Of a DNA stretch of 64,000 nucleotides, positions 1 through 64,000 are shown one piece after another. The notes under the pieces are model-generated. The model was not told the DNA's origin, made no database searches, and worked only from the letters and a program-made list of their open reading frames with translations. The stretch lies in NCBI GenBank assembly GCA_001664005.1, contig CP016093.1, forward strand, positions 3,835,031 to 3,899,030, written 5' to 3'. The stretch is from Rhizobiales bacterium NRL2. Its GTDB lineage: Bacteria > Pseudomonadota > Alphaproteobacteria > Minwuiales > Minwuiaceae. The translations under genes were made by a program, and so were the position numbers. Each line of letters starts with the position of its first letter. The stretch's first letter is position 1.

Positions 1-993
1 GCAGAACTCCGCCGAGTCGTTGGTGAGCCCGGCCACGTCGGCGTAGATGTAGAAGGCGCCGTCCGCCGGCGCCAGGCGGTCGAATCCGGCCCTGGGCAGT
101 TCCCGCAGCAGCACCTCCCGGTTGGCGCGGTAGCGCGCGACGTTCGCCTCCAGTTCTTCGGCGCAATCGAAGGCGGCGATCGCGGCCCTCTGGGAGTGCG
201 CCGGCGGCGAGATGAAGTGGTTCTGCGCCAGGCACTCGACGGAGCGGTGCAGGTCCTCGGGCACCACCATCCAGCCCAGCCGCCAGCCGGTCATGGAGAA
301 GTATTTCGAGAACGAGTTGATGACGATGACCCGGTCGGAGAGCGCCGCCGCGGTCACCGCCCGGCCGTGATAGGTGATGCCGTGATAGATCTCGTCGACG
401 ATCAGCCGCGTCTCCCGCCCGTCGCACCAGGCGATCAGGGCGCGCAGATCGTCGGCGCCCAGCATCGTGCCGGTCGGATTGGCCGGCGTCGCCACCAGCA
501 GCGCGTCGAGCCGGCCCGGCACCCCGTCCAGTATCTCCGGCGTCGGCTGAAAGCGCGTCTCCGGCCCCACGGGCACGCCGACGGCCTCGACGTCCAGCGA
601 GGTCAGGATATTGCGGTAGGCGGGATAGCCGGGTTCGGCCAGCGCCAGCCGGTCGCCGGCGTCCATGCAGGCGAGGAAGGAGAGCAGGAAGGCGCCCGAC
701 GAGCCGGTGGTCACCGCGATCCGCTCCGCCGGCACCCGGACGCCGTAATAGTCGCGGTAGTGGCGCGCGATCCGGGTGCGCAGCTCCGGCATGCCGAGCG
801 CGTCCGTATAGCCCAGCCGCTCCTTCCGGAGCGCGGTCGTCGCCGCTTCGATCACGCCCTTCGGCGCCTGCGTCGAGGGCTGCCCCACCTCCAGGTGCAG
901 CACGTCCTTGCCCTCGGCCTCGCGCCGGGCCGCGGCCTTCATGACCTCCATCACGTAGAAGGGCGGCACCGCGCCGCGCTTTGACACTTTCAT
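1..993 (-). CDS. Class I/II pyridoxal-phosphate aminotransferase (C-terminus cut by window edge)
   Basis: A fold-type I PLP aminotransferase of the aspartate aminotransferase superfamily. The gene runs off the left edge, so 331 codons are visible and the C-terminus is missing. The N-terminal half carries the LEVGQPS substrate-loop motif, then TTGSSGAF, the ANPTGT turn, IVDEIYHG with the Asp that binds the pyridine nitrogen, and SFSKYFSMTGWRLGW with the Schiff-base lysine near residue 230. The ATG at 993 is chosen because the next in-frame ATG upstream is followed at once by a stop. It is divergent from the M48 protease gene. The substrate cannot be told from sequence; aspartate, aromatic or branched-chain amino acids are all possible. 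Confidence 0.9.
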   Translation of the reverse strand, partial: MKVSKRGAVPPFYVMEVMKAAARREAEGKDVLHLEVGQPSTQAPKGVIEAATTALRKERLGYTDALGMPELRTRIARHYRDYYGVRVPAERIAVTTGSSGAFLLSFLACMDAGDRLALAEPGYPAYRNILTSLDVEAVGVPVGPETRFQPTPEILDGVPGRLDALLVATPANPTGTMLGADDLRALIAWCDGRETRLIVDEIYHGITYHGRAVTAAALSDRVIVINSFSKYFSMTGWRLGWMVVPEDLHRSVECLAQNHFISPPAHSQRAAIAAFDCAEELEANVARYRANREVLLRELPRAGFDRLAPADGAFYIYADVAGLTNDSAEFC

Positions 994-1080
994 GCCCAAT
1001 TCCACTTACATAAGGTGAACGAGACGCCGCCGTCCCGCCCCGCGGGCGGCGCGCCGGCCAATTCGTGGGAGCAAAAAGGC

Positions 1081-2427
1081 GTGCGATATCCACGCCGCAT
1101 CATCGCGGCCGCCCTGATCTGCATGGTCACCCTCATCTCCGGTCCCGCCGCCGCGCAGGACCGCGGCCTCGCCCTCGTGCGCGACGCGGAAATAGAGCAT
1201 ATCCTCTCGATCTACGCCAAGCCGCTGTTCCAGGCCGCGAATCTCCAGGCCGGGGCGGTCAAGGTCTATCTGGTGCACGACGACAGCATCAACGCCTTCG
1301 TCGCCGGCGGACAGCGCATCTTCGTCTTCACCGGCCTGATCCTGCGCACGCGCAGTCCCGGCGAGCTCATCGGCGTGATGGCGCACGAGACCGGCCATAT
1401 CCGCGGCGGACACCTGTCGCGCACCCGCGACGCCATCGCCAATTCGCAGACCATCGCCATCCTGGCAACGCTGCTGGGCGGCATCGCGGCCGCAGCCTCC
1501 GGCGACGGCAACGCCGCCGGGGCCGGCATACTGGGCGGTCAGGGCGCAGGCCAGCAGATGTTCCTCAGCTATTCGCGCACCCAGGAATCGGCGGCCGACC
1601 AGGCCGCGATCGACCTGATGGAGCGAGCCGGCTGGTCGCCGCGCGGACTGATGACCTTCATGGAGGTTCTCGACCAGGAAGAGCTGATGATGGGTCTGCG
1701 GGGCAACCCCTACATGCGCAGCCATCCGCTGGGCTACGAGCGCATCCAGGCCGTCGAGCACATGGTCCGGAACTCACCGGTCGTCGACAAGCCCTATCCG
1801 CCGGAGCTGGTCCACGCCCACGAGATGATCAAGGCGAAGCTGTTCGGCTTCACCAAACCGCCGGCCGAGACCTTCCGGGAGTTCCCGGTTTCCGACAATT
1901 CCGACCCGGCGCGCTACGCCCGGACAGTGGCGCTGATGCGCCAGGCTCGCACCGACGAGGCGCTGGCGGAACTGCAGCCACTGCTGGAGGCAAAGCCGGA
2001 CAACCCCTATTTCCACGAACTGAAGGGGCAGATCCTGCTGGAAGGCGGCCGCGTGGAGGAGAGCCTGCCGCCGCTGCGCCGCGCCGCCGAGGCGACCGGT
2101 CACGGCGCGATCAAGGTCATGCTGGGCCAGGCCCTGCTTGCCCGCAAGCTCGAGACGACCGACGCGGAAGCGGTGGAGATGCTCGAGGGGCTGGTGCGCG
2201 AGGACCCGGAGTTTCCGGGCGCCTGGCAGCAGCTCGCCGTGGCCTATGGCCGCCAGGGCGACATCGGCAAGTCGATGCTCGCCAGCGCCGAGCAATATTA
2301 TCACTCCGGTCAGCCGAAATACGCGCGCGAGCAGATCGACCGGGCGCTCAGGACGTTGAAACCCGGCACGCCCGAGCATTTCCGCGCCCAGGACCTCGAC
2401 AGCGCGATCCGGGCGCTCAACGGGTAG
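1081..2427 (+). CDS. M48 family metalloprotease with C-terminal TPR repeats (BepA/YfgC type)
   Basis: A periplasmic zinc metalloprotease of the BepA (YfgC) group, which in enterobacteria assists assembly and quality control of outer-membrane proteins. From the GTG at 1081 a signal peptide follows (RRIIAAALICMVTLISGPAAA, cut near AQD). The zinc motif HETGH lies near residue 102 and the third ligand is in SRTQESAADQ. The C-terminal half is built of TPR-like helical pairs. An in-frame GTG at 1015 would add 22 residues ahead of the signal peptide; 1081 is preferred because GGGAG sits about 9 bases upstream and the signal peptide begins there. The gene precedes a DsbA-like oxidoreductase on the same strand, consistent with envelope protein folding. 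Confidence 0.9.
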   Translation: MRYPRRIIAAALICMVTLISGPAAAQDRGLALVRDAEIEHILSIYAKPLFQAANLQAGAVKVYLVHDDSINAFVAGGQRIFVFTGLILRTRSPGELIGVMAHETGHIRGGHLSRTRDAIANSQTIAILATLLGGIAAAASGDGNAAGAGILGGQGAGQQMFLSYSRTQESAADQAAIDLMERAGWSPRGLMTFMEVLDQEELMMGLRGNPYMRSHPLGYERIQAVEHMVRNSPVVDKPYPPELVHAHEMIKAKLFGFTKPPAETFREFPVSDNSDPARYARTVALMRQARTDEALAELQPLLEAKPDNPYFHELKGQILLEGGRVEESLPPLRRAAEATGHGAIKVMLGQALLARKLETTDAEAVEMLEGLVREDPEFPGAWQQLAVAYGRQGDIGKSMLASAEQYYHSGQPKYAREQIDRALRTLKPGTPEHFRAQDLDSAIRALNG

Positions 2428-2519
2428 CGCGCGGCCCCCGACAACCGGTTTCACGCCCATGTGGCTTGTCCGGGCCCCGGCGCTCGGGCATGCAGGGTGC
2501 TGCATTCAAGGAGCCTTAC

Positions 2520-3266
2520 ATGTTGCGATCCCTCTGCGCCGCGCTCGCGCTGTGCCTCGTCCTGCCCTTCACGTCAGAGGCGGCGGATTCCGATCCTGCC
2601 GCCGGCCTGAGCCGGGCCGAGATCGAAACCATCGTCCGCGAATACCTGATCGAACATCCGCAGGTGATCGTGGAAGCCCTGCAGAAGATGCAGGAACGCG
2701 AGGAGATGGCGCAGGCCGAGCGGACGCGCCGCATGATCATCGCCCACGCCGACCGGCTGGACGATCCGACGGGGCGCTTCGTCGCCGGCAACCCGGAGGG
2801 CGACGTCACCATCGTGGAGTTCTTCGACTACCGCTGCGGCTACTGCAAGCGGGTGATGCCGACGCTGTTCGACGAGGTCGAGCGCGACGGCAATGTCCGC
2901 CTGGTGTTCAAGGAGTTCCCGGTGCTGGGCGACGATTCGGTGCTGGCGGCCCGTGCCGGCATCGCCGCGGCGGCCCAGGGCCGCTACCGCGACATGCACA
3001 TGGCCCTGATGCAGACCCGCGGCGGGCTGACCGAGACGAAGATCATGTCGATCGCCGGCGATCTGGGCCTCGATACGGCAGAGCTCAAGCGGCAGATGTT
3101 CAGTTCCGCGACCGAGGCCGAGATTTCCGCCAACTACGAACTCGCGCAGATGCTGGGCATCCGCGGCACGCCCGGCTTCGTCATCGGGACGGAGGTGGTG
3201 CCCGGGGCCATCAGCCCCGAGCAGTTCCGTCAGTTCATCGACGCGGCGCGGAAATCGAGCGGCTGA
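2520..3266 (+). CDS. DsbA family thiol:disulfide oxidoreductase (ScsC/Com1-like)
   Basis: A secreted thioredoxin-fold oxidoreductase of 248 residues. A signal peptide (LRSLCAALALCLVLPF) is followed by a helical stretch at residues 30-70 (SRAEIETIVREYLIEHP) typical of the N-terminal domain in ScsC-like proteins, then FFDYRCGYCKR with the CGYC active site at residues 106-109, and the cis-proline loop GTPGFVI near the end. In this family the CxxC pair forms or isomerises disulfides in periplasmic proteins. AAGGAG lies 7 bases before the ATG. The 3' end overlaps the convergent DUF1289 gene by 32 bases. Confidence 0.92.
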   Translation: MLRSLCAALALCLVLPFTSEAADSDPAAGLSRAEIETIVREYLIEHPQVIVEALQKMQEREEMAQAERTRRMIIAHADRLDDPTGRFVAGNPEGDVTIVEFFDYRCGYCKRVMPTLFDEVERDGNVRLVFKEFPVLGDDSVLAARAGIAAAAQGRYRDMHMALMQTRGGLTETKIMSIAGDLGLDTAELKRQMFSSATEAEISANYELAQMLGIRGTPGFVIGTEVVPGAISPEQFRQFIDAARKSSG

Positions 3267-3447
3267 CGATCTCGACCCGGCGCGCGCCGGCGCTTTCCAG
3301 GATTTCGCGGCGGCGGTCATCGTCGACCTTGCGCCATTCGGCGATCTCCGCGCGGCTGCGGTAGCAGCCGAGACAGTAGTCGCGTCCGGGGTTCAGCTTG
3401 CAGACCGAGATGCAGGGCGAAGGGATGGCTGGCGTGTCGTCGCTCAT
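3235..3447 (-). CDS. DUF1289 small cysteine-rich protein
   Basis: A 70-residue protein with four cysteines spaced CxxxC-x8-CxxC (residues 12, 16, 25 and 28) and the sequence PSPCISVC...DYCLGCYRS...EIAEW that defines DUF1289. The four cysteines look able to bind a metal or iron-sulfur cluster, but no biochemical role is established. An upstream in-frame start at 3507 would add 20 poor residues; the ATG at 3447 fits the family. The gene is convergent with, and overlaps, the DsbA-family gene. Confidence 0.85.
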   Translation of the reverse strand: MSDDTPAIPSPCISVCKLNPGRDYCLGCYRSRAEIAEWRKVDDDRRREILESAGARRVEIVSRSISAPRR

Positions 3448-3484
3448 GTCCGACCGTTGACCACGGTCCGGCGGCGACTTCAAG

Positions 3485-5047
3485 TCAATTTGACGTCCAG
3501 TCGCCAACGCGGGCGCCCTTGGCGTAACGGACCTCCAGATCCTCCAGCATGGCGAACTGGTCGTGATGATCGACCGAGGTGGCGATGATCTCCGTCCCCT
3601 GATCGCGCCAGGTCTTCAGCAGGGTACGCACCAGGAAGCGCCCGTCCTTCTGTCCGATCAGTCCCTTCAGCCGGTCGGCGGCGACCTCGATATAGGCCGA
3701 GGGCTCCGATGGCGCGAGGCCGGCGCTGTCGAGGGCGACCTCGCCCTTCAGGAAGGCGTAGAAATCGGGCACCGCTATCCGCCATTCATGGGCCGAGGGA
3801 CTGTCCAGGAAGACATCGCCCTTCCCGGCGAGCGTACCGCCGAGCGGCGCCTCCGGACGCAGGATCAGGCGTCCCGGCGAGACCTCCGCGCGGCCGATCA
3901 GCCTGCCGATCGCCTTCTGCATGTCCGGCTCGCGCAGCGCTTCGGCGCGAACCGACGCCATCACTCTCAATGAAACGCCGCGCCACAGCTTCCAGTCGCG
4001 ATGCTGCGCCAGCGCCTGTCCGATCACGGCCAGTTCCAGCTCCCTTGCGAGGGCATTGTCGCCGCCGAGCGTGAGCAAAACGTCGCTGTCGACCGGACGG
4101 CCATCGACCAGCGGATGCGCCCGGACCTGGCGGATCGCCACCGCCTGTCTTTTGAGGCTGAGAATCGGCCGGGTCTCGACCGCCATCGTTCCGGCCTTGA
4201 TCGCCTGGCGCACGGCATCCGCCAGCGCCGCCGTCTCCGAGCGGGCCTCGTCGTACCGGCGGCCGAGCCCGAAGCGCCGGAAGCCCGAGGCAAGTCGGCC
4301 GCGAAGACCGCGCGCGCCATGGCTGAGGGTCGCACGCACGGCGTCGGCGGGGAGATCGGCGCCGTCCGCCTCGATCTGTTCGGCGGCGAAGGCGTCCCGA
4401 TCCTTCACCAGGCCGGCGTCCAGCGCCGCGCCGGAAATCTCGTGAAGCATCTTCTCGGCGTCGGCGTCGCGGCCGTGGAGGATGCCGTAGAGGGCGTTGT
4501 CGAGCCGCGCGGTGCGCCGCGCGCCGCTGCGCCGGGCGTGATCCTCCACGACGCGGCTCATGCGTCCGTCGGCTTCCGCGTCCAGCCCGCCGTGAACCGA
4601 GAACATGGTGACGGACCCGTCGCCGTCCTTCAGCGTCAGCGCCGCTTCGTCGAGAAAGCCGTCGCGGTCGGCCTGTCCGTCCGGACGCGCCACCGCCTCG
4701 TCGTGTTCCCACCACTCGGCCTCGCCCGAAAGACGGTAGACGAAAAGCACCACGCCGCCCGGTTCCTCGCGGCCCGCGGGCCGGCCGACCAGCATGTACT
4801 CGCCGCCATGGCCGTCGCCACAGACCTGCGGCTCGTCGCCGCCCTGGCGGATGCCCAGCGCCACCCGCGCCATGGCTTCGGCAACCGGCGGCGGAAAGGC
4901 CCGGTCGAGCGGCTTGCGCCAGAGCTCCACCGCCGAAGCGCCGAACAGCGCCTCCACTTCGCCCGAGAGCTCGCGGATATGGTCCTCGGCGGAGAGCTTC
5001 AACGTGACCGAGGGTTTGCCCAGCCGAACATGGGGGTTTGCATTCAT
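3485..5047 (-). CDS. Signalling protein with degenerate GGDEF-like and EAL-like domains
   Basis: A 520-residue soluble protein that I read as a decayed diguanylate cyclase/phosphodiesterase. Residues 20-110 may be a PAS-like sensor. Residues 135-285 follow the GGDEF pattern, but the signature position reads ARLDNALYGIL where an active enzyme has RxGGDEF. Residues 286-520 follow the EAL pattern: ETRPILSLKRQAVAIRQVRA stands where YQPIV...YEALxR is expected, LRVMASVRAEALREPD matches the INVS block, and IATSVDHHDQFAMLEDLEV matches AEGVET...LxxLG. The metal-binding Glu of EAL and most acidic ligands are absent, so catalysis is unlikely and a scaffold or sensor role is inferred. The ATG at 5047 has GGCAGG just upstream; longer starts would run into the divergent gene at 5136. 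Confidence 0.8.
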   Translation of the reverse strand: MNANPHVRLGKPSVTLKLSAEDHIRELSGEVEALFGASAVELWRKPLDRAFPPPVAEAMARVALGIRQGGDEPQVCGDGHGGEYMLVGRPAGREEPGGVVLFVYRLSGEAEWWEHDEAVARPDGQADRDGFLDEAALTLKDGDGSVTMFSVHGGLDAEADGRMSRVVEDHARRSGARRTARLDNALYGILHGRDADAEKMLHEISGAALDAGLVKDRDAFAAEQIEADGADLPADAVRATLSHGARGLRGRLASGFRRFGLGRRYDEARSETAALADAVRQAIKAGTMAVETRPILSLKRQAVAIRQVRAHPLVDGRPVDSDVLLTLGGDNALARELELAVIGQALAQHRDWKLWRGVSLRVMASVRAEALREPDMQKAIGRLIGRAEVSPGRLILRPEAPLGGTLAGKGDVFLDSPSAHEWRIAVPDFYAFLKGEVALDSAGLAPSEPSAYIEVAADRLKGLIGQKDGRFLVRTLLKTWRDQGTEIIATSVDHHDQFAMLEDLEVRYAKGARVGDWTSN

Positions 5048-5135
5048 CCTGCCGACCTGTACCGGTATTGCGTCCGCCCCGATACTGGGCGGTAACATTG
5101 TACGATCCGTTAACCGGAGGGGAGGCCGGCACGAC

Positions 5136-6062
5136 ATGTCAGAGATCCGTATCGTCACCGAGGGACTGCGGTTCCCCGAAGGCCCCATCGCCCTGCCCGA
5201 CGGCGACGTGCTGGTCGTGGAGATCGCCGCCGGCCGGCTGACCCGCTGCCACCCGGACGGTTCGACGACCGTCGTCGCAGAGCCCGGCGGCGGCCCCAAC
5301 GGCGCCGCGATGGGCCCCGACGGCAAGTGCTATGTGTGCAACAATGGCGGCTTCCGCATCTTCGAACGCGACGGTCGCATCATTCCCCTGGATCAGCCGG
5401 ACGACTATTCCGGCGGCCGGATCGAGCGCATCGACATCGAGACCGGCGAAGTCGAGGTGCTCTACACCCATTGCGACGGCGTGGCGTTGAAGGGGCCGAA
5501 CGACATCGTCTTCGACAAGACCGGCGGCTTCTGGTTCACCGATCATGGCAAGATGCGCAAGCGCGAACGGGACACCACGGGGGTCTACTACGCCCTGCCC
5601 GACGGATCGAGGATCGTGGAGGCGATCTTTCCCTCCGACGGACCGAACGGGGTCGGGCTGTCGCCCAACGAGGACGAACTCTATGTGGCGGAGACCCACA
5701 CCGGCCGCGTCTGGGCCTATACGCTGAGCGGTCCCGGCGAGATCGCCGGCGGCCGGCGTCCCGTGCGCGGACCGCAGGGCCGGCTGCTGGTCGGGCTGCC
5801 CGGCCACCAGCTTCTGGATTCGCTCGCCGTCGACAGCGCCGGCAATGTCTGCGTGGCGACCATCCACAATGGCGGCATCACCGTCGTGCCGCCCGACGGC
5901 AGCCATGTCAGCCACGTGCCCATGCCCGACGAGATCACGACCAATATCTGCTTCGGCGGCGCGGATCTGAAAACGGCCTTCATCACGCTGAGCTCGACCG
6001 GCCGGCTGGCTGCGGTGGAATGGGCCCGGCCGGGCCTGGCGCTGAACTTCCTGAACAAGTAG
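5136..6062 (+). CDS. SMP-30/gluconolactonase/LRE family protein
   Basis: A 308-residue six-bladed beta-propeller of the SMP-30/gluconolactonase family, predicted to hydrolyse a sugar-type lactone with a bound divalent metal. The family landmarks are visible: EGLRFPEGPIALPDG at the N-terminus with the metal-ligand Glu, NGAAMGPDGKCYVCNNGGF, GPNDIVFDKTGGFWFTDHG and SDGPNGVGLSPNEDELYVAE. GGAGGGGAGG about 10 bases before the ATG supports the start. No sugar catabolic genes flank it, so the natural substrate is open. Confidence 0.9.
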   Translation: MSEIRIVTEGLRFPEGPIALPDGDVLVVEIAAGRLTRCHPDGSTTVVAEPGGGPNGAAMGPDGKCYVCNNGGFRIFERDGRIIPLDQPDDYSGGRIERIDIETGEVEVLYTHCDGVALKGPNDIVFDKTGGFWFTDHGKMRKRERDTTGVYYALPDGSRIVEAIFPSDGPNGVGLSPNEDELYVAETHTGRVWAYTLSGPGEIAGGRRPVRGPQGRLLVGLPGHQLLDSLAVDSAGNVCVATIHNGGITVVPPDGSHVSHVPMPDEITTNICFGGADLKTAFITLSSTGRLAAVEWARPGLALNFLNK

Positions 6063-6074
6063 CCGGCCCCGCCG

Positions 6075-6692
6075 TCAGCGCGGCCGGGCGCGGCCCCCGC
6101 CGTAGGCGGTGACGCCGTCCGCCACGTCGCCGATGACCGCGGCGCCCGCGCCGACCGTCGCCCAGTCGCCGATCCGCGCGCCGGGCCGGGCGGCGACACC
6201 GGCGCCCACCAGTGCGCCCTCCCCCACCGTGACATTGCCGGCGAGGCGCGCGCCGACGGCGATGTGGGCGAAGTCGCCGATGACGACGCCATGGCTGGCG
6301 CTGGCGGACGTATTGAGGATCGCGTGGCGGCCGATGCGCGCCTCCGCCTGCACCACCGCGCCGGGATGAACGACGGCGCCTTCGGCCAGTTCGGCGCTGG
6401 GCGAAACCCAGGCGAAGGGATGAACCAGCGTGGCGAAGGGGCGGCCCTCGAAGCGGCCGGCGATGTCGCGGCGGCGGGCGTTGTCGCCCACGCCGATTAC
6501 CAGCGCCGTGTTGCGGTCCAGGTCCGACACGGCATCGAGGCCACCGGAGCGGACCGGTGCGCCCAGCACATCGGTGTCCCACAGCGTGCGGTCATCGTCG
6601 AACAGGCAGACGACCTCCAGGCCCAGGGCCCGCGCCGTCTCCAGGCACTCCCGGGCGTGTCCGCCGGCGCCGATGATCGCGATCTGATGCAT
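6075..6692 (-). CDS. NeuD/PglD-type sugar O-/N-acyltransferase (left-handed beta-helix)
   Basis: A 205-residue acetyltransferase of the NeuD/PglD/hexapeptide family. The N-terminus (IAIIGAGGHARECLETARALG) is the Rossmann-like PglD_N domain. From about residue 100 hexapeptide repeats follow (GAVVQAEARIGRHAILNTSA, GARLAGNVTVGEGALVGAG) that form a left-handed beta-helix and bind acetyl-CoA; the His in SASHGVVIGDF is the probable catalytic base. Such enzymes acetylate amino- or sialic-type sugars for surface glycans, yet no polysaccharide genes are nearby, so the acceptor is unknown. Confidence 0.85.
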   Translation of the reverse strand: MHQIAIIGAGGHARECLETARALGLEVVCLFDDDRTLWDTDVLGAPVRSGGLDAVSDLDRNTALVIGVGDNARRRDIAGRFEGRPFATLVHPFAWVSPSAELAEGAVVHPGAVVQAEARIGRHAILNTSASASHGVVIGDFAHIAVGARLAGNVTVGEGALVGAGVAARPGARIGDWATVGAGAAVIGDVADGVTAYGGGRARPR

Positions 6693-6757
6693 GGCCCGCC
6701 CTCTCCGCCGTTCAGCGCCTCATGATACCGGCAAGGCCGCGAGTCGAAAGCGTCGAG

Positions 6758-7294
6758 TCAGAACAGCCGCTCAAGCGCGGGGCGAAGGTCGCCATAGGTG
6801 ACGTGGGTCTGGGACGGGCCGTCCTCGGCGACGAACAGGTAAGTAACCTCGCCATTGCGGTCGAAGAGGAAGACCGCCGGAACGCCACGGACGTCGCCGA
6901 AGGTGGAGAGCGTCTCCCCGTCGCCCTCGATCAGCCGGAAGCGCGGCGCGGTCTGTTCGATGAAGCGCGCGCGCTGCTCCGGGCTGGATCGGCCGCCGAA
7001 GTCCTCATGCACGTTCACGCCGACGACCAGCAGGCCCTTGCCGGCATAGAGATCTTGGATGCGGTTGAAATGAGCGAATTCGTTGCGGCAGGGCGGACAC
7101 CAGCTCGCCCAGAACGTCACCAGCACCGGACGGTCCTCGATATCCGCCTCCGCCAGGGCGGGGCCGTCAATACCGGGGAGGCCGGCCAGGGTGCGCACGG
7201 CGTCGCGCGCCGGCAGACGCACTTCGGCGTGAACCGCCGTCGGCATCGCCAGCATCGCCGTGGATGCGACAAGGAATCGACGTCGGCTCAGCAT
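6758..7294 (-). CDS. TlpA-like periplasmic thioredoxin
   Basis: A 178-residue thiol:disulfide reductase of the TlpA/ResA group. The N-terminus MLSRRRFLVASTAMLAM has a twin-arginine-like motif (SRRRFLV) and a hydrophobic stretch, so export through Tat is possible. FWASWCPPCRNEF gives the CPPC active site at residues 66-69, and the cis-proline loop is GVPAVFLFDRNG. Family members keep cytochrome or copper-site cysteines reduced outside the cytoplasm. No cytochrome biogenesis genes are adjacent, so the partner is unknown. Confidence 0.88.
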   Translation of the reverse strand: MLSRRRFLVASTAMLAMPTAVHAEVRLPARDAVRTLAGLPGIDGPALAEADIEDRPVLVTFWASWCPPCRNEFAHFNRIQDLYAGKGLLVVGVNVHEDFGGRSSPEQRARFIEQTAPRFRLIEGDGETLSTFGDVRGVPAVFLFDRNGEVTYLFVAEDGPSQTHVTYGDLRPALERLF

Positions 7295-7346
7295 GTAATC
7301 CCGCTACCACGGGGGGTCACAAAAAAGCAATAGCGCCGCGCACGGC

Positions 7347-7820
7347 TCAGCGCGCCACGACCTCGGGATTGTGAATGACGTCGAAATTGACGGAATTGGC
7401 GATGAAACACACCCGGTGGGCCGTGCCGTGCAGGCGCCTGGCGTGCTCCAGCCTGGCCGCGTCGGCGATGACCACCCGCGGCTCGAGCACCACTTCGGTG
7501 AAGCGGCCGCCGCTCTTGCCGTCTTCGACCATCGTGCCGCGCGCGTCGTCGCTGTAGTCCAGAACTTCGATGCGGGCGCGGGCGCAGCAGGCAAGATAGC
7601 TCAGCATGTGACAGCTCGACAGGGCGGCGACGAGCATGTCCTCGGGGTTCCAGAGCTCGGGAACGCCCAGAAAGGCCGGATCGGACGACGTCGTCAGCGA
7701 CGGCTTTCCGGGCGCGGCGATACGGTGGGTCCGGTCATAATCCTCGTAGGACCGGAAACCGGCCGCCGCGCCCGTCCAGCGCAGTTCGATGCGATAGTCG
7801 TGCCGTCCGTTCGCACTCAA
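7347..7820 (-). CDS. OsmC family protein
   Basis: A 157-residue OsmC/Ohr-superfamily protein, a cysteine-based hydroperoxide-reducing fold. The two redox cysteines are in ALSSCHMLSYLA and HRVCFIANSVNF. I place the start at a TTG (7820) because the RBS GGAGG lies 10 bases upstream, within the end of the DUF1127 gene, and the resulting length matches the family; a longer frame to 7985 is the shadow of that gene. The TTG lies 5 bases after the DUF1127 stop (7825), so the two are probably one transcript and translationally linked. Confidence 0.85.
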   Translation of the reverse strand: MSANGRHDYRIELRWTGAAAGFRSYEDYDRTHRIAAPGKPSLTTSSDPAFLGVPELWNPEDMLVAALSSCHMLSYLACCARARIEVLDYSDDARGTMVEDGKSGGRFTEVVLEPRVVIADAARLEHARRLHGTAHRVCFIANSVNFDVIHNPEVVAR

Positions 7821-7824
7821 CGGA

Positions 7825-8046
7825 TCAACGCCTCCAGAAGGGCTTGCGGCTTTCGCGCCAGGCCGCCTCGCGGTCGATGCCGACGTCCGCCAGCAGGCGG
7901 TCGTCCAGCTTGGCGAGCTGCGAGCGCTCGGACTGGCGCTGATGCCAGAGCGAGAGAGTGTTGCCACGCCGCAGCACGCCGTCAACCAGCGAGCTCAGAG
8001 GGTTGTGGTGGACGGCGGGTCCAGCGGTTTCAATGATCTTCGCCAT
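7825..8046 (-). CDS. DUF1127 domain small protein
   Basis: A 73-residue basic protein whose C-terminal half has the DUF1127 pattern: LWHQRQSERSQLAKLDDRLLADVGIDREAAW. In Agrobacterium and relatives, DUF1127 proteins are small, arginine-rich and linked to phosphate metabolism and RNA turnover; in Brucella several are controlled by the LysR regulator VtlR. Here the gene is the first of a pair with osmC and is divergent from a LysR gene, with a perfect inverted repeat between them. Confidence 0.85.
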   Translation of the reverse strand: MAKIIETAGPAVHHNPLSSLVDGVLRRGNTLSLWHQRQSERSQLAKLDDRLLADVGIDREAAWRESRKPFWRR

Positions 8047-8128
8047 CTTAACTACTCCAGTCAGTTCGCGCCGACGTCTTCGGCGCAGGGCTCATCTAGG
8101 GGCGTCAAGGGGTACTGACAAACGACAG

Positions 8129-8151
8129 TTTCTCAGGGTATGTATGAGAAA
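8129..8151. promoter_or_regulatory. Candidate LysR operator (perfect inverted repeat)
   Basis: TTTCTCA at 8129-8135 and TGAGAAA at 8145-8151 form a perfect 7-base inverted repeat with a 9-base spacer. It lies in the 126-base gap between the divergent DUF1127 and LysR genes, 21 bases before the LysR ATG, which is where an autoregulating LysR protein would bind. The dyad shape fits LysR sites; binding itself is inferred. Confidence 0.55.
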
Positions 8152-8172
8152 ATCTATTACGGAAGAATCGCC

Positions 8173-9081
8173 ATGGCCCGCCGTTTACCGCCGCTTAACG
8201 CAATTCGCGCCTTCGAGGCCGCGGCCCGTCATTTAAGTTTCACGAGGGCATCGGAAGAGCTGAACGTAACCCCGGCGGCGATCAGCCATCAGGTCAAGGG
8301 ACTGGAGGACTGGTTCGGGTTGAAGCTGTTCAAGCGCCGCAACCGCGAGATCCTGATGACGGAGGCCGGGCAGATGCTGCTGCCGGGCGTGCGGGACGCG
8401 CTCGACCTGCTGGAATCGACGACCCAGCGCCTGTCGGCCAGCGACGGCGGCTCGGAATTGCGCATCACCTGCATGCCCTCCTTCGCCTCCAAATGGCTGG
8501 TGCCGCGCCTGTCGCACTTCCGGACCCTTTACCCCGACATCGACGTACTGCTGTCGACCGAAGAGCGGATGGTCGATCTGGATGTCGAACCCTTCGACAT
8601 CGGCATCCGTTCGGGCTGGGGCCAGTATCCCGGCCTGACGGTCTACCGGCTGTTCGACGACGCGGTCTTCCCGGTCTGCAGCCCGGCCCTGCTCAACAGC
8701 GACAAGCCCCTTCGCCGTCCCCAGGATCTGGCGGGACACGTGCTGCTGCACGACGACTATCCCGTGGGCTGGACGGAATGGCTGGCGGCGGCCGGGGTCA
8801 GCGGCGTCGACCCGAAGCGCGGCCCCACCTTCGACAACTCGGCCATGCTGCTGCAGGCGGCCGCCGAGGGCCTGGGCGTTGCGATGGCGCGCCACGCGCT
8901 GGCCTATGCCGACCTGCTGGCGGGCCGTCTCGTCCGGCCGTTCTCGATCACCCTGGCGTCCGACTTCGCCTATTACCTGGTGCACGTGCCGCGGGTGGCC
9001 GAGCAGCCCAAGGTGGCAGCGTTCCGGGACTGGCTGATCGCCGAGGCCGACGCCTACCGCGCCCAGCAGGACGCCGGCTGA
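8173..9081 (+). CDS. LysR family transcriptional regulator (GcvA/VtlR-like)
   Basis: A 302-residue LysR-type regulator. The N-terminal winged HTH reads PLNAIRAFEAAARHLSFTRASEELNVTPAAISHQ, the GcvA-like form, followed by a periplasmic-binding-protein-like effector domain starting near residue 90 (LRITCMPSFASKWLVPRL). The ATG at 8173 has GGAAG 7 bases upstream; an ATG at 8140 lies inside the inverted repeat and is less likely. It is divergent from DUF1127-osmC, so control of that pair and of itself is the simplest reading. The effector ligand is unknown. Confidence 0.9.
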   Translation: MARRLPPLNAIRAFEAAARHLSFTRASEELNVTPAAISHQVKGLEDWFGLKLFKRRNREILMTEAGQMLLPGVRDALDLLESTTQRLSASDGGSELRITCMPSFASKWLVPRLSHFRTLYPDIDVLLSTEERMVDLDVEPFDIGIRSGWGQYPGLTVYRLFDDAVFPVCSPALLNSDKPLRRPQDLAGHVLLHDDYPVGWTEWLAAAGVSGVDPKRGPTFDNSAMLLQAAAEGLGVAMARHALAYADLLAGRLVRPFSITLASDFAYYLVHVPRVAEQPKVAAFRDWLIAEADAYRAQQDAG

Positions 9082-9090
9082 ACCCGGCTC

Positions 9091-10035
9091 TCAATCCCGC
9101 AACAGCAGGTCGGGCACTGGCGGGTCGAAACCGGCATTGACCGTCATCCTGTCCAGCGCCCGGACCGTCGCATAGGGCAGATAGCCGGCGGCCCGGCCCT
9201 TTTCGTAGACCCGTGCGATATTGGCGGCGGTTTCGGGATATTCGACCAGCAGCACCGGCTTGCCGGCGGCGCGCGCCAGGTCCAGGTGCTTCTTTGCCCA
9301 GTCGAAGGAGTCCCGGGCATTTGGCGTGTCGGGACCGTCCAGACCGAAGAACAGATCCTCCTTGGCCTGGGCGTCGATGGTCCGGCGATAGGCCTCGTTG
9401 GCCAGCAGATCCTCGGCGTTCTGGGGCACGATCAGGAAACCGGGCTCGCGACTGCGGGCATGCCGAGCCAGAGCGCGGACGAAGGCGACCATCTCCGCCT
9501 CGGCGGTCTTCCGGCCCTTTTCCTGGAAGTACCAGTAGGCATCGACGATATCGAGGTAGACCCCGTCGAAGCCGAAGTCGATGATCCGGTCGAGATAGGC
9601 CCCGGGTCCGCCGAAGATGAGGCGCTGCCAGTCCTCATGCCAGAACCGGACCTTGTAGTTGCCGGCCCAGTCGGGGTTCTCCGCCTCCAGCCATGATGGC
9701 GGTTTCCGCGACCATGCCGGCTTCCAGTAGTAGCGGTAGTCCTCGGCCTCCCCGATCGACAGATAGGCGAGCACGATGCGCCGGCCGCCATCGGGCTTGC
9801 GCTTCATCAGGGCCACGTCCTCGGGCGACAGCGCCCGGGCGCCGCTGCCGTCGCGGGAATAGTCCACGACCGCCAGGTCGAACCCGCTGGCCGCGACCAG
9901 CGCCGGATCCGGCCCCGACAGCCAGTAGGTCATCGACCGCGCTTCGGCGATGTCAGCGGCCCGCGCCACGCCCGGGCCCATAGCTGCAACCGCCGCAATC
10001 AACAGCAACCGGTACAATACTACCAATGTTGTCAT
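9091..10035 (-). CDS. Secreted GH114-like (endo-alpha-1,4-polygalactosaminidase/TM1410 family) protein
   Basis: A 314-residue exported TIM-barrel protein of the MJ1477/TM1410/GH114 group. A signal peptide (VVLYRLLLIAAVAAMGPGVARA) precedes SMTYWLSG. Family motifs are AVVDYSRDG, IVLAYLSIGEAEDYRYYW and the GFDGVYLDIVDAYWYF strand with the expected catalytic aspartate, then IVPQNAEDLL and VLLVEYP. GH114 enzymes cleave galactosaminogalactan-like polymers; many bacterial members are uncharacterised. It is convergent with the LysR gene, 9 bases apart, and divergent from the HPt gene. Confidence 0.85.
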   Translation of the reverse strand: MTTLVVLYRLLLIAAVAAMGPGVARAADIAEARSMTYWLSGPDPALVAASGFDLAVVDYSRDGSGARALSPEDVALMKRKPDGGRRIVLAYLSIGEAEDYRYYWKPAWSRKPPSWLEAENPDWAGNYKVRFWHEDWQRLIFGGPGAYLDRIIDFGFDGVYLDIVDAYWYFQEKGRKTAEAEMVAFVRALARHARSREPGFLIVPQNAEDLLANEAYRRTIDAQAKEDLFFGLDGPDTPNARDSFDWAKKHLDLARAAGKPVLLVEYPETAANIARVYEKGRAAGYLPYATVRALDRMTVNAGFDPPVPDLLLRD

Positions 10036-10129
10036 CCGCCGGCTCCGTTATCGTTCTGTTTACTGCCACGCCGCTATAGATCGGCATAGCCAATCGCCTC
10101 GCAAAGGTTTCGAGGGCAAGGAGTACGCC

Positions 10130-10636
10130 ATGAGCGAGCCTGCGACCAAGGTCGACGAGAAGAAGACGAAGGATCATCAGATCATCCACGTCCCCAACAC
10201 GCTGCGCGCCAAGGTGGGCTCGGGCAGCGGCGTCGACCCGGATCTGATCAAGAAGGCCCAGGACGCCATCGACGAGATGGCGGAGGAGTTTCGCGTCTGG
10301 GCCGAGAAGGACATCATGAAGGTCCAGGAGATGGTGGCGGACACGCCGAACCAGACCGGCGATCTCGACAAGCACTATGACCGCATCTTCGGCGTCGTCC
10401 ATGACCTGAAGGGCCAGGGCGGCACCTTCGGCTATACCCTGCTGACCAGCGTCGGCGACAATCTCTGCCACTTCATCGACAATCTCTCCGCTCCGTCCGT
10501 GGATGACCTGACGGTGATCGCGCCGCATGTCGAGGCGCTGCGGGCGATCCTGAAGCACGACGTACGCGGCAGCGACGACCCCATCGGCGTGGAGATCGTC
10601 GACAGCCTGCACAAGCTGACCCAGCGCCGCCGCTGA
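10130..10636 (+). CDS. HPt-domain (histidine phosphotransfer) protein
   Basis: A 168-residue soluble protein with a C-terminal four-helix HPt domain. The phosphoacceptor is the His at residue 91 in FGVVHDLKGQGGTFGY, followed by a predicted helix (LLTSVGDNLCHFIDNL). The first 45 residues are charged and likely unstructured. HPt proteins pass a phosphoryl group between hybrid kinases and response regulators, but no cognate kinase or regulator is adjacent, so it is an orphan here. AAGGAG precedes the ATG. It lies upstream of hemA on the same strand with a 176-base gap, so it probably has its own transcript. Confidence 0.85.
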   Translation: MSEPATKVDEKKTKDHQIIHVPNTLRAKVGSGSGVDPDLIKKAQDAIDEMAEEFRVWAEKDIMKVQEMVADTPNQTGDLDKHYDRIFGVVHDLKGQGGTFGYTLLTSVGDNLCHFIDNLSAPSVDDLTVIAPHVEALRAILKHDVRGSDDPIGVEIVDSLHKLTQRRR

Positions 10637-10707
10637 CGGCCGCGCCAGCGGCGCCTCGCCACGTCCGCGTGGCCTGTGTCACATTGCCGTTCGACGTCAA
10701 TCCGTTA

Positions 10708-10722
10708 TTGTGATTTCCACAA
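10708..10722. promoter_or_regulatory. Inverted repeat upstream of hemA
   Basis: TTGTG-ATTTC-CACAA is a 5-base dyad 90 bases before the hemA start codon, in the 176-base gap after the HPt gene. It does not match the FNR (TTGAT-N4-ATCAA) or Irr box. Arms this short can arise by chance, so a regulatory role is only a suggestion. Confidence 0.3.
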
Positions 10723-10812
10723 CCAGCGCGCTTGTTCGCGCGCGGGAAGCGGAACGCCGGCTGCGGCCCGCCGCGGCGCAAGGCCAACACGACGCCGAGA
10801 AGGAACGGTATC

Positions 10813-12042
10813 ATGGACTACGGCCAGATCTTCTCCGATGCCGTGCGGCAGCTCCATGACGAGCGTCGCTACAGGATCTTCACCGAGCTGGAGCGTCACC
10901 TGGGCGAATTTCCCCGGGCGACCAATCACTCCCGCGACGGCCGGCCCGGCGTCACCGTCTGGTGCTCGAACGACTATCTGTGCATGGGCCAGCACCCGAA
11001 GGTGGTGGAGGCCATGAAGGCGGCGGTCGACCGCATGGGCGCGGGCGCCGGCGGCACCCGCAACATCTCCGGCACGCATCACGCCATCGTCGAGCTCGAG
11101 AAGGAGCTGGCCGACCTTCACGGCAAGCAACGGGCGCTGGTGCTGACGTCGGGCTTCGTCGCCAACGAGGCAGCGATCTCGACGATCGCGCGCTTCCTGC
11201 CCGGCTGTGTGATCTACTCCGACGAGCTCAACCACGCCTCCATGATCGCCGGCATCCGCCATTCCGGGGCAGAGAAGAAGATCTTCCGCCACAACGACAT
11301 CGATCATCTCCGCGAACTGCTGCAGGAAACCGATCCGGCGCGGCCGAAGCTGATCATCTTCGAAAGCGTCTACTCGATGGACGGCGACATCGCGCCGCTG
11401 GCGAAGTTCTGCGACCTGGCCGACGAGTTCGGCGCCATGACCTATCTGGACGAGGTCCATGCCGTGGGCATGTACGGCCCGCACGGCGCCGGCGTCGCCG
11501 AGCGCGACGGCGTGATGGACCGAATCGACATCATCCAGGGCACGCTGGCCAAGGCCTTCGGGGTGATCGGCGGCTATATCGCCGCATCGGCCGATCTGGT
11601 GGATACCGTGCGCTCCTACGCGCCCGGCTTCATCTTCACCACCGCCCTGCCGCCGGGGATCGCCGCGGCGGCGACCGCCAGCATCCGCCATCTCCGCACC
11701 AGCGACGCGGAGCGCGAGAAGCAGCAGGAGCGGGCGGCGACGCTGAAGGCGCGGCTGGCCGCGGCGGGACTGCCGGTGATGCCCTCGGTGACGCACATCG
11801 TGCCGGTGCTGGTCGGCGAGCCGGCGCTGTGCAAACAGGCCACCGACATGCTGCTGGACGACTACGGCATCTACATCCAGCCCATCAATTTTCCGACGGT
11901 CCCGAGGGGCACGGAACGGCTGCGGATCACGCCGGGTCCCGGCCATGACGACGCCATGATGGATCAACTGGTCGATGCGCTGCTGATGGTGTGGGAACGC
12001 CTCGGCCTGCAGCTTCAGCCCAAGGCCGACGCGGCGGAGTAG
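10813..12042 (+). CDS. hemA: 5-aminolevulinate synthase (C4/Shemin pathway)
   Basis: Condenses glycine with succinyl-CoA to 5-aminolevulinate, the first step of tetrapyrrole synthesis in Alphaproteobacteria. The 409-residue length matches the family. Visible motifs are [77 protein letters not shown] and [15 protein letters not shown], with the PLP lysine at residue 247. AAGGAA lies 8 bases before the ATG; an upstream in-frame start at 10732 has no support. Its use of the C4 enzyme instead of GtrA/HemL is a lineage marker. Confidence 0.97.
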
Positions 12043-12046
12043 CCCT

Positions 12047-12862
12047 TCAGGCGGCGCCGACGTCGAAACTCGGCCCGCCGAAACCCGCCTCCACGGGAAT
12101 GTCGATCATGCGCCGGTCGCCGCGCCGGTAGACGTGCGGCGTGACCACCACCGGCGGGTTGCGCCGGGCGTGCTCCAGTGCGTCGGCCACACTCTCCGTC
12201 CGCGCCAGCCGGACCAGGTTGAGCCGCGTGGCGAACACCATCGTGACCTGCCCGGCTTCCGCCTGGCGGATGGCCTCCCCGGGCCGGACCCAGACGCTGT
12301 CGACGGCCTCGGTGCCGTCATGGCTGGCCAAAGCCGACTGGGCCTCCGGCATTTCCGCGATGAAGAATGGCGTGTCGAAGCGTTTCGGCAGCACCGGCGG
12401 GGTGATCCAGTGGGCGAACGGCACCAGACTCCGCAGCGGAAAGCGCAGATCCTCGCGCTCGGCCATCTCCCCCATGGTGACGCGATTGGCTTCCAGGTCC
12501 GCCGCATAGCGGTCCTTCAGCTGCCCGCTTCGCGCCGCGCCAAGGGCGCTGCCATCGGCCTCCAGCGCCAGCAGCACGCCGATCTCCTCGAAGGCTTCAC
12601 GGATCGCCGCCACGCGGAAGCCGAGGGCGATGTCGTCCAGCGGTTCGGCGTCCAGTGCGCGAGAGCGGGCCCGCACATCCGAATCCTCGGGATCGACCTT
12701 GCCGCCGGGAAAGACCATCGCACCGGAGGCGAAGTCGATCTCGTGATGGCGGCGGACCATGAAGACCTCCAGCCCCTCGACCCCGTCGCGGATCAGCAGG
12801 AGGCTGCTCGCCGGCTTGGGCTTCACATGGTCGAACTTGCCGCTCAGGTCGGGACCGGACAT
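12047..12862 (-). CDS. NUDIX hydrolase (NUDT7/NUDT19-like)
   Basis: A 271-residue Nudix hydrolase. The Nudix box is present but stretched: FPGGKVDPED...AAIREAFEEIGVLL, with an insertion of about 20 residues between the GG and REAFEEIG parts, as in the NUDT7/NUDT19 and CoA-pyrophosphatase-related subgroup. It should cleave a nucleoside diphosphate linked to another group, perhaps CoA or an acyl-CoA; the true substrate is not clear. The ATG at 12862 has GGGGGAG upstream; a GTG two codons earlier is less well placed. It is convergent with hemA, only 4 bases apart. Confidence 0.85.
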   Translation of the reverse strand: MSGPDLSGKFDHVKPKPASSLLLIRDGVEGLEVFMVRRHHEIDFASGAMVFPGGKVDPEDSDVRARSRALDAEPLDDIALGFRVAAIREAFEEIGVLLALEADGSALGAARSGQLKDRYAADLEANRVTMGEMAEREDLRFPLRSLVPFAHWITPPVLPKRFDTPFFIAEMPEAQSALASHDGTEAVDSVWVRPGEAIRQAEAGQVTMVFATRLNLVRLARTESVADALEHARRNPPVVVTPHVYRRGDRRMIDIPVEAGFGGPSFDVGAA

Positions 12863-13140
12863 CCACACTCCCCCGTTTCATGTCAGGTGCGGGGAGGCTA
12901 TCGCATATCCGCCGCGCCGGGTGAAACGCTGTTTCGGCGCGGGGCCCATGACTTCCCGGCGATCTGGCATGTACCGTGCTACGTAGGGGTCTACGGCGGC
13001 GGAATCGTGACCGGGGAATGGGAAACATCTCATCTTGTGATATCCGCCTACCGCGCCAGCATGTCTAGACTGGTAACGGGCGTCATCGCGGGTCCGGCGG
13101 CAGCCGGGCCCATCGTCGCAGAAGCAGGAGGACATCCCTC

Positions 13141-15174
13141 GTGAAACGGTTCCTAATCATCGTCGCGGCCATTCTGGTCATTCTTATCGCCGCCGTGGTC
13201 GCGCTGCCATTCGTCGTGCCCAAGAGCGCCATGGTCGACTACGTGGTCGCCAAGATGGAGGAGGCGACGGGCCGGAAGGTCACCGTCGGCGGCGAGCCCG
13301 AGTTCTCGGTCTTTCCGGACGTCACCCTGTCGATCAACCAGGTCTCGCTTTCCAATTTCGAAGGCGGCTCGACCGAGAACATGGCCGAGATTCGCTCCGC
13401 CGATATCAAGGTCGACCTGATGGCGGCGCTCTCCGGCGAGGTGGTCGTCCGCCGCTTCGTGCTGGTCGAGCCTGTGATCGTCATCGAGAAGAACGCCGAA
13501 GGCCGTTTCAACTTCGATTTCGGGGGTGCCACGGCCGCCGCCGGCGACGGCGAGAAGCTGGAGCGCAGCGGCGAATCGGGCGGCGGCGACCTGGTGCTCT
13601 CGCTGGACGATTTCCGGATGGAGAACGCGACGGTGGTCTACATCGACGCCCAGACCGGTGAGCGCCACGACATCAGCGGTCTGAACACGACGATGTCCCT
13701 GCCCTCCATGTCCGGTCCCTTCGACATGACCGCGGACGCCGAATGGCGCGGGCGAAGGGTCAACATCGTGGCCCATGTCGACGACCCGTCGGCGATCACG
13801 GCGGGCCGTCAGACGGCGATCAACGCCGAGGTTTCCAGCGACGACCTGTTCTCCATCGCCTTCAACGGCGCCGCCACGGCCGGCGCCGCGCCGGAGGCCG
13901 CCGGCCGTGGCACGGTTTCCGTCGCCAATGTGGCGGAACTGCTCGCCTGGGCGGACATCGTCCTGGGTCCCGACGTCAGGCTGCCCGGCACCCTGTCGCT
14001 GGAAGGCGACATGACGGCCTCGCCGACGCGCCTGGCCATCGCCGAGGCCGCCATTCTCTTCGACAAGAACCGCATCGAGGGCTCGATCGCCGCCGAACTC
14101 TCCGGCCAGCGCCCGGCGGTCACCGCCGAGCTCACGGCCGGCGACCTGGATTTCCGCGCCTACCTGCCCGAGGGCGGCGGCGCGGCGGCGTCGGGGGGCA
14201 ACGGCGCGGCCCCGGCGGGAAGCTCCGACTGGTCCGACGACCCCATCGATCTGAGCGCGCTCGGCGCAGCGGACGTGGACCTGTCGCTCAAGGCCAGTTC
14301 GATCACGACGGGTATGCTGGATGTCGGCGCCACGGACATCGCCGTGACCGGCCGCGGCAACAGCGCCGAAGTGACGCTGCGCCAGCTCGCGCTCTACGAG
14401 GGCAACGCCACCGGCGGCGCGAAGATCGACCTGCGCGGCGCAGAGCCCGGCATGTCGGTGAAGCTGGAACTCGCCGGCGTGCAGGCGCGCCCGGCGCTGC
14501 AGCAGTTCGCCGATTTCGGCGACTTCCTCGGCACGGTGAACGCGGACTTCGATCTCACCACCCGCGGCAATACCGAGCGCAAGCTGGTCTCGGCGCTGAA
14601 CGGCGCGGGCCGGATCACGGTCACCGACGGCGCGATCATCGGCTACAATCTCGCCGCGGCGGTGCGCAATGTCTCCACCGGCGGGCTCGACATGACCTAC
14701 GACAAGTCGGAGAAGACCGACTTCGCGGAGCTGTCGGGCAGCTTCACGGCGAAGAACGGCCTGATCCACAATCCGGACCTGGCCATGAATGCGCCGCTGC
14801 TCCGGGTCACGGGATCGGGCGACATCGCCCTGCCGCCGCGCACCATCGACTACCGCGCCGTGCCGAAAGTGGTGGCCAGCCTGGCCGGTCAGGGCGGCGG
14901 CGACGACCGCGGCATCTCGGTACCGATCCTGATCAGGGGCTCCTGGGACGATCCCTCGGTGCAGCCGGACATGGAAGGCATCGTCAGGGGCGTTCTGGAA
15001 TCGCCGGTGGATGCAGCCAAGGGCGTGGCGGACACGGTCAAGAACGTCGGCGAAGGCGGCGCGGGCGCGGTCAAGGGCGTGCTCGACAGCGTGACCGGCG
15101 GCAGCGGTTCGGAGAAGGGCGATGACCCCGTCTCCGGCGCCACGAAGAAACTGAAGGGCCTGTTCGGCGACTGA
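13141..15174 (+). CDS. AsmA family protein
   Basis: A 677-residue envelope protein of the AsmA family, large inner-membrane-anchored proteins with a periplasmic body that are linked to outer-membrane lipid and protein homeostasis. The GTG start has GGAGG about 10 bases upstream. Residues 2-25 are one N-terminal membrane anchor (FLIIVAAILVILIAAVVALPF), followed by the AsmA signature (AMVDYVVAKMEEATGRKVTV, then PEFSVFPDVTLSINQVSLSN). The C-terminal AsmA_2-like part ends in GSWDDPSVQPD. The last 80 residues are glycine- and lysine-rich. The mscS-like gene follows 39 bases downstream. Confidence 0.92.
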   Translation: MKRFLIIVAAILVILIAAVVALPFVVPKSAMVDYVVAKMEEATGRKVTVGGEPEFSVFPDVTLSINQVSLSNFEGGSTENMAEIRSADIKVDLMAALSGEVVVRRFVLVEPVIVIEKNAEGRFNFDFGGATAAAGDGEKLERSGESGGGDLVLSLDDFRMENATVVYIDAQTGERHDISGLNTTMSLPSMSGPFDMTADAEWRGRRVNIVAHVDDPSAITAGRQTAINAEVSSDDLFSIAFNGAATAGAAPEAAGRGTVSVANVAELLAWADIVLGPDVRLPGTLSLEGDMTASPTRLAIAEAAILFDKNRIEGSIAAELSGQRPAVTAELTAGDLDFRAYLPEGGGAAASGGNGAAPAGSSDWSDDPIDLSALGAADVDLSLKASSITTGMLDVGATDIAVTGRGNSAEVTLRQLALYEGNATGGAKIDLRGAEPGMSVKLELAGVQARPALQQFADFGDFLGTVNADFDLTTRGNTERKLVSALNGAGRITVTDGAIIGYNLAAAVRNVSTGGLDMTYDKSEKTDFAELSGSFTAKNGLIHNPDLAMNAPLLRVTGSGDIALPPRTIDYRAVPKVVASLAGQGGGDDRGISVPILIRGSWDDPSVQPDMEGIVRGVLESPVDAAKGVADTVKNVGEGGAGAVKGVLDSVTGGSGSEKGDDPVSGATKKLKGLFGD

Positions 15175-15213
15175 GGCAGGGCAACGACAACAAGAAATCG
15201 GAGAAGCCATTCA

Positions 15214-16047
15214 ATGACGGAAATGGAAGCATCGAACATCGGTGAGTTCCTGACGGCCTACTTCATCGAGTACGGCCTCGCGGTAATCGGCGTGGTGATC
15301 ATCCTGATCGCCGGCTACTTCGCCTCCAACTGGGTCGCGCGGCTGGTGCGGGCCGGCCTGATGCGCACCGGCAAGATGGACCCGATGGTCGCGCGCTTCA
15401 CGGCGACCATCGCCCGCTACGGCGTCCTGGCCTTCGCGGTCATCGCCGCGCTCGACCAGTTCGGCGTGGAGACCACCAGCTTCGTCGCCGTGCTCGCCGC
15501 CGCCGGCTTCGCCATCGGCCTGGCCTTCCAGGGCACGCTGGGCAACCTGTCAGCGGGCGTGATGATCCTCATCTTCAAGCCGTTTCGGCAGGGCGATTTC
15601 ATCGAGGGCGGCGGCACCTCCGGCACCGTCGAAGACGTGCATCTGTTCATGACCGAGCTGAAAACGCCCGACAACGTGCAGATCATCATGCCCAACGGTC
15701 AGCTGTGGAACACCGCGATCAAGAACTACAGCTTCCATCCCACGCGGCGGCTCGACCTGCTGCTCGGGATCGGCTACGGCGCGGACATCGGCGCCGCGAT
15801 CGACGCGATCAGGGAGATGGCGAACGCCGACGAGCGCGTCCATCCCGATCCCGCCCCCATGGTGGTGGTTTCGAATCTGGGTGAGAGCTCGGTGGATCTG
15901 ACCATCCGGCTGTGGTGCAACGCCACCGACTACTGGGGTCTGAAGTGGGAATTCACCCGCGCGCTGAAGGAGAAGATGGACGAGCTGGGCGTCGAGATTC
16001 CGTTCCCGCAGCGCACCGTCCACATGGTGAAGGACGCGGCGGACTGA
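15214..16047 (+). CDS. MscS family mechanosensitive ion channel
   Basis: A 277-residue small-conductance mechanosensitive channel. Three membrane helices occupy about residues 14-110; the pore-lining helix is glycine/alanine-rich (FVAVLAAAGFAIGLAFQGTLGNLSAGVMI, split here as AAAGFAIGLAFQGTLGN). The beta-domain begins with FRQGDFIEGGGTSGTVEDV and has the MPNGQLWN motif typical of the family. It relieves turgor after a hypo-osmotic shift. It follows the AsmA gene closely and may be co-transcribed with it. Confidence 0.93.
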   Translation: MTEMEASNIGEFLTAYFIEYGLAVIGVVIILIAGYFASNWVARLVRAGLMRTGKMDPMVARFTATIARYGVLAFAVIAALDQFGVETTSFVAVLAAAGFAIGLAFQGTLGNLSAGVMILIFKPFRQGDFIEGGGTSGTVEDVHLFMTELKTPDNVQIIMPNGQLWNTAIKNYSFHPTRRLDLLLGIGYGADIGAAIDAIREMANADERVHPDPAPMVVVSNLGESSVDLTIRLWCNATDYWGLKWEFTRALKEKMDELGVEIPFPQRTVHMVKDAAD

Positions 16048-16062
16048 CCCACCTGCCGCCGC

Positions 16063-16656
16063 TCAGAGTACGAAGTCGCCCAGGTGTTCGGCGATTTCGT
16101 CCTCGAGGCGGCGGTTGAGGTCGCGCCCCATCTGCTCGACGAATTCCACCAGCACGACATCGCGTTCGTTCAGGGTCAGGTCGTCGCGGACCGTCTGGGA
16201 GCGCTCGACGACCGCGTGGGCGAAACCGCGGCCGCGCGCGTTGGCGACGTCGATGCGGACCTCGATACGGCCGGCGAACCGGCTGCCCTGCTGGGTCTTG
16301 AACAGCGCCTGCAGGGACTTGTCCGTCGCCAGATCGGTTTCCGTGATCGACGCGTCCAGGATGGCATAGGTCGCCTGCCCGCCCGATCCGGCGGCCCGGA
16401 GCCTGTCGCGGGCCCAGTTGGCCGCGACCCGGGCCGGCGGCGTCGGCAGCAGATGCTCGATGTTGGGCGGCTGTCCCGGGGCGACGAAGGGCTGGCGGAC
16501 GTCCAGCGCCGCGGCGTCCAGCCGGATCGGCGGCAGGTGCCGGAAGGTGACCTGGGGCACCGGTTGCTCGAACGGCTCCGGTGCAGTGCCGCCTTCGCAG
16601 GCGGCCACGGCCAGGCCGCCGGACAGGACCAGAAAACCGCGCCTCGTCAGGTTCAT
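16063..16656 (-). CDS. Hypothetical lipoprotein with Tat-like signal
   Basis: A 197-residue secreted protein I do not recognise beyond its export signals. The N-terminus [20 protein letters not shown] combines a twin-arginine-like motif (TRRGFLV) with a lipobox ending in AAC, so the mature protein would begin at Cys20 as a lipoprotein. The mature part has no obvious catalytic motif. Its first codon overlaps the hslO stop by 4 bases, so it is translationally coupled to the argD-argF-hslO operon. A conserved role alongside those genes is possible but unproved. Confidence 0.8.
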   Translation of the reverse strand: MNLTRRGFLVLSGGLAVAACEGGTAPEPFEQPVPQVTFRHLPPIRLDAAALDVRQPFVAPGQPPNIEHLLPTPPARVAANWARDRLRAAGSGGQATYAILDASITETDLATDKSLQALFKTQQGSRFAGRIEVRIDVANARGRGFAHAVVERSQTVRDDLTLNERDVVLVEFVEQMGRDLNRRLEDEIAEHLGDFVL

Positions 16657-17537
16657 TCCGTCTCTCCCAGCAACTCCCCGGCGGAGAAATCATAGGCCCG
16701 CGCACAGAACTGGCAGGTGACGGTGACCTTACCCGATTCGTCGGCGAGGTTCCTGATCTCCTCTTCGGGGAAGCGCCGCACAACGGTCACCACCCGATCC
16801 GCCGAACAGGTGCATCGGTCCTGCAGCGGCTGCACGTCGTGCAGCCAGACGCCATCCTCATGGAACAGCCGGTAGAGCAGTTCCGGCGCCGTCAGGGACT
16901 GGTCCAGCAGTTCCTGCGGCTTCACCGTCCGGGCCAGAACCTGGGCCGTGTTCCAGTCCTCGGCCGCCTTGTCCTCGTCGGGGTCCTTCGGCAGGGACTG
17001 CAGCATCAGACCGCCGACCCGCCAGGCGCCATCCGGGCCGCGCGTCGATACCGCCCGGAACAGGGTCGGAAGCTGTTCGGACTGCTGGAAATAGTGCTCG
17101 GCGCAGCTCGGCAGATCGTCCCCCAGAAGCTCCACAAGACCCTGGTAGCGCTGACGGTCGCCCTCCCGGTCGATGGTGAGCGCCAGACTGCCCCGCCCCA
17201 GCAGGCTCGCGGCGGGACTGGCCTCGGCGGCTTCGCCCTCCTGCTGGCGCAGCCTGACATAGCCGCGCAGGTCGCCGCGGTCCCGATAGTCGCAGACCAG
17301 CATGTTCGCCGGGCCGTCGCCTTCCGCCTGGAAGGTGAAGATGCCGTCGAAGTCCAGTGCGCTGCCGATCATCGCCGACAGCGCCAGCGCCTCGCCCAGC
17401 AGGGCCGCCGGCGCGGGCGGCAGGTCGTGGCGGTTCAGGATGGCGTCCGCGACCGGCCCGAGACGCACGAGCCGGCCGCGGATCTCTCGGCCGTTGAGGT
17501 GGAAAGGCTGGATCAGGTCGTCGTCGAGAGACACCAA
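16653..17537 (-). CDS. hslO: Hsp33 redox-regulated chaperone
   Basis: A 294-residue holdase chaperone activated by oxidation. The four zinc cysteines are all present: CxC at residues 242/244 and CxxC at 275/278, 30 residues apart, as in Hsp33. Under oxidative or bleach stress these form disulfides, release zinc and expose the substrate-binding surface. The body starts with [12 protein letters not shown] and contains [11 protein letters not shown]. The start overlaps the end of argF by 25 bases, so translation is coupled to arginine synthesis genes, an arrangement also known from other Alphaproteobacteria. Confidence 0.95.
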
Positions 17538-18445
17538 TTGAGAATGCCCTTCTGTGCGTGGACGCGGTTCTCCGCCTGGGCGAAGACGACGGATTGTGGA
17601 CCGTCGATCACCTCCGGCGTGACCTCCTCACCGCGGTGGGCGGGCAGGCAGTGCATGAATATGGCGTCGGGCCTGGCCGCCGCCATCAGCGCGCTGTCGA
17701 CCTGGAAGGGCGCCAGGCGATTGTGCCGGTCGGCGGCGTCGTCGCCCATCGAGACCCAGGTGTCGGTGACGACGCAGTCCGCGCCGTCCACCGCCGCCCT
17801 GGGGTCGTTCGTCAGGATCACGTCTCCGCCATTGTCGCGGGCCCACCGCAGCACCTTCGGATCGGGCTCCAGACCCACCGGGCAGGCCAGGCGCAGGCGA
17901 TAGCCGAAGCGCGCGGCGCCTTCGATCCAGCTGTTGGCCATGTTGTTGCCGTCGCCGCACCAGGCCACGATCTGACCGCGGGAGGGCCCGCGATGCTCCT
18001 CCAGCGTCAGCACGTCGGTGACGAGCTGGCAGGGATGGCCGGAATCGGACAGGCCGTTGATCACCGGCACGGTCGCGTGTTCGGCCAGTTCCGTCAGGTT
18101 CTGCTGGGCGTAGGTGCGCAGCATGATGGCGTCGCAATAGCCGGAAAGCACGCGCGCGGTATCGGCGATGGTCTCGCCGCGGCCGAGCTGGAGATCGCCG
18201 GCGTTGAGGATCACGGTCTCGCCGCCGAGTTGACGCATGGCGGCGTCGAACGACACCCGCGTGCGCGTCGAAGGCTTTTCGAAGATCATCACCAGCAGAC
18301 GGCCGTCCATCGGCCGGTCGTCATCGGGCGCCGCCTTCGGTCTGCCCTGCCGGGCCGCCTTGCGGCGGCCCGAGTCCTCCAGCACCGCCCGAAGCTCGGC
18401 CTCGGGCGTCTCCGCGATGGAGAGGAAATGCGCGCCCTGGATCAT
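17513..18445 (-). CDS. argF: Ornithine carbamoyltransferase
   Basis: Makes citrulline from ornithine and carbamoyl phosphate in arginine biosynthesis. The 310-residue protein has the carbamoyl-phosphate motif STRTR at residues 59-63 ([11 protein letters not shown]), the ornithine-binding region around DTWVSMGDD, and [12 protein letters not shown] with the active-site Cys. The start overlaps the argD stop by 4 bases, indicating translational coupling. A trimeric cytoplasmic enzyme is expected. Confidence 0.97.
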
Positions 18446-19629
18446 GACGCGGAATCCTTGGCCACCAGATCCCGGCAGGCGCCCTCGATCATCTCAAGGG
18501 ACTCGTCGACCTCTGCGTCGGTCACCACCAGCGGCGGCAGGATGCGGACGACATTGTCGCCGGCCGGCACGGTCAGCAGCTGCCGCGCCCTGAGCGCCGC
18601 CGCCACGTCGCCATTGGTCATGGCGCATTCCAGGCCCAGCATCAGGCCCGTCCCGCGCGTACCCCTGATTACCGTCGGATAGCTGTCGGCGATGGCGGCG
18701 AGGCCTTGCTTCAGGCGGCTGGAGACCACGTTGACGCGCTCCAGGAAACCCTCGGCCAGCACCTCATCGATAACCGCATTGCCCACGGCCATGGCCAGCA
18801 GATTGCCGCCATAGGTCGTACCGTGGCTGCCGGCCGTCATGCCTTTCGCCGCCTCCTCGGTGGCCAGGAAGGCGCCCAGAGGGAAACCGCCGCCGATGCC
18901 CTTGGCCACGCCCATGACATCGGGCGCGATGTCGGTCCACTGGTGCGCGAACAGCTTGCCCGTCCGGCCCATGCCGCACTGGACCTCGTCCATCAGCAGC
19001 AGGATGCCGTGCTTGTCGCAGAGCTTGCGCAGGCCGGTCAGGAAGGCGCGCTCGCCGACGCGGACGCCGCCCTCGCCCTGCACCGGCTCCACCAGGATCG
19101 CAGCGGTGTTCGGGCCGATCAGCTTCTCGGTCGCCGCCAGGTCGCCGAAGGGCGCCTGGTCGAAGCCGTCCACGACAGGGCCGAAGCCGTCGAGGATCTT
19201 CTTCTGGCCGCCGGCCGCCATGGTGGCGAGCGTGCGGCCGTGGAAGGCGCCCTCGAAGGTGATGACGCGGTAGCGTTCGGGGTTGCCGTTGGCGCTGTGA
19301 TACTTCCGGGCGGTCTTGATGCAGCCCTCCATCGCCTCGGCGCCGGAGTTGCAGAAGAACACGGTGTCGGCAAAGCAGTTGTCGACCAGCTTCTTCGCCA
19401 GCCGCTTCTGGCCCTCGATCTCGTAGAGATTGGAAGTGTGCCAGAGCTTGCCCGCCTGATCGGTCAGCGCCTTGACCAGCGCCGGATGGCTGTGGCCCAG
19501 CAGGCTGACGGCGATGCCGCTGCCGAAGTCGAGGAATCGTCGGCCGTCCGCCGTGAAGAGGGCAGCGCCCTCGCCCCGCTCGAAGGAAATTCCAATCCGG
19601 GCATAGGTGGGCATTACGGCTTCGATCAT
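18442..19629 (-). CDS. argD: Acetylornithine aminotransferase
   Basis: A class III PLP aminotransferase of 395 residues that transfers the amino group onto N-acetylglutamate semialdehyde in arginine synthesis. Motifs are [61 protein letters not shown] and [16 protein letters not shown] with the PLP lysine. The ATG at 19629 is chosen for GGAGG 5 bases upstream; an in-frame ATG at 19695 has poor spacing and adds an unlike N-terminus. First gene of the argD-argF-hslO-lipoprotein operon. Confidence 0.95.
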
Positions 19630-19755
19630 TCTCGCCTCCAACGGCGGTTCTGCTGTGTCGATACAGACTATGGTGGGTTTGGAGTACCTGTTCACCGCCC
19701 GCGGGACTGGCCTGAGCGGGAAAAGGCGGGGGTGTATCGGGCGCTTGCCCTACGG

Positions 19756-20547
19756 TCAAGCCTTGAGGTTGTAGCCTCGTCGGACCAGGGCGTAGGCCCA
19801 GACCGCCAGAACGGCGTCGATCGCGAACAGCACGGCGGCGCCGAGGCCCAGGGGCGCGTCCCCCTGGCCGACCAGCGCGTGGCGGAAACCGTCGATGGCG
19901 TAGAAGAACGGATTCACGTGTGCAATCGCCTGTGCGAATTCGGGCAGTCGTTCGATCGAATAGAATGTGCCGGAAAGAAAGGCAAGCGGCGTGATCACGA
20001 AGTTCGTGATGAAGGCCAGATGATCGAACTTGTCGGCCCAGAGCCCGGTCAGGAGGCCGATGAGCCCCATCATCAGCGAGGCCAGCAGCACGAACAGCAC
20101 CGACCAGCCGATCGAATGGATCGGCAGTTCGACGAAGAACGACATGGCGACGATCACCGACACGGCGACGGCGAAGCCCCGGGTCACGGCCGCCGCGGCC
20201 ATGGCGGAGACCATCTCCGCGGGGCTGAGCGGCGGCATCAGCAGATCGACGATATTGCCCTGGATCTTGGCGATCAGCAGCGCCGACGACGAGTTGGCGA
20301 AGGCGTTCTGGGTCACCGCCATCATCGCCAGGCCGGGCGCCAGGAAGACCTCGAAGGGCACGCCGCCCACCGGTCCGCGCATGTCGCCGAGCGCCAGGTT
20401 GAAGATGGCGAGGAACAGCAGCGTCGTGATGATCGGCGCGAAGACGGTCTGCCCCGCAACCTTGACGAAGCGGTGGACCTCCTTCGAGTAGAGGGTCCAG
20501 AGACCGATCCAGTTGACGCGTCCGATGTCCTGGGGCTTGGGCTGCAT
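19756..20547 (-). CDS. ABC-2 type transporter permease
   Basis: An inner-membrane permease of about 263 residues with six predicted helices, beginning LYSKEVHRFVKVAGQTVFAPII and ending in NPFFYAIDGFRHAL, the conserved ABC-2 endpiece. It resembles the YadH/NodJ group. An ATP-binding partner is normally adjacent, but none is seen on either side (argD downstream, a ThDP enzyme gene upstream), so the ATPase must be encoded elsewhere or has been separated. I use the ATG at 20547, which lies before the shared family start; a longer frame reaches 20601. Confidence 0.85.
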   Translation of the reverse strand: MQPKPQDIGRVNWIGLWTLYSKEVHRFVKVAGQTVFAPIITTLLFLAIFNLALGDMRGPVGGVPFEVFLAPGLAMMAVTQNAFANSSSALLIAKIQGNIVDLLMPPLSPAEMVSAMAAAAVTRGFAVAVSVIVAMSFFVELPIHSIGWSVLFVLLASLMMGLIGLLTGLWADKFDHLAFITNFVITPLAFLSGTFYSIERLPEFAQAIAHVNPFFYAIDGFRHALVGQGDAPLGLGAAVLFAIDAVLAVWAYALVRRGYNLKA

Positions 20548-20666
20548 GACGGTTCCCGGAGGGGCGGCCCGGGGCCGCGCGTGGGTGACGAAGCCCTTCA
20601 CCTAGAGAGCGGGCGGCGATTGGGCAAGCCCTGGCTTCGCCGCATCTCACTCGCCGCGGCGGGTGT

Positions 20667-22325
20667 CTAGCCCTTCGACTGCAGGCCCGAGATGGTGACC
20701 GTCGGCGAGAGCACGTCGGGATCGATGCGGACCTCGATGATCGACGGGCCGTTCTGCTTCAGCGCCGTCTCCAGCGCCGGCCTGAAGTCCTCTGTCTTCT
20801 CGACGACCGCGCCGTGGCAGCCATAGGCCCGCGCGAGGTCGGCGAAATTCGGGTTCTTCAGCAAGGTCGCGATCTCGCGGCCGGTGTAGTCGCGCTCCTG
20901 GTGCATGCGGATGGTGCCGTACATGGCGTTGTTGATCACCAGGAAGACGATCGGCAGGTCGTACTGGGCGGCGGTCGCGAACTCCTGGCCGTTCATCATG
21001 AAGCAGCCGTCGCCTGAGAAGCTGATGACGTGGCGGTCGGGGTGCACCAGCTTCGCCGCCACCGCCGAGGGCACGCCATAGCCCATGGAGCCGGACGTCG
21101 GCGCGAGCTGCGTGCGGTAACGCTTGTAGCGCATGAAGCGGTGCAGCCAGACGGTGCAGTTGCCGCCGCCATTGGCGTAGATCGTGTCCTCGGGCAGGTT
21201 CTCCGACATCCAGTTGACGATATCGGCCATCTGCACGTCGCCCGACATCGGCACCGGCGTGGTGAATTCCAGGAAGCGCTGGTGCGCCGCCTTCGCCACG
21301 CCCCTGTCCTTGCGCACGACGATGTTCTCGATGGTGCCGGCGAAGCCCGCCGGTGTCGCCACGAGTCCGAGGTCCGCCTGGTAGACCCGGCCGATCTCCT
21401 CCGGGTCCGGATGGACATGCACCAGCCGCTGCACGGGGCGCGGAATGGCCAGGTAGGAATAACGCCCGCTGGTCATCTCGCCCATGCGGGCGCCGACGAC
21501 GATGACCAGATCGGCGGTCTTGATCCGCTCGACCAGATCCGGGTCGGGCGCAATGCCGGCGCAACCGGCATAGGCCGGACCGCGGTTGTCGACGAAATCC
21601 TGGCAGCGGAAGGAGGTCATCAGCGGGATGTCGTTGGCCTCGGCGAATTTCGAGATCTTCCGCCCCGTCTCCTCCGACCAGCGCCCGCCGCCGACGATGA
21701 TCACCGGCCGTTCGGCCGCCGCGACCATCGCCTCGAAGCGGGTGATGTCCTCGCCAACCGGTGCGTAGTCCGGCGCGTGGAAGGGCGTGCCCAGCGCACC
21801 TTCGGCGTGATCGCGCAGCATGTCCTCGGGCAGCGAGACCGCCACCGGTCCGGGCCGGCCGCCGGCGGCGGTATGGAAGGCGTGGCTGACGAACTCGGTG
21901 GCGCGGCCGGCGTCCTGCAGTTCGCCCGTCCACTTGGTGACCTGGCTGAGGAAGCGGCGGTAGTCGAGTTCCTGAAAGGCCTCGCGCTCGGTCTGGTCGC
22001 GGGCGACCTGGCCGATGAAAAGGATGACCGGCGAGGAATCCTGATGCGCGATGTGCAGCCCCGGCGTCGCGTTGGTCGCGCCGGGGCCCCGGGTGACGAA
22101 GGCGATGCCGGGCTTGCCGGTCAGCTTGGCGTAGGCGTCGGCCATCATCGTGACCCCGCCCTCCTGACGGCAGGTGATCAGGCGGATGTCGGGCCGGTCG
22201 TGCAGGGCGTCCAGCGCCGCGAGATAGCTCTCGCCCGGCACGCAGAAGGCCAGGTCCGCGCCGTGATGGGCCAGCGCGTCGACCAGAAGCTGCCCGCCCG
22301 TGCGCTGATTGGTGTTCGTGGTCAT
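20667..22325 (-). CDS. Thiamine-diphosphate-dependent enzyme (acetolactate synthase-like)
   Basis: A 552-residue ThDP enzyme of the acetolactate synthase/oxalyl-CoA decarboxylase/benzoylformate decarboxylase superfamily. All three domains are present: the PYR domain with the catalytic Glu in TCRQEGGVTMMADAYAK, a central Rossmann-like domain (PVIIVGGGRW), and the PP domain with the ThDP motif from GDGCFMMNGQEFATAAQYD to VINN. The substrate is uncertain; a biosynthetic acetolactate synthase normally has a regulatory ilvN next to it and none is seen here. It is divergent from the acyl-CoA dehydrogenase operon, with 141 bases between. GGAGAGGCGGGG precedes the ATG. Confidence 0.85.
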   Translation of the reverse strand: MTTNTNQRTGGQLLVDALAHHGADLAFCVPGESYLAALDALHDRPDIRLITCRQEGGVTMMADAYAKLTGKPGIAFVTRGPGATNATPGLHIAHQDSSPVILFIGQVARDQTEREAFQELDYRRFLSQVTKWTGELQDAGRATEFVSHAFHTAAGGRPGPVAVSLPEDMLRDHAEGALGTPFHAPDYAPVGEDITRFEAMVAAAERPVIIVGGGRWSEETGRKISKFAEANDIPLMTSFRCQDFVDNRGPAYAGCAGIAPDPDLVERIKTADLVIVVGARMGEMTSGRYSYLAIPRPVQRLVHVHPDPEEIGRVYQADLGLVATPAGFAGTIENIVVRKDRGVAKAAHQRFLEFTTPVPMSGDVQMADIVNWMSENLPEDTIYANGGGNCTVWLHRFMRYKRYRTQLAPTSGSMGYGVPSAVAAKLVHPDRHVISFSGDGCFMMNGQEFATAAQYDLPIVFLVINNAMYGTIRMHQERDYTGREIATLLKNPNFADLARAYGCHGAVVEKTEDFRPALETALKQNGPSIIEVRIDPDVLSPTVTISGLQSKG

Positions 22326-22466
22326 CCCCGCCTCTCCGCCAAGCCTCCGAAGCCCAGCGACGCTACGGCCCGGCCGATCCGCGCGCAAGACCGGCGCGTA
22401 AGCAAGATTGACCGGACCGCGCCTGCTGATAGGTTTGGCGGCCGGGGAGAAATCAGGGACAGACCG

Positions 22467-23615
22467 ATGGGATTCTTCAATTTCGAGCCGCTCACGCTGC
22501 CGCCCGAGGCCGAGGCCCTGCGCGGCGAGGTGCGCGAGTTCATCAAGGAAAACACCGCCCACATGAAGCCCGTGGACCGGGCCTTCAACTGGATGGGCCG
22601 GGACCGCGACTTCTCGCGCAAGCTGGGTCAGCGCGGCTGGATCGGCATGACCTGGCCGAAGAAATACGGCGGCCACGAGCGTACCTTCCTGGAGCGCTAT
22701 GTCGTCATGGAGGAACTGCTGGCCGCGGGTGCACCGGTGGCCTCCCACTGGGTCGCCGACCGCCAGAGCGGGCCGATGATCCTGTCCGTCGGCACCGAGG
22801 AGCAGCGCGAATTCTTCCTGCCGAAGATCGCCGCCGGCGAATTCAGCTTCTGCATCGGCATGTCGGAGCCTGATTCGGGCTCCGACCTCGCCGCCACGCG
22901 TTCGCGGGCGACGAAGGTCGACGGCGGCTGGCATCTGAACGGCACCAAGGTCTGGACGTCCGGCGCACACACCGCCGACTGGATGATCGGGCTGTTCCGT
23001 TCCGACCCCAACCCGGAAAGCAAGCACCAGGGTCTGACCCAGTTCCTGATCGACACGAAGTCGGAAGGCCTGTCGATCCGGCCGATCATCAACCTGGCCG
23101 GCGAGCACCATTTCAACGAATGCGTCTTCGAGGACGTCTTCGTTCCCGACGAGCGGCTGATCGGCAAGGAAGGCGACGGCTGGCACCAGGTGACCAGCGA
23201 ACTCGCCTTCGAGCGCAGCGGCCCCGAACGCTATCTCTCCTGCATCCAGCTCATCTACGAGATGCTGGCCGTGGCGCAGCACCGCGGCGACCCGGCGCTG
23301 ACCGAGGAACTGGGCCGCATGACCGCGCACGTCATGACGCTCCGGCGCATGTCGCTGGCGGTCGCCGGCAAGCTGCAGCGCGGCGAGAACCCGGCGCTGG
23401 AGGCGAGCGTGGTCAAGGACGTCGGCGGCGTCTTCGAGCAGTCCATCCCGGAAATCGCCCAGCGCCTGATCGACGAGGAACCGACGCTGCAGGACGGCAC
23501 GGACTTCCAGGAGGTGCTCGCCTTCCTGATGCAGGAAGCGCCCAGCTTCTCCCTGCGTGGCGGCACCCGCGAAATCCTGCGCGGCATCATCGCCCGGGGG
23601 CTCGGCCTCAGATGA
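22467..23615 (+). CDS. Acyl-CoA dehydrogenase family protein, first of a pair
   Basis: A 382-residue acyl-CoA dehydrogenase. The N-terminal and middle domains are well kept (EALRGEVREFIKENT, MTWPKKYGGHERT, FCIGMSEPDSGSDLAA, TKVWTSGAHTADW). The C-terminal domain ends in RGGTREILRGIIARGLGL, but the catalytic Glu position of the usual YEGT motif is Gly, and the FAD-binding RxxFG motif of the C-domain is not seen. The second subunit gene, directly overlapping, has that motif, so the two may act together as a heteromer. Electrons would go to ETF. The ATG has a GGGAC upstream. Confidence 0.9.
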   Translation: MGFFNFEPLTLPPEAEALRGEVREFIKENTAHMKPVDRAFNWMGRDRDFSRKLGQRGWIGMTWPKKYGGHERTFLERYVVMEELLAAGAPVASHWVADRQSGPMILSVGTEEQREFFLPKIAAGEFSFCIGMSEPDSGSDLAATRSRATKVDGGWHLNGTKVWTSGAHTADWMIGLFRSDPNPESKHQGLTQFLIDTKSEGLSIRPIINLAGEHHFNECVFEDVFVPDERLIGKEGDGWHQVTSELAFERSGPERYLSCIQLIYEMLAVAQHRGDPALTEELGRMTAHVMTLRRMSLAVAGKLQRGENPALEASVVKDVGGVFEQSIPEIAQRLIDEEPTLQDGTDFQEVLAFLMQEAPSFSLRGGTREILRGIIARGLGLR

Positions 23616-24649
23616 GCGAACTGCGGAACATCCTGACCGACAGCGTCAACGGCCTCTTCGGCGACCGGGTGACGAAGGAACTGCTGACGCAGTTCGATGC
23701 CGACGGCAATGACGGCGGCCTGTGGGACGAGGTCGAGGCGCAGGGCCTGACCCGGCCGCTGGTCTCCGAGGAGAATGGCGGCGTCGGCGGCGAATGGCGC
23801 GATGCGCATGTGCTGCTCTACGCCAGCGGCTATCACTGCGCGCCGGTGCCCATGGGTGAGACGATCCTGGCGACCTGGCTGGCCGAGAAGGCCGGCCTGC
23901 CGGTGCCGGACGGCGTCTCTACCATCATCGACGGCCGCGACACGCTGCAGCTGGCGGGCGGCAAGCTCTCCGGCGCTGCCGGCCGCGTACCCTGGGCGCG
24001 GAAGGCCGGTCATGCCGTCTTCGTCGCCGAGGACGAGGGCGGGCCCAAGATCGGTCTGCTCGACCTGTCGCAGGCGAAGATCTCGGAAGGCGAGAACGTC
24101 GCCAAGGAGCCGCGCGACGACGTCACCGTCGACGGTGTGTCGGTCGAGATCGCCCCCCTGCCCAACGACATGCCGGCCGACGGCGTGCTGCTCTACGGCG
24201 CCATGATCCGCGCTGCGCAGCTTGCCGGCGCGTTGGAGAAGGTGCTGCAGCAGGCGGTGCAGTACGCCAGCGAGCGCACCCAGTTCGGCCGCCCGATCGG
24301 CAAGTTCCAGGCGATCCAGCAGGAGCTGGCGAAGACCGCCGGCGAGGCCGCGGCCTCCGGCGTCATCGCCGAAGCGCCCTTCGCGGCGCTGGACGAGGGC
24401 CAGCCGGCCGAGTTCCTGATCGCGGCGGCGAAGGCGCGCGCATCGGAGGCAGCCGGGCTCGCGGCCTCGGTCGGACATCAGACGCATGGCGCCATCGGCT
24501 TCACCTACGAGCACAGCCTGCACTTCGCCACGCGCCGGCTGTGGTCGTGGCGGTCCGAGTTCGGCGGCCAGCGCTTCTGGTGGCGCCGGCTGGGCGAGCG
24601 GTCGGTCGGACGCGGTCCGGACATGTTCTGGCCGGACATCACGGGATAG
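23612..24649 (+). CDS. Acyl-CoA dehydrogenase family protein, second of a pair
   Basis: A 345-residue short acyl-CoA dehydrogenase relative. The N-terminal domain is shortened and the middle domain poorly conserved, while the C-terminal domain has the FAD-side motif SERTQFGRPIGKFQAIQQELAK, which the first subunit lacks. The ATG overlaps the previous stop (ATGA), so translation is coupled and equal amounts are expected. Pairs of this type in actinobacterial steroid catabolism (FadE28/29, ChsE1/2) form alpha2beta2 complexes with split FAD sites. A similar heterotetramer is inferred here; the substrate is unknown. Confidence 0.88.
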   Translation: MSELRNILTDSVNGLFGDRVTKELLTQFDADGNDGGLWDEVEAQGLTRPLVSEENGGVGGEWRDAHVLLYASGYHCAPVPMGETILATWLAEKAGLPVPDGVSTIIDGRDTLQLAGGKLSGAAGRVPWARKAGHAVFVAEDEGGPKIGLLDLSQAKISEGENVAKEPRDDVTVDGVSVEIAPLPNDMPADGVLLYGAMIRAAQLAGALEKVLQQAVQYASERTQFGRPIGKFQAIQQELAKTAGEAAASGVIAEAPFAALDEGQPAEFLIAAAKARASEAAGLAASVGHQTHGAIGFTYEHSLHFATRRLWSWRSEFGGQRFWWRRLGERSVGRGPDMFWPDITG

Positions 24650-24653
24650 TCGC

Positions 24654-25421
24654 ATGAGCAACCACGAACTGGTGCGCGTCGAGCGCGAGGCGCGTGACGG
24701 CGGCCCGATCGCACGGCTGATCCTCAACCGGCCGGGCAAGCTGAACGCCATGTCGCGGCAGATGAACCGCGAGCTGCGAGAGGCGGCCCGCGAGCTGTCG
24801 CAGGATCAGGACCTGCGCGCCGTCGTCCTGCAGGCGGCGGGCGATCGCGCCTTCGTCGGCGGCGCGGACATCGGCGAGATGTCGCAGATGGACGGCCCTT
24901 CGGCGCGTGAGTTCATCACCAACCTGCATCTGGCCATCGACGAGGTGCGCCGCCTGCCGGTGCCGGTGATCGGCCGCATCCACGGCTATTGCCTGGGCGC
25001 GGGGCTGGAGCTGGTGGCGGCCTGCGACTTCCGCGTTGCCAGCGACAACGCGAAATTCGGCATGCCCGAGGTCCGCGTGGGCCTGCCCAGCGTCATCGAG
25101 GCGGTGCTGCTGCCCCATGTCATGGGCTGGGGCAAGGCGGCCGAAATACTGCTTACCGGTGACATGATCGATGCCGAAGACGCGCGTCTCTGCGGACTGG
25201 TGCAGAAGGTCACGACTAAGGACAGGCTGGACGAGCAGGTCGACGCCTGGCTCGGCTCCATCCTCGCTTCCGGCCCGAAGGCCGTCCGTCAGCAGAAGAA
25301 GCTGATCCGGTCATGGGAGAACATGCCCATCGACGCCGCGATCCGCGCCGCCATCGATGCCTTCGAGGAGGCCAATCAGGGCCCCGAACCGCGCGAATAC
25401 CTGTCGAAGGCGCTCAGGTAA
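24654..25421 (+). CDS. Enoyl-CoA hydratase/isomerase family protein
   Basis: A 255-residue crotonase-fold protein. The oxyanion-hole motifs are FVGGADIGEM and IHGYCLGAGLELVAACDFRVA, and FGMPEVRVGLPS carries the usual active-site glutamate. It should hydrate or isomerise an enoyl-CoA made by the preceding acyl-CoA dehydrogenase pair, from which it is separated by only 4 bases. The three genes form one operon. Confidence 0.92.
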   Translation: MSNHELVRVEREARDGGPIARLILNRPGKLNAMSRQMNRELREAARELSQDQDLRAVVLQAAGDRAFVGGADIGEMSQMDGPSAREFITNLHLAIDEVRRLPVPVIGRIHGYCLGAGLELVAACDFRVASDNAKFGMPEVRVGLPSVIEAVLLPHVMGWGKAAEILLTGDMIDAEDARLCGLVQKVTTKDRLDEQVDAWLGSILASGPKAVRQQKKLIRSWENMPIDAAIRAAIDAFEEANQGPEPREYLSKALR

Positions 25422-25455
25422 CTCCTTCACAGCCCGCCTTCGCCTTCGCCGTCAT

Positions 25456-25547
25456 CCCCGCCTTGTGCGGGGGTCCGGCAGGAGCCTGATGCGGGTTGCT
25501 GCCCGATCCGCCTTCAAGTCAGACCGGATGCCCGCACAGGGCGGGCA
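25456..25547. repeat. Pair of intergenic hairpins (REP-like repeat)
   Basis: CCCCGC-N5-GCGGGG (25456-25472) and TGCCCGC-N5-GCGGGCA (25529-25547) are perfect hairpins in the gap between the convergent enoyl-CoA hydratase and RND genes. The first is preceded by GTCAT, the flank common in alphaproteobacterial intergenic repeats. No T-run follows, so these are better read as REP-like elements than intrinsic terminators, though they may protect the mRNA ends. Confidence 0.6.
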
Positions 25548-25567
25548 AGACGCCATTGACCGGATAC

Positions 25568-28500
25568 TCAATCCGCCCCTTCGGCGCCGCGCAGGCGGCG
25601 GACGAGGCGGCGGCGGCCTTCGCCGATGTCGATCAGCATGCCCAGCAGCGCCGGCACGACGAACAGCACCAGCACCGACGCGGTGGCCAGGCCGAAGACG
25701 ATGGTGATCGCCATCGGGATCAGGAACTGGGCCTGCAGGCTGGTCTCGAACATCAGCGGCGTCAGCCCGACGATGGTGGTGATCGAGGTGAGCGTGACCG
25801 CGCGGAGGCGGTCGCCGGCGCCTGAGACAATGGCTTCCATTGCGCCCTCGCCCTCGGCCACGCGGTCGTCGATGGCGGCGACGAGGATGATCGAGTTGTT
25901 GACCAGGATGCCGGCCAGGCCGATCAGCGCCACCAGCGACAGAATGGACAGGTCGTAACCCAGCAGCAGGTGGCCGAGAACCGCGCCGATCAGGCCGAAG
26001 GGAATGATGGACATGACGATGATCGGGCGGCTGTAGGAGGCGAAGACCCAGGCCAGGATGATGTAGATCGCGGCGAGGCCGACCGCGGCGCCCACCTTCA
26101 TGTCGCCAAAGGTCTGCTGTTGTTCCTCGGCCTTGCCGGCGAAGCGGTAGTCGACGCCGTACTGCCGGGCGATGCGGTCGAGCGGTCCGTTCTCGAGCGC
26201 GCTGAGGATGGCCCCGGCGCCGGCGACGGTCTCGTCGATCTCGGCATACACCCCGACTTCCCGGTGGCCGTCATTGCGCCGGATGCGGGCAAAGCCGGCG
26301 TCCTCGCGGAAGCGGACCACCTCCTCCAGCGGCGTCTCGGCGCCGGAGGGACTACGGATGTACATGGTCCGGATCGCGGCCTCGGTCGCGGCCTCGTCGG
26401 GCAGCTGCACGCGGACCGTGACCTCCTCGTCGCCGCGCGCGAAGCGTTTGGCGATCGCGCCCTGGAACGCATCCCGGACCTGGCGGGCCACGGTTTCGGT
26501 GGTATAGCCGAGCGCCCGCCCCCGGGCGGTCAGTTCCAGGATCAGCTCCTGCTTGCCATAGGGCAGGTCGTCCTCGACGTCGCTCACGCCGGCGAAACGG
26601 TCCAGTTCCTCCTTCACCGCCTGGGCCGCCCGTTTGAGGCTCTGCACGTCGCCGCCGAACAGGCGGATGTCCAGTTCGCGCCCGGGCGGGCCGGCGGCCG
26701 GCTGCTGCATCGAAAAGCGCTTCAGGCCGGGGACCGGCCGGAACTCCTCGCGCCAGGCCTCGACCACCTCGGCGGTGCGGACGTCGCGGCTGTCGGACGG
26801 CGCCAGTTCCACCTGGATGCCGCCCAGATTGTCGCCCGGCACACTCTCGAAGGAGCGGCCCTGGCTGCGGCCCACCCGCTGGAAGGCGATCCTGACCAGG
26901 CCGCCCTCGCCATCGGTCAGGCGCTGCTCGGCGCGGCCCAGCGCATCGACCAGTTCGTCCAGCGCCGCCAGCGCGTCCTCGCGCGGGGTGCCGGCGGCCA
27001 TCTCGATATTGCCCTCGATGGTGTCGGACTCGGGGCTGGGGAAGAAGTTGAAGCCGACGCGGCCACTGCCGACCAGGCCGATGGAGAGGATCAGCGCGGC
27101 GACAATGGCGCCGATGGTGACATAGCGGTAGTCCACGGCGCGCTGCACCGCCGCCGTGAAGGGTCCATCCCGCAGCCGGTCGAACCCCGCATCGAAACGC
27201 TCGCGGAATCGCCCGTACCAGCCTGCGCGGCGGCTGTCGCCGTGCAGCGCCTCGCGCAGATGTCCGGGCAGCACGAAGAAGCACTCGATCAGGCTGGCGA
27301 CGAGGACTGAAACGACGACCAGCGGAATGGCGACGATGATCTGACCGATGACGTCGCCGATCATGAACAGCGGCATGAAGGCGGCGATGGTGGTCAGCGC
27401 CGCCGCGGTCACCGGCGCCAGCATGCGCAGCGCGCCCTTCTCCGCCGCTTCCAGCGCACCGTGGCCGCGCCGCCGCAGGGTGGCGGCGTGCTCGCCGACC
27501 ACGATGGCATCGTCGACGATGATGCCGAGCGTCATGATCAGTGCGAACAGGCTGACCATGTTGATGCTCTGCCCGGTCAGCAGCATGACCGCGGCGGTGG
27601 CGAAGATCGCGACGGGGATGCCCATCGCGACCCAGAAGGCGACGCGCGCCGACAGGAAGATGAACAGCACCACCAGCACCAGAACCAGCCCGCCCAGGCC
27701 GTTGTTGACCAGCAGGCTGATGCGGTCCTCGATCAGGGCGGCAGCGACGCTGTATTCGGTGATCTGGACCGTAGGCGGCAGGGTCGGCCGGATGTCGGCG
27801 ACATAGTCCTCCACGATCGCCGCCGCCTCCAGCGCGTCGGTCGTGGTCGCGCGCTTGACGATCATCTCGATCGCCAGGTCGTCGCCCAGCCGCCCCACGG
27901 GCTGGTTGTCGTCGAAGCCTTCCGTCACCCGGGCGACGTCGCGCAGCAGGATCGACTGCCCCCCGGCGGTCGCGCGCAATTCGATCTCGCCGAAGCCGGG
28001 CGCGGTCTTCCGCTCGCCCAGGGCGCGCACCTGCTTCTGGGAGGCGCCGCCCAGTTCCCCGGACGGCAGGTCGACGGACGTTGCCGCGATCCGCTGGGCG
28101 ATGTCGCCGATGGTCATGTCCAGCCGGCGCAGCGCCTGCGGTGGCACCTTCACCTGGACCTCCTCGTCGCGCATGCCGAAGAAGTCGATCTTGTCGACAC
28201 CCCGGGCCAGCAGGTCGTCGCGGATACGCTTTGCGACGGTCTTCAGCTCGGCCTCGCTGACATCGCCGCTGATCACCAGCCGCGAAATCTCGTCATAACG
28301 CACCACGCGCTTGACCAGCGGTTCTTCCGAATCCTCGGGCAGGGTCGTCACCCCGGCGACGGCGGCGTCCACGTCGGAAAGCGCCGACTGCATGTCGGTG
28401 CCGGCCTGGAACTCCACGACGATGGTCGCCGCGCCTTCGCTGGAGTAGGAGTTGACCTCCTTCACCCCGTCGAGGAAACGCACCTCCGGCTCCACCGCCG

Positions 28501-28702
28501 AAACGATGTTGGAATCGACGTCCTCGGCGCTGGCGCCCGGCCAGACGATGGAGACGGTGACGAAGTCCAGGCCGGTATCGGGGAAGAACTGCGTGTTCAG
28601 CCGGTCGAGCGCGAAGATGCCGCCGATCAGCATCAGCGCCATAAGCAGGTTCGCCGCGTTGCGGTGGCGAACGAAGATCGAGACGAGCTGGGCGGGGTTC
28701 AT
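25568..28702 (-). CDS. RND efflux transporter, inner-membrane pump
   Basis: A 1044-residue AcrB/MexF-type proton-driven pump with the usual two halves of a large periplasmic loop and twelve helices. The N-terminus reads LVSIFVRHRNAANLLMALMLIGGIFAL. The helix-4 proton relay region reads LIMTLGIIVDDAIVVGEHAA, with the conserved paired aspartates. The protein likely exports hydrophobic drugs, solvents or metabolites together with the membrane-fusion protein encoded just upstream, whose stop overlaps its start by 4 bases. An outer-membrane channel gene is not present here. Confidence 0.95.
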   Translation of the reverse strand: MNPAQLVSIFVRHRNAANLLMALMLIGGIFALDRLNTQFFPDTGLDFVTVSIVWPGASAEDVDSNIVSAVEPEVRFLDGVKEVNSYSSEGAATIVVEFQAGTDMQSALSDVDAAVAGVTTLPEDSEEPLVKRVVRYDEISRLVISGDVSEAELKTVAKRIRDDLLARGVDKIDFFGMRDEEVQVKVPPQALRRLDMTIGDIAQRIAATSVDLPSGELGGASQKQVRALGERKTAPGFGEIELRATAGGQSILLRDVARVTEGFDDNQPVGRLGDDLAIEMIVKRATTTDALEAAAIVEDYVADIRPTLPPTVQITEYSVAAALIEDRISLLVNNGLGGLVLVLVVLFIFLSARVAFWVAMGIPVAIFATAAVMLLTGQSINMVSLFALIMTLGIIVDDAIVVGEHAATLRRRGHGALEAAEKGALRMLAPVTAAALTTIAAFMPLFMIGDVIGQIIVAIPLVVVSVLVASLIECFFVLPGHLREALHGDSRRAGWYGRFRERFDAGFDRLRDGPFTAAVQRAVDYRYVTIGAIVAALILSIGLVGSGRVGFNFFPSPESDTIEGNIEMAAGTPREDALAALDELVDALGRAEQRLTDGEGGLVRIAFQRVGRSQGRSFESVPGDNLGGIQVELAPSDSRDVRTAEVVEAWREEFRPVPGLKRFSMQQPAAGPPGRELDIRLFGGDVQSLKRAAQAVKEELDRFAGVSDVEDDLPYGKQELILELTARGRALGYTTETVARQVRDAFQGAIAKRFARGDEEVTVRVQLPDEAATEAAIRTMYIRSPSGAETPLEEVVRFREDAGFARIRRNDGHREVGVYAEIDETVAGAGAILSALENGPLDRIARQYGVDYRFAGKAEEQQQTFGDMKVGAAVGLAAIYIILAWVFASYSRPIIVMSIIPFGLIGAVLGHLLLGYDLSILSLVALIGLAGILVNNSIILVAAIDDRVAEGEGAMEAIVSGAGDRLRAVTLTSITTIVGLTPLMFETSLQAQFLIPMAITIVFGLATASVLVLFVVPALLGMLIDIGEGRRRLVRRLRGAEGAD

Positions 28703-30120
28703 CGGCCGCTCGCGGCTTCGGCCCCGTCATCGCCGCCGGCGGCCGCGTCGCGCACCCGCACGCCGGGCGCCATCTCGTTGAACCGGGTCAGCACCACCCG
28801 GGCGCCGCCTTCCAGTTCGCCGTCGACGATCACATCGTCGCCCTGCCGCGCCAGCACCTCGACGTCTCGGCGGACCAGGCGGCCCTCCTCGATGACGAAG
28901 ACGCGATTGTCGTCGTGGACCGCGACGGCCGGCAGGCGGATCGTGTCCGGGAAGCGCCGGTCGGGCAGCTCGATCTCGACGAAGGCGCCGGGACGGATCG
29001 GCAGATCCAGGCCGTCGGCGGCCAGCAGGGCGTAGAAGGTCACGCCGCCGGAACCCGGATCGATCTCGGAAGTGATGCGGGAGATCACGGCCTCGTAGGT
29101 CAGACGCTCCGGCCCCATTTTCCAGGTCACGGTGGCAGGCCGGCCATCCAGCCCGCCGTCGGCGAGCAGACGCCCGTACTGGGCGTCCGAGAGGTGCCCG
29201 CGGGCCTCCAGCGAGTCGGCAGCGACCAGGTGGGCGACGCGGTCGCTGGGGCCGAGCAGGGACCCGACCTGCGCCGAAACCTGGGAAAGGAAACCGTCGA
29301 AGGGCGCGCGCAGCTCCGTCCGCGTCAGGTCGCGCTCGGCGCGGGCGAGCGAGACCTGCAGTCGCTCGAGCGCGGCCTGTTGCTGCTGCATGCGCGCCTG
29401 CTCGGCCTCGATCGCCGCCTCGCGCTGGGTGACCTTCTGCTGCTGCGTCTGATACTCGATCCGGGCGTTGCCGAGCGACTGGTCGGAAATCGTGCCCTTC
29501 TGGTTCAGACGCTCGAAACGCTGCACGTCCTGCGCCTTGATCTCGAGGATCGAGCGGTCCTCGATGAGGGCTGAGCGCTCGGAGGCGAGCCGCGCGCGGG
29601 CCTCGGCGACGCGCGCCCGGGTCTCGGCGATCTGCGCCTTCAGTTCGTCGACGGCGGCGACGTAGTCGAACGGGTCGATGCGGAGCAGCAGATCGCCCTG
29701 ACGCACCGTTCCGCCATTGCGAAAATAATCGCCGACCTCCACGACCTCGCCCTGGACAAGGGCCCGCATGTCGGCCTCCCGGCCCGCTGCGATTTCTCCG
29801 AACGCGGTGATGACCGGGAAATTGTCGCTGCGTTCGGCCGCCATGGTCGAAACCGAATAGACCGTCTCGCCGCGTTCCGCCGGCGTCAGCGTGGAGCGGG
29901 TCATGAACAGCGCCACGGCGCCGGCGACGCCCGCCAGGATCAGCGCGATCAGGCCGACATAGTTCACCATCCGCCGACGGCGGCCAGAGCGCACGCCGCC
30001 GGGCGCTTCCGGCGCGCCGGAGACGCGGAGGAGGTCGCCGTCGCGCGCCGTCGGCCTAGTCTCGGTCCATTCGCTCTTGCTGGAATCGGGCGCCACTTGC
30101 TTTACGTTCCCGTCAATCAC
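28699..30120 (-). CDS. RND efflux membrane-fusion protein
   Basis: A 473-residue periplasmic adaptor of the HlyD/AcrA family. A cytoplasmic tail of about 50 charged residues precedes the single anchor (VNYVGLIALILAGVAGAVALF), then the biotinyl-lipoyl half-motif (ADMRALVQGEVVEVGDYFRN), a long coiled-coil hairpin (residues about 160-270, rich in Arg, Ala and Gln), the second lipoyl half (LRAPFDGFLSQVSAQVGSLL) and the beta-barrel. It joins the inner pump to an outer-membrane channel. The GTG at 30120 is used, but its RBS is weak and the true start could be nearer the anchor at 29970. Confidence 0.92.
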   Translation of the reverse strand: MIDGNVKQVAPDSSKSEWTETRPTARDGDLLRVSGAPEAPGGVRSGRRRRMVNYVGLIALILAGVAGAVALFMTRSTLTPAERGETVYSVSTMAAERSDNFPVITAFGEIAAGREADMRALVQGEVVEVGDYFRNGGTVRQGDLLLRIDPFDYVAAVDELKAQIAETRARVAEARARLASERSALIEDRSILEIKAQDVQRFERLNQKGTISDQSLGNARIEYQTQQQKVTQREAAIEAEQARMQQQQAALERLQVSLARAERDLTRTELRAPFDGFLSQVSAQVGSLLGPSDRVAHLVAADSLEARGHLSDAQYGRLLADGGLDGRPATVTWKMGPERLTYEAVISRITSEIDPGSGGVTFYALLAADGLDLPIRPGAFVEIELPDRRFPDTIRLPAVAVHDDNRVFVIEEGRLVRRDVEVLARQGDDVIVDGELEGGARVVLTRFNEMAPGVRVRDAAAGGDDGAEAASGR

Positions 30121-30228
30121 GCCGCAGATATGGATGCGGCGCAGATGTGAAACAACGACCCGGTACGCAACAGTTCGTAACTGAACCGGACCCTATCATC
30201 GCCCGGCCCGGATAACTAACGTGACGCC

Positions 30229-31386
30229 ATGAACAGCCAGACTGACAACGCCATCGAGATTCTCGAGCGGCTCGTGGGCTTCGATACCACCAGCCGGGAT
30301 TCCAATCTGCCCCTGATCGACTGGACCCGCGATTACCTGGGCGGCCTGGGCATCGAAAGCCGCAAGGTGATGAGCGAGGACGGCCGAAAGGCCAACCTGG
30401 TCGCCACCATCGGCGGGGATGGTGACGGCGGAGTCGTGCTCTCCGGCCATACCGACGTGGTGCCGGTTGACGGCCAGGACTGGCGTACCGACCCCTTCCG
30501 CCTCACCCGCAAGGGCGACCGTCTCTATGGCCGCGGCGCCTCCGACATGAAGGGCTTCATCGCCTGCGCGCTGGCCGCCGCGCCCCGCCTGAAGGAGAAC
30601 CGGCTGTCGCGGCCCGTCCACTTCGCCTTCTCTCACGACGAGGAGGTCGGCTGCCTGGGCGTCGGCGGCATCATCGACCACTTCGCCACCACCGATCTGA
30701 GGCCCGCCATGTGCCTGGTCGGCGAGCCGACCATGATGCGCGTCGTCAACGCCCAGAAGGGCTGCACGGTCTTCCACACCACCCTGAAGGGCAGGGAAGT
30801 GCATTCCTCCCAGATCGACCGGGGCGTCAACACCGTCTACTACGGCGCCGAACTGGTCAGCTTCATCGCCGGCCTGGCCGAGGAACGGATGCAGCGCCCC
30901 GCCCCGGCGTTCGATCCGCCCTACACGACCGTCCATGTCGGCCTGATGCATGGCGGCACGGCGGTCAACATCGTGCCCAATCACTGCGAGATCCGCTGGG
31001 AATACCGCGCCGTCCCCGGCGACGACGGCGCCGACATCCGCGAACGCGTGCAGGCCTTCATCGAGGAAAACCTGTTGCCGCGCATGCGCAAGGGCTTCCC
31101 GGAAGCATCGGTGGAAACGATCGTCAAGGCCGACGTGCCGGGCCTCGCGCCCGAGCCGGACGGCGCGGCGGAAACGCTGTTCAAGCGCCTGGCCGGCCGC
31201 AACGACACCGAAGCCGTGTCCTATGGCACCGAGGGCGGAATCTTCCAGGAGGCCGGCATGTCGACGGTGATCTGCGGCCCCGGCGACATCGGCGTCGCCC
31301 ACCAGCCGAACGAGTTCGTGGACGTCGACCAGATCAGCCGCTGCATGGACCTGATGGACCGCCTGGTCGCTCATCTGGCCGACTGA
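30229..31386 (+). CDS. argE: Acetylornithine deacetylase (M20 family)
   Basis: A 385-residue M20 metallohydrolase. The dizinc motifs are SGHTDVVPVDG, YGRGASDMKGF, FAFSHDEEVGCLG with the catalytic EE, and GEPTMMRVVNAQKG; the dimerisation lid region follows. It is the closest match to ArgE, which releases ornithine from N-acetylornithine, and argD and argF are also in this window but 10 kb away. A related M20 deacetylase or succinyl-diaminopimelate-type enzyme cannot be excluded. It is divergent from the RND operon with a 108-base gap. Confidence 0.88.
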   Translation: MNSQTDNAIEILERLVGFDTTSRDSNLPLIDWTRDYLGGLGIESRKVMSEDGRKANLVATIGGDGDGGVVLSGHTDVVPVDGQDWRTDPFRLTRKGDRLYGRGASDMKGFIACALAAAPRLKENRLSRPVHFAFSHDEEVGCLGVGGIIDHFATTDLRPAMCLVGEPTMMRVVNAQKGCTVFHTTLKGREVHSSQIDRGVNTVYYGAELVSFIAGLAEERMQRPAPAFDPPYTTVHVGLMHGGTAVNIVPNHCEIRWEYRAVPGDDGADIRERVQAFIEENLLPRMRKGFPEASVETIVKADVPGLAPEPDGAAETLFKRLAGRNDTEAVSYGTEGGIFQEAGMSTVICGPGDIGVAHQPNEFVDVDQISRCMDLMDRLVAHLAD

Positions 31387-31549
31387 CCAGCCCGGTTTCC
31401 GCCCCGAAGGCTCGTCGGTTACCGGCGTTCGGGCGTCGTATTGAGGGGTTACATCTGCCTAATCCGCAGGCACAATGTCATGATTCGGTAAAGGTGGCAG
31501 AAGACCGCTGCGCGCAGAAGCCCGACCCAACAGAAACGGAGGGGGGAAC

Positions 31550-33184
31550 ATGAGCGATTCCACAGCCGACGCCATTCGGGCGCCGGAAGGACCGGCCGAC
31601 ATCATCGATACAGAGTACGAGATCGGCCAACACAACATTCAGACGAAGGTCGGACCGTTCGGTCTGGACATCCACAATCCGGTCTTTCTTGTCTCGGGAC
31701 TTGTGATCGTCGCCTTTGTGGTGCTGACGCTGGCCTTCCAGAACAGCCTCGCCCCGGCCTTCGAGAGCCTGAGAGCCTGGCTGACCTCGACGCTGGACTG
31801 GTTCTTCCTGCTTTCGGCGAACATCTTCGTGATCCTCTGCGTCGTGCTGATCTTCACCCCGCTGGGCAAGGTCCGCCTGGGCGGCAAGGATTCCAAGCCA
31901 GACTATTCTTATCTCGGCTGGTTCTCGATGCTGTTCGCTGCCGGGATGGGCATCGGCCTGATGTTCTACGGCGTCTCCGAACCTATCTCGCATTTCAGTT
32001 CGTCGATGGGCGGAACGGCGGTCGGCGACGCCGGCGCACGCACCGACTGGGCGCCGCTGGGCGCCGCGGCCGGCGATCAGCAGGCCGCGCTTTCGCTGGG
32101 CATGGCGGCGACCATCTTCCACTGGGGTCTGCACCCCTGGGCGATCTACGCCATCGTCGCGCTGGCGCTGGCGCTGTTCAGCTACAACAAGGGCCTGCCG
32201 CTCACCATCCGCTCGATCTTCTATCCGATCTTCGGGGAGCGGGTCTGGGGCTGGACCGGTCACGTCATCGACATCCTGGCGGTCTTCGCCACGCTGTTCG
32301 GCCTCGCCACGTCGCTGGGTCTCGGCGCCACGCAGGCCAATGCCGGTCTCGACTTCCTGTTCGGCATCACGACATCGGCCGGCGCGCAGGTCGTCCTGAT
32401 CCTGCTGATTACCGCGGCGGCGCTGGTGTCGGTGCTCGCCGGCCTGGACAAGGGCGTCAAGCGGTTGTCGGAGATCAACATGCTGCTGGCGATCCTGCTG
32501 CTGGGCTTCGTCGTCATCGTGGGGCCGACCCTGGCCATCTTCACCGGCTTCTTCACCAATCTCGGCGCCTATGTCACCGAGCTGGCGCCCCTGTCGAACC
32601 CGTTCGGGCGTGAGGACGCGAACTTCAGCCAGGGCTGGACCGCCTTCTACTGGGCCTGGTGGATTTCCTGGTCGCCGTTCGTCGGCATGTTCATCGCCCG
32701 GGTCAGCCGCGGCCGCACCGTGCGCGAATTCATGGTCTGCGTGCTGCTGATCCCGTCGATCGTGTCGGTGTTCTGGATGACCGCCTTCGGCGGCACCGCA
32801 ATCCACCAGATCGTCGATCAGGGCTACACCGCGGTGCAGGAAGCCAGCCTGGAGATCAAGCTGTTCGAGATGCTGGGCGCGCTGCCGCTCGCCGAGATCA
32901 CCTCGCTGGTCGCGATCATCCTGGTGATCGTGTTCTTCGTGACCTCGTCGGACTCCGGTTCGCTGGTCATCGACACGATCACGGCAGGGGGCAAGGTCAA
33001 CGCCCCGGTCTCCCAGCGCGTGTTCTGGTGCATCTTCGAGGGCCTGGTGGCGATCGCGTTGCTGCTGGGCGGCGGCCTCGCCGCGCTGCAGGCCATGGCG
33101 GTGTCGACGGGCTTCCCGTTCACCATCGTCCTGCTGCTGGCATGCTTCGCCATCGTCAAGGGGCTCAGGTCCGAGCCCAGATAG
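31550..33184 (+). CDS. BCCT family betaine/carnitine/choline transporter
   Basis: A 544-residue twelve-helix BCCT transporter for quaternary ammonium compounds, sodium- or proton-coupled. The typical features are GWFSMLFAAGMGIGLMFYG, FHWGLHPWAIYAIVALALA with the Trp-box, and WAWWISWSPFVGMFIARVSR with the aromatic substrate site. The N-terminal tail of about 45 residues is cytoplasmic. GGAGGGGGG precedes the ATG. No choline oxidation genes are adjacent, so betaine uptake for osmoprotection or nutrition is inferred. Confidence 0.95.
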   Translation: MSDSTADAIRAPEGPADIIDTEYEIGQHNIQTKVGPFGLDIHNPVFLVSGLVIVAFVVLTLAFQNSLAPAFESLRAWLTSTLDWFFLLSANIFVILCVVLIFTPLGKVRLGGKDSKPDYSYLGWFSMLFAAGMGIGLMFYGVSEPISHFSSSMGGTAVGDAGARTDWAPLGAAAGDQQAALSLGMAATIFHWGLHPWAIYAIVALALALFSYNKGLPLTIRSIFYPIFGERVWGWTGHVIDILAVFATLFGLATSLGLGATQANAGLDFLFGITTSAGAQVVLILLITAAALVSVLAGLDKGVKRLSEINMLLAILLLGFVVIVGPTLAIFTGFFTNLGAYVTELAPLSNPFGREDANFSQGWTAFYWAWWISWSPFVGMFIARVSRGRTVREFMVCVLLIPSIVSVFWMTAFGGTAIHQIVDQGYTAVQEASLEIKLFEMLGALPLAEITSLVAIILVIVFFVTSSDSGSLVIDTITAGGKVNAPVSQRVFWCIFEGLVAIALLLGGGLAALQAMAVSTGFPFTIVLLLACFAIVKGLRSEPR

Positions 33185-33211
33185 ACGCGCACCGAAGCAC
33201 TTCACCTCTGC

Positions 33212-33250
33212 AAGGGGTCGGAGCGCCGCTCCGGCCCCTTTCTTTTTTCC
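33212..33250 (+). terminator. Rho-independent terminator of the BCCT gene
   Basis: A 13-base-pair GC-rich stem (AAGGGGTCGGAGC paired with GCTCCGGCCCCTT, one G-U pair) with a 3-base loop, followed by TTCTTTTTT. It lies 28 bases after the BCCT stop and separates it from the convergent EEP-family gene. Confidence 0.9.
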
Positions 33251-33257
33251 GCTGACG

Positions 33258-34223
33258 TCACCAGCGCAGGTCGACGTCGAGGGCAAGCTCGGCGTAGACG
33301 GCAAAGTGGTCGGAACCTGTCGGCGGCCCGATGTCGACGCGGCGGACACCGAGGCCGGGGCCCAGCCAGACATGGTCGATCGCCAGACCGGCGGCGGCGA
33401 AGGTCGAGAACCAGGTGCTGTGCGGCGGCCCGCCGGCGAAGGCGTCGGCCAGCCCGCCAGCCTCCAGCGACTTGTGATAGACGGCGTTCCACGGCGTCAG
33501 GTTGAAATCCCCGATCATCGCGACCCGTCCGCTGACGGCGCGTTCTTCACCCGCCATGCCCGCCTGCATGGCGGCGGCCATGATCTGCCGGTCCCGGAGC
33601 CGGTGGTAGTCGGCCGACAGGGGCGGCGGCGGATGCAGCACCAGCAGCGCCATGCACTTGTCGGCGTCGAGCTTGCCGCAGAGCCGGATCTCGAGCGTGC
33701 GGCCGGAAGGGCCCCCGGCATGCTCGTGGATGCGGAAATCACGGATCGGCGTGCGGCTGAGGATGACGGCGCCGAACACGCCGGGCTCCCCCACCGAGTA
33801 CGGGTACTCGGGGAAGGTCCGGCGGATGTCGGCGATGTTCCAGGCGAAGACCTCCGTCAGCGCCAGCAGGTCGGGCTGCCGGGCGCGGACGAAGGCGCGG
33901 AACTCGAACAGGTCCACCGTGCGCCTGGCCGTATTGTAGAAGACGATCGAGACCTCATGCGCCGCCATCGCCGGCGGCGCCGGGGGCGACTGCAGCGCCG
34001 CCGTCGCGACCGGAAAGCCGTTGAGCAGCACCGCCGCCGCCAGCACCGCCGAAGTGCGGCGGCTGCCCAGCAGCAGCGCGAGAACGCACAAGGCGGCGCA
34101 GACGATCAGAAGCTGAAGCCGCAGGCTCGCCAGAACGTCGAAGTACCAGATTTCGGCGAAGACGAAACTGCCCGCCGTCGCCAGGAGCACGATCACCGCG
34201 ATCCCAAAGCCGAGCCGCCTCAT
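33258..34223 (-). CDS. Membrane-anchored endonuclease/exonuclease/phosphatase (EEP) family protein
   Basis: A 321-residue protein with three N-terminal membrane helices (to about residue 80) and a C-terminal EEP domain. The catalytic motifs are FYNTARR near the start of the domain, LLALTEVFAWN with the metal-ligand Glu, VAMIGDFNLTPW and GSDHFAVYAEL at the end. Members act as nucleases, sphingomyelinases or inositol-phosphatases, and this one faces away from the cytoplasm if the anchor topology holds. GGAGGGC lies 9 bases before the start. Confidence 0.88.
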   Translation of the reverse strand: MRRLGFGIAVIVLLATAGSFVFAEIWYFDVLASLRLQLLIVCAALCVLALLLGSRRTSAVLAAAVLLNGFPVATAALQSPPAPPAMAAHEVSIVFYNTARRTVDLFEFRAFVRARQPDLLALTEVFAWNIADIRRTFPEYPYSVGEPGVFGAVILSRTPIRDFRIHEHAGGPSGRTLEIRLCGKLDADKCMALLVLHPPPPLSADYHRLRDRQIMAAAMQAGMAGEERAVSGRVAMIGDFNLTPWNAVYHKSLEAGGLADAFAGGPPHSTWFSTFAAAGLAIDHVWLGPGLGVRRVDIGPPTGSDHFAVYAELALDVDLRW

Positions 34224-34293
34224 GGCCGGCGCCCTCCGTCAGGCGGGTCTCCGGCGCGGCGCGGCCTTCTGCCGGCCCCGCGTTCGCCCGCCG

Positions 34294-35955
34294 TCACATG
34301 TTCGGGTAATTCGGTCCGCCGCCACCCTCCGGCGTCACCCAGACGATGTTCTGGGTGATGTCCTTGATATCGCAGGTCTTGCAGTGCACGCAGTTCTGCG
34401 CGTTGATCTGCAGCCGCGGATTGGAACCGTCGTCGTCGCGGACGATCTCGTAGACCCCGGCCGGGCAATAGCGTTGCTCCGGCGCGTCATAGTATTTCAG
34501 GTTGTGCTCCACCGGCACGCTGTCGTCCTTCAGCGTCAGATGGATCGGCTGGTCTTCCTCGTGATTCGTGTTCGACAGGTAGACCGAGGACGGCTTGTCG
34601 AACGTCAGGACGCCGTCGTACTTCGGATAGTCGATCGGCCTGGCGTCGGACTTCTTCTTCAGCACCTCGTTGTCCTTGTGGCCGTGGCTGAAGGTCCAGG
34701 GCACGTTGCCCCGGAAGATCAGCTGCTCGACGCCGGTATAGAGCATGCCGCCGATCAGACCCCACTTGGCGAAGCTCGGACGGACATTCCGGGCCTGGTG
34801 AAGCTCCTTGTAGACCCAGCTCTCACGATAGGCTTCCGGATAGGCCTCCAGCACCCTGGCCGGCTCGCCGCCCTCGCCCGCCGCCTGCAGCGCCTCGAAG
34901 GCGGCTTCAGCGGCCATCATGCCGGTCTTGATCGCGGTGTGGCTGCCCTTGATCTTGGGCACGTTCATGAAGCCGGCGGCACAGCCGATCAGCGCGCCGC
35001 CCGGGAAGGCGAGGTCGGGCACGCACTGCAGGCCGCCCTCGTTGAGCGCGCGGGCGCCGTAGGAGATGCGCTTGCCGCCTTCCAGATAGTGCCGGATATC
35101 GGGATGGGTCTTGTAGCGCTGGAACTCGTCATAGGGCGACAGATACGGGTTGGTGTAGTCCAGCCCGATGACGAAACCGATCGCCACCTGGTTGTCCTCC
35201 AGGTGGTACATGAACGATCCGCCATAGGTTCCGCGGTCCAACGGCCAGCCGGTGGTATGGACGACCAGGCCCTCCTGGTGCTTCTCCGGGTCGATCTCCC
35301 AGAGTTCCTTGATCCCGATGCCGTAGGTCTGCTGCTCGCAGCTTTCCTGCAGGCTGAACCTGTTCATCAGTTCGCGGGTCAGCGAGCCGCGGCAGCCTTC
35401 GGCGAAGAAGGTGTACCTGGCGTGGAGTTCGATGCCGGGGGTGTAGCTGTCCTTCTGCTCGCCGTCGCGGCCGATGCCCATGTCGCCCGTGGCCACGCCC
35501 TTCACCGAGCCGTCTTCGTGATAGAGCACCTCGGCGGCGGCGAAGCCCGGATAGATCTCGACACCCATCGCCTCGGCCTGCTCGCCCAGCCAGCGGCAGA
35601 CATTGCCCAGGCTGACGATGTAGTTGCCGTGGTTCTGCATGGGCGGCGGCAGCAGCTTGACCGGCACGCTGATGCTGCTCGGTTCGGTCAGCAGCAGGAA
35701 CTTCTCGGCGCTGACGGGCACGTTCAGCGGTGCGCCCCGCTCCTGCCAGTCCGGGAACAGCTCGCCGATGCCTTTCGGATCCACCACGGCGCCGGAAAGG
35801 ATGTGCGCGCCGATCTCGGAACCCTTTTCGAGCACGCAGACCGCGATCTCGTTGCCGGCTTCCTCGGCCATCTGCTTCAGCCGGATGGCCGCCGCAAGCC
35901 CCGAAGGTCCGCCGCCGACAACGACGACATCATATTCCATTGAATCGCGTTCCAT
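34294..35955 (-). CDS. Electron transfer flavoprotein-ubiquinone oxidoreductase
   Basis: A 553-residue ETF-QO, the iron-sulfur flavoprotein that passes electrons from ETF to ubiquinone. The FAD motif [20 protein letters not shown] is at the N-terminus. The [4Fe-4S] cysteines are in YCPAGVYE and [12 protein letters not shown] near the C-terminus. It links the acyl-CoA dehydrogenases encoded nearby to the respiratory chain, although the ETF subunit genes are not in this window. The ATG at 35955 has AGGGAG 8 bases upstream; a TTG two codons earlier is less likely. Confidence 0.96.
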
Positions 35956-36107
35956 CCCCAACTCCCTGGCAGAGCCGCCGATGGCGCTGTACCGGCGACC
36001 TTCATCACAGTAATGACAGTTCCCACAATTTCAAACGCACGGCAATGGCGGGCGGATCAGCCGTCCGGCGGTGCCATCCGACGCCGAAACGCCTTAGAAT
36101 GGGGCCT

Positions 36108-36938
36108 ATGGACGACCGGGAAGCCCGATTCAAGTCTGACCTCGCAGCGCTGCAGTTCTACGTCGACGCCGGCGTGGACGTGGCGATCGAGGCCGAGCCT
36201 CACGACCGCCTGGCCCCGCCGCCCGCGCCGGCGCCGCAGGTCGAGGACGTCCGGCCGGCCCGTGTCGTAACCGCCGGGACGCCGCGGCAGACCCCGGCGT
36301 CGGAGATCGACAGCGACCGCCGGGCGGTGGCCAGTGCGCAGCAGATCGCCCCGGCCTGCGAGACGCTGGAAGACCTCAGGGCCGCGCTGGAGCAATTCGA
36401 GGGACTGGCCATCCGCCAGACCGCGACGCAACTCGTCTTCGCCGACGGCAATCCGGAAGCCGAGATCATGATCATCGGCGAGGCCCCGGGACGCGAGGAG
36501 GACCGGCAGGGCAAGCCCTTCATCGGCGAGGCGGGACGGCTGCTGGACCGGATGCTGGGCGCGATCGGACTGGACCGGGATTCGGTCTACATCACCAACA
36601 CGATTCTGTGGCGCCCGCCCGGTAACCGCAAGCCGAACCCCGCCGAGATCCAGGCCATGCTGCCCTTCCTGAAGCGCCATATCGAACTGGTCCGCCCGAA
36701 GGTCATGGTGCTGGCAGGCGGCACGGCGCTGTCGGCCCTCTATGACGTGGAGGCGCGGATCACCCGCGAACGCGGCAAGTGGCGGGTCTACGAGGCGAGT
36801 TTCGGCCCGGCGCCCGTCCTGCCGATCTTCCATCCCGCCTATCTGCTGCGCAATCCGGCGGCCAAGAAGGAAAGCTGGTCCGATCTGCTGGCCCTGCAGG
36901 CGAAATGCGCGGAACTGGGGATCGCCGGCCTGACGTGA
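36108..36938 (+). CDS. Family 4-type uracil-DNA glycosylase lacking Fe-S cysteines
   Basis: A 276-residue uracil-DNA glycosylase with motif [21 protein letters not shown], the linker [27 protein letters not shown] and the HPAYLLRNP loop with the active-site His. It removes uracil from DNA at deaminated cytosine. In family 4 enzymes four Cys bind an iron-sulfur cluster; here the matching positions are Leu, Trp and Met and only a distant Cys is left (residue 84 region), so no cluster is expected. The first 80 residues are charged and variable. ATG at 36108 or 36099 is possible; I use the first by family position. Confidence 0.9.
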
Positions 36939-37070
36939 CCGGTCCTGCCCTCGACGGCCCGAAAACGGCGCGTCATGTTTTCCTGTGGCCAGTGCCCAGC
37001 CGGTCTTGGTAACAATACTGCAACATTGCGCCCGTTCAGGGGGAGGTGCGGCCATCAGGTCCCCGGTTTG

Positions 37071-37760
37071 ATGAAATACAATTCCGGCGGGTTCACCGTA
37101 TTGCTGGAAAGATTCGGGGATGCCGACGCGTTCATTCTCTCCCGATGGGGAGTCCGGATGGCGGTCGCCGGGGGACTGCTGCTCTGGATCGCCGCCATCC
37201 CTGTCCTGGACAGGCTGATCGGCCTCGACGATACGGAGCAGGGCGCGGTCGAGAACCTGCAACTGGTCATCCTGAGCGCGGCGGGCGCGCTCTGGCTGCT
37301 TGCGGCGGCCCGTCCCCGCCCCGAATTTGCAGAAACATTCCGCGCCCTCGCCCTCGGCGTCGCGGCGGCTTGCATCGCCGGACTGGGACGTGAGGTCACC
37401 TGGGGCGAGATCTGGGACTGGCCCGCCGACGCGGTGCTGGCCGCCCATCTGGTCAGCTGGCCTGCCGCCGCCGCCCTGATCCTGGCCGCCTTCTATCGCT
37501 GGCTGTGCCGGGAACCCTCGAGACTGGAAGGGCTTCGCAGGGCGTTTGCCTCGATGGAGTTCGAATTCCTGATCATCGGCGTGGGCTGCTTCCTGGCCGC
37601 GGACCTGCTCTTCGAGAAGGAACTGCTGCAACTCCATCACGACAAGGTGCTCGAGGAGGCGATCGAACTGTTCGCCTATGCGCTCTGGTTGGCCGGCGCC
37701 CTCCATGCCACGCTTCGCGGGCGGAGACGCGGCCGGCGCGGCAGCGCCGCGGCGCGTTAG
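37071..37760 (+). CDS. Unknown multi-pass membrane protein
   Basis: A 229-residue membrane protein that I do not recognise. It has about six hydrophobic segments (starting near residues 27, 60, 87, 118, 158 and 205). A conserved-looking feature is charged residues within or beside helices: RWGVRM, LGREVTWGEIWDW and DLLFEKELLQLHHDKVLEEAIELF. The GREVTWGE and KELLQLHHDKVLEE parts could place ionisable groups near the membrane. It stands alone after the uracil-DNA glycosylase, with a weak RBS. The ATG at 37071 is the best start found. Confidence 0.75.
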   Translation: MKYNSGGFTVLLERFGDADAFILSRWGVRMAVAGGLLLWIAAIPVLDRLIGLDDTEQGAVENLQLVILSAAGALWLLAAARPRPEFAETFRALALGVAAACIAGLGREVTWGEIWDWPADAVLAAHLVSWPAAAALILAAFYRWLCREPSRLEGLRRAFASMEFEFLIIGVGCFLAADLLFEKELLQLHHDKVLEEAIELFAYALWLAGALHATLRGRRRGRRGSAAAR

Positions 37761-37838
37761 CAGGTTTGCGCGGGCTCTCTTGAGCCGGCGGCGCGGACGG
37801 TGCACCATCCCGGACCGGCATCCTGGGGAGGAATGAAG

Positions 37839-38648
37839 ATGACCGATCGCTACGCCGAGTTCAGCACCTTCGAGGTCGACTATCCGGCCGAACGCGTGCT
37901 GCGGCTCACCATCAACAACCCGAAGTCCATGAACTCGCTGGACCAGACGGGCCACAATCACCTGACCTATGTCTGGAACGAGGTCGACAAGGACCCGGAT
38001 ATCTCGGCGGTGATCCTGACCGGCAAGGGCAAGGCGTTCTCGGCGGGCGGCGACTTCAAGATGATCGACGCGATGGTGAAGGACTATCACGCCCGCGTCC
38101 GCTCCTGGAAGGAAGCCAAGGACCTCGTCTACAACATCATCAACTGCGGCAAGCCCATCGTCTCCGCAATCAACGGCGTCGCCGTCGGCGCGGGGCTGGT
38201 GTCGGCGCTGCTGGCCGACATCTCCATCGCGGCGAAGAACGCCAAGATCGTCGACGGCCACACGCGCCTCGGCGTCGCCGCGGGCGACCACGCGGTGATC
38301 AACTGGCCCCTGCTCTGCGGCATGGCCAAGGCCAAGTACCATCTGATGCTGTGCGAGCCGATGACCGGCGAGGAGGCCGAGCGCATGGGTCTCGTCTCCC
38401 TGGCCGTGGAGCCGGAAGAACTGGAGGCCAAGGCGCTGGAAGTGGCGACGCGGCTGGCCAACGGCGCGCCCTCGGCGCTGCGCTTCACCAAGTACGCGCT
38501 GAACAACTGGTACCGGATGGCCGGCCCCTCCTTCGACGCCTCGGTGGCTCTGGAGATGCTGGGCTTCACCTCGCCCGAGGTCGTCGAGGGACTGAATTCC
38601 CACCTGGAGAAGCGCGCACCGGTCTTCGATCCGAAGAGCGACGCCTGA
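37839..38648 (+). CDS. Enoyl-CoA hydratase/isomerase family protein
   Basis: A 269-residue crotonase-fold protein. The oxyanion-hole motifs are [11 protein letters not shown] and [21 protein letters not shown]. At the position of the catalytic glutamates it has [11 protein letters not shown] instead of the usual EV.LGL.PG, so the hydratase Glu pair looks altered and another crotonase-family reaction is possible. Start at 37839 because GGGGAGG is 7 bases away; the ATG at 37833 touches it. It leads a run with a cupin and a MaoC gene. Confidence 0.85.
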
Positions 38649-38664
38649 AAAAGGAGAGCACGCG

Positions 38665-38937
38665 ATGGACAGGAATGCATTCGAGGCGGGCCTCGCCCGC
38701 GACGGCTTCGACAATGCCGGGGTCAAGGAAATGCCGCCCGGCTGTCACAACGACGCGCATGCCCACGACTTCGAGGTGCGGGCGCTGGTGCTGGAAGGTC
38801 ATATCAAGGTCGTCTGCGCCGGCGAGACCCGGGAGTGCGGGCCAGGCGACGTGCTGACCATGGCCGCCGGCCGGGAGCATACGGAAGACGTCGGCGCCGA
38901 CGGCCTGAAGTTCATCGTCGGCCGCAAGTACGGCTGA
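38665..38937 (+). CDS. Small cupin-domain protein
   Basis: A 90-residue single-domain cupin. The metal motif one is [22 protein letters not shown] with three histidines and a Glu, and motif two [17 protein letters not shown] supplies the last His. Small cupins bind a divalent metal and act as dioxygenases, isomerases or ligand sensors; the job of this one is unclear. It is in an operon between an enoyl-CoA hydratase-like gene (16-base gap) and a MaoC dehydratase gene. Confidence 0.85.
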
Positions 38938-38943
38938 GGGATC

Positions 38944-39390
38944 ATGAAAGGCGCGTTCGAGGATATCGAGGTCGGCGAGGCCCGGGAGACGGCGAGCCGG
39001 ACGGTGACGAAGGCGGAGATCCTCGCCTTCGCCGAGGAGTTCGATCCCCAGATCTTCCACCTGGACGAGGAGGCTGCGAAACAGACCGTCTTCCGCGGTC
39101 TTTGCGCCAGCGGCTGGCACACGGCCTCGCTGATGATGCGGCTGCAGATGGACGCCTGGAAGTCGAACTATTCCATGGGCTCGCCGGGGTTCGACGACCT
39201 GCGCTGGCTGAAGCCGCTCCGCCCCGGCGATACGATCCACGTCCGCGCCACCTGCATCGACAAGACGCCGTCGCGCTCGAAGCCCGACCGGGGCTCCGCC
39301 CGCTGGAAGACCGAGGTGGTCAACCAGAAGGGCGAAGTGGTGCTCGACGCCGAACTGATCGGCATCTACCGCAAGCGCGGCGCCAACTGA
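38944..39390 (+). CDS. MaoC family (R)-specific enoyl-CoA hydratase/dehydratase
   Basis: A 148-residue single hotdog-fold protein. The start has VGEARETASRTVTKAEILAFAEEFDPQIFHLDEEAA, where the Asp-x5-His catalytic pair (DPQIFH) of (R)-hydratases is intact, followed by GLCASGWHTASLMMRL. It hydrates trans-enoyl-CoA to the (R)-hydroxy form. Six bases separate it from the cupin gene. Together with the preceding crotonase-fold protein it suggests a small acyl-CoA pathway. Confidence 0.9.
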   Translation: MKGAFEDIEVGEARETASRTVTKAEILAFAEEFDPQIFHLDEEAAKQTVFRGLCASGWHTASLMMRLQMDAWKSNYSMGSPGFDDLRWLKPLRPGDTIHVRATCIDKTPSRSKPDRGSARWKTEVVNQKGEVVLDAELIGIYRKRGAN

Positions 39391-39459
39391 AACGAGCGTT
39401 TCGCCGCCGCCGGGCAGCCGTTATCATCGCCGGAAACCGGATCAACGCGGGAGGGCGAC

Positions 39460-40137
39460 ATGGGCCAGTGGATCAAGCTTAAGGCCTCGGACGGCCATGA
39501 ATTCGACGCCTGGCGGGCCGCGCCCGCCGGCACGCCGAAAGGCGCGGTCGTGGTGATCCAGGAGATCTTCGGCGTCAACGCGCACATCCGCGACGTCGCC
39601 GAGGGCTACGCGGCGGAAGGCTACCTGGCCATCGCGCCGGCGATCTACGACCGGATCGAGCCCGGCCTGGAATGCGGCTACACGCCCGAGGAAATCGCCA
39701 AGGCCCGCGAATGGCGCGCCGCCTGCGACCTGGACAAGGTGCTGCTGGACATCGAGGCCGCGGTGGACGAGGCGTCGAAGGCGGGCAGGGTCGGCATGGT
39801 CGGCTATTGCTGGGGCGGCTCGCTGGTCTACATCGCCTGCTGCCGGATGGGCGACAAGGTCGCCGCCGGCTCGGGCTATTACGGCGGCCAGATCATGCCG
39901 CACATCACCGAGGAGGTGAAAGCGCCGCTGATCCTGCACTTCGGCGAGAACGACAAGTCGATCCCGGTGCAGGACGTGCGCAACATCGCCGAGTCCCATC
40001 CGGAAGTCGGCGTGCACCTCTACAAGGACACCGGCCACGGCTTCAACTGCGACCACCGCGCCGACTATCACGCCGAGAACGCCCGGGTCGCCAGGGAGCT
40101 GACGCTGAAGCATTTCGCCGAGCACGTCGACGCCTGA
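39460..40137 (+). CDS. Dienelactone hydrolase family protein
   Basis: A 225-residue alpha/beta hydrolase. The nucleophile elbow is MVGYCWGGSLVY with a catalytic Cys, typical of dienelactone hydrolase; the acid is in HFGENDKSIPVQ and the His in KDTGHGFNCD. It opens a lactone such as dienelactone in chloroaromatic degradation or a similar natural lactone. GGAGGGCGAC precedes the ATG. It is 69 bases after the MaoC gene and may share its transcript. Confidence 0.9.
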   Translation: MGQWIKLKASDGHEFDAWRAAPAGTPKGAVVVIQEIFGVNAHIRDVAEGYAAEGYLAIAPAIYDRIEPGLECGYTPEEIAKAREWRAACDLDKVLLDIEAAVDEASKAGRVGMVGYCWGGSLVYIACCRMGDKVAAGSGYYGGQIMPHITEEVKAPLILHFGENDKSIPVQDVRNIAESHPEVGVHLYKDTGHGFNCDHRADYHAENARVARELTLKHFAEHVDA

Positions 40138-40196
40138 CGGCCCCCGCGCCTCGCGTCCATTACGTGTCGGCGGCGACAGACATCCGATCCTGACGT

Positions 40197-41522
40197 GTGC
40201 ACCATTCGGTAACTACGGGGCGGGATGATGCCGTTCGCGGGTCGGGGAACGGCGCGGCGAGGCGCGGATTGTCTGAGCACATACATGCCAGGGAGATGGC
40301 GGCGAACCAGGTGATCTTCCGCGAGGGAGAGGCCGGCGACGACGCCTACATCCTGGAGAGCGGACGGATCGAGATATCCATGGGCGAGGGCGATGCGCAA
40401 CGCGTGATCGCCGTGCTGGAGCCGGGCGAGATCTTCGGCGAAATGGCCCTGATCGCCAACGCCCCGCGTTCGGCCACCGCCACAACGATCGAGCCCTGCA
40501 CATTGCTGGTGCTGCGCCGCAACCGCCTGATGAAGCCGATCGAGACCGCCGATCCGATCATGCGGCTGACCATCCAGATGATGGTGGAGCGGCTCAACGA
40601 CGCCTCCCGCTGGAAAGCCGGCCAGCCGCTGATCAGCCAGGGCAGCGAGGCCCAGCGCCGGGCCTTCGCCGAGGTGCGCGAACTGGCGCTCCGGCGCGTG
40701 CGCACCGAACGCGAGCTGCGCCGCGCCATCGAGAAGGACGAGCTGACGCTCCACTACCAGCCGATCGTCGGGATCGCCGACGGCAGTCTGGCCGGCTACG
40801 AGGCGCTGATGCGCTGGCACCACCCCGAGCAGGGTTTCGTGCCCCCCGCGCGCTTCATCCCCCTGGCCGAGGAAAGCGGCATGGTGGTGCAGATGGGGCG
40901 CTGGGCGCTGGAGCGCGGCCTGCAGGAACACGCCGCGATCGTCGCGGTCTACCGCACCGTCCATCCCGGCCAGCCGCCGCCCTTCATCAGCATCAACGTC
41001 TCCGCCGCCCAGTTGCACGATCTTTCGGAAATCGACCGCTTCGCCGGCATCATCGAGGCCACGGGCGTCGAGCCGGATCAGATCAAGCTGGAGATCACGG
41101 AAAGCCTGATGGCCGACGACCCCGAGCATGCCGCGGAGGCCCTCGGCCGGCTCAAGGATCTCGGCGTCACGCTGGCCATCGACGATTTCGGCACCGGATA
41201 CTCCAGCCTCAGCTATCTCCATCGCTTCCCGCTGGACACGCTGAAGATCGACCGCTCCTTCGTCAGCCGCATGGACCATGACATGGCCAGCCGGCTGCTG
41301 GTGCGCGCGATCGTCGACCTCGCCGCCGATCTCGGCCTGCAGACCGTGGCCGAAGGCGTCGAGACCGAGGCGGAATACGCCGAGCTTGCCGAACTCGGCT
41401 GCGACTTCGGCCAGGGCTATCTCATGGCGCGGCCGTGCCCGGCGTCGGACCTGCGCGGTATGCTGGCGCAAGCGGGGCCGGACTGGCGCGGCTGGGGCAC
41501 GGCTCAGGTTTCCTCGGCATAG
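40197..41522 (+). CDS. Cyclic-nucleotide-binding domain fused to EAL phosphodiesterase
   Basis: A 441-residue two-part signalling protein. Residues 37-115 form a Crp-type cNMP-binding domain (VIFREGEAGDDAYILESG, then FGEMALIANAPRSAT, the phosphate-binding cassette). Residues 172-430 form an EAL domain with all key motifs: HYQPIVGIADG, YEALMRWHHP (E202), INVSAAQL, LEITES, IDDFGTGYSSLSYLH and AEGVET. So the enzyme should split c-di-GMP under control of a cyclic nucleotide. The GTG at 40197 has a poor RBS; a TTG near 40269 would still keep both domains. Its end overlaps the convergent LysR gene by 19 bases. Confidence 0.9.
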   Translation: MHHSVTTGRDDAVRGSGNGAARRGLSEHIHAREMAANQVIFREGEAGDDAYILESGRIEISMGEGDAQRVIAVLEPGEIFGEMALIANAPRSATATTIEPCTLLVLRRNRLMKPIETADPIMRLTIQMMVERLNDASRWKAGQPLISQGSEAQRRAFAEVRELALRRVRTERELRRAIEKDELTLHYQPIVGIADGSLAGYEALMRWHHPEQGFVPPARFIPLAEESGMVVQMGRWALERGLQEHAAIVAVYRTVHPGQPPPFISINVSAAQLHDLSEIDRFAGIIEATGVEPDQIKLEITESLMADDPEHAAEALGRLKDLGVTLAIDDFGTGYSSLSYLHRFPLDTLKIDRSFVSRMDHDMASRLLVRAIVDLAADLGLQTVAEGVETEAEYAELAELGCDFGQGYLMARPCPASDLRGMLAQAGPDWRGWGTAQVSSA

Positions 41523-42397
41523 GCCGCCAGCCCGGCGGCGAGATGATCGATCAGCGCCCGCACGGCCGGGCTGTTGCGCAGCCGCTCGTGCGTCGCCAGC
41601 CAGATCTCCAGCTCCAGGTCCAGCACGCCCGGCAGCACCGGCACGAGCTCGGAGTCGCGGGCGGCCAGCGGCGCCTGGCAGCCACCGATACCGTAGCCCG
41701 CGCGCAGCATGGCGAGCTGGGCGGTCTCGGAATCGGTGCGAAAGGCGAAGGTCTCGGCGGAGACCGGCACGCCCTTCGCCGCCATCAGCTGCAGGATGCG
41801 CGGGTTGCGGTCATAGCCGATCAACCGGTGCCCGGCGATGTCGCCGATGCCGGCCGGCAGGCCATGGCGGGCGATGTAGCTTCGATGCGCGTAGAGCCCC
41901 AGCCGGACCGTCGCCGCACGCCGCGCGACCACTGCGAGCTGTTCGGGGCGCACGGTCCGGACGGCGACGTCCGCCTCCCGCGTCAGCAGGTTCAGCGGCT
42001 CGTTGGTCGAGACCAGTTCGATCTCGATCCCCGGATGGCGCTCGGCGAAGAGGGTAAGCATGGGCGGCAGCACCGCCTCGGCCATCACCGCCGGGGCCGT
42101 CAGCCGTACCGGTCCAGCGATCGCGCTCTCCGAACCGCCCGCCGAGCGTTTCAGCGCCGAGGCGGCGGCGGCCATCGCCTCGGCATTCGGCGCCAGGCGG
42201 AGCGCCAGCGGCGTCGGTCTCATGCCGGCGCGGGACCGCGTGAACAGCGCGCCGCCCAGTTCCGCTTCCAGCGCGTCGATGTGGCGGCCGACGCTGGGCT
42301 GCGACAGCCCCAGCGCCCGCGCCGCGCCAGAGAGCCCGCCTTCCTTCAGGACTGCAAGAAAGCTCTGCAGGTGATTCCAGTCGAATTCCGCTTTCAT
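41504..42397 (-). CDS. LysR family transcriptional regulator
   Basis: A 297-residue LysR regulator with N-terminal HTH (NHLQSFLAVLKEGGLSGAARALGLSQPSVGRHIDALEAE) and an effector-binding C-domain. It is divergent from an NAD(P)-binding epimerase-like gene, the usual arrangement of a regulator and its target. In the 100-base gap TGAAT and ATTCA lie 13 bases apart (42406-42428), a weak candidate dyad. The effector is unknown. Confidence 0.9.
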   Translation of the reverse strand: MKAEFDWNHLQSFLAVLKEGGLSGAARALGLSQPSVGRHIDALEAELGGALFTRSRAGMRPTPLALRLAPNAEAMAAAASALKRSAGGSESAIAGPVRLTAPAVMAEAVLPPMLTLFAERHPGIEIELVSTNEPLNLLTREADVAVRTVRPEQLAVVARRAATVRLGLYAHRSYIARHGLPAGIGDIAGHRLIGYDRNPRILQLMAAKGVPVSAETFAFRTDSETAQLAMLRAGYGIGGCQAPLAARDSELVPVLPGVLDLELEIWLATHERLRNSPAVRALIDHLAAGLAAYAEET

Positions 42398-42497
42398 ACG
42401 AAAATGAATAGATAACTCACGGATTCAGTCAATTTCCATTCGTCATGATCGCGCGCACCTTTCCGTCAGACCTTCGGGAACGCGAAAGGAGCGAGTC

Positions 42498-43484
42498 ATG
42501 ACGAGAACCATCCTGATCATCGGAGCCACCGGCGGCGCGGGCCGCGCCGTGGCGGAAGCCGCCCTCGCCCGCGGCCATGATGTCCGCGCCCTGCAACGCC
42601 GGCCCGAGGCGGCCGAACTCGACCGCCGCATCGAGATCCGCCGGGGCGACGCGATGAACGCCGATGACGTCATCGAGGCCGCCGACGGCGTCGACTACGT
42701 CTTCCATGGCGCCAATCCGCCGGGCTACCGGCACTGGGACAGGCTGGTGGAGCCCATGGCCATGAACGCCGCCATGGCGGCGAAGGCCGCCGGCGCGCGG
42801 CTCCTGGTGCCGGGCAATGTCTACAATTTCGGTCCCGACCAGTTCCCGCTCATCCGCGAGGATGCGCCCCAGAACCCGGTCTCCGCCAAGGGCGCGGTGC
42901 GCAAGGCGATGGAGCAGGCAGTGAAGGCCAGCGGCGCACGGGTGACCATCCTGCATGCGGGCGACTATTTCGGCGCGCAGGCGCCGGCGTCCTGGTTCTC
43001 CAACGTGATGGCGAAGCCCGGGCGCGCGCCCCGGCACATCTACTGGCCCGGCGACCGGACAAGCGGTCACGCCTTTGCGTACCTCCCGGACTATGCGGAG
43101 GCGTTCATGCGCCTGATCGAACAGGAGAACCGCATGGCGCCCGTTGAGGACCTCCACTTTGCCGGCCATTACCTCGACCCGGGCATTCGCCTGGCCGAGA
43201 TTGCGACCCGCGCTGCCGGCCTCGAGTCGCGGAAGATCAAGTCCTTCCCGTGGTGGGCGGTGCGCCTGGCCGCGCCATTCGTGCCGCTGTGCCGGGAACT
43301 CCTCGAAATGCGCTATCTCTGGTTCACCGACGTGCGGCTGGACAACACCCGGCTGGAGGCCCTGATCGGGCCGGAGCCGCGCACCGCGATCGCCGCGGCG
43401 GTCGAGGAAACCATGGGCCGGATGGGCTGCCTTCCGCATGCCGGCACTTGGAGCGGGGCCGAGCCATCCCTATTCTCCGGGTAG
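42498..43484 (+). CDS. NAD(P)-dependent epimerase/dehydratase-like protein
   Basis: A 328-residue Rossmann-fold protein of the extended/atypical SDR type. The nucleotide motif is ILIIGATGGAGRAVAEAALARG. YNFG replaces the classical YxxxK active site, and AVRKAMEQAVKA follows about 35 residues later, so a reductase or binding role is as likely as epimerisation. AAGGAG lies 6 bases before the ATG. It is divergent from the LysR gene, which probably controls it. Confidence 0.82.
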   Translation: MTRTILIIGATGGAGRAVAEAALARGHDVRALQRRPEAAELDRRIEIRRGDAMNADDVIEAADGVDYVFHGANPPGYRHWDRLVEPMAMNAAMAAKAAGARLLVPGNVYNFGPDQFPLIREDAPQNPVSAKGAVRKAMEQAVKASGARVTILHAGDYFGAQAPASWFSNVMAKPGRAPRHIYWPGDRTSGHAFAYLPDYAEAFMRLIEQENRMAPVEDLHFAGHYLDPGIRLAEIATRAAGLESRKIKSFPWWAVRLAAPFVPLCRELLEMRYLWFTDVRLDNTRLEALIGPEPRTAIAAAVEETMGRMGCLPHAGTWSGAEPSLFSG

Positions 43485-43513
43485 CCACCTTCCCGCCTCA
43501 GGAGTTTTTCCGC

Positions 43514-44944
43514 ATGTCCGACCTTTCGCAGACCGACGAGCTGTTCTTCGCCCGCGCCGGGCTCGACCGCGCGAAGACCGAACGGCAGGTATCGGAGGCG
43601 CTGCAGGGGATGGACGACGGCGAGCTGTATCTGGAGTACAGCCAGTCGGAAATGCTGGCCTTCGATGACGGTCGCCTCCGCAACGCCAGCTTCGACACGG
43701 CCCAGGGCTTCGGGTTGCGTTCGGTCGCCGAGGAGGCGCAGGGCTACGCCCATGCCTCCGACCTGTCGGAGGAAGCCATCGGGCGCGCCATCGGGACTGT
43801 GCAGGCCGTGCGCCGCGGCCATTCCGGCTCCATGGCCGACGGCCCTGCCGGCACCAACCGCCTGCTCTACGGCGACGAGAACCCCATCGGCTCGCCCAGC
43901 TTCGCGGAGAAGGTGAAGCTGCTGCAGGAGATCGACGCCTATGCCCGGTCGAAGGACCAGCGCGTGCAGCAGGTCACCTGTTCCCTCGCCGGTTCCTGGA
44001 AGGCGGTGCAGATCATCCGCGCCGACGGCCAGCGCGCCGCCGATATCCGTCCGCTGGTGCGCCTCAACGTCTCCGTCGTCGTCGGCGACGGCGACCGTCA
44101 GGAGACGGGCTCCGCGGGGACAGGCGGCCGGACCGGCTTCGAAGCCTATCTGGACCCGGCCCGCTGGCAGGCGGAAGTCGACGAGGCGCTGCGCCAGGCG
44201 CTGGTCAATCTGGAAAGCGTCGCCGCCCCGGCCGGCGAGCAGACCGTGGTGCTCGGTCCCGGCTGGCCCGGGATCCTGCTGCACGAGGCCATCGGCCACG
44301 GCCTGGAAGGCGACTTCAACCGCAAGAAGAGCTCGGTCTTCTCCGGCCTGATGGGCCAGCGCGTTGCCGCGCCCGGCGTGACGGTGGTCGACGACGGCAC
44401 CATCGAGGACCGCCGCGGCTCGCTCACCATCGACGACGAGGGCACGCCGTCCAGCCGCACGGTGCTGATCGAGGACGGCATCCTGACCGGCTACATGCAG
44501 GACCGCATGAACGCCCGGCTGATGGGCATGAAACCCACCGGCAACGGCCGGCGCGAGAGCTTCGCCCACATGCCCATGCCGCGCATGACCAACACGGTGA
44601 TGCTGAACGGCGACCGCGATGCGGAGGAAATCCTGCGCAGCGTGAAAAAGGGCGTCTACGCCACCAGCTTCGGCGGCGGCCAGGTCGACATCGTCTCCGG
44701 CAAGTTCGTCTTCACCTGCACGGAGGCCTACGAGATCGAAGACGGCCGCATCGGCCGGCCGATCAAGGGCGCCACGCTGATCGGTTCGGGCGAGGAAGTG
44801 CTGAAGAAAGTCGCCATGATCGGCAACGACATGGCACTCGATCCCGGCATCGGCACCTGCGGCAAGGCCGGCCAAGGCGTGCCGGTCGGCGTCGGCCAGC
44901 CGACCCTGCGCATCGACGGCCTGACCGTCGGCGGCACGGGCTGA
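43514..44944 (+). CDS. tldD: Metalloprotease TldD
   Basis: A 476-residue peptidase of the TldD/PmbA family. The HExxxH zinc motif is HEAIGHGLEGD, and the partner block is CTEAYEIEDGRIGRPIKGATLIGSG. TldD with TldE makes a heterodimeric metalloprotease involved in processing of modified peptides and toxin-antitoxin turnover. No tldE gene is present in this window. AGGAG lies 9 bases upstream of the ATG. Confidence 0.95.
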   Translation: MSDLSQTDELFFARAGLDRAKTERQVSEALQGMDDGELYLEYSQSEMLAFDDGRLRNASFDTAQGFGLRSVAEEAQGYAHASDLSEEAIGRAIGTVQAVRRGHSGSMADGPAGTNRLLYGDENPIGSPSFAEKVKLLQEIDAYARSKDQRVQQVTCSLAGSWKAVQIIRADGQRAADIRPLVRLNVSVVVGDGDRQETGSAGTGGRTGFEAYLDPARWQAEVDEALRQALVNLESVAAPAGEQTVVLGPGWPGILLHEAIGHGLEGDFNRKKSSVFSGLMGQRVAAPGVTVVDDGTIEDRRGSLTIDDEGTPSSRTVLIEDGILTGYMQDRMNARLMGMKPTGNGRRESFAHMPMPRMTNTVMLNGDRDAEEILRSVKKGVYATSFGGGQVDIVSGKFVFTCTEAYEIEDGRIGRPIKGATLIGSGEEVLKKVAMIGNDMALDPGIGTCGKAGQGVPVGVGQPTLRIDGLTVGGTG

Positions 44945-44963
44945 ACCGGGGCGGCGGCGCCTC

Positions 44964-46583
44964 TCAGGCGGCTGCTTTCTCGGCCACGCCCGGATCCTTG
45001 GTGGCGGTGAAGCGGATCTGCGGCCAGTCCTTCTGGCCGCGGTCCAGATGCCAGGCGTTGCGCGCCAGGTAGACCGGATCGCCCTCGTGGTCGTCGGCAA
45101 TGGCGGTGTTGTTTTCGTCGCAGAACTTCTTCAGCTCGGCATGGCTGTCGGCGGAAACCCAGCGCGCGGTATACAGCTCGGCCGGCTCGAAGCGGACGGG
45201 GACGTTGTATTCCGAGCTGATCCGCTCCTGCAGCACGTCGAACTGCAGCGCGCCCAGCACGCCGACCACCCAGTCGGCGCCGAAGCGCGGCTTGAAGACG
45301 CGCGCCACGCCCTCCTCCGCCAGCTGCTGCAGCGCCGCGCCCAGGTGCTTGGCGCGCATGGGGTCGGTGGCCCGGACCCGCTGCAGCAATTCCGGCGCGA
45401 AGCTCGGCACGCCTCGGAAACGCAGCTCCTCGCCCTCTGTCAGCGTGTCGCCGATGGAGAGCTGGCCGTGGTTCGGAATGCCGATGATGTCGCCGGGCCA
45501 GGCTTCCTCGGTGGTGGCGCGGTCGCCGGCCAGGAACATCACCGGGTTGGAGACGGCGAGCGACTTGCCCGTGCGCACGTGCTTCAACCGCTGGCCGCGT
45601 TTGAAATGGCCCGAGACCATGCGCACGAAGGCGACGCGGTCGCGGTGCTTCGGGTCCATGTTCGCCTGGATCTTGAAGACGAAGCCGGCGACCTTGTCCT
45701 CCTCGGGCTGAACCATGCGGACGTCCGATTGCAGCGGGCGCGGCGGCGGCGCGAAGGCGCCCAGCGCGTCCAGCAGATCCTGCACGCCGAAGGCGTTCAG
45801 CGCGCTGCCGAAGAAGACCGGCGTCATGGTGCCGTCGCGATAGGCCTGGCGGTCGAAGGCGGGGCAGAGACCGCGCGCCATCTCGGCGGTCTCCCGCAGT
45901 TCCGCCGCCGGCCCCTCGCCCAGCAGCCGGTCGAGCTGCGCGTCCTCCAGGCCCTTCACCTCAGCGATGCGGTCGCCCTGCTTGTCCTTGGTGCGCTCCA
46001 TCAGCACCAGCCGGTCGCCCATCAGGTCGTAGCAACCCTGGAAATCGCGGCCCATGCCGATCGGCCAGTTGGCCGGGGTCACGTCGAGGGCGAGATCCTG
46101 CTCGATCTCGTCCATCAGTTCGAAGGGATCGCGCGCCTCCCGGTCCATCTTGTTGATGAAGGTGATGATGGGCACGTCACGCAGGCGGCAGACCTCGAAG
46201 AGCTTGCGCGTCTGGGGCTCGATGCCGCGCGCGGCGTCGATCACCATCACCGCCGAATCGACCGCCGTCAGCACGCGGTAGGTGTCCTCGGAAAAGTCCT
46301 CGTGGCCCGGCGTATCCAGCAGGTTGAAGGCGTGGCCGCCATAGTCGAAGGTCATCACCGAGGCGGAGACCGAGATGCCGCGCTCGCGCTCCATCTTCAT
46401 CCAGTCGGAGCGGGTGCGCCGCTGCTCGCCGCGCGCGCGGACGGCGCCCGCGGCCTGGATCGCGCCGCCGAACAGCAGCAGCTTCTCGGTCAGCGTCGTC
46501 TTGCCCGCGTCCGGGTGGGAAATGATGGCGAAGGTCCGCCGCCGGGCGGTCTCGGTCTCGATGGTGGTCATGGCGGGGGACAT
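44964..46583 (-). CDS. prfC: Peptide chain release factor 3
   Basis: A 539-residue translational GTPase that recycles RF1 and RF2 after termination. G-motifs are SHPDAGKTTLTEKLLLFGG (G1), RGISVSASVM (G2), DTPGHEDFSEDT (G3), NKMDREARDP (G4). Residues 300-530 include the beta-barrel domain and the RF3 C-domain. A second Met at 46571 is possible as start; neither has a strong RBS. The stop is 20 bases from the convergent tldD stop. Confidence 0.96.
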   Translation of the reverse strand: MSPAMTTIETETARRRTFAIISHPDAGKTTLTEKLLLFGGAIQAAGAVRARGEQRRTRSDWMKMERERGISVSASVMTFDYGGHAFNLLDTPGHEDFSEDTYRVLTAVDSAVMVIDAARGIEPQTRKLFEVCRLRDVPIITFINKMDREARDPFELMDEIEQDLALDVTPANWPIGMGRDFQGCYDLMGDRLVLMERTKDKQGDRIAEVKGLEDAQLDRLLGEGPAAELRETAEMARGLCPAFDRQAYRDGTMTPVFFGSALNAFGVQDLLDALGAFAPPPRPLQSDVRMVQPEEDKVAGFVFKIQANMDPKHRDRVAFVRMVSGHFKRGQRLKHVRTGKSLAVSNPVMFLAGDRATTEEAWPGDIIGIPNHGQLSIGDTLTEGEELRFRGVPSFAPELLQRVRATDPMRAKHLGAALQQLAEEGVARVFKPRFGADWVVGVLGALQFDVLQERISSEYNVPVRFEPAELYTARWVSADSHAELKKFCDENNTAIADDHEGDPVYLARNAWHLDRGQKDWPQIRFTATKDPGVAEKAAA

Positions 46584-46633
46584 AGTGGATTTCGGCCCGC
46601 GCGGGAAGTGCGGCGATGCCTGGTCGCCGCGCC

Positions 46634-47257
46634 CTACGCCCTTCGCACCGCCGCCGTCAGCAGCCCCGCGCCGATCAGGAAGCCGCCGCCGATGCGGTTG
46701 ACCAGGCGCATGGTCGCGGGCTGTCGAAAGCGGGCACGGAGCGTCCCCGCCGCCATGGCCCAGAGCGCGACATTGACCCCGGCGAGGATGACGAAAGTCG
46801 CCTCCAGCACCACGAACTGCATGAGCACCGGCGCGGCCGGGTCGACGAACTGCGGCACGAAGGCGACGAAGAAGACGATGCCCTTCGGGTTGAGCGCCGT
46901 GACGACGAAACTCTGCAGGAAGACCGATTGCATGCTGGCCGGAGCGATGCGCTGTTCGAGCGCCGCCGGATCGGGCTTCGCCCGCCAGAGCTTCACGCCG
47001 AGCCAGATCAGATAGGCGGCGCCCACGAGCTTCAGCGCGGTGAACAGCGTCGCCGAGGCCGCCAGAACCGCGCCCGCACCGGCCAGCGAGACGGTCATGG
47101 CCGTGAAGTCGCCCAGCATGGTGCCCGGCACGGTGCCGAGCGCCGTCCGCCGGCCGCCGTTCAGCGCGTGCGAGACGGCCAGCATGACTGTCGGTCCCGG
47201 CACCGCAAGCAACGCCGCGCTGGCGAGGACGAAGGCGATCCAGAGTTCAAGCGGCAT
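46634..47257 (-). CDS. LysE family translocator
   Basis: A 207-residue exporter with six helices, beginning LELWIAFVLASAALLAVPGPTVMLAVSHALNGG, the LysE/RhtB family signature, then LVGAAYLIWLGVKLWRAK. These proteins export amino acids such as lysine, threonine or homoserine. GGAG lies 7 bases before the ATG. It is on the same strand as prfC, 51 bases upstream. Confidence 0.93.
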   Translation of the reverse strand: MPLELWIAFVLASAALLAVPGPTVMLAVSHALNGGRRTALGTVPGTMLGDFTAMTVSLAGAGAVLAASATLFTALKLVGAAYLIWLGVKLWRAKPDPAALEQRIAPASMQSVFLQSFVVTALNPKGIVFFVAFVPQFVDPAAPVLMQFVVLEATFVILAGVNVALWAMAAGTLRARFRQPATMRLVNRIGGGFLIGAGLLTAAVRRA

Positions 47258-47317
47258 GGGCAGGCTCCGTCAATTCAGCCACCTGACTGAATGCAGAAGC
47301 CGGCGCTCGCCGCAAGC

Positions 47318-47641
47318 CTATTGATCCACCTCGATCTCGAGCGCGAGCAGGATCGCGCTCCAGCTCTTGCCGTGGCCGTCGAGGTTGAGCGAGCCGTTGA
47401 CGCCGCCGTCCAGCGCGCTTTCGAGAACGAAGTTCAGGCCGTGCAGGTGTGGGATCTCGTGGCGGACCACCCGGCCTTTCACCTGTGCGCCGAAATGCGC
47501 CTTTACCGCCTCGGTCGTGACCTGGTCGCGGACCAGTTGCCAATCGGCAGGGTCATGGACCCAGAGCGAGATGTTGGAGGTGTCGCCCTTGTCACCGGCG
47601 CGGGCATGGGCGATCTCGCGGAGTTCGATCCGGCGGGTCAT
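47318..47641 (-). CDS. AtuA-related small subunit-like protein
   Basis: A 107-residue protein that matches the C-terminal segment seen in AtuA-type proteins: RRIELREIAHARAGDKGDTSNISLWV, then GLNFVLESALDGGVNGSLNLDGHGKSWSAILLALEIEV. In many bacteria the domain is a separate short gene next to the DUF1446/AtuA gene, as here. The function is not established; atu genes act in acyclic terpene catabolism in Pseudomonas. It is separated from the larger gene by 121 bases that contain two REP-like hairpins. Confidence 0.85.
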   Translation of the reverse strand: MTRRIELREIAHARAGDKGDTSNISLWVHDPADWQLVRDQVTTEAVKAHFGAQVKGRVVRHEIPHLHGLNFVLESALDGGVNGSLNLDGHGKSWSAILLALEIEVDQ

Positions 47642-47673
47642 CGGGTCCGCATCGGGATCGCAAATGACACGGC

Positions 47674-47738
47674 GTCCTGGGGCTCGACCCCAGGACCCAG
47701 TCTTTGTGTTCGCTGGACCCTTGGATCAAGTCCAAGGG
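47674..47738. repeat. Two perfect hairpins inside the AtuA-like operon
   Basis: GTCCTGGGG-CTCGA-CCCCAGGAC (47674-47696) has a 9-base-pair stem and CCCTTGGA-TCAAG-TCCAAGGG (47718-47738) has an 8-base-pair stem. The CCTTGGATCAAGTCCAAGG sequence is a widespread alphaproteobacterial palindrome. They lie between two genes of one operon rather than at its end and have no T-run, so REP-like element is a better label than terminator. Confidence 0.7.
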
Positions 47739-47762
47739 CGCCGGGAAAGAATTGCGGGACGC

Positions 47763-49091
47763 TCACCCGAACACCTCCACGCGGGTCGGCACGTCGGACC
47801 GCGGCAGGAAGGCGTCGTGGGTGACGACCGACGGCGTGACCCGCCCGCGGAAGCCGCCGCCGCCCGCCGGGCCGCAGCAGAGCAGCGATTCAACCTCCCA
47901 GAGCAGCGTCTCCGCCCGTTCCCGTTCGCGGAAGCGGCCGGCGACCCGGAGACGCACATCGGTCCCCTCGGGCGCGACGCCGTGGTCGTGGTGCCGGTGC
48001 AGTGACTGCACCCCGATCAGGTCGAGGCGCAGATCCTCGGTAAAGCCGTGCACCCGGCGCAGGCGTTCTTCCGTGACCTCGCCGGCCAGCCGGGCCCGGC
48101 CGGCGGCGCCGCGGCCGGCATAGGAGACCTCGCCCTCGGCCAGGAAACCGCCGTCGAAAGCGACGGTGACCTTCAGCGTCTCCGGCCGGGCCGCGCCGCC
48201 CGCGCCGGAGAGCGCCACGACGTCGCCGCCCCGGTCATCGAGCTGCACGCCCGAGAAGTCGGCGGTGACGTCCGGCGTCAGATAGCGCGCCGGGTCGTGC
48301 ACCTCGTAGAGCAGCTGTTCCTTGACCGTCGCCGCCGTGACCATGCCGCCCGTGTCCGCCAGCTTGGTCAGTTCGAACGTGCCGTCGGCGGCGACCTCGG
48401 CCAGCGGATAGCCGACCCGGGCGAGACCGGGCACTTCCTTGTGGCCCGGATCGGCGAAATAGCCGCCCGTGACCTGGGTGCCGCATTCCAGCAGGTGCCC
48501 GACCAGGGTGCCCGCGCCCAGCAGCGGCCAGTCGTCCGCCGCCCAGCCGAAGCGGTGGCGCAGCACCGAGAGGAACAGCGCCGGGTCGGCGATGCGTCCG
48601 CCGATCACCAGCGAGACGCCGGCTTGCAGCGCCGGCAGCAGGGCGTCGGTACCGAGATAGGCGTTGGCGCCGAGCAGTTCCCGGCCGACATCGGCCACGG
48701 TCAGCCGGCCGCCGTCGAGCGGCGTCTCCGGCCCGATCAGCGCGGTGACGTCATCGCCCAGCACCGCGGCGGCGCGGCCGCCGTCCACGCCCAGCGCCAT
48801 GGCGACCTCGGCGGCGCGGCGCGGATTGGCGACGCCCATATTGGTGACGATGGTGCAACCGCCGGCGATGCAGAGCGGCCAGACGGCCTTCAGCCGCGCC
48901 TCCAGCTGCGGGTTGAAACCCTTCGCCGGGTCCAGCTTGCGGTCGCGATGGCCGAAGGCCAGCGTCCGCTCGCCCACGCATTCGAACACCAGCGCGTCGA
49001 GCCGGCCGTCACGGGCGAGATCGACGGCGCCGTCCAGCCGGTCGGCGGAGAACCCCGCCCCACAGCCGATCCGGACGGCGCCCCCGTTCAC
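47763..49091 (-). CDS. DUF1446/AtuA family protein
   Basis: A 442-residue protein of the AtuA family (Pseudomonas acyclic terpene utilisation). Visible parts are IGCGAGFSADRLDGAVDLAR, TNMGVANPRRAAEVAM, LLGANAYLGTDALLPALQAG and VGHLLECGTQVTGGYFADPG. The start is GTG with a 4-base overlap with the end of the enoyl-CoA hydratase gene, so the two are translated together. The enzyme reaction is not known; the neighbourhood suggests catabolism of a branched acyl-CoA. The lone small AtuA-like gene lies after a repeat. Confidence 0.9.
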   Translation of the reverse strand: MNGGAVRIGCGAGFSADRLDGAVDLARDGRLDALVFECVGERTLAFGHRDRKLDPAKGFNPQLEARLKAVWPLCIAGGCTIVTNMGVANPRRAAEVAMALGVDGGRAAAVLGDDVTALIGPETPLDGGRLTVADVGRELLGANAYLGTDALLPALQAGVSLVIGGRIADPALFLSVLRHRFGWAADDWPLLGAGTLVGHLLECGTQVTGGYFADPGHKEVPGLARVGYPLAEVAADGTFELTKLADTGGMVTAATVKEQLLYEVHDPARYLTPDVTADFSGVQLDDRGGDVVALSGAGGAARPETLKVTVAFDGGFLAEGEVSYAGRGAAGRARLAGEVTEERLRRVHGFTEDLRLDLIGVQSLHRHHDHGVAPEGTDVRLRVAGRFRERERAETLLWEVESLLCCGPAGGGGFRGRVTPSVVTHDAFLPRSDVPTRVEVFG

Positions 49092-49855
49092 TTCGCGAAG
49101 TCGTCGCGCGCGGCCCGCGCCGCCGAAAGCCCCCCGGCGAGCCAGCTCTGGTCGGCATCGGCATAGCTTGCGGTCTTGTTCAGCGCGTTGGCGGTGTTGT
49201 TGACCGCCTCCTTGACCATGCGCACGGCGACCGCCGGCATGGAGGCGGCGCGCTCAGCCATCTCGATCGCCTTGTCCTTCGCCTTGCCGTCCTCGGCGAC
49301 CTCGTCGACCAGGCCCCAGTCGAGCGCCTGATCCGACTGCATCCGCTCGCAGAGGATGATGATGCGCTTGGCCCGGGCCGGCCCCACCAGGCGCGTCAGC
49401 CGCGGCTGGGCGTTCCACTGCAGGTTCAGGCCGATCTTGATCTCGGGCACGTAGAAGTAGCAGGACTTGCCCATCACCCGCCAATCCATCGCCAACGGCA
49501 GGGCGAGACCAGCGCCGACGGCGAGGCCTTCCATCGCCGCGACCGTGATCTGCGGCATGGTCTCCCAAGCGTCGCACATCTTGCCGCCGAGGAAGAAGCG
49601 GTCGCGGATCTGGACGTCCGTCATCCCCTCGGTCTGCCACATTTCCGTGTCCGTCAGGTCGGCGCCCGACGAGAAGTACTTCTCGTTGCCGGCGAGCACG
49701 ACCGCCTGGGTCTCCTGATCGTTGTGGAAGCTTTTCGCCACCTCGGTCATTTCCCGGATCAGCGGCGGGTTGAAGGCGTTGAGCTTCTCGCCGCGGTCCA
49801 TGGTGACGACCGCGACCGGTCCCCGTTTCTTGATCTCGCAGAATTTCCAGCCCAT
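49088..49855 (-). CDS. Enoyl-CoA hydratase/isomerase family protein
   Basis: A 255-residue crotonase-fold protein (FSSGADLTDTEM and MEGLAVGAGLALPLAMDWRVM oxyanion motifs; VPEIKIGLNLQWNA with the Glu region). An ATG pair begins it: 49858 sits too near the GGGGAGG, so 49855 is used. It is the first gene of the run with the AtuA-like genes, whose start overlaps its stop by 4 bases. Confidence 0.9.
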   Translation of the reverse strand: MGWKFCEIKKRGPVAVVTMDRGEKLNAFNPPLIREMTEVAKSFHNDQETQAVVLAGNEKYFSSGADLTDTEMWQTEGMTDVQIRDRFFLGGKMCDAWETMPQITVAAMEGLAVGAGLALPLAMDWRVMGKSCYFYVPEIKIGLNLQWNAQPRLTRLVGPARAKRIIILCERMQSDQALDWGLVDEVAEDGKAKDKAIEMAERAASMPAVAVRMVKEAVNNTANALNKTASYADADQSWLAGGLSAARAARDDFAK

Positions 49856-49890
49856 CATTTCCTCCCCAGGTGAATGGCTACGCGCCCTGT

Positions 49891-51309
49891 CTAACCTTCC
49901 ACCCAGGCGATGCGAAGGATATTCGTCGCGCCCGGCGTCCCGAAGGGCACGCCCGCCGTGATCACCAGGCGCTGGCCGGATTCGGCCAGTTTCTCCCGCT
50001 TCGCGATGCGGCAGGCGCGGTCGACCATGTCGGCGAAGTCGCGCGCGTCCTCCGTCAGCACCGGCCTGACGCCCCAGGCCAGCGCCAGCCGCCGCGAGGT
50101 CTCCAGCCTGGGCGTCAGGCAGAGAATCGGCTTGGCCGGGCGTTCCCGGGCGGCGCGGAACGAAGTCGAGCCGGACGTGGTGTAGGTGACGATGGCCGCG
50201 GCGTTGACGGTTTCCGCGACCTGGCGGGCGGCGGCGGTGATGGCGTCCGCGGCGGTCGCCTCCGGCACCGCGCGGTCGGCCTCCATCATGGTGCGGTAGT
50301 GGGCGTCGTTCTCGGTCGCCTGGATGACGTCGTTCATCGTCGTGACAGCCTCGACGGGGAACTCGCCCACCGCCGTCTCGGCCGACAGCATCACCGCGTC
50401 GGCGCCGTCATAGACGGCCGTTGCGACGTCGGAAACCTCGGCCCGGGTCGGAAACGGGCTGCTGACCATGGATTCGAGCATCTGTGTCGCCACCACCACG
50501 GTCTTGCCCGCCGCCCGGGCCTGCCGCACCAGAGACTTCTGGAGCACCGGCACCCGCTCCACCGGCGTTTCCACGCCCAGGTCGCCGCGCGCGATCATGA
50601 CGCCGTCGGAGAGGTCAAGGATTTCCTGGAAGTGCTCGACGGCCGATGGCTTCTCGATCTTGGCCATGACCAGGGCCTGCCCGCCGGCCAGCTTGCGCGC
50701 CTCGGCCACATCCTCGGGACGTTGCACGAAGCTCAGCGCCAGCCAGTCGACGCCCAGCGAGATCGCGAACTCCAGGTCCCTGCGGTCCTTGTCGGACAGC
50801 GCCGCCAGGGGCAGCACGACGTCAGGCACGTTGACGCCCTTGTGGTTGGAGAGCTTCGAGCCCTGCAGCACCTCGGTTTCGGCCGACTTGCCGTCGCAGT
50901 CCAGCACCTTCAGCCGCACCCGGCCGTCGTCCAGCAGCAGATGCGATCCCTTTTCAAGCACCTTGAAGATTTCCGGATGGGGAAGCTGCACCCGCTTCTC
51001 GTCGCCCATGGCGTCGTCCAGGTCGAGACGCAGCTTGCGGCCGCGCTTCAGTTCGATTCCGCCATGCTCGAACTCGCCGATCCTGAGCTTGGGCCCCTGC
51101 AGGTCGGCCAGAATGCCGATGGGGTGGCCCCGCGCCTCCTCCAGCGCGCGCACGACGCGGTGCCGCCGCCGGTGATCGGCATGGCTGCCATGGCTGAAAT
51201 TGAAGCGGAAGACGTCGACGCCGGCGTCGAACAGGCTGGCGATGCGCGCCGCCGTCGAAGTGCCGGGCCCCAGCGTGGCAAGGATCTTGGTCTGGCGGTT
51301 ACGGTGCAT
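49891..51309 (-). CDS. pyk: Pyruvate kinase
   Basis: A 472-residue glycolytic enzyme that makes ATP and pyruvate from phosphoenolpyruvate. Motifs are TKILATLGPGTS, DVFRFNFSHGSH, ADLQGPKLRIG, LVMAKIEKPSAVEHFQEI with the catalytic Lys, DGVMIARGDLGVE and QMLESM. It overlaps the glycerate 2-kinase stop by 11 bases, so both steps near the end of glycerate-to-pyruvate metabolism are translated together. Confidence 0.96.
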   Translation of the reverse strand: MHRNRQTKILATLGPGTSTAARIASLFDAGVDVFRFNFSHGSHADHRRRHRVVRALEEARGHPIGILADLQGPKLRIGEFEHGGIELKRGRKLRLDLDDAMGDEKRVQLPHPEIFKVLEKGSHLLLDDGRVRLKVLDCDGKSAETEVLQGSKLSNHKGVNVPDVVLPLAALSDKDRRDLEFAISLGVDWLALSFVQRPEDVAEARKLAGGQALVMAKIEKPSAVEHFQEILDLSDGVMIARGDLGVETPVERVPVLQKSLVRQARAAGKTVVVATQMLESMVSSPFPTRAEVSDVATAVYDGADAVMLSAETAVGEFPVEAVTTMNDVIQATENDAHYRTMMEADRAVPEATAADAITAAARQVAETVNAAAIVTYTTSGSTSFRAARERPAKPILCLTPRLETSRRLALAWGVRPVLTEDARDFADMVDRACRIAKREKLAESGQRLVITAGVPFGTPGATNILRIAWVEG

Positions 51310-52573
51310 GGAACTTTCCCGCTCTTGAACGAATGATGATCGCACGGAAGTCGTTGACGTTGGTGAATGTCGGGCCGGTTGCGACAAGATCGCCCAGCCG
51401 TTCGAAGGCCCGGTGCGTGTCGTTTTCCGCCAGCGCCCGGCCGAGATCGATCCCGGCTTCGCGCGCCCGGAACCAGGTCGACGGATCGACGATCGCACCG
51501 GCGGCTTCGCCGGCCCCGTCCACGCCGTCGGTATCGGCCGCGAGCGCGCTGATCCCGCCGGCGCCGCCCAGCGCCAGGGCCAGCGCCATGGCGTATTCGC
51601 GGTTCGGGCCGCCGAGCCCCTCGGCGTTCCGCACCGTGACCGTCAGTTCGCCGCCCGAGAGGATGAGACTGTCGCCCGGTTCGTGCTGAAGTCTGCGCGC
51701 CATGTCGGCGTGGCCGGGGGCGCGGTCGCGGGCTTCCCCTTCCAGCGCGTCGCCTAGATCGATCACCCGCAGCCCCTCGGCCTCGGCCAGCGCCTTCGCG
51801 GCATCCAGCGCATCGCGGGGCCGCGCGATCAGGCGGTAGTCGCTTTCGGGAAGGGCGATATCTTGCCTTTCGGCTTCCTTCGCCAGATGGCGGCTGACTT
51901 CGGCCGGCGGCGCGATCCCGTATCTTGCCAGCACGGCGAGGGCATCGGCGGGTGAGGTCGGGTCGGGTACGGTGGGTCCCGACGCGATCACCGCCGGATC
52001 GTCGCCGACCACGTCCGAGATCGCCAGGGTGACGACCTTCGCCGGTGCGGCGGCGCGGGCCAGACCGCCGCCCTTGATGGCCGAAAGCCGGCGGCGGACG
52101 GTGTTGATCGCCCCGATCGGCGCGCCGCAGCGGAGCAGGTCCCGCGTGACCTGCTGCTTGGCCGCCAGGCTCACGCCTTCCGCCGGACAGGTCAGCAGGG
52201 CGGAGCCCCCGCCGGAAAGCAGGCAGATGACCTGATCCTCGGGGCCCAGGCCGCTGACCAGATCGAGTATCTCGCGCGCGGCCGCCAGGCCCCGCTCGTC
52301 CGGGACCGGATGCGCGGCTTCGACGACCCGGATATGGCGGGTCGGGCGGGCGTAGCCGTCGCGGGTGACGACCAGACCCTCCACGTCGCCGCGCCAGGCG
52401 GCCTCGAAGGCCTCCGCCATGGCGCCGGCGGCCTTGCCCGCGCCTACGACCACGTTCCGTCCGCTCCCCGGCGATGGCAGGTGACCGCCAAGGCAGTTCG
52501 CCGGCCGCGCGCGATCGACCGCGGCCTCGAACAGTCTCAGCAGACAGGCCCTGTCCACTTCCCTGGCACTCAT
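51299..52573 (-). CDS. Glycerate 2-kinase (MOFRL/TtuD family)
   Basis: A 424-residue kinase that turns glycerate into 2-phosphoglycerate. Features are VVVGAGKAAGAMAEAFEAAW, ICLLSGGGSALL, INTVRRRLSAIKGGGLARAA, VTLAISDVVGDDPAVIASGPT and LILSGGELTVTV with AADTDGVDG near the end. GGGAAG precedes the ATG. Pairing with pyruvate kinase suits catabolism of glycerate from hydroxypyruvate, tartrate or glyoxylate routes. Confidence 0.93.
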   Translation of the reverse strand: MSAREVDRACLLRLFEAAVDRARPANCLGGHLPSPGSGRNVVVGAGKAAGAMAEAFEAAWRGDVEGLVVTRDGYARPTRHIRVVEAAHPVPDERGLAAAREILDLVSGLGPEDQVICLLSGGGSALLTCPAEGVSLAAKQQVTRDLLRCGAPIGAINTVRRRLSAIKGGGLARAAAPAKVVTLAISDVVGDDPAVIASGPTVPDPTSPADALAVLARYGIAPPAEVSRHLAKEAERQDIALPESDYRLIARPRDALDAAKALAEAEGLRVIDLGDALEGEARDRAPGHADMARRLQHEPGDSLILSGGELTVTVRNAEGLGGPNREYAMALALALGGAGGISALAADTDGVDGAGEAAGAIVDPSTWFRAREAGIDLGRALAENDTHRAFERLGDLVATGPTFTNVNDFRAIIIRSRAGKFHAP

Positions 52574-52715
52574 GCGAACTTCCCACCGTGCTCTGCACCC
52601 GTTGCGCGCAGCACCATAGGAACTCGCACTGGCCTCCGCCACGGGGAAGGAAGACGATATTGGCTGCAGGCGGTGACTTAGCGCATGCGAAATTGCTGCT
52701 AGGATCGGATGCAGC

Positions 52716-54518
52716 ATGGGAGGGCCGGGATCTCGAATGGCCGGATTGAGCACATTCTGGGTGGCGCACGATCGAGGCGAGTCGCCCGAGGCGGTGCAGA
52801 TCCGCGTCCAGCAGATGGCGGTCATCGTCCGCCGCGCACCGCTGATGTTCCTGGCGGTCGCCTTCAACGCCATCCTGACCGCCGCCATCGGCGCCGACGC
52901 GCAGGATCGGGAGATCGCCATCGCCTGGGCGGGAACGCTGTCGGTACTCTCCGGGATCGGTTACCTGCAATGGCGTACTCGGCGGCGTTCGCAGACGCCG
53001 GACTATGTCAGCGACCGCGGGCCGCGCCGCCTGGCCAGGATCGCGGCGGTGCAGGGCCTGCTGTGGGGCGGCGGCGCCGCCATCCTTATCCCGGAAGCGC
53101 CAGTCCCCGAACAGGTCATCATCGGCCTCATCGTCGCCGGCATGGGCGCGGGCGGGGCCACGGTGCTGTCGGTGGTGCCGCTGGCGGCCATCGGCTTCAC
53201 GGTGGGCTGCGTGCTGCCGGTGGCGATCCGGTTTGCGCTGATCGGCGACGCCATCTACCTGATGCTGACGGCGATGAACCTGCTGTTCATTCCGGTCCTG
53301 CTGGTGATGGCGCGCAGCGTCTATATCTCCTTCGTCGATTCGATCCGCGCACGGGTCGCCAATGACGAGCTGCTGGCGGAACTGTCCGAGGCCCGCATGA
53401 GCCTGCTCGACGCCATCGCGCACAGTTCCGAGGGCTTCGCCCAGTTCGACGAGGACGACCGCATGGTCGTCGCCAACGACCGCTTCGCCGACTTCCTGGG
53501 CATCGATCATGAGCGCATGAAGCCGGGGACGGCCTTCGTCGACATGCTACGCCACGCCGCCCTGCCCCGGCGGGTGGAGGAAGGCGAGGTCAGCCGCACG
53601 TCCTGGATCGAGGAGACAATGGCCGCGCGCAGCGGTCCGGGCTCGGCGCAGGTGGAAGAGATGGCCGACGGCCGCTGGGTCGGCGTCTACCACAACCGCA
53701 CCAGCCGCGGCGGCATGGTATCCACCGTGGTCGACCTGACGGCGATGAAGCAGAACGAGACGGAACTGGTCCGCGCCAAGGTGGAGGCGGAAGCGGCCGA
53801 CCGCGCCAAGTCGGAATTCCTCGCGCTGATGAGCCACGAGCTCCGCACGCCGCTGAACGCCATTCTCGGGTTCGCCGAACTGTTCATGGATGAGGGCTTC
53901 GGTCCCCTGCCCGATCCGCGCTACCGCAAGCACGCCAGCGACATCCACGCCAGTGGCGCCCACCTGCTGGAGATCATCAACGAGATCCTCGACCTGTCGA
54001 AGATGCAGGCGGGCTATTTCGAGCTGCAGGAGAGCGTCGTCGACCTGAACGAGCCGATCCGCTCGGTCGTGCGGATGCTGCACGAGCGCGCCGACCGCAA
54101 GCACCTGCGACTGGTCACCGACTTCGACCCCGAGGTGCCGCCCGTCGTCGCGGACCAGCGGACGGTGAAGCAGATGGTGATCAACCTGGTCGGCAACGCC
54201 ATCAAGTTCAGCCGCACGCCGTCCGACATCCGCATCAGCACCCGGTTGACCGACAGCGGCGAGGTCGCCATCGCGGTCGCCGATCGCGGCATCGGCGTCG
54301 CCGCCGCCGACATCCCCCGGATTCTCCAGCCATTCGGCCAGGTCGAATCCGTGATCAACCGTCACGAGCAGGAAGGAACCGGCCTCGGGCTCTATCTGGT
54401 CAAGCAGTTGATCGAACTGCATGGCGGACGCATCGAGTTCCGCTCGGAGCCCGGCCGGGGCTCGACGGTCACGCTGTTCCTGCCGGCCGGGCGACGGGTC
54501 GACGCGGCGGCGCAGTAG
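52716..54518 (+). CDS. Membrane PAS-domain sensor histidine kinase
   Basis: A 600-residue sensor kinase. The first 220 residues contain about five or six membrane helices. A PAS domain follows (LLDAIAHSSEGFAQFDEDDR, then FADFLGIDHERMKPG), then HisKA with the phosphoacceptor in FLALMSHELRTPLNAILGF and HATPase (NLVGNAIKFSRTPSDI, VADRGIGVAAAD, GTGLGLYLVKQL). No response regulator lies next to it, so it is an orphan here. Start choice between 52716 and 52737 is uncertain. It is divergent from the glycerate kinase gene. Confidence 0.92.
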   Translation: MGGPGSRMAGLSTFWVAHDRGESPEAVQIRVQQMAVIVRRAPLMFLAVAFNAILTAAIGADAQDREIAIAWAGTLSVLSGIGYLQWRTRRRSQTPDYVSDRGPRRLARIAAVQGLLWGGGAAILIPEAPVPEQVIIGLIVAGMGAGGATVLSVVPLAAIGFTVGCVLPVAIRFALIGDAIYLMLTAMNLLFIPVLLVMARSVYISFVDSIRARVANDELLAELSEARMSLLDAIAHSSEGFAQFDEDDRMVVANDRFADFLGIDHERMKPGTAFVDMLRHAALPRRVEEGEVSRTSWIEETMAARSGPGSAQVEEMADGRWVGVYHNRTSRGGMVSTVVDLTAMKQNETELVRAKVEAEAADRAKSEFLALMSHELRTPLNAILGFAELFMDEGFGPLPDPRYRKHASDIHASGAHLLEIINEILDLSKMQAGYFELQESVVDLNEPIRSVVRMLHERADRKHLRLVTDFDPEVPPVVADQRTVKQMVINLVGNAIKFSRTPSDIRISTRLTDSGEVAIAVADRGIGVAAADIPRILQPFGQVESVINRHEQEGTGLGLYLVKQLIELHGGRIEFRSEPGRGSTVTLFLPAGRRVDAAAQ

Positions 54519-54525
54519 GCGTCGT

Positions 54526-54897
54526 TCAGGGCTGCTCCGGCGCCATGATTTCCACCGTCTCCCCGGCACGGACGGCGCGGTAGAAACAGCTCCTGCGGTC
54601 GGTGTGGCAGGCCGGACCGGTCTGATCGACCAGCAAAAGCAGCGTGTCCCCATCGCAGTCGTAGCGCAGTTCGACCAGGCGCTGCACATGGCCCGAACTC
54701 TCGCCCTTGCGCCAGAAGGCGCGGCGGGAACGCGACCAGTAGCAGACCCGGCCCGTGGCCAGCGTCTCGGCGATGGACGCGGCATTCATCCACGCCATCA
54801 TCAGAACCTCGCCGCTGTCATGCTGCTGGGCGATCGTCGGCACCAGGCCGTCGTCGTTGAACGCGATCTCGTCGATGAAGCCCGGCTTTTCCGTCAT
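54526..54897 (-). CDS. hisI: Phosphoribosyl-AMP cyclohydrolase
   Basis: A 123-residue stand-alone enzyme for the third step of histidine synthesis. It has [20 protein letters not shown], the [13 protein letters not shown] region, and metal-binding RYDCDGD and [12 protein letters not shown] cysteines. GGAGG lies 9 bases before the ATG. It is not fused to HisE, and it is separated from the rest of the his operon. Confidence 0.95.
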
Positions 54898-54926
54898 CTT
54901 GCGCCTCCGTCCGGATGGGCGGAGAC

Positions 54927-55885
54927 CTACGCGCCGGCGGCCGGCTCGGCAATGGGGAAATGGCAGGCGACGCGGTGGCGGGGCGCGATCTCGGCCAGCG
55001 GCGGCTCGACGTTCGCGCATTTCCGCTCCGCCCTGGGGCAGCGGGTGCGGAAGCGGCAGCCCGAGGGCGGGTTCATCGGCGAGGGCAGTTCGCCCGACAT
55101 CAGGTTGACCGGGTCGGGCCGGACGCCGGGATCGGGCTCGGGCACCGCCGAGAGCAGGGCGCGGGTGTAGTGGTGCCTGGGATGGCGGTAGAGCGCTTCC
55201 GAATCCGCCTCCTCGACGATCTTGCCCAGATACATCACCGCCACCCGGTCGCAGATGTTCTTCACCACCGCCAGGTCGTGGCTGATGAACAGCATGGTCA
55301 GGTTGTAGCGATCCTTCATGTCGTGAAGCAGGTTGAGAATCTGCGCCTGCACCGAGACGTCCAGCGCCGAAACCGGCTCGTCGCAGATCAGCACTTCCGG
55401 ATCGAGCACCAACGCCCGGGCGATGGAGATGCGCTGACACTGACCCCCGGAAAACTCGTGCGGGCGGCGATCCAGGGAGATTTCCGGCTCCAGGCCGACC
55501 GCCTCCAGCGCCTGGACGACCCTTTCGCGGCGCGAGTTCAGGTCGCCCCAGCCGATCACTTCCAGCGGCGCGGCGACGATCTCGAGCACCGTGCGGCGCG
55601 GATTGAGGGAGGAGACCGGATCCTGGAAGATCATCTGCAGCTTCGGGCGGACTGCGCGCAGCGCCTCCCCGCGGGCCCTGGTCAGTTCCATGCCCTGAAG
55701 CCGGACCGAACCCGAGGTGGGCCGCGGCAATTGCATTACCGCCCGCGCCGTCGACGACTTGCCGCAGCCCGATTCGCCGACCAGCCCCAGCGTCTCTCCC
55801 GAACGCAGCGTGAAATTCACCCCGGAGACGGCCTGCACCGGCCCGAACTCGACCACCAGGTCCTCGACCTCCAGCATGGTCTCCG

Positions 55886-55889
<4 letters not shown>
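54927..55889 (-). CDS. Oligopeptide/dipeptide ABC transporter ATP-binding protein (DppF-like)
   Basis: A 320-residue ABC ATPase. Walker [16 protein letters not shown]-loop [13 protein letters not shown], signature [15 protein letters not shown], Walker [14 protein letters not shown], then the oligo_HPY C-terminal extension ([15 protein letters not shown]) usual in peptide importers. Its start overlaps the end of the partner ATPase gene by 4 bases. Confidence 0.95.
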
Positions 55890-56877
<988 letters not shown>

Positions 56878-56881
<4 letters not shown>

Positions 56882-57777
56882 AGCCGGCTCTCCCGCGTGT
56901 CGCCCAGATTGCGGAGCTGGTCCCCGATCAGATTGAAGGACAGAACCGTCAGGCACATCACGCCGGCCGGAATGAAGGTGATGTGCGGCGCCTCCTGCAG
57001 GTAGTCGCGCCCCGATTCGATCAGGTTGCCCCAGGACACGGCCGGCGCCTGGACGCTGAGACCGAGGAAGCTCAGCACGCCTTCCACCACGATCAGCACT
57101 GCCGTCACGAGCAGGCCGTAGACCAGCATCGGCACCATGACGTTGGGCAGCAGCTCGCGCACCAGGATGCGCAGGTCGCTGGCCCCGCTGGCCCGGGCCG
57201 CCAGCACGAACTCGCGCTGGGCGAAGGAGAGCGTCGTTGCGCGGGCGACACGGGTGAAGGCCGGCACCGACAGAAAGCCCAGCGATATGATGACGTTGGG
57301 GATCGTCGCCCCGGCGTAGAAGATCACGGCGGTCAGCAGCACCAGCGCCGGAAAGGCAAGGATAACGTCGATGCCGGCGACGACCGCGGCCTCGATCCAG
57401 CCCCGGTAGTAACCGGCGGTCATGCCCAGCGTGCCGCCGATCAGCAGGCCGATCAGCGGCGCCAGCAGGCCGATCATCAGCGATGTCTGGCTGCCCTTCA
57501 GCAGGCGCGAGAGAATGTCCCGGCCGAGATTGTCCGCGCCCAGCCAGTAGGTGTATTCGACGAACTCGTCGGAACCCTGCAGCGCCTGTTCGCCCACGGC
57601 GCCGGGCGGCACGGCAGGCGAGAGAAAATCCATGCTGTCATGCTGCGCCACGGGCAGCAGATCCGCGGTCAGGGCGCCGAGACACATCAGGCCCAGCCAG
57701 ACCACCGAAAGCCAGAAGGCGAGGCCAAGGCGCCGGCGCCGCGGCCGCAGGGCGACTTCCTCGACGGCCTCAGCCAT
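56878..57777 (-). CDS. ABC transporter permease (DppC-like)
   Basis: A 299-residue inner-membrane permease with about six helices and the EAA loop (ASGASDLRILVRELLPN), in the DppC/OppC group. The N-terminus is arginine-rich (LRPRRRRLGLAFW). Its start overlaps the end of the DppB-like gene by 8 bases. Confidence 0.94.
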
Positions 57778-58723
57778 GGCCGCGCTCCACCCTGACGCGC
57801 GGATCGATGGCGGCGTAGAGCATGTCCACGGTGAAGTTGATCACCGTGTAGAACACCGCGATGAACAGCACGCAGCCCTGCACCATCATGAAGTCGCGCG
57901 CGAAGATGTTCTCCACCAGCAGCCGCCCCAGCCCCGGCAGCGCGAACAGCGTCTCGATGACCAGCGCGCCGCTCATCACGTTGGCGACCTGCAGGCCGAG
58001 GATCGTCAGCAGGGTGAAGGAGGCCGGCCGGAGCGCATGGCGGAACAGCACGCTCGCCGGCGGCAGGCCCTTGGAGCGCGCCATGGCGATGTAGTCCTCG
58101 CGCAGCACGCCGATCATGTCGGAGCGCAGCACCCGCATCAGCACCACCCATTCGGCGGACGCGATGGCCAGCGCCGGCAGGATCATGGAACGCAGGTTCG
58201 CCCACAGGCCGTCGGAGATGCGCTGATAATCGGTCGCCGGCAGCAGGTCGAGCTGCAGGGCGAAGACATAGATCAGGATCAGGCCGAAGACGAAATTGGG
58301 GACCGAGACGAAGACGAAGCCGATCGTGGTGATCGCCTTGTCCCGTGCGGTGTTTGCCCTGTAGGCCGAGTAGAGACCGAGCGGGATGGCCAGCAGGACG
58401 GCGATGATCTGCGACAGGATCATCAGTTCCAGCGTCACCGGCAGGCGGGCGAAGATCGCTTCCAGCACCGGTTCGCCCGTGCGGATGCTCGCGCCGAAAT
58501 CGCCGGTCAGGCAATTGCCGATCCATTCCAGATAGCGGATCGGCAGCGGATCGTTGAGACCCAGTTCCTCGCGGATCTGGTTGATTTCTTCCAGGGTCGC
58601 GTCCTCGCCGGCGATGGCGTAGGCCACGTCGCCGGGCAGCAGGCTGATCATCAGGAATGTCAGGACGGAAACCGCGAACACCACGCCGACCAAGCGCAGC
58701 AGCTTGCGCGCGACGAAGTTCAC
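57770..58723 (-). CDS. ABC transporter permease (DppB-like)
   Basis: A 317-residue permease of the DppB/OppB group with a large loop after the first helix (LNDPLPIRYLEWIGNCLTGDFG) and the EAA motif (ARSKGLPPASVLFRHALRPA). First gene of the four-gene ABC operon; the GTG start has GGGGCGGG upstream. The periplasmic substrate-binding protein is not encoded upstream (a thiolase gene is) nor downstream, so it must be located elsewhere. Confidence 0.94.
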   Translation of the reverse strand: MNFVARKLLRLVGVVFAVSVLTFLMISLLPGDVAYAIAGEDATLEEINQIREELGLNDPLPIRYLEWIGNCLTGDFGASIRTGEPVLEAIFARLPVTLELMILSQIIAVLLAIPLGLYSAYRANTARDKAITTIGFVFVSVPNFVFGLILIYVFALQLDLLPATDYQRISDGLWANLRSMILPALAIASAEWVVLMRVLRSDMIGVLREDYIAMARSKGLPPASVLFRHALRPASFTLLTILGLQVANVMSGALVIETLFALPGLGRLLVENIFARDFMMVQGCVLFIAVFYTVINFTVDMLYAAIDPRVRVERGHG

Positions 58724-58879
58724 GTACCCGCCCCGTTGGTTCGGCGCGCGGCCGGACCAGCCCTGGACATCATCGTTACCTCCCTGAGGCGGTTCTTTTG
58801 TTCGACCGCGCCTCGTTGGAAGGATTTTGAGCCGAAAGGCTCGCCCGGCGCAACCCGCGTGGGCGCGGGGGCAATCAGG

Positions 58880-60085
58880 TCACACGCGCTCCAGCACCAC
58901 GGCGATGCCCTGGCCCACGCCGATGCACATGGTGCAGAGCGCGTAACGGCCGCCGGTGCGGTGAAGCTGGTTCACCGCAGTCAGCACCAGCCGCGAACCG
59001 GAGGCGCCGAGCGGATGGCCAAGCGCGATGGCGCCGCCATGGGGATTCACGTGATCGGCGTCGTCGGGCAGGCCGAGCTGGCGCGTCACCGCCAGCGCCT
59101 GCGCGGCGAAAGCTTCGTTCAGCTCGATCACGTCCATGTCGGCGATGGTGAGGCCGACCTTCTCCAGCACCTTCTGCGAAGCCGGGGCCGGACCGATGCC
59201 CATGATCCGCGGCGCGACGCCGGCCGTCGCCATGCCCAGGATCCGCGCCCGGGGCGTCAGCCCGTGCTTCGCCGCCGCGGCCTCGCTGGCCACGAACATG
59301 GCGCAGGCGCCGTCATTGACGCCGGAGGCATTGCCGGCGGTGACGGTGCCGCCCTCGCGGAACGGCGTCGGCAGTTTCGCCAGGCTCTCGACCGTGGTTT
59401 CGCCGCGGATGTGCTCGTCATGCGCGACGACGATGGCGTCGCCCTTGCGCTGCGGGATGTTGACCGCCGCGATCTCCTCGGCGAAGACGCCGTCCTTCTG
59501 CGCCTTCGCGGCGCGCTGCTGGCTGCGGGCGGCGAAGGCGTCCTGATCCTCGCGCTTGACCTGGAACTCCTCGGCGACGTTCTCGGCCGTCTCCGGCATG
59601 GAATCGATGCCGAACTGCTTCTTCATCTTTGGATTGACGAAGCGCCAGCCGATCGTCGTGTCGTGAATGTCCGCAGACCGCGAGAAGGCCGTCTCCGCCT
59701 TGCCCATGACGAAGGGCGCGCGGGTCATGCTCTCGACGCCGCCGGCGATCATGAAGTCGGCGTCGCCGGCCCTGATCGCGCGTGCCGCGGTGCCCACGGC
59801 GTCCATCGACGAGCCGCAGAGCCGGTTGACCGTGGAACCGGGCACGGACTGGGGCAGTCCGGCCAGCAGCAGCGCCATGCGGGCAACGTTGCGGTTGTCC
59901 TCGCCGGCCTGATTGGCGCAGCCGTAGATCACGTCGTCCAGCGCGTCCCAGTCGACGCCGGCATTCCGCTGCATCAGCGTCGCGATCGGATGCGCGGCCA
60001 GATCGTCCGCCCGGACCGACTTCAGCGCCCCGCCAAACCTGCCGAACGGCGTGCGCGCCGCCTCGCAAACGAAAGCCTCGGCCAT
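58880..60085 (-). CDS. Thiolase, closest to 3-oxoadipyl-CoA thiolase (PcaF)
   Basis: A 401-residue thiolase. The nucleophile Cys is in STVNRLCGSSMDAV, the second Cys in CTMCIGVGQGIA, and the His in NPHGGAIALGHPLGASG. The stretch PKMKKQFGIDSMPETAENVA is the pattern of 3-oxoadipyl-CoA thiolases, which cut the last aromatic ring-cleavage product of the beta-ketoadipate or phenylacetate pathway into succinyl-CoA and acetyl-CoA. Other acyl-CoA thiolase roles are possible. GGGAGG precedes the ATG. Other pca genes are not seen here. Confidence 0.9.
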   Translation of the reverse strand: MAEAFVCEAARTPFGRFGGALKSVRADDLAAHPIATLMQRNAGVDWDALDDVIYGCANQAGEDNRNVARMALLLAGLPQSVPGSTVNRLCGSSMDAVGTAARAIRAGDADFMIAGGVESMTRAPFVMGKAETAFSRSADIHDTTIGWRFVNPKMKKQFGIDSMPETAENVAEEFQVKREDQDAFAARSQQRAAKAQKDGVFAEEIAAVNIPQRKGDAIVVAHDEHIRGETTVESLAKLPTPFREGGTVTAGNASGVNDGACAMFVASEAAAAKHGLTPRARILGMATAGVAPRIMGIGPAPASQKVLEKVGLTIADMDVIELNEAFAAQALAVTRQLGLPDDADHVNPHGGAIALGHPLGASGSRLVLTAVNQLHRTGGRYALCTMCIGVGQGIAVVLERV

Positions 60086-60224
60086 GGCTGTTTCCTCCCG
60101 GTTGCCGTGCTGGAAAACGTTTCGCCGCGGAAACTAGAGCGGCTGCGGCGAATATGGAACCCGCCTTGCGCCAGCGGGCACGGCGGCCATGCAGCCAGCC
60201 GTCGGTCGAGTTCCGAGCGCCGTC

Positions 60225-60261
60225 TGAACCGAGAATGAACCGCCGGTTGGAAGGCGGTTCA
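60225..60261 (+). promoter_or_regulatory. Candidate OmpR-family response regulator box and hairpin
   Basis: TGAACC at 60225-60230 and 60236-60241 are direct hexamer repeats 11 bases apart, the spacing of PhoB/OmpR-type binding sites; an inverted copy GGTTCA lies at 60256-60261. The same segment can fold as a perfect 8-base-pair hairpin (60237-60244 with 60253-60260). It sits 53 bases before the PepSY-repeat gene that starts the operon containing an OmpR-family regulator, so autoregulation is likely. Confidence 0.6.
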
Positions 60262-60313
60262 GGCGCGATGGCCATTCTCCTTCCCGACAGGGCGAGAAGA
60301 AGGAGAATTCGCC

Positions 60314-61042
60314 ATGAAACCGCTGAAGTCCCTCGCGATCCTTCTGGGTATCGGCCTCGCCGGCGGCGCGGCCGCCGCACCCTTGCAGCCGCCTCCCGCG
60401 CTGGCCCTGGGGCCGGCCCTGACCGAGGCGGCGGAGGTCGACTTCGAGATCCGCCTCGGTATTCCGGGGCTGGAGCGCCACGACGACCGCACCGACCGCC
60501 GCCTGATCACGCCACGGCGGGCTGTCCGCATCGCCAACGCCCGCGTCCCGATGCGCGTCCGCTCCGTCGACCGCACCGGTCGCGCCTTCGTCGTTCACGG
60601 CATGAGCCGCCGGGGTCCGGTTTCCGTGTCGGTGCACCGCTTTACCGGCAAGATCATCGACGTCGACTTCGGCCACGACCGGCGGGCGCGCCGCCATCGC
60701 GGCATCTCCGCCAAGCGGGCGGCGGACATCGCCACCGCCCGTCTGCCCATGCGGGTCAACGCCATCGCGCCGCGCGGCCGCGTCTACGAGGTCCGGGGCT
60801 TCAGCCGCGCGCACGGCCCCGTCACGATCGAGGTCGACCGCTTCACGGGCCGCATCGAGGATGTCGACTACGCCCGCGGACGTCATGGCCCCCGCTTCGG
60901 CCACCGGGACCGTGACGCCGACCACCTTGAAAGGCGCCGGGGCGGACTGGATATTATCGTCCGGAACAACGACGATGATGGCGACGACCGGCGGCGAGGC
61001 GGCGAACGCCGCCGCGAGAACCTGCGCGACGTCGGACCCTGA
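60314..61042 (+). CDS. Secreted protein with two tandem PepSY-like repeats
   Basis: A 242-residue exported protein with a signal peptide (LKSLAILLGIGLAGGAAA). Residues 66-120 and 131-187 are two similar units, each ending in VHRFTGKIIDVDFG or VDRFTGRIEDVDYA, with PMRV and the RAFVVHG/RVYEVRG strand, the shape of PepSY-type beta domains. The last 50 residues are charged and disordered-looking, rich in Arg and Asp. AAGGAG precedes the ATG. It heads the operon with a second PepSY-like protein and a two-component pair, so a sensing or inhibitory role beside the kinase is inferred. Confidence 0.78.
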   Translation: MKPLKSLAILLGIGLAGGAAAAPLQPPPALALGPALTEAAEVDFEIRLGIPGLERHDDRTDRRLITPRRAVRIANARVPMRVRSVDRTGRAFVVHGMSRRGPVSVSVHRFTGKIIDVDFGHDRRARRHRGISAKRAADIATARLPMRVNAIAPRGRVYEVRGFSRAHGPVTIEVDRFTGRIEDVDYARGRHGPRFGHRDRDADHLERRRGGLDIIVRNNDDDGDDRRRGGERRRENLRDVGP

Positions 61043-61060
61043 CGAAGAGAGAGGCGTACA

Positions 61061-61423
61061 TTGCACCGCAGTCTCACATTCGCGCTCGCCCTGCTCGCCG
61101 CCCTCGCGGCGGGCGGGACCGGGTTCGCGAAGCCTGACGACGGCCGACATTCGCCCGCACGGGGGTTCGCGGAGCGCTACGCCGAGCCCGAACGGCGCGG
61201 CGGCGGCAACCCCTGGGAGCGGCGCGCCGAGAACGGCCGACGGAAGGCGGACGAACTGCCGCTGTCGCAGATACTCCGGCGCATCCAGCAGAGCGAGGGC
61301 GGGCAGGCCGAGCAGATCCAGTACGCGGACGGCCGCTATGTCATCATGTGGCGCTATCCGGACGGACGGCTGCAACGGCTGATCGCCGACGCCCGGACCG
61401 GACGTGTGAGCCAGGGAAGGTAG
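61061..61423 (+). CDS. Small secreted PepSY-like protein
   Basis: A 120-residue protein with a signal peptide (RSLTFALALLAALAAGGTGFA). Residues 65-118 form a PepSY-like unit (LPLSQILRRIQQSEGG, RYVIMWRYPDGRLQRLIADARTGRV). The start is TTG with GAGAGAGG upstream. Small exported PepSY-like proteins encoded upstream of PhoP/PhoQ-type systems, such as rhizobial FeuN with FeuPQ, hold the kinase in check; a similar role is a hypothesis here. The response regulator ATG is 5 bases downstream. Confidence 0.78.
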   Translation: MHRSLTFALALLAALAAGGTGFAKPDDGRHSPARGFAERYAEPERRGGGNPWERRAENGRRKADELPLSQILRRIQQSEGGQAEQIQYADGRYVIMWRYPDGRLQRLIADARTGRVSQGR

Positions 61424-61427
61424 GACC

Positions 61428-62102
61428 ATGCGGATACTTGTCGTCGAGGACGAGGCCGCCCTCAGGGAGGGGCTGAAGGCGACCCTGCAGCGCGTCGCCT
61501 ATGCCGTCGACACTGCCGAGGACGCCGACGAGGCGGATATCCGCATGGATGTCGCGCCCTACGACCTGGTGCTGCTGGACGTGAACCTGCCCGGCCTGGA
61601 CGGAGTCACCCTGCTGAAGAACTGGCGCCGCAAGGGTGTCACGACTCCGGTGCTGCTGCTGACCGCTCGGGACGGCTGGCGCGAGAAGGTGGCCGGCATG
61701 GACGCCGGCGCCGACGACTATGTCACCAAGCCCTTCCACCAGGAGGAACTGCTGGCGCGCATCCGCGCCCAGATCCGCCGGGCCGCGGGCAAGGACGTCT
61801 CCGTCCTCACCTTCCGCGATCTGGAGATCGACACCACCGCACAGCGCGTCTTCGTCGGCGGTCAGGATGTCCGCCTGACCGGTCAGGAGTACAAGATCCT
61901 GAGCTACCTGGCGCACAATGCCGGACGAGTCATGTCCCAGTCGCAGATTATCGACCATGTCCAGGACGAGAACTCGGAAACGACCTCCAACGGCGCCGAG
62001 GTCCTGATCAGCCGGATCCGGCGCAAGATCGGCCGTCACTGGATCGAGACCATCCGTGGCCTAGGCTATTCCTTCCGCGCCGATCCCGGGCCGGCCGAAT
62101 GA
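61428..62102 (+). CDS. OmpR family response regulator
   Basis: A 224-residue DNA-binding regulator. The receiver domain has acidic pocket VEDEA, phosphoacceptor Asp51 in LLDVNLPGLDG, TARDGWREKV and VTKPFHQEELLAR; the winged-helix domain follows (LTGQEYKILSYLAHNAGRVMSQ, ENSETTSNGAEVLISRIRRK, TIRGLGYSF). It is most like the PhoP/FeuP group. Its stop overlaps the kinase start by 4 bases. Confidence 0.95.
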   Translation: MRILVVEDEAALREGLKATLQRVAYAVDTAEDADEADIRMDVAPYDLVLLDVNLPGLDGVTLLKNWRRKGVTTPVLLLTARDGWREKVAGMDAGADDYVTKPFHQEELLARIRAQIRRAAGKDVSVLTFRDLEIDTTAQRVFVGGQDVRLTGQEYKILSYLAHNAGRVMSQSQIIDHVQDENSETTSNGAEVLISRIRRKIGRHWIETIRGLGYSFRADPGPAE

Positions 62103-63442
62103 CGGCAGCGGCCCGCCGGCCGTCCCTCACCCGGCGCATGATCCTGCTTTCGGTCGCCGGGGTGCTGCTGGTGACCGCGGTGTCGGCCTGGATCGGCGCA
62201 CGCCTGCTGGAACGGGAACTGGACGGCCTCAGGGACCGGGAACTCGGCCGTCTAGCCGATCACATCGTCCACGATCTGCGCGAGCAGGATCTCGCCGCGA
62301 TCCGCACGGGCGAGAGCGTCGGCCCGCCCCAGTTCGCCGAGATCTTCTCCGGCGCCTACTGGCAGGTGCGCCCGCTCGCCGGCGACGGTGAGCCGTTGCG
62401 ATCGCGTTCCCTGTGGGACACCGCGCTGCCCCCCGCGGCGGTACCGGACGGAGCGTCAGGCTTCGGCTTCGCCGCCGGCCCGCTGGATCAGCGCCTCAGG
62501 GTCTGGATCGGCCGCGTCGAACGGCCGGAGGGCGATCTGCTGGTGCAGGTGGCGACCGACACCGCCGACTACGACCGGATCGGCCGGCTGATGACCCGCC
62601 TCGCCACCGGCGCCATGATCGCCGAAGGTGTGCTGGCGGTGCTCGCGGTCTCGGTGCTGGGCTTCATGAGCCTGCGCTCGATGCGGCGCTTCGCCGGCGA
62701 GATCAAGGCGCTGCGCAATGGGGAGCGCGAGGAACTGAGCGAGGAAGTGCCGGCCGAGATCGCCCCTGCGGCGCAGGAGGTCAATGCCCTCAAGGCGGCG
62801 CAGAACCGGCTTCTCGCCCGCGCCCGCGACCAGGCGGCGGGACTGGCCCATTCGCTGAAAACCCCGCTGGCGGTGATGATCCAGGCCGCCGAGAGCGAGG
62901 ACCGGGTGCCGTCCGAACTGGTCCGGACCCAGGCCGACCAGGCGCTGCGGCAGGTCAACCTGCACCTCGCCCTGGCCCGGTCCGCGGGCGGCGCGCACCG
63001 CAACGCCGCCACCGAGCTCGGCCCGGTGCTGGACGGGATCGCGCGGGTGCTGGGTTCCCGGCTCGACGAAGCCGGCGTGGCGCTGGAGATTTCCGCTCCG
63101 GACGCCTTCCGCCTGCCGCTCGAGGAGGCCGATCTCTACGACGTGCTGGGCAACCTGCTGGACAACGCCGCGCGCCACGCCGAGCGCGCGATCCACGTCA
63201 GCGCCTTCGCCAACGGGACCGGGGACGTCGTCCAGGTAGACGACGACGGGCCCGGACTCAAGCCCGCACAGATCCGCCAGGCGCTGTCGCGCGGCCAGAG
63301 CCTGGACGGCGCGCCGGGGCTGACGGGACTGGGTCTGACCCTGGCGCAGGACATCGTGCAGAGCTATGGCGGATCGCTGGAACTGACGCCCTCGCCGCTG
63401 GGCGGCCTCCGGGTCACGATCCGGATGGGCCGCCGCGTCTGA
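62099..63442 (+). CDS. Membrane sensor histidine kinase
   Basis: A 447-residue sensor kinase with two helices (residues about 14-36 and 170-190) and a 130-residue periplasmic sensor between them, a HAMP-like linker, H-box GLAHSLKTPLAVM (His251), and HATPase motifs NLLDNAARHAE, DDDGPGL and GLTGLGLTLAQD. It belongs to the PhoQ/FeuQ type with a compact HisKA domain. It is translationally coupled to the regulator and shares the operon with two secreted PepSY-like proteins, which would face its sensor domain. Confidence 0.94.
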   Translation: MTAAARRPSLTRRMILLSVAGVLLVTAVSAWIGARLLERELDGLRDRELGRLADHIVHDLREQDLAAIRTGESVGPPQFAEIFSGAYWQVRPLAGDGEPLRSRSLWDTALPPAAVPDGASGFGFAAGPLDQRLRVWIGRVERPEGDLLVQVATDTADYDRIGRLMTRLATGAMIAEGVLAVLAVSVLGFMSLRSMRRFAGEIKALRNGEREELSEEVPAEIAPAAQEVNALKAAQNRLLARARDQAAGLAHSLKTPLAVMIQAAESEDRVPSELVRTQADQALRQVNLHLALARSAGGAHRNAATELGPVLDGIARVLGSRLDEAGVALEISAPDAFRLPLEEADLYDVLGNLLDNAARHAERAIHVSAFANGTGDVVQVDDDGPGLKPAQIRQALSRGQSLDGAPGLTGLGLTLAQDIVQSYGGSLELTPSPLGGLRVTIRMGRRV

Positions 63443-64000
63443 TCAGCTCTCCAGCCGGGACAGCACCGTGTCGAGGCTCTCCTTGGCGTCGCCGAACAGC
63501 ATCCGCGTGTTGTCCTTGTAGAACAGTGGGTTGTCGACGCCGGCATAGCCGGTGGCCATGGAGCGTTTCAGCACCACCGTGGTCCGCGCCTTCCAGCATT
63601 CCAGCACCGGCATGCCGGCGATGGGGCTGTTGGGATCGTCCTGGGCGGCCGGGTTGACGATGTCGTTGGCGCCGATCACCAGAACGACGTCGGTCTTCGG
63701 GAAATCCTCGTTGATCTCGTCCATCTCCAGGACGATGTCGTAGGGCACCTTGGCTTCGGCCAGCAGCACGTTCATGTGGCCCGGCAGGCGTCCCGCGACC
63801 GGGTGGATGGCGAAGCGCACATTGACGTTCTTCGCCCGCAGCCGCCGGGTGATCTCGGAAACCGTGCCCTGCGCCTGCGCCACGGCCATGCCGTAGCCCG
63901 GGATGATGATGACCTCGTTGGCTTCCGTCAGCATCTCGGCAACGTTGTCGTGGCTGGTCGCCACCGCCTCGCCCTCGACGTCCGCGGACGCCCCGCCGGC
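63443..64000 (-). CDS. pntB: NAD(P) transhydrogenase subunit beta, C-terminal part (cut by window edge)
   Basis: The NADP-binding domain III of proton-translocating transhydrogenase. About 186 codons are visible; the frame stays open to the right edge, so the start lies outside the window. The NADPH motif [64 protein letters not shown] and [24 protein letters not shown] are all present. The stop lies just after the convergent histidine kinase gene, with no gap. Confidence 0.95.

Follow-up and report, generated by a model that had tools for sequence, protein, structure and literature searches.

Described proteins with degenerate GGDEF and EAL domains

Degenerate GGDEF-EAL proteins are already known, and they differ in whether they bind c-di-GMP. 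According to the account in PMC10333796, c-di-GMP binding by inactive EAL domains is decided by the ExLxR motif, and YdiV and STM1697 neither cleave nor bind the dinucleotide. YdiV has lost eight of ten conserved residues and binds FlhD, and the passages of PMC3510510 that describe it report no c-di-GMP binding. BluF (YcgF) of E. coli is described in PMC3509220 as having lost residues, neither cleaving nor binding c-di-GMP and antagonizing the repressor BluR, and active relatives as well as intermediate forms are reported there from other bacteria. LapD is reported to bind c-di-GMP with a KVL form of the EAL motif, in which the first Glu is Lys, so the ExLxR rule is not absolute (PMC3032553).

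Here, we describe P0001, a protein of the alphaproteobacterial genus Minwuia (family Minwuiaceae). The gene lies in genome G000, within a 64 000 nt stretch of DNA that was analysed as a whole (the window). Judged by sequence, the P0001 lineage keeps three domains (PAS-like, GGDEF-like and EAL-like), with both active sites dead and without ExLxR. YdiV and STM1697 share with P0001 an EAL barrel that has lost most catalytic residues, and are described as working by protein contact without c-di-GMP binding, to which we liken P0001 by analogy; unlike P0001, they are EAL-only, enterobacterial and FlhD-binding (PMC3510510, PMC10333796). The degenerate EAL protein BluF, as described, acts by partner contact and, like the P0001 lineage, has active relatives and intermediates, but it carries a BLUF light sensor instead of PAS, has no GGDEF part and has a known partner, BluR (PMC3509220). 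In CsrD both GGDEF and EAL are degenerate, as in P0001, and the protein is listed as non-binding; it differs in keeping an ExMxR form of the motif and in being a transmembrane HAMP protein that acts on small RNAs (PMC10333796, PMC3032553). FimX and LapD also consist of tandem dead GGDEF and EAL domains, but reportedly keep enough of the pocket for c-di-GMP binding (PMC3032553). ZMO1055 of the alphaproteobacterium Zymomonas mobilis shares PAS, degenerate GGDEF and EAL with P0001, but is described as a phosphodiesterase (PMC10333796). Among the titles listed by searches of the open literature, in which one paper names both Minwuia and c-di-GMP, none describes the P0001 lineage.

Conservation of P0001 in Minwuia

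The P0001 gene has an ATG start at 5047 and a stop codon at 3485–3487.

3485..5047, minus strand: P0001 gene, stop codon included, encoding a 520-residue PAS-like / GGDEF-like / EAL-like protein

An earlier note, made from the sequence alone, had given the correct coordinates for this protein and no strand. It had also held that the frame is intact and still under selection, and that both catalytic domains have been worn down to scaffolds; our follow-up supports this picture and refines it on the ages of the two losses and on c-di-GMP binding. Open P0001 orthologues, without a single internal stop, are present in all seven Minwuia genomes (G000 and six others), and the block QKDGRFLVR occurs in 7/7 proteins. 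A scan of genome contigs gave six loci, five of them 35–37% identical and the sixth a half-eroded Minwuiaceae homologue.

The dN/dS ratio was 0.115 between G000 and G004, and 0.042, 0.073, 0.077 and 0.101 in the other close pairs (G001/G002, G002/G003, G001/G003 and G005/G006). The three parts of the protein, taken separately in five pairs, gave values of 0.026–0.204. These ratios, far below 1, indicate purifying selection on P0001 in the close pairs. Wider pairs within the second Minwuia clade gave 0.159–0.209. Between the two clades, P0001 is only 35–36% identical, with dN of ~0.7, dS of 1.2–1.4 and dN/dS of 0.49–0.60, values so near saturation that selection is hard to measure there; it is perhaps relaxed. 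The combination of low identity between clades and low dN/dS inside them leads us to view P0001 as a protein that changes fast between clades and is tightly held within each.

Domain architecture and predicted fold

Profile and fold comparisons point to a three-domain architecture for P0001.

4730..5017, minus strand: PAS-like domain, residues ~11–106 (VIA-align to PAS structures; hhalign to bridging family)
4262..4660, minus strand: GGDEF-like domain, residues ~130–262 (pLDDT ~74–91; hhalign via bridging family)
3512..4219, minus strand: EAL-like barrel, residues 277–512 (Pfam PF00563, hhalign, domain-only model)

EAL was the sole Pfam family found in P0001. PF00563 matched residues 277–512 with 45.2 bits (E 9.4e-12) against a cut-off of 31.3, making this the weakest of the eight EAL domains in the genome (131.8–258.7 bits for the other seven); hhalign of the EAL part against the genome's own EAL domains gave 98.2%. 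Since P0001 passes the EAL cut-off, annotation could count it as a phosphodiesterase. Pfam PAS had no match in P0001 itself, with matches below threshold in three homologues, and Pfam GGDEF (PF00990) had none even with the limit set at E 10. Comparison of the middle part with eight canonical GGDEF domains of the same genome by hhalign gave nothing (0.1%). An NCBIfam scan returned one match far under its cut-off (12.6 of 1600 bits), and phmmer with P0001 alone against PDB sequences returned chance matches only (best E 0.41).

The link to GGDEF runs through a bridging family of alphaproteobacterial proteins (alignment A3, described below). By hhalign, P0001 as a whole matched this family at 99.6% (E 1.1e-23), and the parts matched one by one in the same domain order, with 93.8% for PAS, 97.1% for GGDEF and 96.9% for EAL. 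The middle part of the bridging family in turn matched the canonical GGDEF domains of P0001's own genome at 97.4%, so that homology of the P0001 middle part to GGDEF was found in two steps, via the bridging family, together with the fold.

The predicted structures are consistent with this assignment. In VIA-align comparisons the PAS-like part superposed on the ThkA PAS domain 3a0s with Z 11.3 (rmsd 2.2 over 91 residues) and on 3fc7, whose title does not mention PAS, with Z 13.7 (rmsd 2.0 over 96). A first AlphaFold model of full P0001, built from seven sequences, had a mean pLDDT of 63.3 and a pTM of 0.37. Its best Foldseek match was the PAS-GGDEF-EAL part of PA0861 (E 4.8e-14), tandem GGDEF-EAL proteins matched too, and residues 289–520 aligned to EAL domains with Z up to 13.5 (VIA-align). 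A second model, of residues 255–520 alone (pLDDT 65.6, pTM 0.63), is predicted with only middling confidence to form an EAL barrel. It matched the FimX EAL domain 7lkq with Z 15.5 (rmsd 3.8 over 238 residues), a top score tied with many EAL domains, the active enzymes DosP and PdeA among them. YdiV was absent among the 50 matches listed by the fold searches, which says nothing about likeness to YdiV. Pocket geometry is not to be judged on models of middling confidence made from seven sequences. As far as they go, the models suggest a PAS-GGDEF-EAL fold, with both the EAL barrel and the GGDEF fold that the earlier reading of this protein called for, and in profile searches no other family outscored EAL; the GGDEF part alone had no direct family match.

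Loss of catalytic and ligand-binding residues

4478..4510, minus strand: ARLDNALYGIL, residues 180–190, replaced GGDEF motif (GGDEF to DNALY; alignments)
4115..4129, minus strand: QVRAH, residues 307–311, in the place of the lost ExLxR (MAFFT alignment)
3752..3772, minus strand: VPDFYAF, residues 426–432, DDFGTG remnant whose second Asp is the sole retained catalytic residue (alignments)
3557..3586, minus strand: IATSVDHHDQ, residues 488–497, AEGVET remnant with Glu replaced by Thr (alignments)
3497..3526, minus strand: YAKGARVGDW, residues 508–517, remnant of the QGY segment with Gln replaced by Lys (alignments)

Work on RocR reportedly defined eight catalytic EAL residues (E, N, E, D, D, K, E and Q). 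Counted on the MAFFT alignment, the second Asp is the only one kept in all seven Minwuia species, which is not the complement of an active phosphodiesterase. In P0001 the Glu, Leu and Arg of ExLxR are all replaced, and the contacts made by the Gln of QPI, N, E, K and the Gln of QGY are replaced in 7/7 species. When HMMER aligns profile A1 to Bd1971, N, both Asp, the QG Gln and the Glu residues of ExTE and AE fall at the same positions; around the Lys site, which is gapped, the two alignments diverge, and neither has a conserved Lys. By these alignments, P0001 has lost seven of the eight catalytic residues together with the ExLxR ligand motif. In the middle part, the GG(D/E)EF of diguanylate cyclases is replaced by DNALY.

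The motif assignments first made from the sequence alone hold. Alignment with relatives confirms ARLDNALYGIL at the GGDEF site, the EAL signature is absent from the alignments, and IATSVDHHDQ aligns with AEGVET-type sequence. The INVS-like block is present in the form LRVMASV, with S standing where N was expected.

A bridging family of putative alphaproteobacterial phosphodiesterases

With a limit of E 0.001, profile A1, made from the Minwuia proteins and the homologue in genome G008, matched 128 of the class's 385 genomes, four Minwuia genomes among them; no more than three candidates were scored per genome, and the weaker matches often span only the EAL or the PAS part. The bridging family was represented by 28 rows: 26 distinct genes outside Minwuiaceae for which a locus was listed (L009 and L014–L039, with L022 and L009 counted once as one gene; the set includes a few near-copies), the homologue in genome G007 and a further copy next to L083. 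Many alphaproteobacterial families are represented. From their sequences, we take the members to be PAS / degenerate-GGDEF / EAL phosphodiesterases; we found no name for the family.

All eight catalytic EAL residues are kept in 28/28 rows, against one in the Minwuia protein, and GG(D/E)EF is kept in 0/28, which marks the members, by sequence, as EAL phosphodiesterases whose GGDEF domain has long been dead. The replaced GGDEF segment is shared with P0001, and a His follows it in 25/28 bridging rows and in all eight Minwuia and G008 rows. Pfam found EAL in 21/21 A3 members scanned and GGDEF in 6/21. A tblastn search of plasmids with one bridging member gave Azospirillum as the best five matches (29.6–32.5% identity), and 23–29% identity for the other 15 of the best 20 of at least 5000 matches. 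The Azospirillum plasmid genes that resemble the family are annotated 'EAL domain-containing protein' or 'GGDEF domain-containing phosphodiesterase'.

In an analysis of neighbours at 32 loci, bridging-family genes lay near genes that we take to be dapD- and dapE-like in nine, and adjoined a PAS-GGDEF gene (named by eye) in seven. Neither neighbour cluster contains a Minwuia locus, so they do not help with the function of P0001. At the seven loci L069, L076, L078, L079, L080, L081 and L084, the cluster gene directly follows an intact bridging-family gene; the three cluster genes read (L078, L080 and L084) have a canonical GGDEF part by eye, and a DUF2336-like gene (by eye) comes next at six of the seven. 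These loci perhaps represent a cyclase-phosphodiesterase module conserved in Alphaproteobacteria.

Graded loss of the EAL site in Minwuiaceae

Among the Minwuiaceae homologues, the alignments reveal a graded series of catalytic loss. The G007 and G008 proteins come from two further genera. The G007 protein has 8/8 catalytic EAL residues, the G008 protein 3/8 (the EAL Glu and both Asp) and the Minwuia proteins 1/8 in all seven genomes. Pfam EAL scores fall in the same order, from 203.5 bits (G007) through 95.2 (G008) to 45.2, 43.1 and 33.3 (the three of seven Minwuia proteins scanned), as do scores against profile A3: 627.6 bits over the full length for G007, 264.7 for G008 and at most 189.1 in any of the seven genomes of Minwuia, whose eroded protein is itself a weak match. 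The G007 homologue was missed by searches with P0001 and with profile A1, and was found only with A3. Nine of the best A3-matched loci in Minwuia were examined and none is an intact copy; by score all are ordinary EAL or GGDEF-EAL proteins, for which the canonical EAL profile (279–350 bits) exceeds the bridging-family profile (176–213 bits), the reverse of the G007 gene (175 against 632 bits).

The G008 and Minwuia proteins share the replacement of the QPI Gln by Arg, and both are without the ExLxR Arg, N, the ExTE Glu, Lys, the AE Glu and the QG Gln. These common losses would fit an initial phase that both lineages went through, with further loss in Minwuia afterwards. The two sites differ in the age of their loss: GGDEF is already replaced in all 28 bridging-family rows, where the EAL site is intact, and the EAL site is lost in Minwuiaceae.

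G008 and Minwuia group together in both trees (support 100/99 and 96), a grouping for which the tool flags a possible long-branch effect; the Minwuia stem is very long (3.9 and 4.9 changes per column), and the composition of the G000 row was flagged as unusual. G007 falls outside this group in the trees, and holding Minwuiaceae together was not rejected (p-AU 0.189). An unrooted tree with flagged long branches separated three ordinary EAL proteins from the bridging family plus Minwuia with support of 100; support was 18.6 for the branch that unites the bridging family to the exclusion of Minwuia. The G007 gene sits in a different neighbourhood, and it may therefore be a homologue rather than a strict orthologue of P0001.

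Few lineages show such steps of loss side by side, although intermediates have already been described for BluF. Minwuiaceae hold intact, half-eroded and fully eroded forms of one three-domain protein, the last under selection, and the series offers a testable route from a signalling enzyme to a scaffold or a new receptor. The value of the P0001 lineage lies in this series and in what the kept pocket may do.

A few kb from the half-eroded homologue in G008, locus L063 encodes two similar tandem proteins of 412 and 416 residues (12658–13896 and 14133–15383, plus strand), whose Pfam EAL matches stay below threshold (16.4 and 19.0 bits against 31.3). From their sequences they are apparently a separate lineage of eroded EAL proteins.

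Possible function of P0001

Nearly all of the active site has been lost, yet selection preserves P0001, so the protein probably works by binding partners and not by catalysis. On balance, we favour, with a probability of roughly 0.62, a PAS-controlled pseudoenzyme that derives from an alphaproteobacterial PAS / degenerate-GGDEF / EAL phosphodiesterase and acts by protein contact. Such a protein would neither make, cleave nor bind c-di-GMP. Its PAS domain would still take in a signal, and the message would reach the EAL-like barrel by way of the GGDEF-like domain; the barrel would then touch a protein partner, either a transcription factor or another protein of the c-di-GMP network, in the manner of BluF or YdiV.

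The best placed of the alternatives, though we consider it unlikely, is that the barrel pocket has been rebuilt for a different small molecule, which is now the signal. Of 11 positions that formerly served catalysis or ligand binding, seven do not vary among the seven Minwuia species, compared with 76 invariant columns out of 241 in the EAL part (hypergeometric P 0.026), and in windows of ±3 residues around those positions 29/64 columns are invariant compared with 47/177 elsewhere (P 0.005); both P values are only indicative because the rows are related. The set fixed in 7/7 species is Arg, Ser, Arg, Pro, Asp (retained), Glu and Thr; among the new residues, Arg stands both at the QPI Gln and at a catalytic Glu. 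In the YdiV crystal structure, as described, a groove holding phosphate and glycerol is still present (PMC3510510). However, the pocket positions are the ends of barrel strands, which would be conserved for packing anyway, and one of the seven invariant positions is the retained Asp. We regard the fixed replacements as a weaker hint, no more than suggestive. Somewhat more doubtful is the specific proposal that the rebuilt Minwuia pocket binds a different, metal-free, anionic ligand, a messenger-destroying enzyme having become a sensor, with G007, G008 and Minwuia as the living steps.

Slightly less probable again would be a FimX- or LapD-type receptor, without catalytic activity but with an EAL-like barrel that continues to bind the dinucleotide. 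FimX EAL domains (7lkq, 4fou and 4fok, Z 15.3–15.5) are among the top matches of the domain-only model, tied with active DosP and PdeA, and profile A1 finds FimX just under Bd1971; this likeness of fold says nothing about the ligand. FimX and LapD are dead GGDEF-EAL proteins too, and LapD is described as binding despite the Lys in place of the EAL-motif Glu (PMC3032553). In P0001, however, the motif credited with deciding binding (PMC10333796) reads Q-V-R-A-H, with Leu and Arg lost besides Glu, and the other contacts are replaced in 7/7 species. Replacement of ExLxR and of the contacts beside it (Gln, Asn, Glu, Lys and Gln) makes c-di-GMP binding unlikely on the sequence, and the least likely of the three options raised for this protein at the outset, namely that it binds c-di-GMP, binds partners or has lost nucleotides.

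A role in sequestering or tuning the cell's other GGDEF and EAL enzymes through mixed dimers, in place of action on an output protein, strikes us as improbable. Besides those of P0001, the genome does encode seven EAL and nine GGDEF domains, and the GGDEF/EAL proteins of E. coli are described as forming an interactome (PMC5635695), but surfaces for mixed dimers cannot be judged on the present models. Finally, despite fast divergence between the Minwuia clades (35–36% identity and dN/dS 0.49–0.60, against 78–81% identity for the neighbouring SMP-30 protein), we set aside decay of a gene about to be lost as very improbable, as it is largely refuted by dN/dS of 0.04–0.12 in five close pairs, low in all three parts; full-length open frames in 7/7 genomes and retained blocks like QKDGRFLVR also speak against it.

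Genomic neighbourhood of P0001

The P0001 gene lies between an SMP-30 gene and a DUF1289 gene.

5048..5135, no strand: divergent intergenic region of 88 bases shared with the SMP-30 gene (arrangement in 7/7 Minwuia loci)
5136..6062, plus strand: SMP-30/gluconolactonase family gene, divergent neighbour (Pfam PF08450, 166.5 bits)
3235..3447, minus strand: DUF1289 gene, downstream on the same strand, 37 bases past the P0001 stop (Pfam PF06945, 69.6 bits)

The divergent pairing in 7/7 loci suggests that the SMP-30 gene may be a target of P0001 or under shared control with it; that P0001 itself controls the gene would be a guess. The DUF1289 gene is possibly co-transcribed with P0001. The G008 homologue has other neighbours, but a DUF1289-like gene (by eye) is adjacent to it in convergent orientation.

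Elsewhere in the window, a small HPt (histidine-phosphotransfer)-like protein is encoded at 10130–10636 (plus strand) beside a 5-aminolevulinate synthase-like gene, both named by eye. The best EAL domain of the genome (L046; 258.7 bits, 8/8 catalytic residues) also lies in the window, at 40710–41435 on the plus strand. The EAL domain at L052 (G000:C1:475332-476018) scores 131.8 bits and keeps 6/8 catalytic residues, in a protein of ~380 residues that may resemble TipF.
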